A stretch of DNA of 33,800 bases from Dysgonamonadaceae bacterium (lineage in GTDB: Bacteria > Bacteroidota > Bacteroidia > Bacteroidales > Azobacteroidaceae), in the NCBI GenBank assembly GCA_031256775.1, contig JAIRPX010000296.1, positions 1-33,800 of the forward strand. Reading direction: 5' to 3'. Positions within the stretch are counted from its first letter, which is position 1. Each line of letters begins with the position of its first letter. Of the stretch, positions 1 to 33,800 are shown piece by piece. The notes beneath the pieces were generated by a model, which worked only from the letters and a program-made list of their open reading frames with translations, had not been told where the DNA came from and searched no databases. Position numbers and translations under genes: made by a program.

Positions 1-876
1 GAGGCAAAAAGGTGGTACAACGGCTATCTGTTTGGTGCTACAAATGTTTATAATCCGTGGAGTATCATAAATACTTTAGCCGACTGGAAAGAAAACAAAA
101 ACACTCTTGCCGAGCCTCAGTGGGCTACAACCAGCAGTAATGCCATTGTTAAAAGTCTTATAGACAAGATGGATTCTGAACAGAACAGGCAAACGAAACG
201 TGAAATTGAGCAGTTAATCAGTGGCAAAACCATCCAGAAAGTCATCCATGAAGATATTACTTACGACGAAATTGACAACAGCATCGACAACATCTGGAAC
301 TTTTTGTATTTCACAGGCTATTTGACAAAAGTGAGCGAAAGCGCTGATAACAAAAGGCGTATCATTGCTGAACTGAAAATTCCCAACATAGAAGTTGATC
401 TTATTTTTAGCGATAGAGTTCAGCTCTGGTTTGAGAAAAGAATCAAGGCAAAAGACCTTAAACCGTTCTATGAAGCTATATTAAATGGTGACGCAGAAAA
501 GTTTGAGGAAATCTTGAACGACGAACTTTTTGACAGTATCAGCTATTTCGACAGCGCTGAAAGTTTCTATCACGGTTTCATGCTTGGACTTTTGCGCGGC
601 GCTACCGAATATATTTTGCTGTCAAACCGCGAGAGCGGACTTGGAAGATGCGATATTGTCATGAAGTTTGAAACGCCACGTGGGAAAGCTGTGATCTTTG
701 AATTTAAACTTGCAAAAAAGATGAATCAACTTGAAGATTTAAGTTTGGAAGCTCTTAACCAGATAGAAGACAAAAAATATGTTGCCGATTTAATTGATGA
801 AGGCTATAAACCTGAAAAAATTTTCAAATATGGCATTGCCTTTTGCGGTAAAGTATGTGCAGTGAAAGGCGGTTAA
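1..876 (+). CDS. DUF1703-type AAA-ATPase-like protein with C-terminal PD-(D/E)XK nuclease-like domain, 5' end outside window
   Basis: The reading frame is open from base 1, so only the last 291 residues are visible. The first residues contain WYNGYLFG followed by VYNPWSIINTL, a signature I associate with the AAA-ATPase_like (DUF1703) family that is highly multiplied in Bacteroidota and other anaerobes. The C-terminal part carries GLGRCDIVM and, about 15 residues on, IFEFKLAKK; this D...ExK arrangement is the core of the PD-(D/E)XK nuclease-like domain usual at the end of this family. An internal ATG at 169 is not a credible start because the family signature lies upstream of it in the same frame. 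The cellular function of the family is not established. The ATP-binding half lies outside the window. The gene is followed by a repeat element, not by a partner gene. Confidence 0.85.
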   Translation, partial: EAKRWYNGYLFGATNVYNPWSIINTLADWKENKNTLAEPQWATTSSNAIVKSLIDKMDSEQNRQTKREIEQLISGKTIQKVIHEDITYDEIDNSIDNIWNFLYFTGYLTKVSESADNKRRIIAELKIPNIEVDLIFSDRVQLWFEKRIKAKDLKPFYEAILNGDAEKFEEILNDELFDSISYFDSAESFYHGFMLGLLRGATEYILLSNRESGLGRCDIVMKFETPRGKAVIFEFKLAKKMNQLEDLSLEALNQIEDKKYVADLIDEGYKPEKIFKYGIAFCGKVCAVKGG

Positions 877-882
877 TGTTTT

Positions 883-1172
883 AAATGAATCATGGTTCAC
901 ACGCAAAAACCTGTGTTTATTTGCGCTTTCCTGCTGACGTGGCTTTATAAGCCGCGCTTTCATGCTTTGCGCCACGTGTCTCGTTTAAAAAACTTTTCTC
1001 GTGTTACTTCGTAAAACAGATAAGCTGAAAATTCTTCTAAACCTTGCTGAACAAAAGCAGCGTAGCGCCTGTATCTTTGTAGCCGTGCGCTTACGCACAC
1101 GGCTACAAAGATACTGGCGCTACGCGCCTTCTCGCAAAACACAGGGTTTTACGGGTGAACCTGAATCATATC
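883..1172. repeat. MITE-like interspersed element with imperfect terminal inverted repeats
   Basis: This fills most of the 369-base gap between two genes. The left end (about 884-919) and the right end (about 1137-1170) are inverted copies; the core GGTTCAC..CG..AAAA..CCTGTGTTT matches over about 25 bases with three mismatches. Inside lie a GGCTT/AAGCC hairpin (941-953), a GACGTGGC/GCCACGTGTC pair (935-980) and the large palindrome at 1060-1125. The 1011-1069 segment aligns without gaps to 13214-13272, about 49 of 59 bases by eye, so this is a repeat family. No transposase is present. The remaining 1173-1245 holds nothing I recognise. Short open frames in the element (for example 1001-1192) are made of palindrome sequence and are not credible genes. 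Confidence 0.6.
1060..1125. repeat. Near-perfect 28-base-arm palindrome
   Basis: GCGTAGCGCC (1060-1069) pairs with GGCGCTACGC (1116-1125), and GTATCTTTGTAGCCGTG (1071-1087) pairs with 1098-1114. Only the T at 1070 opposite T at 1115 is mismatched, leaving a 10-base loop. The related copy near 13261-13272 lacks the 59 bases 1070-1128 exactly, so this hairpin is either an insertion here or an excision there. Confidence 0.85.
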
Positions 1173-1245
1173 TCTGTACTTCCCTTAGGTGACAAGATTC
1201 CCCTTATCAGGTTTTTAGCCCTTATGCAAAAGCCCTGTCAGTCTA

Positions 1246-1998
1246 TTACTTGTTCAATAATTCATCAAAAATTGATGTATCAGTCTTTTTTAATTCCGCG
1301 ATTGCTGTATTTGTATCTGTAAATGGTATATACCTGATTATATGATAAGATTTATACAACAGTCCTATGCCTGTTGCTATCGTCGGTTTTGTTGCATTGT
1401 TTGCGTTTTGTAATCCGTTAATAAACATCCATAAACCGTCTTGATTATCATTATTATATTCAAGAAAATATCTTTCAAGTAAAAATGAAGAAAGCTCTCC
1501 TACATATATGGAATTTAACATAACGATATAGCCGTTTAATTTGTTGTTGCCATCAAATTGAAACATTATGTAAGGCACAGTATTAGAATAATTTGCATAT
1601 AATATTTCTGATGATGTTTCACGATATGGCGAGCCAAATTTTGTCCTGATTGAACTTTTGTTATCGCCAAATTTTACAGCCGGTTCAGAATATAAGTTTA
1701 TTTCAGGTTTTATAATTACCTTAAAATCCTTTGTGTCGTCGTCATTAAACAGGCGTATTTTAGTCTCTCCAGCAAACCATGCCGTAACAAGTCCGCTTCT
1801 TGTCACGGAAGCATGGAATTTATTTGTCGCATAGTAAGAAATCCCTAAATTTGATGTAGCTTCAATTTGATAAGTATCGCCTGGATGCAGCGTTATTTCC
1901 GATCTGTTCAATAAAATTGAATCATGTTCTTCTTCCTTTGAACACCCCGCGAATACAAGTGACAATACAATTGTCAAAATAAAGAATATCTTTTTCAT
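1246..1998 (-). CDS. Lipoprotein of unknown function with N-terminal Ig-like (BIG2-like) segment
   Basis: The 250-residue product begins with a lipoprotein signal peptide: MKKIFF, a hydrophobic stretch, and the lipobox FAGC with Cys19 as the lipidated residue. Residues about 28-95 (ILLNRSEITLHPGDTYQI ... GLVTAWFAGETKIRL) have the rhythm of a bacterial Ig-like group 2 domain, in which a threshold-like 'G-x-V-T-A' strand precedes a gly-containing turn. The rest (about 100-250) resembles nothing I know; it contains KFGSPYRET and a stretch rich in Asn and Tyr. It is probably anchored in the outer membrane or periplasmic leaflet. It stands alone: the neighbour on the left is a repeat element and the gene on the right is divergent. 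A good promoter lies 51 bases upstream of the start. Function unknown. Confidence 0.75.
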   Translation of the reverse strand: MKKIFFILTIVLSLVFAGCSKEEEHDSILLNRSEITLHPGDTYQIEATSNLGISYYATNKFHASVTRSGLVTAWFAGETKIRLFNDDDTKDFKVIIKPEINLYSEPAVKFGDNKSSIRTKFGSPYRETSSEILYANYSNTVPYIMFQFDGNNKLNGYIVMLNSIYVGELSSFLLERYFLEYNNDNQDGLWMFINGLQNANNATKPTIATGIGLLYKSYHIIRYIPFTDTNTAIAELKKTDTSIFDELLNK

Positions 1999-2048
1999 AA
2001 CGATGTAATTTTTATAATTAAAAAGTCAATAATGGTTATTTATTCGTG

Positions 2049-2081
2049 CAAAGATAATATATTTTTTTTCGCTATTCCAAA
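2049..2081 (-). promoter_or_regulatory. Bacteroidota-type promoter for the 1246-1998 lipoprotein
   Basis: On the minus strand TATCTTTG (2049-2056) matches the TAnnTTTG -7 element, and TTTG (2078-2081) sits 21 bases upstream as the -33 element. This gives an untranslated leader of roughly 45 bases. Confidence 0.6.
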
Positions 2082-2090
2082 TTTTATTCT

Positions 2091-2098
2091 TAAATTTG
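2091..2098 (+). promoter_or_regulatory. Possible -7 element for the alcohol dehydrogenase gene
   Basis: TAAATTTG fits TAnnTTTG and lies 62 bases before the ATG at 2161. No clear TTTG occurs about 20 bases further upstream, so the assignment is tentative. The region between is AT-rich and shows no Shine-Dalgarno sequence. Confidence 0.35.
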
Positions 2099-2160
2099 TT
2101 TCTCAAAAGGATTTTTTTTACAAAAACAGTATTAAATAATAAATAGATAAATATCTTATT

Positions 2161-3333
2161 ATGAATAATTTTAGATTTTGGAGTCCCACCGAATTTGTAT
2201 TTGGGAAAAATACGGTAAAAAATGTGGGAACATTGTTGAAAAAGTATGGAGCTACAAATGTATTGATTCATTATGGAGGAGCGTCGGCTATTAAAAGCGG
2301 TCTTCTATGCGAAGTGGAAAATATTTTGCAGAATGAATTTATTAATTATGTCAAATTAGGCGGAGTACAACCAAATCCCCTTGATACTATGGTATATAAG
2401 GGGATTGAATTGTGTCGGAAAGAAAATGTTGATTTCATTTTGGCAATAGGCGGAGGCAGCGTCATTGATTCGGCAAAAGCAATTGCTGCCGGAACGCCTT
2501 ACAGTGGCGATTTTTGGAACTTTTTTCAAGGTAAAGTAACTATAAACAAAGCTTTACCTGTGGCTACTGTTTTGACAATTCCAGCCGCTGGAAGCGAAGG
2601 TTCTCCCAACATGGTGATTCTTAAAGAAAAGGAAAAATTGAAGAAGGGACATGGAAATCCGTTGCTTCGTCCGGTTTTTTCCATCATGGATCCCGAACTG
2701 ACTTATACTCTGCCTGCAAATCAAACAGCTTATGGTATCGCTGATATGATGGCTCACGTTATGGAGCGTTATTTTACGCAGACATGCGATGTAGAAACGT
2801 CAGATCGCCTTTGCGAAGCTATTTTGTTAGCTGTGATTCACGAAGCTCCGATTGTTATCGACGATCCCTGCAACTATAGCGCACGCGCCAACCTTATGTG
2901 GGCTTCAACGCTTGCTCATAACGGCGTTTGCGGCATGGGGCGCGAAGAAGACTGGGCTACTCACGGACTGGAACATGAGTTGTCTGCTCTCTATGGAGTG
3001 GCGCATGGCGCAGGATTAGCTGTTATGTTTCCCGCCTGGATGCAATATGTATATACCTCAGGGATAGATCGTTTCGTGCAGTTTGCTACTCGTGTCTGGG
3101 GAATTGAAGAAACCGGCGATAAAAAAGAAACTGCACTGAAAGGTATTCAGGCGTTGAAAGATTTCTTTGTATCAATCGGGCTTCCCGTGAATTTTGAACA
3201 GCTGGGAGCTAAAAAAGATGATATAGACAAGCTAATCAGTACATTACAAATCAATTCCGGCGGAACATTAGGTAATTTCCGCAAATTGGACATGACAGAC
3301 GCTCGTGCTATATACGAAATTGCCGCAAAGTAA
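2161..3333 (+). CDS. Iron-containing alcohol dehydrogenase (YqhD/BDH type)
   Basis: A 390-residue group III metal-dependent alcohol dehydrogenase, full length for the family. It should interconvert aldehydes and alcohols with NAD(P)H in the cytoplasm, for example in fermentation or aldehyde detoxification. The nucleotide-binding loop is GGGSVIDSAK (97-106). The four expected metal ligands are all present: Asp195 and His199 in GIADMMAHVMERY, His268 in THGLEHELSALYG and His282 in GVAHGAGLAVMFPAW; each is one residue later than in E. coli YqhD (194, 198, 267, 281). Cofactor preference (NADPH or NADH) and the physiological substrate cannot be told from this. It is a single-gene unit, converging on rsmG with 11 bases between the two stop codons. 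The ATG at 2161 is the natural start because the family N-terminus (NNFRFWSPTEFVFGK) begins directly after it. Confidence 0.93.
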   Translation: MNNFRFWSPTEFVFGKNTVKNVGTLLKKYGATNVLIHYGGASAIKSGLLCEVENILQNEFINYVKLGGVQPNPLDTMVYKGIELCRKENVDFILAIGGGSVIDSAKAIAAGTPYSGDFWNFFQGKVTINKALPVATVLTIPAAGSEGSPNMVILKEKEKLKKGHGNPLLRPVFSIMDPELTYTLPANQTAYGIADMMAHVMERYFTQTCDVETSDRLCEAILLAVIHEAPIVIDDPCNYSARANLMWASTLAHNGVCGMGREEDWATHGLEHELSALYGVAHGAGLAVMFPAWMQYVYTSGIDRFVQFATRVWGIEETGDKKETALKGIQALKDFFVSIGLPVNFEQLGAKKDDIDKLISTLQINSGGTLGNFRKLDMTDARAIYEIAAK

Positions 3334-3337
3334 TTTT

Positions 3338-3354
3338 GAATTTTCTAAAAATTC
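3338..3354. terminator. Small symmetrical hairpin between convergent genes
   Basis: GAATTTT (3338-3344) and AAAATTC (3348-3354) form a perfect 7-base stem with a 3-base loop that is the rsmG stop codon. The stem is mostly AT and lacks a clean T-run, so a role as a two-way terminator is only suggested by its position. Confidence 0.3.
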
Positions 3355-3968
3355 GGGAGAAAAACAACTTTTTTTGTCCTGAAAAATTCTTCTTCAAAGT
3401 AATCGTCTAAATTATAGATGATTACTTTTTTTCTGAATATATTAAGTTCGGCTTGTAAATCACCGCCTTTCAGACAAATAAAACCGTTAGGAAAGGCATT
3501 ATGCTGTTCTTTTGCAATATTTTTCTTTGCCACTTTCACTAAATCGCTTAAAGGCATCACTGCTCGACTTACTATAAAATCAAATTTATTATTTTCATCT
3601 TCTACCCGTTCCTGTTTACATTTAATATTTGTAAGTCCAATCTGTTGAACAATATTTTCAGTTGCCTTTATTTTTTTTCCAATACTGTCAATCAAAAGGA
3701 ATTGGACATTTGGGAACAAGATAGCTAAGGGAATGCCCGGCAACCCGCCTCCAGTTCCAACATCAAGAATAGTTGAATTGTCCTTAAAATTAATCACTTT
3801 GGCAATTCCAAGCGAATGAAGGATATGTTTTTCATATAAATTTTCAATATCTTTACGCGAAATCAGATTGATTTTCGTGTTCCAGTCTGTGTATAAATCA
3901 TGAAGAGCAAGTAGTTGCATCTCCTGTTTGTCCGTCAGCAGCGGAAAATACTTTTTTATTATATCCAT
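3345..3968 (-). CDS. rsmG: 16S rRNA (guanine-527-N7)-methyltransferase RsmG
   Basis: A 207-residue protein of the GidB/RsmG family, normal length. It transfers a methyl group from S-adenosylmethionine to N7 of G527 in 16S rRNA. The N-terminal family signature WNTKINLISRKD (29-40) and the motif I SAM-binding loop LDVGTGGGLPGIP (68-80) are intact, and VSRAVMPL (133-140) is the conserved RsmG strand-loop after motif IV. The gene begins 6 bases after the stop of the DUF3298 lipoprotein, so the two are probably co-transcribed. In many bacteria rsmG sits beside mnmG or parAB; that linkage is not present here. Confidence 0.96.
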   Translation of the reverse strand: MDIIKKYFPLLTDKQEMQLLALHDLYTDWNTKINLISRKDIENLYEKHILHSLGIAKVINFKDNSTILDVGTGGGLPGIPLAILFPNVQFLLIDSIGKKIKATENIVQQIGLTNIKCKQERVEDENNKFDFIVSRAVMPLSDLVKVAKKNIAKEQHNAFPNGFICLKGGDLQAELNIFRKKVIIYNLDDYFEEEFFRTKKVVFLPNF

Positions 3969-3974
3969 TGGTGG

Positions 3975-4844
3975 TCAGCGAGTTAATGCAGCAAGAGGAT
4001 TCCCATTTTTTAAATAAATATCTATTTCGGAATACGGAATAAATACGCTGGTCAAACCGACCATAGAACCTGCTATTTCATTTTCATTAAAATAATATGT
4101 TATTCCTTTGGCGTCTATGGTGAAATTGTTGTTGGGGCATATATCGTTAATGCCAAAATAACCCAGATTTTCCAATTCTTCCGGATTATCAATGTCATTG
4201 GCGTCTGCAATTTTAGCTGCGATAACCTGCGATAAATTTTGCTCGTAATTTAGTCCCGTAAAATCTTCTTCTGTTAGTAAACATTTGTTTTTCAAATCAA
4301 TAACATAACCGTAGATACTGTTTGAACTGTGAGCGCCGCCTTCATAACTTGTATTTTCTACAATAAAAGAAATGAAATTGTTTTGATTGTAAACAACTGT
4401 ATTTTTTATAACAGCATAGTGCGAAAAGGGACTGTTTTCTTCATAATCAACCGTATAATCCGTCTCGTCTTTAGATTTGGGCAAAAAACTGTACGCAATT
4501 TGCTCTGTTTCAAAATCTTTAAACAGTTGAATGTAACGCTCTAAATAAGAATTAGCAGCTTTTTTAGGACTTAAACCAACAAAAGAATATCCTAATACTT
4601 TTTCAACAAATATGTCCTGTATAATGCTTAATATCTCTTTATCAGCAGAATACGGATAGACAAACGATATTTGAAGATTGCAGGCGTGATTAAGAGTATC
4701 ATCCATAAAATAGTATGTTTTTACTATTTGTACCGTATCCATTTGAATATTATTATCATTTTTCCCTGTTCCATGAATACAGCTTAAAGCCAGCAAAGAA
4801 TACAAAAAACAACTTAAAACCAATAAAGCAATATTTTTTTTCAT
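3975..4844 (-). CDS. DUF3298/RsiV-like lipoprotein
   Basis: The 289-residue product starts with a lipoprotein signal peptide ending LLALSC, with Cys22 as the lipidated residue. The body matches the DUF4163/DUF3298 (RsiV-like) pattern: a strand-rich N-terminal part (QISFVYPYSADKEI), then SFIVENTSYEGGAHSSNSIYGYVIDL, in which the GGAH motif is typical, and a C-terminal ITYYFNENEIAG ... VFIPYSEI segment. In Bacillus RsiV this fold binds lysozyme; in Bacteroidota the stand-alone lipoproteins have no agreed role. It is the first gene of a unit with rsmG and has its own promoter. I infer a periplasmic or surface location and leave the ligand open. Confidence 0.82.
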   Translation of the reverse strand: MKKNIALLVLSCFLYSLLALSCIHGTGKNDNNIQMDTVQIVKTYYFMDDTLNHACNLQISFVYPYSADKEILSIIQDIFVEKVLGYSFVGLSPKKAANSYLERYIQLFKDFETEQIAYSFLPKSKDETDYTVDYEENSPFSHYAVIKNTVVYNQNNFISFIVENTSYEGGAHSSNSIYGYVIDLKNKCLLTEEDFTGLNYEQNLSQVIAAKIADANDIDNPEELENLGYFGINDICPNNNFTIDAKGITYYFNENEIAGSMVGLTSVFIPYSEIDIYLKNGNPLAALTR

Positions 4845-4884
4845 ATCAATTTAATTGTCACTTTTTTTATATGAATTATTGATG

Positions 4885-4916
4885 CAAAGTTAATATTTTA
4901 TTTCAAAAAAACGAAA
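4885..4916 (-). promoter_or_regulatory. Promoter for the DUF3298-rsmG unit
   Basis: Minus-strand TAACTTTG (4885-4892) matches TAnnTTTG exactly. A TTTCG at 4912-4916, 19 bases upstream, is a near match to the -33 TTTG. The distance to the start codon is about 40 bases. Confidence 0.5.
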
Positions 4917-4957
4917 TTTTTTTCTCACTATACTTTACGCGGTTTAATTTCGTGCAT

Positions 4958-4990
4958 CGTCATTACGAGCGTTAGCGAAGCAATCCAGAA
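4958..4990 (+). repeat. REP-like 33-base repeat, copy A
   Basis: This copy contains GAGCGTTAGCGAAGCAATCC. The same motif occurs at 9452-9484, 13084-13116, inverted at 29609-29641, and truncated at 29821-29840. All copies are intergenic. Similar GTCATTGCGAG...GCGAAGCAATCC repeats are known from intergenic DNA of many unrelated bacteria. The rest of the gap is an AT tract (4992-5017) and the hairpin at 5011-5049. Confidence 0.8.
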
Positions 4991-5010
4991 ATAATTATGA
5001 ATTATAAATT

Positions 5011-5049
5011 ATGAATTAGCTGGCGCAGCTTTCGCGCCAGCTAATTCAT
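5011..5049. terminator. Perfect 16-base-pair hairpin directly after the serpin stop codon
   Basis: ATGAATTAGCTGGCGC (5011-5026) and its exact complement (5034-5049) flank a 7-base loop. It touches the serpin stop codon (5050-5052), so it would form at the 3' end of that mRNA and could protect or terminate it. There is no T-run after it on the minus strand. The GCTGGCGC core is shared with other intergenic modules in the window, so it may be a collapsed repeat rather than a dedicated terminator. Confidence 0.6.
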
Positions 5050-6318
5050 TTATTGTTCACTATTTCCTATCTTGCCCATGAACAGTATTGCACCGCTCGA
5101 ATTTTCCTGGATCAGGAACAGAAACGGGCGGTTGGCGCGGAAAGTAACCGGTTGGAGAGGACTGCCTTCTGCAGAAGCAAGCGCCATTTCAGCGCTTGTT
5201 ACCGCTGCTGCTTCCGTACCTTCTTCATTGACTTCTATAAACGTTTTTTGTTTTACTTTCGATATACATAACTGAATCTCGGATATGCCTGAAAAATCGG
5301 CAAAATCGGTAAATGCAATACCCATTCCCATCTGCTCAAGAGGCTTGTTCAATTCGGTTTCAAATTCAATTTTGAATCTCGGCACAAACAGATTGACTTC
5401 GCGCTTCATGCCTGCCCTCAAGCAGTTCGACAGGTATTCGGGTTGTTTTAACCGTTCTATCATTCCGTTAAAGGAAGCATCGTTATTCGGAAGCATAAAT
5501 ACCATTTTGTAAGCACCGTTACCGTAGGGTAGAGACGTGTGTGCCAAATAATCGTCTGAATAATAGCTTTGTTCGCTTTTCTGCCCCATCATTTTCACCT
5601 TGACGGTTTGCCCGTTTTCTTTACGGAAATCGGCGTCTTTTGTATCATTTGACGGGAAAGCGAATCCTTTCGACCACTCGCCTTTGAAATAAAGCGCATT
5701 CATCAAATACATGACAATATCGACGGGGATTTCCTTTACCATTTCTTTAATCAACCCGTTGGTATTATCGGAACACCACTGATTGATAACGTCTTTCGCC
5801 GTTGGAGAATTAAAATCAAGTTCGCTGATTTTGGCGTTATACCATTGTCTATTGACGTCGTAAAAACTTTCTTTCACCGGAAAATCCTGTCTTGTCCAAA
5901 TCGAATTTGCCAAAGCTAATTTAGTAGTAGGGTCTGTCTTGGGCAAAGCTTCACTCAATTTTTTGAAATAAGCATTAACTTCTTCCTGCGGATAATTGCT
6001 CATTCCCATTGCTTTTTGGATAGCCGACTTAGTTTCTCCATTAGCGCCGTTCCAAACCATTGCCAGTGCAATGTTGAGGCTAAGCGGGGAAATAACAATA
6101 TTCTCCTTGTCTGTTTCATTCGCGTTTACGGCAGAAAACAGTTCAATGCCAAATACTTGTCCTTCTGCGGTTAATTTCATTTCCGCAGGCGATAAATCTA
6201 ATTCTATCGGAGCGCCAATACTTTCGCTGCCATTGTTAATGTCTTCATTATCGCCGTTATTGCAAGCCGTCATTGCGACAATTGCAAATGTAATCAAAAA
6301 AAATTTTCTTATAATCAT
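5050..6318 (-). CDS. Serpin-family protease inhibitor, lipoprotein
   Basis: A 422-residue full-length serpin. A lipoprotein signal (AMTAC, Cys19) and an acidic linker precede the fold, so it should be displayed on the cell envelope, possibly at the surface. The shutter-region signature NIVISPLSLNIALAMVWNGA, the breach/strand segments and the C-terminal NRPFLFLIQENSSGAILFMGKI are all conserved. The reactive-centre hinge EEGTEAAAVTS (365-375) has the small residues needed for loop insertion, so it should be inhibitory. Counting from the hinge as in alpha-1-antitrypsin gives P1 Ala381 and P1' Ser382, which would favour elastase-like serine proteases. The loop is about six residues longer on the primed side than in alpha-1-antitrypsin, so the P1 call is uncertain. 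It is the last gene of a unit led by an ECF sigma factor, 11 bases after the LVIVD lipoprotein. Confidence 0.93.
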   Translation of the reverse strand: MIIRKFFLITFAIVAMTACNNGDNEDINNGSESIGAPIELDLSPAEMKLTAEGQVFGIELFSAVNANETDKENIVISPLSLNIALAMVWNGANGETKSAIQKAMGMSNYPQEEVNAYFKKLSEALPKTDPTTKLALANSIWTRQDFPVKESFYDVNRQWYNAKISELDFNSPTAKDVINQWCSDNTNGLIKEMVKEIPVDIVMYLMNALYFKGEWSKGFAFPSNDTKDADFRKENGQTVKVKMMGQKSEQSYYSDDYLAHTSLPYGNGAYKMVFMLPNNDASFNGMIERLKQPEYLSNCLRAGMKREVNLFVPRFKIEFETELNKPLEQMGMGIAFTDFADFSGISEIQLCISKVKQKTFIEVNEEGTEAAAVTSAEMALASAEGSPLQPVTFRANRPFLFLIQENSSGAILFMGKIGNSEQ

Positions 6319-6329
6319 CGTAATAACTT

Positions 6330-7595
6330 TTAGTTCTTAGTTTTCTTGATGGGAATCACGCTCAATTCCCTGATATTATTAAAATCGGAATAATCATATT
6401 GGTACAAGCCGTCGTCGGCAATCATCATCAGCACATTTTCGTAAGGAATCAAATCGAAGCCGTCCATGCCTTTTTTGTGTGTAATTTGATTAGCCACAAG
6501 TGTTTGCGGTTCGTCAATCTTGAAAATTTTCAAGCCGTCGTCGCACAGAAACAAATGACCGTTGTCGATGCCCAAGCCTTTGGGATTAGTCATGGTATAA
6601 GAAACAAGTTGTTGTGGTTGACGTACGTCTTTAACGTCCACAATAAACAGTTCGTCGTTGTTTTGTCCGCAAAAATTACCTGAATGGACGGTTACATAAG
6701 CCAAGTCGTTATCGACTACTACGGGGTCGCAACCCAGCACGTGCCATATCGTAGAACAACGTTCAGGCTTCAGCGGATCTTTCACCGAATAGATAGACAT
6801 TCCGGTGGGCGTTCCCAGAAACATATTGTCTTTATAATTGAAAATGGTTTCCACATTGCCAACATACACACCGCCTTTATTGACCGGTTTTGTTTCCGAC
6901 AAGTCAATCATGCACATCTGGTAATTGAGTACCACATAGAGATATTTGTCGTACAGCGTGAATCGCGACATGGAACCGTTAACGCCCGTTGACATTGATC
7001 CCGATCCTGAGTTATTCATCATTGCGCCGTCTTCATTTTCGATGTTGCCCCACAATGAATTACGGGTTACATACGTTTCAGTATGTTCTTTCAATTCCCA
7101 GCCTGTAATAATACCTTTTTCCCTCAAGTCTTCATTATAGTAGCCACCACAGCCATATTCGTTGTCAATAACAGGCAAAGCATCCGGAAAAGCATTTTCC
7201 AAGCGTCCTTTCAGCGTTGGCTGAGAAGGGCTGGAAATATCGAACCATACCAAATCCACAAAAGCGTCGGCATACAGCATCTGGTTGCGAATAGCCAGAT
7301 CGTGATTTCCCAGCAGTTCGATATATCCCGTTATTTCAGGATGTTTCGGATTGCTGTTGTTAATAATGTGTATGCCTTTTTCAGGATCGGATATGTAGAT
7401 ATACCCGTTATAAAAACATATTTTACCGCAACTCTGCAATTCATGTATATCGTTGCTGATTTTCACTGAATTGCGAAATTCCGTAGCCGACATAAAAACC
7501 GGCTCATTCTGCCAGTAGGTAATTGTTTGCGAGGAATCGTAGTAACATCCTGTAAACAAAAGTGTTAAACAAAATAAGTAAACATTTTTTTTCAT
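6330..7595 (-). CDS. LVIVD-repeat beta-propeller lipoprotein
   Basis: A 421-residue lipoprotein: signal peptide ending LLFTGC (Cys17), then repeated short segments of the LVIVD type such as GYIYISDPEKGIHIINNSNPKHPE, LVWFDISSPSQPTLKG, CMIDLSETKPVNKGG, GMSIYSVKDPLKPE and LFIVDVKDVRQPQQL. Each has the 'hydrophobic-D-(I/V)-x-(D/N)-P-x-x-P' signature of one propeller blade. Similar lipoproteins are common in Bacteroidota, and the repeat is thought to form a surface or periplasmic propeller; no activity is established. It lies 48 bases after the barrel-domain gene and 11 bases before the serpin gene, so it belongs to the sigma-factor unit. A role in binding or presenting a protein ligand together with the serpin is only my inference. 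Confidence 0.85.
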   Translation of the reverse strand: MKKNVYLFCLTLLFTGCYYDSSQTITYWQNEPVFMSATEFRNSVKISNDIHELQSCGKICFYNGYIYISDPEKGIHIINNSNPKHPEITGYIELLGNHDLAIRNQMLYADAFVDLVWFDISSPSQPTLKGRLENAFPDALPVIDNEYGCGGYYNEDLREKGIITGWELKEHTETYVTRNSLWGNIENEDGAMMNNSGSGSMSTGVNGSMSRFTLYDKYLYVVLNYQMCMIDLSETKPVNKGGVYVGNVETIFNYKDNMFLGTPTGMSIYSVKDPLKPERCSTIWHVLGCDPVVVDNDLAYVTVHSGNFCGQNNDELFIVDVKDVRQPQQLVSYTMTNPKGLGIDNGHLFLCDDGLKIFKIDEPQTLVANQITHKKGMDGFDLIPYENVLMMIADDGLYQYDYSDFNNIRELSVIPIKKTKN

Positions 7596-7643
7596 CTGTT
7601 GCTATTTTTAGAATTATTAAATTAAAGTTATCTTTACGGCATT

Positions 7644-8792
7644 TTATTTTTTCCAAATCCATCTGATTCCGGCATTTATTCCAAGTATCATAGGAATTTC
7701 AGTACGGGCGCTGATAGGCTGATTATTTTCCAGATAATGGCTTAGTTCGGGTTCAAAGTAAACACTGTAGTTTCCGGCAATCCTGTATTCAACCCCAAGT
7801 GAAAGATTCAGAGAGCTTTGCATACCGTCAATCCTTTCGTTGGAATATAAGTTCAGCTTTGTTCCATTCCGGTGATATTCATTTTGCGAATAATGCGATA
7901 AAAGCCCCTTTTCAAGCATAAATCCAGCAGATAAATAAAAATTCCATTTTGAATATGGATTTCCATAAAGTTTTACATGCAGATTGAGAGGTACTCCCAG
8001 ATAATGCAGTTGCAGTATTGCGTCTCTTTTAGGATTTTTATTTTCAAACTTGGAAGCAAGGAAGGTATATACCAGTCCGCTTTCGATGGCAAATCTGTCG
8101 TTTAGCTCCTTTTTAAATGTAAGTCCGAAAGACAAAGGCGCATAATGCGTAATATCCGTAAAATCATCTGTTGTAAGCATACTTTTTTTCAGATAATCTG
8201 GCGAATTCATGGAAATTTCTCCGCTTCGCAAGTCGGAATAGGCGTTGTTTTTCACATTATTATTCATGGCTAAAAGAGCGCCGCTACCAACATGAATAGA
8301 AAGACTTTTAGACTTTTTAGAAGTACGGATGGGTGATTTTTCTTCTTCTTCGGAAGTCTGCGATTCAAGGAGCTTTTGCAAATTTGGATAGCGCTCAGAC
8401 TCCACTATTGTTACTTTATGCTTAGATTCAGGAGGATTTGAACAGCCGATAATTTCTCCTTTACTCGTTTTATACGTCTTCTTGTTATTTGAAGATATAA
8501 CATTTGGTATAGTTTCTTTTTCCAATACATTTTCTTTAATTCTCTCTTCATGACCGGGTAACTGTTCTGCTGTTTCATATAAATATTTTTTATTATTAAA
8601 TGTAAATATCAATCCAATCAGAATAATTGCAATGGCTGCTGCTGTCCCTGAAATCCAAAGCCATCTGATTTTTTTCTCATGCTTTTCATTCAGGCGATTT
8701 TCAATTGTTTTCCAGCAATCCTTGTCAGGCAGTAAAGTATAATCTTTCAATTTTTCCCTGACAACTTCATCAAAAGAGTTTTCATTATTCAT
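7644..8792 (-). CDS. Single-pass membrane protein with C-terminal outer-membrane beta-barrel-like domain; probable sigma-factor partner
   Basis: The 382-residue product has three parts. Residues 1-43 are a charged cytoplasmic-looking segment with the pattern FDEVVREKLKDY ... CWKTIENRL, common at the start of proteins encoded next to Bacteroidota ECF sigma factors. One hydrophobic helix follows (about 44-65). After a polar linker (about 66-160), residues about 165-382 show alternating strands with GSGALLAM, PLSFGLTFKKEL, FAIESGLVYTFLAS, YLGVPLNLHVKL, FYLSAGFMLEKG and LNLSLGVEYRIA, the pattern of the PorT/outer membrane beta-barrel (PF13568-like) family. It starts 11 bases after the sigma gene, which suggests it regulates that factor as an anti-sigma-like membrane protein. 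The combination of an inner-membrane helix and a barrel-type domain in one chain is odd, although it recurs in Bacteroidota annotations. Confidence 0.75.
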   Translation of the reverse strand: MNNENSFDEVVREKLKDYTLLPDKDCWKTIENRLNEKHEKKIRWLWISGTAAAIAIILIGLIFTFNNKKYLYETAEQLPGHEERIKENVLEKETIPNVISSNNKKTYKTSKGEIIGCSNPPESKHKVTIVESERYPNLQKLLESQTSEEEEKSPIRTSKKSKSLSIHVGSGALLAMNNNVKNNAYSDLRSGEISMNSPDYLKKSMLTTDDFTDITHYAPLSFGLTFKKELNDRFAIESGLVYTFLASKFENKNPKRDAILQLHYLGVPLNLHVKLYGNPYSKWNFYLSAGFMLEKGLLSHYSQNEYHRNGTKLNLYSNERIDGMQSSLNLSLGVEYRIAGNYSVYFEPELSHYLENNQPISARTEIPMILGINAGIRWIWKK

Positions 8793-8803
8793 TTTCAGTT
8801 TTT

Positions 8804-9352
8804 TTAATACATATTCTGAATTTTAGTTTGCAGCAACGATCTTGCGCGCGCCAGTTGCGAGCGGGAAGACGCTTCCTTAATTCCAAGCATATCGGCTATT
8901 TCGGCATGTGAGTAACCTTCTATAGCATAGAGGTTGAAAACCGTTCTGAAACCGTCCGGCAGTTCGTTAACATGCCGGAGAATTTCGTCTGCCGAAAGTT
9001 TTGCAGCCATTGATATGTCAAAATGATCAATCATATTTTCATTATAATCTTCGAGACTTACATTAGAACGCCATACTTTTGTTTGCCGAAGGTATTCTAA
9101 TGCCGTAGTCACAAATACTTTTTTCATCCACGCTTCAAAAGAACCTGTTCCGGAATATTCCCCTATTTTTGTGAAAATTTTTATAAAACCTTCCTGTAAT
9201 ATATCCTGAGCCGTTTCTCTTTCTTTAACATAACGGATACAAAGTCCCAGCATTGCTGGCGCATAGCGCTCATACAATTTTTTTCTTGCCAGCGCTTCCT
9301 TGCGTTTACATCCGGCAATTAATTGTTCTTGCTCAAACTGTCTGTTATCCAT
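8804..9352 (-). CDS. ECF-type RNA polymerase sigma factor
   Basis: A 182-residue sigma-70 family factor of the extracytoplasmic-function class, normal length, with only regions 2 and 4. Region 2 covers about 27-95 and includes LYERYAPAMLGLCIRYVKE, the core-binding ETAQDILQEGFIKIF and FEAWMKKVFVTTALEYLR. Region 4 (about 128-180) contains LPDGFRTVFNLYAIEGYSH followed by the helix-turn-helix AEIADMLGIKEASSRSQLARAR, which reads the -35 element. It is the first gene of the unit that continues with the barrel-domain protein, the LVIVD lipoprotein and the serpin. Such factors often activate their own operon. I did not find a TAnnTTTG promoter upstream, which fits transcription by an alternative sigma but does not prove it. 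Confidence 0.95.
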   Translation of the reverse strand: MDNRQFEQEQLIAGCKRKEALARKKLYERYAPAMLGLCIRYVKERETAQDILQEGFIKIFTKIGEYSGTGSFEAWMKKVFVTTALEYLRQTKVWRSNVSLEDYNENMIDHFDISMAAKLSADEILRHVNELPDGFRTVFNLYAIEGYSHAEIADMLGIKEASSRSQLARARSLLQTKIQNMY

Positions 9353-9403
9353 TCTATATAGTAAAGATGAAATTAACCTCTAAAACGTTGCATGAGATGA
9401 GAA

Positions 9404-9555
9404 GCGAAAAAGCGAAAAAGCGAAAAAGCACGAAGGCGCGAAAGCGTATAACGTCATTGCGAGCGTTAGCGAAGCAATCCAGAAGTTATAAGTTATGAAT
9501 TATAAATTATGAATTGGCTGGCGTAACCTTCATGTTTTCGCGCCTTCGTGCTTTT
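9404..9555. repeat. Inverted-repeat-bounded intergenic element with GCGAAAAA triplet and REP-like copy B
   Basis: Three tandem GCGAAAAA units (9404-9427) lead into a perfect 20-base inverted repeat: AAAAGCACGAAGGCGCGAAA at 9424-9443 and its complement at 9536-9555. Between the arms lie the REP-like motif (9452-9484), an AATTATAAATTATGAATT-type tract and GGCTGGCG. Related AAAGCACGAAGG.GCGAAA sequence occurs at 13057-13077 beside another REP-like copy. The element occupies most of the 219-base gap between the sigma-factor gene and pepD. Confidence 0.75.
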
Positions 9556-9571
9556 AGCGCTTTTCGTGCCT

Positions 9572-11032
9572 TTATCTTGTCTCTTTTAGCAGTTCAGTGA
9601 GGAAATTCCACCACTTTTCTACTGTAGCGATTTCGATTCTTTCTTCCGGCGAATGTGCGCCCAGAATTGTAGGACCGCATGAAATCATGTCTAATTGAGG
9701 ATTCTTTTCAAGGAATAGCCCACATTCCAGTCCTGCATGAATTGAGATAATATTAGGTTTTTCAGAAAACAGTTTTTTATATACCTTTTCAGAAAGTTTG
9801 AGTATTGGCGACGATGTGTTTGGTCGCCAGCCGGGGTAGCCTTCCGAAACGTATGTTGTTGCTCCTGCCAAATTAAAAACAGATACAACTTTATTCACAG
9901 CATCTATTTTTAAAGAATGAGTAGAACTCCGCAGGCTTGTCGTTACTATAATCTGATTGTCGCTTTTCATCTTCACGGAAGCGAGATTAGATGATGTTTC
10001 TACTGTTCCAGGCATATCATAGCTCCAGCCCAATACTCCGTGAGGAAGCGCATAGAGAGCTTTGAAAAGATTTTGAGACGTTTGAGTATCAATACATTGC
10101 GCGGGCTTGTCAGTTGAACTGATACTTATTTTCACATTTTTATCTACATACGCCAGTTCGGCAGATAATTCGGCTTGCAAAGTATTAACCAAAATTGCGG
10201 CACGTTCTTTAAATGGGAAAGGAACGCCTGCAATGGCGCTCGCTTCACGTGCAATTGCATTATGCAAATTCCCGCCATCTATTTTTGACAGAACAAGCGG
10301 AGTTTCCGCCATTAAAGCTGAAAAATAGCGAGTAATAATCTGGTTTGCATTGCCCAGTCCCTTGTGAATATCGCTGCCCGAATGTCCGCCATTCAAACCT
10401 GATACATTAATTTCAAACCAGAAATAGTTGTCTGGAGTTTCTATTGTCTGATAGGTAAAGGTGCCTGTTGCGGTTTTGCCGCCTGCGCAACCGATGCAAA
10501 ATTCTCCCCATTCTTCGCTGTCGAGGTTAAGCAGGATGTCGCCTTCTAAAAAATTATCATTCAAATTATTAGCTCCTGTTAAGCCTGTTTCTTCGTCAGT
10601 TGTGAAAAGAGCGCGAACAGGTCCATGCTCTATGTCATTAGAAGCCAGAATTGCCAGAGCCGCCGCCATTCCTATTCCGTCGTCGGCGCCTAAAGTAGTA
10701 CCCTTAGCTTTTAGCCATCCGTTTTCAACATAAGTTTTAATCGAATCGTTTTCAAAATCAAAGATTACGTCGCTGTTTTTTTCACAAACCATGTCAACAT
10801 GCGACTGCAAAATCACTGTCGGAGAATTTTCCATTCCCGGAGTTGCAGATTTGCAGATGACAACGTTCAATGCGTCGTCTTTACTTGCTTCCAAATGGTG
10901 GATTTTGGCAAAATCGAGCAAATATTGAACAATTTTGCCTTCCTTTTTACTTGGGCGCGGAATTTTCGTTATTTCATCGAAAAAATTCCATAACATACTG
11001 GGTTTTAAATCTTTTATATCCATAATGAACAT
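9572..11032 (-). CDS. pepD: Aminoacyl-histidine dipeptidase (PepD, M20 family)
   Basis: A 486-residue cytosolic metallopeptidase of the M20C type that hydrolyses Xaa-His and other dipeptides. All catalytic positions can be placed: His78 and Asp80 in SHVDMV, Asp117 in LGADDGIG, Glu147 and Glu148 in TTDEETG, Asp171 in LDSEE, and His460 in GAHSPEERIE. Each of the first six sits two residues before its E. coli PepD counterpart (80, 82, 119, 149, 150, 173), so the active site is complete with two zinc sites. The lid/dimerisation domain lies between about 205 and 390 (HSGSDIHKGLGNANQII). A second ATG at 11023 would give MDIKDLKPS, closer to the usual family N-terminus, and may be the true start. 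The gene is single, divergent from the OmpH-like gene. Confidence 0.96.
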   Translation of the reverse strand: MFIMDIKDLKPSMLWNFFDEITKIPRPSKKEGKIVQYLLDFAKIHHLEASKDDALNVVICKSATPGMENSPTVILQSHVDMVCEKNSDVIFDFENDSIKTYVENGWLKAKGTTLGADDGIGMAAALAILASNDIEHGPVRALFTTDEETGLTGANNLNDNFLEGDILLNLDSEEWGEFCIGCAGGKTATGTFTYQTIETPDNYFWFEINVSGLNGGHSGSDIHKGLGNANQIITRYFSALMAETPLVLSKIDGGNLHNAIAREASAIAGVPFPFKERAAILVNTLQAELSAELAYVDKNVKISISSTDKPAQCIDTQTSQNLFKALYALPHGVLGWSYDMPGTVETSSNLASVKMKSDNQIIVTTSLRSSTHSLKIDAVNKVVSVFNLAGATTYVSEGYPGWRPNTSSPILKLSEKVYKKLFSEKPNIISIHAGLECGLFLEKNPQLDMISCGPTILGAHSPEERIEIATVEKWWNFLTELLKETR

Positions 11033-11082
11033 TAATTATTTATGTAAAAATATTATTTGAAACGATAAAGAAACAAAAAAGT

Positions 11083-11178
11083 TGCAGGTTCACCAAATAA
11101 AAAACACAATTTAACAATAAATTGGACTATATTTGTCCTCGAAAAGTGATGCAGGTATTGCCAAATAAAAAACACAAT
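11083..11178 (+). repeat. Direct repeat pair in the pepD/OmpH-like divergent region
   Basis: TGCAGGT followed after a few bases by CCAAATAAAAAACACAAT occurs at 11083-11110 and again at 11150-11178, start to start 67 bases apart. The second copy is followed by GCCTGCA, giving a small TGCAGGT...GCCTGCA inverted repeat. They flank the possible promoter at 11128-11135, so an operator role is conceivable, but simple duplication is equally possible. Confidence 0.55.
11128..11135 (+). promoter_or_regulatory. Possible -7 element upstream of the OmpH-like gene
   Basis: TATATTTG fits TAnnTTTG. It lies 128 bases before the ATG and has no clear -33 TTTG at the right distance, so confidence is low. Confidence 0.35.
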
Positions 11179-11262
11179 GCCTGCAAAAACGAGTAAAATA
11201 ATAAGTTTTGATTGTTTAATTTACAAAATAAGAATAATAAAATTAATATTTCAGATTAGTTT

Positions 11263-11853
11263 ATGAAAAATACTAATTACATTGTCAGCGGCATCCTTAC
11301 GGTAGCTATTATTGTGTTGTTTGTTTTGCATTTTGCCCATAAAACTCATGAAGGGAAAGCTTTTCCTGTTGTTACAGGTGATTCTATTTCAACGTTCATG
11401 CCTGTTGCATACGTTGATATCGACTCTTTGCTTGTCAATTTCAATTTTTATAATCATTTAGTAGGTGAGTATGAAAATAAATTAAGCAAGCAAAACGGTC
11501 AGTTGAACCAGAGATACCAGAGTTTTCAAAAGGAAGTAGCCGAATTTCAGGAAAGGGCGCAAAACAATGCTTTCATTACGCAGGAAAAAATGCGCCAGGA
11601 AAATGACCGTTTAGCGCGCAAGCAAAAGGAAATTGAGCAATCGGCGGCGCAAGCAGAACAGGAACTGGCTCTACAACAGAGAATTATTCAGCAGCAATTA
11701 GCCGATACAATTTCAACGGCAATAAAAAATTTCAACAATCCGCCAAAATATCAATTGATTCTGACAAAAACAGGAGTTTTATATGCTCCGGAATCATGCA
11801 ATATTACGAAGGATTTTGTTGAATATCTAAATGAGCGGTATAAAGTAGAATGA
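11263..11853 (+). CDS. OmpH/Skp-like periplasmic chaperone-family protein
   Basis: The 196-residue product has an N-terminal hydrophobic helix (about 7-25: IVSGILTVAIIVLFVLHFA) that may be an uncleaved anchor rather than a signal peptide. VAYVDIDSLLVNFNFYNHL is the first strand and helix of the Skp/OmpH fold. Residues about 65-150 form a long Gln/Glu/Lys-rich coiled coil, ending with the return strand YQLILTKTGVLYAPESCNITKDFVEYLNERY. Skp-type proteins hold unfolded outer-membrane proteins in the periplasm as a trimer with coiled-coil 'tentacles'. The canonical Bacteroidota arrangement is two ompH genes next to bamA; that is not the case here, so this is an extra, membrane-tethered paralogue. 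It is followed 77 bases later by a glycosyltransferase gene. Confidence 0.85.
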   Translation: MKNTNYIVSGILTVAIIVLFVLHFAHKTHEGKAFPVVTGDSISTFMPVAYVDIDSLLVNFNFYNHLVGEYENKLSKQNGQLNQRYQSFQKEVAEFQERAQNNAFITQEKMRQENDRLARKQKEIEQSAAQAEQELALQQRIIQQQLADTISTAIKNFNNPPKYQLILTKTGVLYAPESCNITKDFVEYLNERYKVE

Positions 11854-11891
11854 GAAAATGAAGAATATAATAAGATCTAAACTATTATTAC

Positions 11892-11921
11892 AAAGAGGGG
11901 GCTTGCGAAAGTAACCTCTTT
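11892..11921 (+). terminator. Possible hairpin between the OmpH-like and glycosyltransferase genes
   Basis: AAAGAGG (11892-11898) pairs with CCTCTTT (11915-11921) around a 16-base loop, followed by a short TTAT. It lies 9 bases before the glycosyltransferase ATG. It could be a weak terminator of the upstream gene or a structure near the start site of the downstream one. Confidence 0.35.
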
Positions 11922-11930
11922 TATGTTTAT

Positions 11931-13031
11931 ATGTACAGTTCAAATACTCAAATTATCGTAGTAGTTCCTTGCTATAACGAGCCTGACGTGATGCAAACAA
12001 TAGAAAGTCTGTTTTCCTGCAACAGGGCGGGCTTCGGCGCGGAAACCATACTTGTTGTAAATTCCTACGAAATTTCGCCGGAATCCATAAAAGATGCTAA
12101 TCGCCGCGCTTTTAATGATGCCGCACTTTTTGCATCGGAAAAGAATACGCCTGATTTTTCTCTCTATCCAATATTAATAGAAGATTTGCCCGGAAAACAG
12201 ACAGGCGCAGGGCTTCCCCGAAAAATCGGTATGGATGAAGCTGTTAAACGTTTTTGTGCGGCAAACAATAAAAAAGGCGTAATTGCAAGCATGGATGCAG
12301 ACACTACTGTCGAAAAAAACTATTTGACCGAAATTTACCGCTGTTTCACGGAATATGGATTGAACTCGGCTACCATAGAATTTCATCATCCCGTGAAACA
12401 TCTTCATCCTGAGGATGAAATAAGGAAAGCAACAGAGGCGTATGAAAAATATCTTCGTTACTATCGCTCAGCGCTGGAATATACGGGCTATCCGTATGCT
12501 TACTATACTATCGGTTCTGCTTTCGCCGTTACTGCCGAAACATACATGAAGGCGGGCGGTATGGGGAAGCAGCAGGCGGGCGAAGATTTTTATTTCCTTC
12601 AAAAAGTTTTTCCGCTGGGAAAAACAATGTTTATCAATACAACCTGCGTTTATCCTGCCGCACGACTGTCAGACAGGGTGCCTTTCGGAACAGGTCCTGC
12701 TATTGCAAAAATGATAGGCGAAAAAAAGTTTCAAAAACAGACTTATTCAATGGAAGCTTTTCATGAACTGAAACAATTTTTCGACAGAATAAACTGCTTT
12801 TTTCATGTTCCATATAATCAGATAGATGCACTTATTGCCGATTTCCCCGACCATTTAACTGCATTTTTGAAAGAAAATCATTTTGAGACTAAAATTGAGG
12901 AAATAAACAGATATACGACAAGCATCGAAAGTTTCAGAAAGCGTTTTTTCAATTATTTCACTGCATTTAGAATATTGAAGTATTTAAATTCCGTTCATCC
13001 GTACCCTTTTGAATGGAAAATTATAAGATGA
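11931..13031 (+). CDS. Family 2 glycosyltransferase
   Basis: A 366-residue soluble GT-A fold enzyme. The N-terminus IIVVVPCYNEPDVMQTIESL is the GT2 nucleotide-sugar-binding start, MDADT (121-125) is the metal-binding DxD-type motif, and GEDFYFLQK (217-225) is the ED motif carrying the likely catalytic base. It has no transmembrane segments, so it is likely cytoplasmic or peripheral. The long N-terminal insertion between 45 and 115 and the C-terminal extension (about 250-366, many aromatics) have no recognisable domain. The acceptor and donor cannot be deduced; the neighbours are not a polysaccharide synthesis cluster. No promoter was recognised; it may be read from the OmpH-like gene. The ATG at 11931 is the only good start in frame. 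Confidence 0.88.
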   Translation: MYSSNTQIIVVVPCYNEPDVMQTIESLFSCNRAGFGAETILVVNSYEISPESIKDANRRAFNDAALFASEKNTPDFSLYPILIEDLPGKQTGAGLPRKIGMDEAVKRFCAANNKKGVIASMDADTTVEKNYLTEIYRCFTEYGLNSATIEFHHPVKHLHPEDEIRKATEAYEKYLRYYRSALEYTGYPYAYYTIGSAFAVTAETYMKAGGMGKQQAGEDFYFLQKVFPLGKTMFINTTCVYPAARLSDRVPFGTGPAIAKMIGEKKFQKQTYSMEAFHELKQFFDRINCFFHVPYNQIDALIADFPDHLTAFLKENHFETKIEEINRYTTSIESFRKRFFNYFTAFRILKYLNSVHPYPFEWKIIR

Positions 13032-13083
13032 ACTGCAAAGCGCGCACGAAAGCGTAAAAGCACGAAGGAGCGAAAACGTGCGT

Positions 13084-13116
13084 CGTCATTGCGAGCGTTA
13101 GCGAAGCAATCCGGAA
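13084..13116 (+). repeat. REP-like 33-base repeat, copy C
   Basis: A copy of the motif with GCGAGCGTTAGCGAAGC, one of five in the window. It is preceded at 13057-13077 by an AAAGCACGAAGG..CGAAAA segment like the arm of the 9424-9555 element. It belongs to a gap of about 500 bases (13032-13533) that holds only repeats and the promoter of the next gene. Confidence 0.8.
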
Positions 13117-13117
13117 A

Positions 13118-13166
13118 TTAGTTATCAGTTGTCAGTTATTAGTTTTCAGTTGTCAGTTATCAGTTT
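13118..13166 (+). repeat. Seven-unit tandem array of a 7-base repeat
   Basis: The units are TTAGTTA, TCAGTTG, TCAGTTA, TTAGTTT, TCAGTTG, TCAGTTA and TCAGTTT, consensus TCAGTTA. The array begins directly after the REP-like motif. It has no coding potential that I can support. Confidence 0.8.
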
Positions 13167-13171
13167 TTAGT

Positions 13172-13367
13172 GCTGGCGCGGGTTTGCAAGCCGTGTCTGT
13201 TTTTGCACTATTAATAAAACAGCTAAGCTGCAATTTTTTTTCACCTGTGCTGAACAAAAGCAGCGTAGCGCCTTCTCGCAAAACACAAGGTTTTGCAGAT
13301 GCTCCCTAAGTCCTGCAATGACGACGCGCTTTACGCCACGTATCTCCATGACGAATGTTGCGCCAGC
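13172..13367. repeat. 196-base module bounded by inverted GCTGGCGC, with AT tract after it
   Basis: GCTGGCGC at 13172-13179 and GCGCCAGC at 13360-13367 are exact inverse copies. The module contains a block (13214-13298) homologous to 1011-1157 but without that copy's 59-base palindrome. It is followed by an AATTCATA-type tract (about 13368-13401). The remaining part of the gap to the next gene is AT-rich leader. Confidence 0.65.
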
Positions 13368-13496
13368 TAATTCATAATTCATAATTTATAATTCATAATT
13401 TTTTTAATTGTTTGTATTATTGTTGTTTGCGAAATACAGCAAAAAAAATATGAAAATGAGCAAACAGTTTTAAACATAAAATTCAACCAAATAATT

Positions 13497-13504
13497 TAGT
13501 TTTG
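13497..13504 (+). promoter_or_regulatory. -7 element for the GH105/Sus-like operon
   Basis: TAGTTTTG fits TAnnTTTG, followed by a leader of about 20-25 bases to the ATG at 13534. No clear -33 TTTG was seen. This is the only promoter candidate before the operon that runs to 26071. Confidence 0.45.
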
Positions 13505-13533
13505 CACTGAAATTTTTATTTATTGTGTGTACG

Positions 13534-14688
13534 ATGATAACACTAAATTACAGGAAAATATTATCAACGCTTATTTTAACAGGAATACTCTTTTATCCGG
13601 GTAAATTTGTTGTTCATGCCGAAAATACTTACTTAGCGGCTGTGGAATCTTCATTGAGAAAAGCTGCCGACTGGCAAATAAAAAACTTCAAATATGCCAG
13701 GACAGGAAATCTCCACGACTACGGAATCGACGCATGGACTAATGCTACTTTATATATCGGAATGTTGGAATGGGCAAAAATAGCAAATGATTCTACTTAT
13801 TACGACTGGTTGCTGGATATAGGAAATACTAATAAATGGAAACTTCCCAACAATTTTTTAAACTATCCAAAATACCAGTTTTATCATGCCGACGAACTTT
13901 GTATCGGTCAGTTTTATCTGAGCATGTTCAGCATCTACAACAGAAAAGAGATGCTGTATCATTCAAAAGAAAGAGCTGACTGGATTATAAATAATCCGCC
14001 AGATTCCATAATGAATATATCAAACAAACAATCATGGACTTGGTGCGACGCGCTTTTTATGGCGCCGCCGCTGTATGCGCATCTGGCAAAAATAGAAAAC
14101 GACCATCGCTATATTCAGTTTATGGACAAGGAGTTCAAACGTACTTACAACTTCTTGTACGACATGGAAAACAATCTGTTTTTCAGGGACAACAGCTACA
14201 TCAACAAAAAGGAACTCAACGGCAGAAAAATTTTTTGGGGACGGGGCAACGGATGGGTTGCCGCCGGATTGGTGAATATATTGAAAGCGCTCCCTGAAGA
14301 TTCAGACTACCGCCAATTTTACGAAAAACTGTTCAAAGTTTTCATACCGCGTTTGACGGAACTGCAAAGCAGTAACGGCTTTTGGCACGCAAGCCTCTTA
14401 AATCCTGAAAATTATCCGTCGCCGGAAACAAGCGCTACCGCGCTTATTACATACGCCCTGGCTTATGGAATTAATAACGGACTTTTAGAAAAAGAAATAT
14501 ATGCTCCTGCAATGGAAAAATCGTGGAACGCACTGCTATCAATTATGGATGCAGACGGAAAAATAGGGTGGGTGCAGCCTATTGGCGCCGACCCTAAAAA
14601 AGTAACGGAAAATATGACCGCTCCCTACGGAGTTGGCGCTTTTTTGCTCGCTGGAAGTGAAATTTATGTTTATTATAATAATTTTTAA
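13534..14688 (+). CDS. GH88/GH105-type unsaturated glycuronyl hydrolase
   Basis: A 384-residue secreted enzyme of the (alpha/alpha)6-barrel GH88/GH105 group, which removes the 4,5-unsaturated uronic acid left at oligosaccharide ends by polysaccharide lyases. A signal peptide covers about 1-29 (LILTGILFYPGKFVVHA). The catalytic-type Asp is Asp172 in WTWCDALFMAPP, matching the conserved W-x-D-x-L-F-M motif of YteR-like enzymes; FWGRGNGW (234-241) and YHADELCIGQ (117-126) are further family signatures. I prefer the ATG at 13534 to the in-frame GTG at 13525 because it gives a normal signal peptide and fits the -7 element. The GH105 (rhamnogalacturonan) versus GH88 (chondroitin-type) substrate is not decided. 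It leads the Sus-like operon, 14 bases before SusC. Confidence 0.88.
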   Translation: MITLNYRKILSTLILTGILFYPGKFVVHAENTYLAAVESSLRKAADWQIKNFKYARTGNLHDYGIDAWTNATLYIGMLEWAKIANDSTYYDWLLDIGNTNKWKLPNNFLNYPKYQFYHADELCIGQFYLSMFSIYNRKEMLYHSKERADWIINNPPDSIMNISNKQSWTWCDALFMAPPLYAHLAKIENDHRYIQFMDKEFKRTYNFLYDMENNLFFRDNSYINKKELNGRKIFWGRGNGWVAAGLVNILKALPEDSDYRQFYEKLFKVFIPRLTELQSSNGFWHASLLNPENYPSPETSATALITYALAYGINNGLLEKEIYAPAMEKSWNALLSIMDADGKIGWVQPIGADPKKVTENMTAPYGVGAFLLAGSEIYVYYNNF

Positions 14689-14702
14689 TACTATGCAAAT
14701 GT

Positions 14703-17621
14703 ATGCAAATAACAATTACTGCTAAAAAACGAAGAAAATACAGAATGACGATATTTGTCATATCTTGTTTGTTTTCTATTTTGCCACTCGTTGCGCAAAA
14801 TGATGATCTTGATACTCTGAGTATCAAGTCTCCTGTTATCAACTCGACAGACGTTGTAAAACCTAATGTTTTGCTGGGAGAACAAGACCCCGAAACACTG
14901 ATACAGTCTGTTTCTACGGTTTCCGGCGACAGGTTGTTGCACCGTCCGGCTTTTCAGATGGAACAGTTCCTGGATGGCACTTTACCTGGTTTGTATGTAA
15001 AACTGAATAACGGATATCCTACTGAAAATCTGGATTTATACATGAGAAGAGAAAATCTCCTGATCGTCGTTGACGGAGTGCCGCGCTCAGACGTAAATCT
15101 TTCTCCTAATCAGATCGAATCCGTTTCTTTAATTAAAGACGGTTTGGGTTTGGCTGCATGGGGTATGTCTTCAGGAGAAGGCGTTTTGTTTATCAAAACG
15201 AAAAGAGGTGTTGCTAATAAAATCAAAATTGATTTTACGGCTCAGTATGCCCAAACGCAGCAAACTTACCGTCCCGAACCATTAGACGCATATTCTTATG
15301 CCGATTTGCTGAATAAGGCTATCTGGTATGATGCTTCGCCTGCTAACGTAAATTACAACGGCGCTACGCCTATGTACTCCGCAGACGACCTTGAAAAATA
15401 CAGAACAGGATCAAGCCCCTACACGCATCCTAATAATGATTGGCACTCGCTATTGATGCACGATAAAGCGCCTGTTCAGCAATATAACCTGAATTTGTCG
15501 GGCGGCAGCGAACTGGCGCGGTATTTTATCGACATAAACATGTTCGACCAAAGGGGATTCCTGAAGCAGGACAGAAGTATTAATTCCTACAATACTCAGG
15601 AAAGTTTCAAAAAATGGTCTTTGCGTACGAATGTTGACGTAAACTTAACTCAAAGCACTCTTATGCAGGTTAATCTTTTTGGACAGATGTATCGCGAAAA
15701 TACTCCGGGCTACCCTATGATGGATGGAATTTATAGTGGTATGTACAGTACCCCTGCTAATGCCTATCCCATTTTTAATCCTCCTGCCGACCTGGAAGGA
15801 AAAGGTAATATGATTCAAACTTATGGCGGAACTCCAAATTATAACAATAATCTTTACGCCATGAGCTTGGAAACAGGTTACATGATCTATCCCCAAACCG
15901 ACCTCAATTTCGACATCGCTTTGGAACATCGCTTTACAGATGTATTGAATGGTTTGTATGTGAAAGGTTTGTATTCATATAATTCTTCTTACCGAGAAGG
16001 AAAATTAAATATAAAACAACCGGATGTATGGTATTATAATCCTAATGATCTTTCTTATATGAAGATCCTTACATCTTATCCACGTAGAAGTATTTCCGGA
16101 TACGCGAGACAAAACAGGTTGCAGTATGTGGAACTCAATGCTGGATATGATTTTAAAAAAGGTTTGAACTCTTCAAATACAAGGGTTACATACTGGAACA
16201 ACCAGTTCATAGTTCATTCTGCTAATATTCCTCTGCACAAGCAGGGCGTTAATATCCATTCAAATTACGATTTCGACAAAAAATACATGGCTGAAATAAG
16301 CCTTTCCGCCAACAGCCTGAATTTCCTGAAACCGGGCTATCAATGGGGATTCTTCCCTGCTGCGGGTTTAGGATGGAATATCTCTAAGGAAGATTTTTTC
16401 AATATACCTGCTATAAATACATTAAAACTCCGCTCTACAATAGGGCTGAACGGTATGGACGGCACAGGATCTTACTTTAGATCGGGAACGGGAAGCATGA
16501 CGTCATATTATTACACTTATATGTCGATATATGGCAGTGTGTCCGACAATCAAGTTATATTGGGGCAAGGCTCTACACCCTACACGGCTTTGGGAGAAAT
16601 TTCTCGACCATATATCGTGCAGTGGGAGAAAAACCTGCGTTTTACGCTTGGAATTGATGCTGAAATATTGGACAAATCAATTAAACTTGGAGCTGAATAT
16701 TTTAATAACAAAAGTTTCGACGGACTTTCTGTTAACGTAGCTAAAGGATATTCAACGATACCGGGAATATCTGCTAACGAAGAAAATATTGCCGCAAGCA
16801 GGCAGCAGGGATTGGAAATAGACTTGACATACCAAAAACAGTTTGGCGATTTCTCTATCGTCTTTAATCCTTCGATGACTTTGTATAAAGCAATTGTATT
16901 GGAAAACGGCGAACCTGTATTCCCCGAACCGTATATGCAATATGTTGGAAGGGACGCCAGACAAGCGCACGGCTATATTGCCGAAGGCATCTTCCAGTCG
17001 CAGGATGAAATTGATAAATACCTGCAAGACTATCATTTAGACGGTTATATCCCGAAGCCTGGCGATATAAAATACAAAGATCTGAACAACGATCATATTA
17101 TTGACGCTTTAGACGTTGACGAAATCTATTCTAATGCCCCGCGCATCGAATATGGTTTATATTTCAACGCAGGATGGAAAGGTCTGAACCTCAGTATGCA
17201 GTGGACAGGTTTGGCTAATTATGAAACAGTGATTCAAGATATGCCTTTCATTAATCTTAATGGTAGCTCTTACGGAAATGCTTACAAGAAAAACTTAGAT
17301 TACTGGACGCCGGATAACCCGAATGCAAGCTATCCGCGCCTCTCGGCTTCTTCAACTAATAATGTTTATAACATGAGAACTTCTACATTTTGGGTAAAAG
17401 ACTGCAGTTATCTGACTTTGAAGAATATAGAGCTGTCTTACTCCCTCCCGCAAAACTGGATGGAATCAATACGTATTGCAGGGATAAAGGTTTTTGTAAA
17501 TGCTTATAACCCCATTATTTTTAGTCCTTTAAAATACGGAAACCCAATGATGGGTAGTAGCAACACAAAGTATATACCCGACATAAAGGCTTATAATATT
17601 GGTTTGAATGTTCAATTTTAA
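14703..17621 (+). CDS. SusC/RagA-like TonB-dependent outer-membrane transporter, no carboxypeptidase-regulatory-like domain
   Basis: A 972-residue SusC-type transporter that would import oligosaccharides or peptides with its SusD lid. After the signal peptide the protein goes straight to a short linker and the plug domain (LIVVDGVPRSDVNLSPNQIE, then VLFIKTKRG); the Ig-like CarboxypepD_reg domain normally preceding the plug in SusC proteins is absent. The plug is also divergent: the usual 'LKDASATAIYGxRGANG' is LIKDGLGLAAWGMSSGEG. The barrel ends in the expected aromatic residue (GLNVQF). Met15 (codon at 14745) gives a cleaner signal peptide (MTIFVISCLFSILPLVAQ) and may be the true start; upstream codons are basic. 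It pairs with the SusD gene 12 bases downstream. Confidence 0.92.
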   Translation: MQITITAKKRRKYRMTIFVISCLFSILPLVAQNDDLDTLSIKSPVINSTDVVKPNVLLGEQDPETLIQSVSTVSGDRLLHRPAFQMEQFLDGTLPGLYVKLNNGYPTENLDLYMRRENLLIVVDGVPRSDVNLSPNQIESVSLIKDGLGLAAWGMSSGEGVLFIKTKRGVANKIKIDFTAQYAQTQQTYRPEPLDAYSYADLLNKAIWYDASPANVNYNGATPMYSADDLEKYRTGSSPYTHPNNDWHSLLMHDKAPVQQYNLNLSGGSELARYFIDINMFDQRGFLKQDRSINSYNTQESFKKWSLRTNVDVNLTQSTLMQVNLFGQMYRENTPGYPMMDGIYSGMYSTPANAYPIFNPPADLEGKGNMIQTYGGTPNYNNNLYAMSLETGYMIYPQTDLNFDIALEHRFTDVLNGLYVKGLYSYNSSYREGKLNIKQPDVWYYNPNDLSYMKILTSYPRRSISGYARQNRLQYVELNAGYDFKKGLNSSNTRVTYWNNQFIVHSANIPLHKQGVNIHSNYDFDKKYMAEISLSANSLNFLKPGYQWGFFPAAGLGWNISKEDFFNIPAINTLKLRSTIGLNGMDGTGSYFRSGTGSMTSYYYTYMSIYGSVSDNQVILGQGSTPYTALGEISRPYIVQWEKNLRFTLGIDAEILDKSIKLGAEYFNNKSFDGLSVNVAKGYSTIPGISANEENIAASRQQGLEIDLTYQKQFGDFSIVFNPSMTLYKAIVLENGEPVFPEPYMQYVGRDARQAHGYIAEGIFQSQDEIDKYLQDYHLDGYIPKPGDIKYKDLNNDHIIDALDVDEIYSNAPRIEYGLYFNAGWKGLNLSMQWTGLANYETVIQDMPFINLNGSSYGNAYKKNLDYWTPDNPNASYPRLSASSTNNVYNMRTSTFWVKDCSYLTLKNIELSYSLPQNWMESIRIAGIKVFVNAYNPIIFSPLKYGNPMMGSSNTKYIPDIKAYNIGLNVQF

Positions 17622-17633
17622 TTTATTTGCAAA

Positions 17634-19406
17634 ATGAAAAAATACTTAATTTATTATTTTATATGTTTGTTACCGTTATTTGTCGGTTCTTGCGATAATT
17701 TCGAACCGTATCCTCTAAATTTGAATACGAAAGAAAGAGCCTTAAATCCGGGCGATTCGACTGATAATAACGCTGCTAAACAAATGTTTTATGCCTGCTA
17801 TCTGGGTTTACCCTCATTACATAACAGAATTGATAATTCTTATTTGGACGCAGCTACCGACGACGCGCTGCCAACAACCTCAAATTCCTATTTGGATTAT
17901 TGGAGAACCGGACTTATAAGTGCAGGTAATCTACCCGACAATGGAGCATGGCGTAATGGATATATGTGTATTCGCTATGTGAATCAATTCTTGGAAAATA
18001 TTAATATATTTTCGCCTTCGGCTCAGCTGCCTGCCGATTATATTAAACAGATGAAAGCTGAAGCGCGTTTGTTGAGGGCTTACTATTATTTTGAAATGAT
18101 GAAACGCTGGGGAGGCGTGCCGCTAATCGGCGATAAAATATTTGAGATTGACGACGATGTTAATATTCCGCGAGCAAGTATTCAGGAAGTGGCTGATTAT
18201 ATTAATAAGGAAATAAGTCCCGACGTGAATGGTTCGTGTTTCTACGACTTGCATCCGGCTCAGTCTATTGCCAGCGACGAAGATCCTAACAACCCCAGTA
18301 ATATGATTGGTCATGTTAACCAGGGCGTGGCGCTCGGAATCCTTTCCCGCCTCCATCTCTATCTTGCCAGCGATTTGTATAACGAAAGTAAGGATGTTTC
18401 CAAATGGCAAACTGCGGCAGACTGGGCTAAACGACTGATTGACCTGAATGTTTATGAGCTTTATGATAAAACGTCCAGACCGGCTTTCCAGTTTGCAATG
18501 GATGTTGGTGAATTTCCCAATAAGGAAATGATTATGGTTAAAATAGCTGCTACCACTACTTACAATATCGAAATACTGAACGCCCCTGCGGGAATTTTCA
18601 TCGCCGGAACTTCCGTATATGCTTCGCGTGGTTATACAAGCCCAAGCCAGAATCTCGTGGACGCTTTCCTGACGTTAGACGGTAAATCAATTTATAAAAA
18701 TTATAATCCCGATGAAGGATACGATCCCGACGCCGGTTATAACGACCAGATTCCCTACGACAACAGAGACCCGCGCCTCAGGCGTTTTATCTTTACTAAC
18801 GGATCGCCATGGCTTAATCAGGCGGTCGAAATATTCGACGGCGGAATGCATCGGGGCGGAATGCAGGGTGTGATTTATACACGCACAGGATATTACCTGA
18901 AAAAATTCCTGGGCGATAACGAATTTGGAACTTCATATACCGCTTATTTCCACCATTATCAGATTATACGCTATGCGGAAATCCTATTGAACTATGCGGA
19001 AGCAATGAATGAATTTGATCCATCTAACGACGAGGAAATAACAAAAGGATTAATCGCTTTGCGCAAACGGGCTGGAATCAGACCGGGAGACGATTTTCGT
19101 TATGGAATCCCTCAAACTTATACGCAGGAGCTTATGAGAAATATAATCCGTAATGAAAGGCGTATAGAACTGTGCTTTGAAGAACATCGATTCTGGGATG
19201 TAAGGCGCTGGAAAATCGCAGAAAATGTGTTAAATAAACCGGTGAGAGGAGTAAGAATTACCAAGAATCCCGACAGGTCTTTGTCGTTTTCATACGAAGA
19301 CGTAGCTAATTCTTCTTTCAGAAGTCACATGTACTGGTATCCAATACCAAGAACGGAAATGTGGGGTAACAGCGCTATGGTGCAAAATCCGGGTTGGTCT
19401 TATTAA
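17634..19406 (+). CDS. SusD/RagB-like surface lipoprotein (first pair)
   Basis: A 590-residue SusD family protein. The lipoprotein signal ends VGSC (Cys20). The helical TPR-type core contains MKAEARLLRAYYYFEMMKRW followed by GGVPLIGD, the most reliable family motif, and the C-terminal SusD segment has LNYAEAMNEFD, RNERRIELCFEEHRFWDVRRW and YPIPRTEM. The protein forms the lid on the partner SusC and binds substrate at the cell surface. It sits 12 bases after the 972-residue SusC and 24 bases before the second SusC, so the genes are one transcript. The ligand cannot be predicted from the sequence. Confidence 0.95.
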   Translation: MKKYLIYYFICLLPLFVGSCDNFEPYPLNLNTKERALNPGDSTDNNAAKQMFYACYLGLPSLHNRIDNSYLDAATDDALPTTSNSYLDYWRTGLISAGNLPDNGAWRNGYMCIRYVNQFLENINIFSPSAQLPADYIKQMKAEARLLRAYYYFEMMKRWGGVPLIGDKIFEIDDDVNIPRASIQEVADYINKEISPDVNGSCFYDLHPAQSIASDEDPNNPSNMIGHVNQGVALGILSRLHLYLASDLYNESKDVSKWQTAADWAKRLIDLNVYELYDKTSRPAFQFAMDVGEFPNKEMIMVKIAATTTYNIEILNAPAGIFIAGTSVYASRGYTSPSQNLVDAFLTLDGKSIYKNYNPDEGYDPDAGYNDQIPYDNRDPRLRRFIFTNGSPWLNQAVEIFDGGMHRGGMQGVIYTRTGYYLKKFLGDNEFGTSYTAYFHHYQIIRYAEILLNYAEAMNEFDPSNDEEITKGLIALRKRAGIRPGDDFRYGIPQTYTQELMRNIIRNERRIELCFEEHRFWDVRRWKIAENVLNKPVRGVRITKNPDRSLSFSYEDVANSSFRSHMYWYPIPRTEMWGNSAMVQNPGWSY

Positions 19407-19430
19407 AAAAACTGTTAAATTCTAACGTAT

Positions 19431-22400
19431 ATGAAACATATATTAATCAGTATATTACTATTATTAACGCCTTTGTGCCTCTCGGCGCAGTTTACTGTAA
19501 AAGGCGTGGTTGTTGATGAAACCGGCGAAACTTTAATCGGCGCAGGCGTCGTCGAAGTCGGTAAACCTGCTAACGGTATAATGACGGATATCGAAGGCAA
19601 TTTCGTATTGAAAGTGGCTTCTGCCAAATCAAAAATAACTGTAAGCTATTTGGGGTATGAAGCCCAAACCTTAAACGTATCCGAAGATATGAGAATTACA
19701 ATGAAAACCAATTCAAACATGTTGAAGGAAGTGGAAATTGTAAGGCAGGGGTTTGGAACTAAATCCAGAATTTCAAATATCGCTTCTATAAGCCAGATCA
19801 ACGCCGAACAATTGAGGCAAATCCCTTCTACTTCAATTCAGAACTCCCTCGCAGGACGACTGCCGGGACTCTTCTCCTTGCAGGGTAGCGGTCAGCCTGG
19901 AACGGATGCGGCTGAACTATTTATTCGCGGACAGGGTTCTTTCAATAATAAAGACGGCATAAATCACCAGCCGTTAGTCCTGATCGACGATATCGAAGCC
20001 GACATTTCTACGCTCTCGCGTATATCTCCAAACGACATCGAAGATATATCTATCCTGAAAGATGCGGCAAGTACGGCTATTTTCGGTATCAAAGGCGCAG
20101 ACGGTGTTATCCTGGTTACTACGCGACGCGGGAAAATCGGGAAACCGGTTATCACGCTAAGAATGGATTATGGTTTGCAGCAGCCTACTTATAAAAACGA
20201 ATTTCTAAATTCTTATAATGCCCTGTCGCTACTCAAGGAACTACATATCAACGACGGGAATATCACGGATTTGAATAACCCCAGATATTTCAGCGACGAA
20301 GCTATGGAGCATTACAGGAAACAGGATATGCCTTACGTATATCCGGATGTAGACTGGTATAACCTGCTGTATAAGAAAACTTCCCTGCTACAGCAATATA
20401 CGGCTGACGTACAGGGCGGCGTGGAAAAAGTCAGGTACTTTGTTTCTTTTGCATATTCGGATCAAAACGGATTGTTTAAAACAATGCCGAAAACGGAAGA
20501 TTTCGACAACGACTACTATATGCGCAGGTATAATATCCGCTCTAATTTCGATATATCTGTTACTAAAGAATTTTTGGCTAAAATCAGCGCAAATGCAATC
20601 CTTACGGAAATAAACTCGCCTTATGTGCCTTCTACAAGAGGTATGACTGACGTTAAACTTTTCCGGCGGATTGTTGGAGCCGGTCTTGCGCCGTATTCTT
20701 ATCCGGCTTATAATGAAGACGGTTCTTTTGGCGGTTATTCGGGTACGTATGTTAATCCTCTCGCTCAGTTGACTTATGGCGGATACGAAAGACAGTTCAG
20801 AAATAATCTCAACGGGAATATTACACTGGAATACGACTTGGGTAAAATTACGCAGGGGCTGAAAGCTCGCGGAGTTATGGGGCTGACTAATACATGGGGA
20901 TTTAACAGGAATCTGAGGAGAAGCGAAGTGCTGGACTACTATTACGAGCCTGACATTAACGCTCTGGCGCCAGTTATGACTAACCAGTATATACTGCCTT
21001 TGCTTTCAGCTTCTACAGATATAGACGGTACTGCGGCTGCTACGCAAATCAATTCCCGCGTCGATCTTTCTTTCGACAGGCGATTTGGTGATCATTCCGT
21101 TAATGCTCTCGTTCTTGCCAACTGGTACTCCAACCGTTCTGGCGCAGGGTCGCCAAGAAATTCTGTCAACTACACCGGAAGGGTGGGATATAACTACGAT
21201 TCGCGCTATCTGGTTGAGTTCAGCGCTGCTTATAACGGTTCCGATGCTTTTGCCGCCGAAAACCGTTACGACTGGTTTCCTGCCATTTCTCTCGGCTGGA
21301 ACATTGCTGAAGAACCTTATATGCAATCTATAACTAATGCTATAAATCTTGAGATGTTGAAAATCAGAGGCTCTTACGGTCTTACCGGAGCTGATAAAAT
21401 GAAACAGGCTTTCGCTTATAAAGATATATACGACATAGTTATGAATTACCATTTCGGCGAATCTCCAAGTACGGAACGAAACAGAATATCCGCTATTGCA
21501 ATGTCTTATTATGCAAATCCTTTGATGAAATGGGAAACGGATAAAAAAACAGACATCGGTATTGATATACGCATGTTTAAAGACAAATTATCTGCTACGG
21601 TGGACTATTTCTATAACAAGCGTACCGGTATCCTTGCCGAACGCGAAGATATTGTTTACTATGCCGGATATTATAATATTTTCTCCGGATTTGACGGAAC
21701 GGCTGTAAAGTCAGGGGAGATCATGAAAATATTGCCGTATATGAATATCGGAAGCACCGAAAATTCAGGCTGGGACGGCGAATTGTCATGGAGGGACAAT
21801 ATCGGTAAAGTCAATTATTTCCTGAGAGGTATTTTTTCATACGCGAAAAATAAAATTCTCGAACAGGGTGAAGCGCCAAGTCCTTTCCTCCTGAGTATGA
21901 AAACCGGACGACCTATCGGAACTATTTTCGGCTATGTCGACGACGGATTCTATACTTCTTATGAAGATATTGCAAACAGCCCTTATGATGAACGTAAAGG
22001 CGAAGGTTCGCTTGCTCCGGGCGACCTTAAACGGAAAGATATAAGCGGACCTAACGGAGCGCCCGACGGCGTTATTAATAGCTACGACATGGTTGCTATC
22101 GGAAAGGATAAACCTGATTTTACTTATGGTCTTTCTTTTGGCTTTACCTATAAAAATTTCGACTTCTCTACTCTCTTCCAGGGTGCTACGGGAGCTTCGG
22201 TCAGCGTGGAAGAAATGTTGAGGCTCGCTTCGGGTACGGTTAATCCTTCGGTCGGCGACAAAAACGGCAAACCGCTGCCAATACATCAGGGCAGATGGAA
22301 AAATTATGACGAAAATGGTGTCCTGGTAACAGATGCTGCTCAACTGGCGGCTATGAACCCTAATCCAACGTATCCAAGATTGTCGAGGGAAAATGGCGTC

Positions 22401-22682
22401 AACAAAACTTCTCAAGACGAAATCAATCCTTGGTCTTCTACTTTCTGGCTCAGATCGGCTGATTATCTACGCTGGAAAAATTTGGAAATAGGTTATACTT
22501 TGCCTAACACATGGCTGAACCGTATAGGTATCAACGGAGTTAGATTTTATTTCACCGCGCAAAACTTGTTTACATGGTCGAATCTGAAAGAATACCAGAT
22601 CGACCCTGAAAGTACTCAATCAGGTATTACTACTTATCCGCAACAAAAAGTATATAATTTCGGATGTCAAATAAACTTTTAA
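19431..22682 (+). CDS. SusC/RagA-like TonB-dependent outer-membrane transporter (second pair)
   Basis: A 1083-residue SusC transporter with the complete usual layout: signal peptide (about 1-20, ending LCLSAQ), CarboxypepD_reg-like domain (about 22-98: VKGVVVDETGETLIGAGV ... VSYLGYEAQTLNV), linker, plug (about 110-230, with LVLIDDIEADISTLS, ILKDAASTAIFGIKGADG and VILVTTRRGK) and 22-strand barrel ending GCQINF. Note DDIE in place of the usual DGVP in the plug. A TonB box cannot be placed with certainty (KEVEIVRQGFG is the likely position, after the N-terminal domain). It is paired with the SusD gene 12 bases after it. Two unrelated SusC proteins in one operon suggest two forms of the substrate, or two steps of import. 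Confidence 0.96.
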   Translation: MKHILISILLLLTPLCLSAQFTVKGVVVDETGETLIGAGVVEVGKPANGIMTDIEGNFVLKVASAKSKITVSYLGYEAQTLNVSEDMRITMKTNSNMLKEVEIVRQGFGTKSRISNIASISQINAEQLRQIPSTSIQNSLAGRLPGLFSLQGSGQPGTDAAELFIRGQGSFNNKDGINHQPLVLIDDIEADISTLSRISPNDIEDISILKDAASTAIFGIKGADGVILVTTRRGKIGKPVITLRMDYGLQQPTYKNEFLNSYNALSLLKELHINDGNITDLNNPRYFSDEAMEHYRKQDMPYVYPDVDWYNLLYKKTSLLQQYTADVQGGVEKVRYFVSFAYSDQNGLFKTMPKTEDFDNDYYMRRYNIRSNFDISVTKEFLAKISANAILTEINSPYVPSTRGMTDVKLFRRIVGAGLAPYSYPAYNEDGSFGGYSGTYVNPLAQLTYGGYERQFRNNLNGNITLEYDLGKITQGLKARGVMGLTNTWGFNRNLRRSEVLDYYYEPDINALAPVMTNQYILPLLSASTDIDGTAAATQINSRVDLSFDRRFGDHSVNALVLANWYSNRSGAGSPRNSVNYTGRVGYNYDSRYLVEFSAAYNGSDAFAAENRYDWFPAISLGWNIAEEPYMQSITNAINLEMLKIRGSYGLTGADKMKQAFAYKDIYDIVMNYHFGESPSTERNRISAIAMSYYANPLMKWETDKKTDIGIDIRMFKDKLSATVDYFYNKRTGILAEREDIVYYAGYYNIFSGFDGTAVKSGEIMKILPYMNIGSTENSGWDGELSWRDNIGKVNYFLRGIFSYAKNKILEQGEAPSPFLLSMKTGRPIGTIFGYVDDGFYTSYEDIANSPYDERKGEGSLAPGDLKRKDISGPNGAPDGVINSYDMVAIGKDKPDFTYGLSFGFTYKNFDFSTLFQGATGASVSVEEMLRLASGTVNPSVGDKNGKPLPIHQGRWKNYDENGVLVTDAAQLAAMNPNPTYPRLSRENGVNKTSQDEINPWSSTFWLRSADYLRWKNLEIGYTLPNTWLNRIGINGVRFYFTAQNLFTWSNLKEYQIDPESTQSGITTYPQQKVYNFGCQINF

Positions 22683-22694
22683 TATCGTTTTTAT

Positions 22695-24575
22695 ATGAAA
22701 AAAATTAAATATATATCCTTATTGTCGATAGCTCTGTTTCTTTGTGTTATCGCATGTACCGAGAGTACTGAAAGTTTCCTTGACGACAAAACGGAAGCTC
22801 TGACTCTCAAGCAAATTTTCTCCGACAGCTTGATGACGCGCCAGTATGTAGCTACCGTCTACTGGCAAATTCCTTCGGTGCTGTTTGCTCCGCGAAAAGC
22901 CGGTTGGTTTCTTCAAGACTATGAAGATTACAGCTCGGCTACCGACGACGGCAAGGAAGTGGCTAATAACAGGAACAGGTTTTCTCCGGCTTTTATGAAA
23001 GCCGATTTCACCCAAAACGGTATTAACGCCGATTTCGACCACTTCCTGAATCTCTGGACTGCAATGTACAGCAATATCCGTATATGCAATCAGGTGATGG
23101 AAAATATTGACCAGTGTCCGCTGTCGCCAAAAACTATTTATGATATGAAATTGGAAATACGTTTCCTCAGGGCGTTTTACTATTTTCATCTCCTCAGAAA
23201 TTTTGGCGGCGTTCCATTAGTCGGCGAAAACATGTTAAGCCCTTTTGAAAATTACGACATGACTCGCGCATCATACGAAGAAACAGTTGACTATATTGCC
23301 TCTGAGTTTGATTCCCTCGTGGAAGAACTCCCGGAAGTCCAAAACTCCGAAAAATATGGTCGCCCAACTAAGGGCGCTGCTCTTGCAATGCTGGTGAAAT
23401 TGTATCATTACGCGGCAAGCCCATTGTCAAATGGCGGAAATATGGGTACGGGCGAAAATCGCTTATTAGTTGGTTATGACGATTTTAAAGTGGAACGCTG
23501 GCAAAAAGCCAAAGAAGCAATAGAAAATTTCTACGCTTATAATGACGCGAAAAAATATTACGAATTAGTTGAAGAGGAAGAAACAATAGTTGTTGATGGA
23601 GATACTGTCGTAAATAAAGGTAAGGGTTTTTATACGGCTACTACTTCGAGGGTTTCCAAAGAAAGAATCTGGTTCTGGCTAAACGATGGCTCCGGCAGTA
23701 ATAACTGGCCTCATAATTACTTATTGCCTAAATCACGCGCAGGAAATCCTAAAATCGTTCCATACCAGGAACTTACCGAAGCTTTCCCTACAAGGGATGG
23801 ACGCGATATTCGTGACAAAAATTCAAAAAACAAGTATTATACGGCGCCCGGCAGATACAACGAAAGCAACACGCTGTATAATCCCGACAAGCCGTATCTG
23901 AATAGAGACCAAAGGTTCTATTATACTTTCCTGTATAATGGGGCTATGTGGAAACGTTTGGCAGACGGCGCTAAGGAACCGATTTATACTTACAGGGGAG
24001 CGGCTAACGACGGAATTTTCAGCAGCGGTTCGCCTACCGGTTATTACTATGCAAAAATATGTAAAACCGACGTAATCGGCAACTATACGGGATCTGATAA
24101 AGGGCAAGGGGTTGCTTTTGTAAGATATGCGGATATTTTATTGATGGACGCCGAAGCAATGACGGAAATTGATTATGAAGCCAACAAAAGCGCTGTCGAA
24201 GATATATTGTTCAGAATCAGGAAACGGGCAGGTATTGACGAAGGTGATGAAGGAAGGTACGGAATACCGGAGAATATGTCGAAGGAGGAAATGATCGACT
24301 TTATCTTGAATGAACGGCGAATAGAGTTCGTGATTGAAGGCGGAAACCGTTTCTGGGACTTGCAAAGACGGAAACTGTTTGCCGACTTAAACAACTCATG
24401 GTCGCACGCGGCTGTCTGGGAAAAAGTGGGAGAGGATAAGGGTGTTCCTTATTTTACATGGTCGGTGCAACCTGTCGAACAGCACTATTTCCAGACTAAA
24501 ATGTATCATTTGCCGATTCCTCTGAAAGAGTTTGGCTCGGCAAAAGGTAAATTAATACAAAATCCGGGATGGTAG
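22695..24575 (+). CDS. SusD/RagB-like surface lipoprotein (second pair)
   Basis: A 626-residue SusD family lipoprotein. Signal peptide with lipobox VIAC (Cys21). Family motifs: MKLEIRFLRAFYYFHLLRNF followed by GGVPLVGE in the N-terminal half, and FVRYADILLMDAEAMTEIDY and NERRIEFVIEGGNRFWDLQR in the C-terminal half, ending LPIPLKEFG and NPGW. Compared with the first SusD it has an insertion around 290-330 with ETIVVDGDTVVNKGKGFYT, where substrate-contacting loops often lie. It is the lid for the 1083-residue SusC. The gap of 56 bases after it is filled by an AT-rich repeat tract before the next lipoprotein gene. Confidence 0.95.
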   Translation: MKKIKYISLLSIALFLCVIACTESTESFLDDKTEALTLKQIFSDSLMTRQYVATVYWQIPSVLFAPRKAGWFLQDYEDYSSATDDGKEVANNRNRFSPAFMKADFTQNGINADFDHFLNLWTAMYSNIRICNQVMENIDQCPLSPKTIYDMKLEIRFLRAFYYFHLLRNFGGVPLVGENMLSPFENYDMTRASYEETVDYIASEFDSLVEELPEVQNSEKYGRPTKGAALAMLVKLYHYAASPLSNGGNMGTGENRLLVGYDDFKVERWQKAKEAIENFYAYNDAKKYYELVEEEETIVVDGDTVVNKGKGFYTATTSRVSKERIWFWLNDGSGSNNWPHNYLLPKSRAGNPKIVPYQELTEAFPTRDGRDIRDKNSKNKYYTAPGRYNESNTLYNPDKPYLNRDQRFYYTFLYNGAMWKRLADGAKEPIYTYRGAANDGIFSSGSPTGYYYAKICKTDVIGNYTGSDKGQGVAFVRYADILLMDAEAMTEIDYEANKSAVEDILFRIRKRAGIDEGDEGRYGIPENMSKEEMIDFILNERRIEFVIEGGNRFWDLQRRKLFADLNNSWSHAAVWEKVGEDKGVPYFTWSVQPVEQHYFQTKMYHLPIPLKEFGSAKGKLIQNPGW

Positions 24576-24584
24576 TTCCTTTAT

Positions 24585-24620
24585 AAATTAAGAATTAAGA
24601 ATTAGGAATTATAAATTAAG
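24585..24620 (+). repeat. AT-rich AATTAAG/AATTATAA tract
   Basis: AAATTAAG-type units occur four times with variation between the second SusD and the next gene. The same kind of tract flanks the REP-like repeats elsewhere in the window (4992-5017, 9486-9513, 13368-13401, 29709-29769). Confidence 0.5.
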
Positions 24621-24631
24621 ATTTTTTTAAA

Positions 24632-26071
24632 ATGAAAAGAAATATAATTGGTTTAATATCTTTATTGTCTGTTATTCTGGTCTTTATGCTTTCATGCGAT
24701 GATAAATACTACAATATAGATAACGATTTTTATAAAAATAAAAAAGTGATGGTCAGGAATCCGTTGAATGGCGATACTTTGCGGATTGAACAGAATAATA
24801 CAGACCAGATAATGTTGAAAGAGCCTGACGATTCTACAATCGTTTTCGATAATCGTGGCTTTATATTCAAATTGGAGAAAGACAATATTGTCTCAATTAC
24901 GGAAGATGGCGCGGTTACTCCAATTTCAAGGGGCGTTACCCGCTTGGATATTATTTTCCGCTCAAACGCCAATCTTAATACTTCAATATTTGTGGAAGTA
25001 TATAAACAGTATCAGGCGGTTGAAGGTATTTATATTCCTGTTTCTATGGAGAATAAGATAATTGAAGTGGGCGAATCTTTCGACCTCGCACCCCATATCG
25101 TGGCTGTGCCTGTTAATGCCGACAACCGGAAACTGCATTTCTCAATGGCAGAATCTTCTCAACAGTATGCTTCAATTACCGACGAAGGTGTTGTTACGGG
25201 GCTTCAAACAACGGGAAGGAACAGGGCTGTCGTGAAAATCGTTTCTGACGAAAATGACACGATTACGGCTGATTTTAGAATCCAGGTTGTTAATGAAATA
25301 CTCGTTACGTCTGTTAACCTGTTGCAGGGATTAGACGGTGTTGAAATAGGTTTAGGGGAAACTATCGACCTGAATCTTTGCACTTCGGTTAGCCCCGATA
25401 ATGTTAATGTTAACAATAAAAAGTTGTCATTCGCACTTCTCGAAGGCGCTGACGTACTGTCGTTAAATGCCGACGGCGTGATTACGGCTATTGGGGTGGG
25501 TACGGCTAAATTAAGCGCTACCAGTAAAAACGGTATTTCCAGAGAGTTCTCTATTATCGTCAAAACAGGTATTACAGACCTGACACGACTGCTATGGTCT
25601 GTGACTACTTCTGTCGATTATGGTTTTTATCCCGATGCTGCTACTGGTATGCCGGAGGATATGTTCGACAACAAAAATGATACTTATTTCGCTGTCGTAA
25701 AGCCGGGTAAATCGTTTAACGGGTTTTCTACGCCTTCGGATCATACGCCATATTTTATCGTGGATATGAAAACTGCGCAGAAATTTAACTATATACGCTG
25801 GAATCACAGATCTTCTAACGGCGAAAGTTATTTGCGAGTATGGGGAATCAAAATTGCTGGCAGCGTTGGTGGCGAAACTTTTACGGATATATCGCAATCG
25901 GATATCGCAATCCCGTATGAAAGCAATACTTCTACTTTTCATATCAATATCCCGGAATCGGAATACAGGTATGTGAAAGTTTATCTTACAAAATGGAGCG
26001 ACAATTCCGGCGGATCAACTTCCGGAAATACAATGCAAATTGCTGAGTTCGGTTTGGGGCTTCAGAAGTAA
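24632..26071 (+). CDS. Surface lipoprotein with Ig-like (BIG2) repeats and F5/8C-like domain; probable glycan-binding protein
   Basis: A 479-residue lipoprotein (signal peptide ending FMLSC, Cys22). Three Ig-like segments follow: about 40-125, about 130-220 (IIEVGESFDL ... ITDEGVVTGL) and about 224-312 (VEIGLGETIDLNL ... LNADGVITAIGVGTAKLSA), the latter two typical bacterial Ig-like group 2 domains acting as spacers. Residues about 318-479 form an F5/8C (discoidin)-like domain with FAVVKPGKSFNGFSTP (353-368), FIVDMKTAQKFNYIRW and YRYVKVYLTKW. Its place after the SusD and the multi-domain layout match a 'surface glycan-binding protein' (SGBP, SusE/F-like position). Binding to a glycan or glycoprotein is inferred. 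Its stop codon is the first three bases of an octamer array. Confidence 0.85.
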   Translation: MKRNIIGLISLLSVILVFMLSCDDKYYNIDNDFYKNKKVMVRNPLNGDTLRIEQNNTDQIMLKEPDDSTIVFDNRGFIFKLEKDNIVSITEDGAVTPISRGVTRLDIIFRSNANLNTSIFVEVYKQYQAVEGIYIPVSMENKIIEVGESFDLAPHIVAVPVNADNRKLHFSMAESSQQYASITDEGVVTGLQTTGRNRAVVKIVSDENDTITADFRIQVVNEILVTSVNLLQGLDGVEIGLGETIDLNLCTSVSPDNVNVNNKKLSFALLEGADVLSLNADGVITAIGVGTAKLSATSKNGISREFSIIVKTGITDLTRLLWSVTTSVDYGFYPDAATGMPEDMFDNKNDTYFAVVKPGKSFNGFSTPSDHTPYFIVDMKTAQKFNYIRWNHRSSNGESYLRVWGIKIAGSVGGETFTDISQSDIAIPYESNTSTFHINIPESEYRYVKVYLTKWSDNSGGSTSGNTMQIAEFGLGLQK

Positions 26072-26178
26072 ACAAGTAGACGAGGAGACAAGTAAACGAG
26101 TTGATAGTAAACAAGTAAACAAGTAAACAAGTAGACAAGTAGACGAGTTGATAGTAGACAAGTAGACGAGTAAACAAG
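26069..26178 (+). repeat. Tandem array of twelve octamers with two TTGATAG spacers
   Basis: The octamers follow TARACRAG (TAAACAAG, TAGACAAG, TAGACGAG, TAAACGAG and one GAGACAAG). The order is four octamers, TTGATAG (26101-26107), five octamers, TTGATAG (26148-26154), three octamers. The first octamer starts at the stop codon of the upstream gene, so the array begins with its TAA. Because the unit is 8 bases, stops occur in all three frames. No hairpin is evident. After it, 26179-26281 is an AT-rich leader with one GCGCCA hairpin. Confidence 0.9.
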
Positions 26179-26222
26179 TGGATAATCTTCTTATGTAATA
26201 TATTTTAATTAAATGTAGCCCC

Positions 26223-26242
26223 GCGCCAGGCTTAAATGGCGC
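26223..26242 (+). terminator. Hairpin after the octamer array
   Basis: GCGCCA (26223-26228) pairs exactly with TGGCGC (26237-26242) around an 8-base loop, followed by TTATTTAATG. This may terminate the GH105/Sus-like transcript, or partly insulate the beta-helix gene 40 bases on. The run after it is AT-rich but not a pure T-run. Confidence 0.45.
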
Positions 26243-26281
26243 TTATTTAATGATTTATTTATAATTTAATTGTTTTTGATC

Positions 26282-29200
26282 ATGAAAAAAATTAGTTTCT
26301 TTTTTATTTTGGCGATAACGCTTTTATGCGTTTCCGCAAGTAGTGCGTTTGCGCAAGATCCTGTCTATTACGACTTCGACCGCGCAAACTGGGTAGCGCA
26401 GGCTCCACCGTATTCACCAACGGATGCGGCTGTCGACGGCAATGTGGCTGGTCCGGAGTATCTGCTTGATGACAATCAGGGTACTTTCCTCGCTTTAGTT
26501 AAACCGGGAAAATCTTTAAACGGAGTAACCGGTCCGGCAACTATTCAGGAACTCGGTTTTACAATTGATTTCAATGCTTCTTTGAAAGTCAATTATTTTA
26601 GAATTTTGTTCAGGAACAACAATTCTGCAGATTATATACGTCCATGGCAAGTTTCTATCTATGGAAGTAATGGAACAGAACCTGATCCTGCTAACAGAAC
26701 ATGGACACAGATTCAAAGCAAACTTGGAGCAAATGTGATTACATTGCCTAATGCAGAAGGGGAAGGCGGTACTCGCAATACAGGAAACCTGGAGCTTGAT
26801 AATACGCAAAACTACACTTCAATAAAAGTAGTGTATGAAGGTATGAGTCCTTCTACGTCGGGCAATTCATTGCAGGTTGCTGAATTTTTTGTCGGAAGAG
26901 TTACGAATGACAGGGTGATCGACGATCTGGAAGATCTTTCTTTTGGTGATGTATTAATGAACGCAACGTCTGAAAAAACATTGGTCGTAGGAGCTGCAAA
27001 CTTGAATAATCCGCTCACTTATACGCTTGGAAGTGAACCTGATGCAGCTGCATTTACCCTAACTCCCGGCGCATGGGAAAGCACGGGCGGAACGGTTGTC
27101 GTGAAATTTGCGCCAACTGCGAAAAAGGCTTATGCTACAACGTTGACAATTAACAGCGTCGGCGCTCTCGCCCCGAAAACGATTAATCTGACGGGAAATG
27201 CCGATTTCGATTTGCCTGTGGAAATAAGCAACGCTTCTACCGAAAAATGGTATTACATTCAGTTTGCCCGACAGTCTGTTAATAATAAGGTACTGGAAGT
27301 GGCGAATCCATCTGTCGATGGCGATACTATCGTTCAGTCGCCTCTGAACGATAATAATGTTAATCAGCAATGGAAATTTACTGGTACATGGGACAACTAT
27401 GTGTTAGTGAACAAATCCGGCAAACAGATGTATTATGCTTATGCCCCGAAAGGACAGGATCCGGGTTCGGGAGACGAAATACCCGAAATAAACAGGTATG
27501 TGGCAAAAAGCACAGGTGATAAATTCGGATTTATTCGCTACCAGACTACCGACACTTGGCAGCTGAAAAATACTTCCAGCAGCGTAGCTCCTGACGACAA
27601 GTTGTACCTTAATGATATATCAGGCGAAAAAACAGGCGGTTACAGCTTGAACAATGCCGGTAATCAGCTGGTTTTTATTCCCGTAGATCAACCAAGATTA
27701 GTCGTTGCCGACACTGTTAGACTTGGATCTGCTAAACAGTATGCTACCGATACTGTTAAAATTGCAATTGGAGCCGTTAAAATAACAAGCCCGATCAGCG
27801 TGGCTATTACCGGAGATGCGGAAAACGTATTTGTCCTGAATACAACTACTTTGCCTTCTGCAGGAGGCGAAATTGAAATCCTGTTTACTCCTAACAAGTA
27901 TAAAACAGATTATTATGCAGATATTACTTTAACAAGCGGAAGCTTGACGAAATCTTTCGTATTGTTTTCTACTTCAAAAGTTACTGCAAGTAAATACTAC
28001 GTGGGCGGCTCTGTTTGGGGAACTCGCGCCGACGGCGATATTGTTGATGCAATTCCTGCCTTGAAAGCTGGCGACGAAGTGTGGATTGCAAGCGGCGAAT
28101 ACACGGTTGCTCAAATTGGAGTTCCTGCCGACGTTGCAATATATGGTGGTTTCGCAGGTACTGAAACTTCTGTAAGCCAGCGCGCTAAGGGCAGCAAGGC
28201 TTGGGAATTTACAAATGCTGTAGTATTGAAAAACAGCGCTGCACTCGTGATGTCTATTACAGGAGCTAACACAATTATCGACGGTATAACTTTTGAAGGA
28301 ACTTCTACGGTTGGACGAGCTATCCAGAACACAACATCTACGGCTACAAACGGAATAATCCGTAATTGTATTATGAAGAATTTCACTTCAAACGCCGACG
28401 GTGGCGCAATGAATATCCGCTACAAAACAGAAATATATAACTGTTTGATAACCGGAAATAAAGCAAATAAGGGCGGTGCCGCTTACCTGGACAATACTAT
28501 TATTCACGATTGCGAAATTACCAACAACAGCGTGCCTACAGACATTCTTAAACCTATTGGAAACCAGAATGGCGGCGGCGGCGGTTTGTTGCTCGCTCCG
28601 GAAGGTTCGGGATGCCGCGCTTACAACCTGTTGATTTCAGGTAATACGGCTTCTTTTGGCGGCGGAGTTTTCGTTCGCAGCACAAGTAAACTCTACAACA
28701 GTATTATCGTGGAAAATACGGCGGCTAAATCGGGTAGCGGTATAACTTTTGACGAACGCGATAATAATTCTACTGTTTACAATGTTACTGTTGCTAACAA
28801 CCATGCAGGTCCTAATGGCGCTGGAATATGCTTCGCAGCTGATGGTAGCGACAGGGTTCAAAAACTCTACAACGCAATCCTTTTCAACAATACAGATACT
28901 TATGACGATGTTTATAATATCGGCGTAAATGAATCGGGAGCTGGAAAGGCGAAACCGGAAATGAAAAATATCATTATCGACGACGTCGACTATTATGTTG
29001 GCGAAAATCCAAATCTTGATATTGTTTTTGGCGTTGCCGAAGATAATCGCGATAAATTGTTTGTTACTGATACATGGGTTACGGTAGATAATTCACCAGG
29101 TATTGACAAAGGTATATACACGCTTTCGGAAGCGACTACCGATCCTGATACGGGCGAACCTGTTCCTGCTGTTACTCTCGAATTTGCAAACAATAAAGAT

Positions 29201-29440
29201 TTTGCAGGTAAAGCGAGAATATATGGAAGCTCTATTGATATTGGTCCTTATGAATATAGTCCTGGAAATGCTATCGCTAAACCGAATATCGCAGAAGGAA
29301 AGGTTATTGCTACGACATACTACAATATTCAGGGTATGGAAATTGCTAAACCGGTCGATACTGGAATTTACATCAAAAAGGATTTGATGGAAAATAACAG
29401 CGTGCGCGTAACTAAAATATTATTTCTGAATAAGAAATAG
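26282..29440 (+). CDS. Large secreted protein: F5/8C-like, choice-of-anchor/ASH-like, ricin-type-lectin-like and right-handed beta-helix domains
   Basis: A 1052-residue exported protein. I use the ATG at 26282; an in-frame TTG lies 12 bases upstream. Signal peptide about 1-25 (ends SSAFA). F5/8C-like domain about 28-210 with LALVKPGKSLNGVTGP (71-86). Next an ASH/choice-of-anchor-like segment (LSFGDVLMNATSEKTLVVGA, about 215-310), then a region resembling ricin-type lectin folds (KWYYIQFAR ... NNVNQQWKFTG, about 313-470), a second anchor-like segment (about 472-565), and from about 572 to 1000 a right-handed parallel beta-helix rich in GGA/GGG and NNT motifs like those of Chlamydia-type polymorphic membrane proteins. 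The C-terminal 40 residues (YYNIQGMEIAKP ... GIYIKKDL) resemble the short sorting tails of Bacteroidota. No catalytic residues were seen; adhesion or polysaccharide binding is likely, and lyase activity is possible. Confidence 0.82.
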   Translation: MKKISFFFILAITLLCVSASSAFAQDPVYYDFDRANWVAQAPPYSPTDAAVDGNVAGPEYLLDDNQGTFLALVKPGKSLNGVTGPATIQELGFTIDFNASLKVNYFRILFRNNNSADYIRPWQVSIYGSNGTEPDPANRTWTQIQSKLGANVITLPNAEGEGGTRNTGNLELDNTQNYTSIKVVYEGMSPSTSGNSLQVAEFFVGRVTNDRVIDDLEDLSFGDVLMNATSEKTLVVGAANLNNPLTYTLGSEPDAAAFTLTPGAWESTGGTVVVKFAPTAKKAYATTLTINSVGALAPKTINLTGNADFDLPVEISNASTEKWYYIQFARQSVNNKVLEVANPSVDGDTIVQSPLNDNNVNQQWKFTGTWDNYVLVNKSGKQMYYAYAPKGQDPGSGDEIPEINRYVAKSTGDKFGFIRYQTTDTWQLKNTSSSVAPDDKLYLNDISGEKTGGYSLNNAGNQLVFIPVDQPRLVVADTVRLGSAKQYATDTVKIAIGAVKITSPISVAITGDAENVFVLNTTTLPSAGGEIEILFTPNKYKTDYYADITLTSGSLTKSFVLFSTSKVTASKYYVGGSVWGTRADGDIVDAIPALKAGDEVWIASGEYTVAQIGVPADVAIYGGFAGTETSVSQRAKGSKAWEFTNAVVLKNSAALVMSITGANTIIDGITFEGTSTVGRAIQNTTSTATNGIIRNCIMKNFTSNADGGAMNIRYKTEIYNCLITGNKANKGGAAYLDNTIIHDCEITNNSVPTDILKPIGNQNGGGGGLLLAPEGSGCRAYNLLISGNTASFGGGVFVRSTSKLYNSIIVENTAAKSGSGITFDERDNNSTVYNVTVANNHAGPNGAGICFAADGSDRVQKLYNAILFNNTDTYDDVYNIGVNESGAGKAKPEMKNIIIDDVDYYVGENPNLDIVFGVAEDNRDKLFVTDTWVTVDNSPGIDKGIYTLSEATTDPDTGEPVPAVTLEFANNKDFAGKARIYGSSIDIGPYEYSPGNAIAKPNIAEGKVIATTYYNIQGMEIAKPVDTGIYIKKDLMENNSVRVTKILFLNKK

Positions 29441-29914
29441 AATATAATTCTTATGTTGGTGCGTATATTCGCTATGAAGGATAGATATTTGAAATCAATC
29501 TCAGGAAGCTGTCTGATCCCTGCATTTTTGCAAGGTGTGTTTTTGTATAAGGTTCAATTATTCAAATTCATAATATTCATGTATTCATGTATTCATATAT
29601 TGAGATGCTTCTGGGTTGCTTCGCTAACGCTCGTGATGACGCGTCTGCGGACTCATTGATTCATTTATTAAATGCCAATGTCGCAATGACGCGCCAACAT
29701 ATTCTTAAATTAGGAATTGAGAATTATAAATTATGAATTATAAATTATAAATTATGAATTATAAATTTGCTGAGCGGTCTTGTTCTTGGTGTTATCTCTC
29801 GCTGTCGCGGGTTTATGTATCGTCATTGCGAGCGTTAGCGCCAGCAAATGTTGGACGCGCCAGCAAATTCATAATTCATAATTCATAATTCCTAATTATT
29901 AAAAACTTTTCATT
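29441..29914. repeat. Repeat-filled intergenic region
   Basis: This 474-base gap holds three 8-base units ATTCATGT/ATTCATAT (29575-29598), an inverted REP-like copy (29609-29641, minus), a truncated direct copy (29821-29840), and two inverted arms: AATTAGGAATT...AATTTGCTG at 29709-29772 and CAGCAAATT...CCTAATT at 29861-29897. A directly repeated CGCCAGCAAAT appears at about 29840 and 29859. A 68-codon open frame at 29453-29659 overlaps these repeats and has no homology I recognise, so I do not call it. No promoter was found for the M60 gene. Confidence 0.75.
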
Positions 29915-32413
29915 ATGCGAAAAATACTTTTTACTGTCTTTTTATTCTCAGCAGTTTTTGTCAGGGCGGCAATTACAACGCCTTATCCGGATACAATTGA
30001 ACTCCGGCAAATAAACAGCGCTGAAAAAGAAAGGGTTCGACTTTGTCAGAATCACAAAAAATACGACAAGCAGCCTACCGGTTTCTATATAGCAGCCGGT
30101 AATAAATTAGAGCTGAATGTTGAAATAATTTCAACTGCCGACAATAATGTAATGCCGTCTGTAACGGTGGGAACTCTGGGGTTTAATGTCGAAGGAAGAA
30201 ATACAGGCACATCTACTGTGCTGACGGAAGGCGTAAATGTTATAACAAACCACTCAGGAGGACTTGTGTGGCTGAGTTTTATTCAAGACGCAGCTGCCGA
30301 ACCGAAAGGACTGGCGAAGATTACTTTTACGGATAACAGCGAACACGTAAGAGTCCCGCGTTTTGTTCACGGAACAACTACAGACGCTGAATTTGCAGAA
30401 ATGCTGACAACTTACACAACACCCGACGTGCTTTATCAGTCGGATTATGTTGTGGTTGCCGCTACAAAAAGCGCCGCTAACCAGTTCTCAAAAGATAACA
30501 ACAAGGTTTACTGGCTAAATTCTATCCATACGCTGCTCGCTAAGGAAGACGAAATAAGCGGTATGGACAATAACGACGCTAACCCCGTGCATCACAGGCT
30601 GAAAACGGGCGAAGTGAGATTCCTTCTCGTGGAAAATACTTCGGCAAGCCCGCACGCAAGTTCAGCCGGTTATACTGGCTATCCTAATGGCTCAAGATCG
30701 AGATATTTGACGCAGCTGGGTACTTCTTCCAACAACTCATGGATGCTCGGTCATGAACTCGGTCATCAGCACCAGCAGGGAGCTTACATGATAAGCATGG
30801 CTACGGAATCTACCGTAAACATTTATTCTTACGTGGTGGAACGCTATTTCTCCGAACTGAACAATCCGGGAACTGTTTTCAACCGTACAACTGCCGCCCT
30901 GTGGAGTTCCGCAAGGAACACATACCTGAAAATGCCGTTCTCCAAACGGATATATGACTCTGGCGGCGACAATAACGATTTCGTGACAAGCATCGGTTTC
31001 AGCGGAAACAAGGACGAACTGAGGTTTCTGCCATGGGAACAGCTTTTCCTGCTTTTCGGAGACCAGTTCTACAAAAACTTGCACCGCGTTGTGAGGGAAG
31101 AAAAAATTCCTAACGGTAGCGGAACTCCCGATGAACGACGAGCTTACCTGATTTGGAAAGCTTCGCAGGTGTCGGGTTACGATCTAACGGAATTTTTCAA
31201 CATTTGGGGAATACGTGTGTCGGATGCTGATATAAAAGCCAAACTGCGAGCAAGGATTGCTAATGCTTTGAATACCGGCGCTATCGTTGCCCTTCCATAC
31301 TCCGTAGAAGAATGTGTAAGGGTAACTGGGCAAAACCGACCAGACTGGACGCCTTTGACGTTGAGAGGCATAACTGCTTCTTTCCCCGACGGCGCAGCTG
31401 AGCCTGTTGACCGCGCCGACTGGGATATAACAGCTTCATTAGCAGGTCCTGTGGATGCAACGGTTGCCCCGCTTGGCGACTTCCCAAAATACATGATCGA
31501 CGGTAATAACGGAACGGCTTTCCTTTTCGTTAAACCGGGAAGATCTCTCGGTGGCGTCACTACGCCTGCCGATGCTGAACTTTCATTTACCGTTGACATG
31601 AAAACGCAGAAACCGTTCAACTACGTCAGCTATATGCACAGGACAGGCAATACTTCCACCTATATCAGGGCAAGGCAAATTTCGATTTACGGCTCTAACG
31701 ATAACGCTGATTTTGCGCCTGTATATGAACATTATGTAATAGATCACGTGAAAAACGCCAACGAAATAACGGTTGAATTTCCTCAAGCTTCATACCGATA
31801 TATCAAGGTGGTTATAGAAGCGTGGGACGAAGACAACGGAAATACCGTGCAAGTGGCTGAATTTAACGCAGGTATTAAAGCGCCAGAAGAACAACTGCCA
31901 ACGCCCGATCCCTTGAAATTCAAGGTGAACGTTGTGGCTGACGACGGAATTGTTACTGAGCAGTCGGGAATAAACCTCGCCGACGAAGACAGCAATTATA
32001 CGGTGAGCTTTTCATTGGCAACGGGAAAAAAACTTGCAAATATTACTGTTGACGGCGAAAATGCCGCCCCGATAACGGTCAATAACGGATACGAACTGAC
32101 TGTAAATGTTAAAAACCACGTCGATATTAATATTACTTCGGAAATATTAACTGCTATAGATCAGATATTAAACAACAACGATGAAATCAGCATTTTCCCA
32201 AATCCGGCAAAAGCGGGGGAACCATTCTTCGTTAATTTGAACGGAGACTTTAAGAACGCTTCATTTGCCGTTTATACATCCACCGGCGTTAAAATAATAG
32301 ACCGCAAAGTAAATCAAAGTCTATTTGAAATATCTGTTGACAAACCCGGAATTTATTTCCTGAATACGAAGAAAAACGGAATAACAAAAACAGCAAAAAT
32401 AGCTGTAAAATAA
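29915..32413 (+). CDS. M60-family (enhancin-like) zinc metallopeptidase with F5/8C-like and T9SS sorting domains
   Basis: An 832-residue secreted enzyme. The signal peptide is about 1-18. The peptidase domain (about 60-470) contains the gluzincin motif HELGH (280-284) followed after 13 residues by Glu298 in MATESTVNIYS, the third zinc ligand arrangement of the M60 family, whose known members cleave mucins and other O-glycosylated proteins. An F5/8C-like domain follows (about 500-654, with LFVKPGRSLGGVTTP), then an Ig-like or linker stretch and the C-terminal T9SS type A sorting domain (758-832: ISIFPNPAKAGEPFFVNL ... GIYFLNTKKNGITKTAKI). That domain sends it across the outer membrane, so it should act outside the cell. 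It is preceded by a repeat-rich gap and followed by a beta-helix gene. Confidence 0.92.
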   Translation: MRKILFTVFLFSAVFVRAAITTPYPDTIELRQINSAEKERVRLCQNHKKYDKQPTGFYIAAGNKLELNVEIISTADNNVMPSVTVGTLGFNVEGRNTGTSTVLTEGVNVITNHSGGLVWLSFIQDAAAEPKGLAKITFTDNSEHVRVPRFVHGTTTDAEFAEMLTTYTTPDVLYQSDYVVVAATKSAANQFSKDNNKVYWLNSIHTLLAKEDEISGMDNNDANPVHHRLKTGEVRFLLVENTSASPHASSAGYTGYPNGSRSRYLTQLGTSSNNSWMLGHELGHQHQQGAYMISMATESTVNIYSYVVERYFSELNNPGTVFNRTTAALWSSARNTYLKMPFSKRIYDSGGDNNDFVTSIGFSGNKDELRFLPWEQLFLLFGDQFYKNLHRVVREEKIPNGSGTPDERRAYLIWKASQVSGYDLTEFFNIWGIRVSDADIKAKLRARIANALNTGAIVALPYSVEECVRVTGQNRPDWTPLTLRGITASFPDGAAEPVDRADWDITASLAGPVDATVAPLGDFPKYMIDGNNGTAFLFVKPGRSLGGVTTPADAELSFTVDMKTQKPFNYVSYMHRTGNTSTYIRARQISIYGSNDNADFAPVYEHYVIDHVKNANEITVEFPQASYRYIKVVIEAWDEDNGNTVQVAEFNAGIKAPEEQLPTPDPLKFKVNVVADDGIVTEQSGINLADEDSNYTVSFSLATGKKLANITVDGENAAPITVNNGYELTVNVKNHVDINITSEILTAIDQILNNNDEISIFPNPAKAGEPFFVNLNGDFKNASFAVYTSTGVKIIDRKVNQSLFEISVDKPGIYFLNTKKNGITKTAKIAVK

Positions 32414-32458
32414 ATATTTATAATTTTTAATTTTTGCTTTTATATAATTTTAGAAATC

Positions 32459-33800
32459 ATGAAAAAGAAATCAATTTTCAATTTTTTACCGCCGCTCCTC
32501 CTGGCTGTGGCGATGATGTTCAGCTTCTCCGTTACGGCGAAAACTATTTATGTAAAAACCGCTTCGGCAGGCGGAGACGACGTTAACGGCGATGGACAGA
32601 CATGGGGAACAGCGTATGCTACTTATCAAAAGGCAATGTCGGTTGTTGCCGCAAACGACGAGGTCTGGATTGCCGCAGGTACGTACATCACCGATTATAC
32701 TTCGGCAACAGTTTTGACATCTAATGACGTTGCATTTTCGATCTACGGAGGTTTTACCGGTGATGAAACTTCTGTTAATGATAGACAGCAGGGAGCAAGT
32801 GGCTATCCATGGGACTTTGCCAATCCAACGGTGATACAGGCTACCACAGAACACCCTATTTTCTACATAAATAATAAAAGAACCCCTCTTGTAGATGGAA
32901 TTATTTTTGACGGAAATAACATGGCGCCCTGTATTCTTTTCCGGCAGCCTACAAATTATTCGGGCGGCATAAAGAACTGTATCGTTAAAAACGGAAATGC
33001 TTATAGAGAAAGTCCGTTTGCGTACAGCACCGGAACAAATGACTTTGCCTCAGGCGGTATTAACATCGGCAGCGACAGAAACGAAGCAAGCGGAAGTGGA
33101 ATGCCCGCCGTAAATACCCTTATTGAAAACTGCCTTATAGAAAACAATACCGGTCGCTTGGGCGGCGGCATTTTCGCTAAAAGAACGACTATCATCAATT
33201 GCGTAGTGCGCAACAACCTTGCAAAAGCGGTAGCCTCTTCCATCGTGGGAAACTATACAGCGACCAGAGATAACGGATGTACAGGCAATGGCGGTGGTAT
33301 CGCCACGGGACACTGGAATAACACCTCCAATGTGGTTAATATTATCAACTGCGTCATTACCGGCAACACGGCAGAAGGCGTGGGTGGCGGAGTGCAGGCT
33401 TATATCGGCGGAAATTCTGCCGGCAGCGGATGCAATATAATCAATTGCATTATTGCAGATAACCATTCGTCGGATGGTACGTCGGGTATGCCCGGCGGCG
33501 GCGGCGGACTCAATACTGCACAGTGGACTATATCCAATGTGTATAATACCCTGTTCTGGAACAATACCAAAGGCGCAGCCAATACGCTCAACGACATAAA
33601 CCGCAGCAGTAACAGTAGCAGTACGTTTAATCTTTACAACAATATCATTCCTACTGCCGTAACTACTCAGCAACCAAACAGCAACACCGGCGCAATTGTT
33701 CCGGCTACAGGTACTGTTGCAGCCGATTTGTTTGCAGCATACGGCTCTGACCAGATATACAAAACCCAGTCCGGTATATGGTTAGGCTTCGATGAAGGAA
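32459..33800 (+). CDS. Secreted beta-helix (polymorphic-membrane-protein-like) protein, 3' end outside window
   Basis: The frame is open from ATG 32459 to the window end (447 codons). A signal peptide of about 27 residues (LLLAVAMMFSFSVTA) is followed by IYVKTASAGGDDVNGDGQTW, a typical start of Bacteroidota right-handed beta-helix proteins. The body repeats short coils such as LIENCLIENNTGRLGGGIF, IINCVVRNNLA and IINCVITGNTAEGVGGGV, i.e. the 'N-C-x-I-x-x-N ... GGG' pattern of polymorphic outer-membrane protein repeats. Its first 110 residues align well by eye to residues about 572-680 of the 26282-29440 product (DEVWIA.G.Y, IYGGF.G.ETSV, W.F.N..V), so the two are paralogues. No lyase catalytic residues can be assigned. 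The 45-base gap after the M60 gene suggests co-transcription. Confidence 0.88.
   Translation, partial: MKKKSIFNFLPPLLLAVAMMFSFSVTAKTIYVKTASAGGDDVNGDGQTWGTAYATYQKAMSVVAANDEVWIAAGTYITDYTSATVLTSNDVAFSIYGGFTGDETSVNDRQQGASGYPWDFANPTVIQATTEHPIFYINNKRTPLVDGIIFDGNNMAPCILFRQPTNYSGGIKNCIVKNGNAYRESPFAYSTGTNDFASGGINIGSDRNEASGSGMPAVNTLIENCLIENNTGRLGGGIFAKRTTIINCVVRNNLAKAVASSIVGNYTATRDNGCTGNGGGIATGHWNNTSNVVNIINCVITGNTAEGVGGGVQAYIGGNSAGSGCNIINCIIADNHSSDGTSGMPGGGGGLNTAQWTISNVYNTLFWNNTKGAANTLNDINRSSNSSSTFNLYNNIIPTAVTTQQPNSNTGAIVPATGTVAADLFAAYGSDQIYKTQSGIWLGFDEG

Follow-up and report, generated by a model that had tools for sequence, protein, structure and literature searches.

The control of bacterial serpins is, to our knowledge, little known outside bifidobacteria. 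The window analyzed here (the whole stretch of 33,800 nucleotides from contig JAIRPX010000296.1 of a Dysgonamonadaceae bacterium) contains a locus in which the genes of an ECF sigma factor and a serpin lie close together, which raises the question of whether the former controls the latter and by which path an outside signal would reach the sigma factor.

Operon layout and a candidate anti-sigma factor

The locus comprises the following features:

9365-9391, minus strand: promoter-like site GCAAC-N17-CATCT (GCAACGTTTTAGAGGTTAATTTCATCT), 12 bases 5' of the sigma start codon
8804-9352, minus strand: ECF sigma factor, 182 aa (Pfam Sigma70_r2, 9e-13, and r4_2, 2e-13; TIGR02937)
7644-8792, minus strand: barrel protein (Dma-like), 382 aa (OMP_b-brl_2, 2e-8, residues 208-339 only)
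6330-7595, minus strand: LVIVD-repeat beta-propeller lipoprotein, 421 aa (lipobox LLFTGC; LVIVD PF08309, 3e-8)
5050-6318, minus strand: serpin lipoprotein, 422 aa (lipobox AMTAC; Serpin PF00079, 1e-106, residues 54-417)
5011-5049, minus strand: terminator-like hairpin, 17 pairs with a loop of 5, directly 3' of the serpin stop codon
4958-5025, plus strand: one copy of an intergenic repeat (GTCATTGCGAGCGTTAGCGAAGCAATCC type) that is dispersed in the genome; overlaps the terminator region; outside the mechanism
9452-9523, plus strand: another copy of this repeat, located upstream of the promoter-like site; outside the mechanism

In the ORF calls, the four genes lie on the same strand, separated by 11, 48 and 11 bases, in agreement with the original prediction, and its claim of a single operon is supported by the conserved gene order (described below), the promoter-like site in front and the strong terminator-like hairpin at the end (dG -28.7 kcal/mol, z -7.45). 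Scanning of the window located the promoter-like site in front of the operon and no second exact site inside it, and the only strong terminator in the operon follows the serpin gene. The flanking genes encode a DUF3298 protein and an M20 peptidase. The dispersed repeat, of the GTCATTGCGAGCG...GAAGCAATCC type, flanks the operon on both sides and has 46 matches in the genome. Within the genus, the relatives that bear names are MAGs (e.g., Candidatus Azobacteroides sp.), and the genus includes complete genomes of 1.0-1.2 Mb, which makes an insect-gut (termite) origin of the bacterium likely.

The second gene had originally been described as encoding a barrel-type membrane protein. The barrel was confirmed, but this description missed the cytosolic N-terminus, the transmembrane (TM) helix, the tether and the putative anti-sigma role of the protein. 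In the AlphaFold2 model, N-terminal helices and a TM helix near residues 45-64 are followed by a tether of low order, about 100 residues long or longer, and then by a confidently modelled C-terminal OmpA-like barrel, which Foldseek groups with OmpA, OmpW and OmpX; the mean pLDDT of 64 results from the disordered tether.

The Das-Dma sigma/anti-sigma pairs of Bacteroides thetaiotaomicron were reportedly described by Pardue et al. in PNAS in 2024. According to a 2026 J Bacteriol article on these pairs (PMC13088901), Dma1, Dma2 and Dma3 are anti-sigma factors that reach from the cytosol to the outer membrane and are encoded beside ECF21 sigma factors. As with the proposed pair in the window, the ECF sigma factor is followed there by an anti-sigma factor in which an N-terminal domain and a single TM helix are joined through a disordered tether to a C-terminal barrel, and further genes belong to the operon. 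Most likely, the window barrel protein is itself the anti-sigma factor, with the modelled architecture of a Dma, and would supply the signalling path; since the second gene matches the layout of Dma1-3, the operon may be read as sigma factor, anti-sigma factor/sensor, LVIVD protein and serpin.

The sigma factor is probably Das-like and a member of ECF21, a group for which Pfam and NCBIfam hold no deciding model. With 279 bits, it is the sole representative of its subclade that the genome yielded, and its gene adjoins the Dma-like gene. Dma is also a recurrent sigma neighbour in relatives, and its architecture was recognized in the ORF behind each sigma factor of the subclade. A das-dma locus of Bacteroides oleiciplenus matched the local Dma model weakly (17 bits).

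Promoter-like site and its association with sigma and serpin genes

The GCAAC-N17-CATCT site was discovered by comparing by eye the intergenic regions of the first twenty loci, in which it stood in front of the sigma gene and, in divergent loci, faced both ways. Among 25 genomes, it was found upstream of all 15 closest homologues of the window sigma factor (11 exact sites and four with one mismatch), each of which is followed by a Dma-like ORF. For 15 lower-scoring ECF sigma factors, no exact site was present in the scanned region, a weak contrast because the sigma ORF was located in only two of these loci. The best sigma relative in B. oleiciplenus had neither an exact nor a one-mismatch site upstream. 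For this reason, the site may not hold for Bacteroides, where Dma was characterized, and it is not claimed for that genus.

The association was then evaluated on 76 held-out loci, after prior removal of those overlapping the discovery set. Exact sites with a spacing of 16 or 17 preceded 15 of 86 serpin genes and 10 of 15 sigma genes versus one of 412 other genes (Fisher 2e-11); with the spacing of 17 alone, the counts were 8/86, 9/15 and 1/412, respectively, and no exact match occurred at spacings 12-15 and 18-21. The single "other" gene carrying the site encodes a lipoprotein within an operon of the sigma-Dma-serpin type. It should be stressed that the spacing of 16 arose in a spacing control that had already included the held-out loci, so the only clean test of it is a second sample, composed of the best serpin per genome from 92 serpin-bearing genomes drawn evenly across Bacteroidales. 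In this even sample, the exact site (spacing 16 or 17) was found in front of 10 of 95 serpin genes and none of 487 other genes (Fisher 9e-9). Among other spacings, 15 yielded two exact matches and 21 yielded one, in serpins and a sigma. Pattern matches within long ORFs of the window genome (G000) and other genomes were set aside as chance occurrences.

The held-out loci had been gathered with linked serpins as the query, and hence it is the even sample that gives an honest frequency of the link. Of its 92 genomes, 10 encode a sigma-Dma pair near the serpin, seven have an exact site and five a one-mismatch site, and the remaining 70 have none of these. The serpin-sigma link thus concerns about 18% of the genomes (24% including one mismatch), and in about 76% no link was found at the serpin examined.

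Based on these comparisons, GCAAC-N17-CATCT is proposed as the Das (ECF21-type) promoter of the window operon. The site is statistically tied to the sigma subclade and to serpins, and the sigma factor is presumed to bind it. No description of GCAAC-N16/17-CATCT was found in the literature compared, which did not extend to the classification work defining ECF21.

Gene order across Bacteroidales

The four-gene order, whose conservation the original prediction had left to be checked, is not unique to the window genome, as a genome of the same genus (G013, locus L042) has the four genes arranged as in the window. The combination sigma-Dma-serpin was found in G020 and in Symbiothrix (L065). Within the genus, no serpin gene follows sigma-Dma-LVIVD in G015 and G031, while G002 and G015 have sigma-Dma without a serpin, and G009 and G031 have a serpin without the site. 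In G034, LVIVD, a 143-aa lipoprotein and serpin genes stand at the contig start. The same-genus genome G004 has Dma-LVIVD-serpin without an adjoining sigma gene; a one-mismatch site lies there directly 5' of dma (L036, 1000-1600), as would be expected after loss of the sigma gene.

A second order, sigma-Dma-serpin-LVIVD, occurs in genomes of the Paludibacter type and in two MAGs that bear the label Porphyromonas, in some of which a lipoprotein of 150 aa is encoded between dma and the serpin gene. This Cys-containing protein (L085, 5334-5786; L086, L093 and L128) carries the motif YGTSFGECxGxC ... GCPDCADGGAEWLE, and its L085 copy has no Pfam match. In other families, the sigma-Dma pair and the serpin gene are arranged divergently. 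The link therefore takes the form of an operon (with two gene orders), divergent neighbours, or the promoter alone, and linked serpins are spread over several clades of a quick serpin tree (SH-aLRT only, no bootstrap).

The promoter-only form is exemplified by Seramator thermalis, which has one subclade sigma gene with the site, followed by Dma, and a distant serpin gene also preceded by the site, and by one Tannerella genome, in which the single subclade sigma gene (one-mismatch site) is likewise followed by Dma and a distant serpin gene has the site. Since these unlinked serpins carry the site in genomes with a single such sigma factor and Dma, the sequences point to control in trans.

The predicted sigma-serpin connection is thus backed both by conserved gene order and by the shared site before serpins located away from the sigma gene. 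A serpin gene with its own promoter, standing beside an ECF operon by chance, would agree with the lack of a link for most Bacteroidales serpins and with the relatives devoid of LVIVD or serpin genes. Such a coincidence is, however, very improbable given the lack of a further exact site in the operon, the strong terminator only after the serpin, the recurrence of the link in several separate clades and arrangements, and the site before unlinked serpins; on the basis of the held-out loci and the even sample, a chance neighbourhood was rejected. On sequence grounds, we regard it as likely that the Das-Dma pair controls its own operon, the serpin included, in a direction that we infer.

As a separate observation, a contig of candidate division Zixibacteria (L133, 1373-7868) contains five tandem serpin genes with no sigma gene or site nearby.

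Cargo, known systems and the possible signal

The serpin has the hinge EEGTEAAAVTS, with the small residues (P15-P9) of an inhibitory hinge, and also a plausible P1-P1'; its hinge and length fit the inhibitory type, so that it would act as a protease inhibitor. Canonical counting predicts Leu-Ala|Ser at P2-P1-P1', on the basis of which elastase- or subtilisin-like targets may be guessed. Among linked serpins, 52 of 57 have Thr at P1, mostly as Thr|Ser. The closest solved structure is miropin of Tannerella forsythia (PDB 5ncs, E 4e-87), which shares the hinge EEGTEAAAVT but has VKT|S (Lys-Thr|Ser) aligned to the ALA|S of the window serpin.

The lipobox AMTAC is followed by the acidic stretch NNGDNEDIN, and this combination suggests exposure on the cell surface or on vesicles. 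Unlinked serpins have the lipobox and acidic residues behind its Cys as often as linked ones do, and the acidic residues were therefore rejected as a clue to regulation.

The LVIVD protein shows the expected repeats and lipobox, and its model (pLDDT 78) is a beta-propeller with Foldseek matches to BamB/WD40 propellers. Its homologues in related operons are 53-68% identical, and no solved relative was found by sequence.

In the proposed mechanism, the locus would be a Das-Dma operon with the serpin and the LVIVD propeller lipoprotein as cargo. The sigma factor would be kept at the inner membrane by the N-terminal domain of Dma, whose tether would cross the periplasm to the outer-membrane barrel, which would sense a surface or outer-membrane event. 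Upon activation, the sigma factor would be set free, bind GCAAC-N16/17-CATCT promoters and increase expression of its own operon; the serpin lipoprotein would then be produced, probably on the surface or vesicles, and trap serine proteases in the way typical of serpins. The same sigma factor in relatives would act on serpin genes in trans or through a divergent promoter.

Das-Dma pairs are already known in connection with NigD and vesicles; the serpin output and the GCAAC-N16/17-CATCT site were not found described. The cargo differs, i.e., LVIVD and serpin in the window versus NigD1, DUF4858/DUF4943 proteins and an enzyme-like protein as targets in B. thetaiotaomicron, and the available part of the article gives no promoter site for these pairs (PMC13088901). 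A protease-inducible serpin under a two-component system is known in Bifidobacterium breve (work cited in PMC8012564); there, as proposed for the window, a dedicated regulator of a bacterial serpin answers an outside cue, although the host is Gram-positive and the window has an ECF sigma factor with a dual-membrane anti-sigma factor instead. No paper tying serpins to an anti-sigma factor or ECF sigma factor in Bacteroidales was found in a search covering few subscription journals. The window circuit would offer a regulator for bacterial serpins, and for Dma, a recently named signalling class, a recurrent protease-inhibitor output combined with a defined promoter-like site would make the regulon readable and allow a concrete guess at the signal.

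As to that signal, for which the original prediction named host or community proteases, external proteases (of the insect gut, protists or neighbours) might act on surface loops of Dma or an associated protein and thereby induce the serpin. The output of the operon, a protease inhibitor, and the maintenance of the link through several gene arrangements favour this idea, yet related Dma proteins regulate non-protease functions (PMC13088901), and we hold it to be rather doubtful. Still less probable is the full scheme, in which a Dma spanning both membranes senses surface proteolysis and, through a dedicated sigma factor, raises surface or vesicle serpins whose state feeds back, and which is widespread in Bacteroidales.

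The signal could instead be the status of the outer membrane or of glycans, the serpin being general envelope-stress or vesicle cargo of Das-Dma that protects surface proteins or vesicles; to this we assign nearly, though not quite, an even chance. It accords with the control of vesiculation, NigD1 and host-glycan PULs by Dma1 and Dma2, as published (PMC13088901), with NigD-like and other lipoproteins that share the site or adjoin Das-Dma, and with the serpin lipoboxes, many of which have acidic post-Cys residues as in surface/OMV lipoproteins. Against it, serpins are the recurrent gene type with the site, a count biased by the collection of loci around serpins.

Since relatives of the pair control NigD-like lipoproteins and vesiculation, the Das-Dma regulon, by analogy, is to be regarded as broader than protease defence. 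NigD-like genes belong to the wider regulon in relatives, and in B. thetaiotaomicron loss of Dma1 raises nigD1 (PMC13088901). The site in front of NigD-like lipoprotein genes of Tannerella and Paludibacter genomes matches this published Das1-nigD1 control. NigD-family genes also adjoin das-dma in a Tannerella genome, in G038 and in B. oleiciplenus, and the window's own genome has a second intergenic site before a NigD_N-like lipoprotein gene (L058; G000:C316:17620-17646), with NigD_N below the Pfam cut-off.
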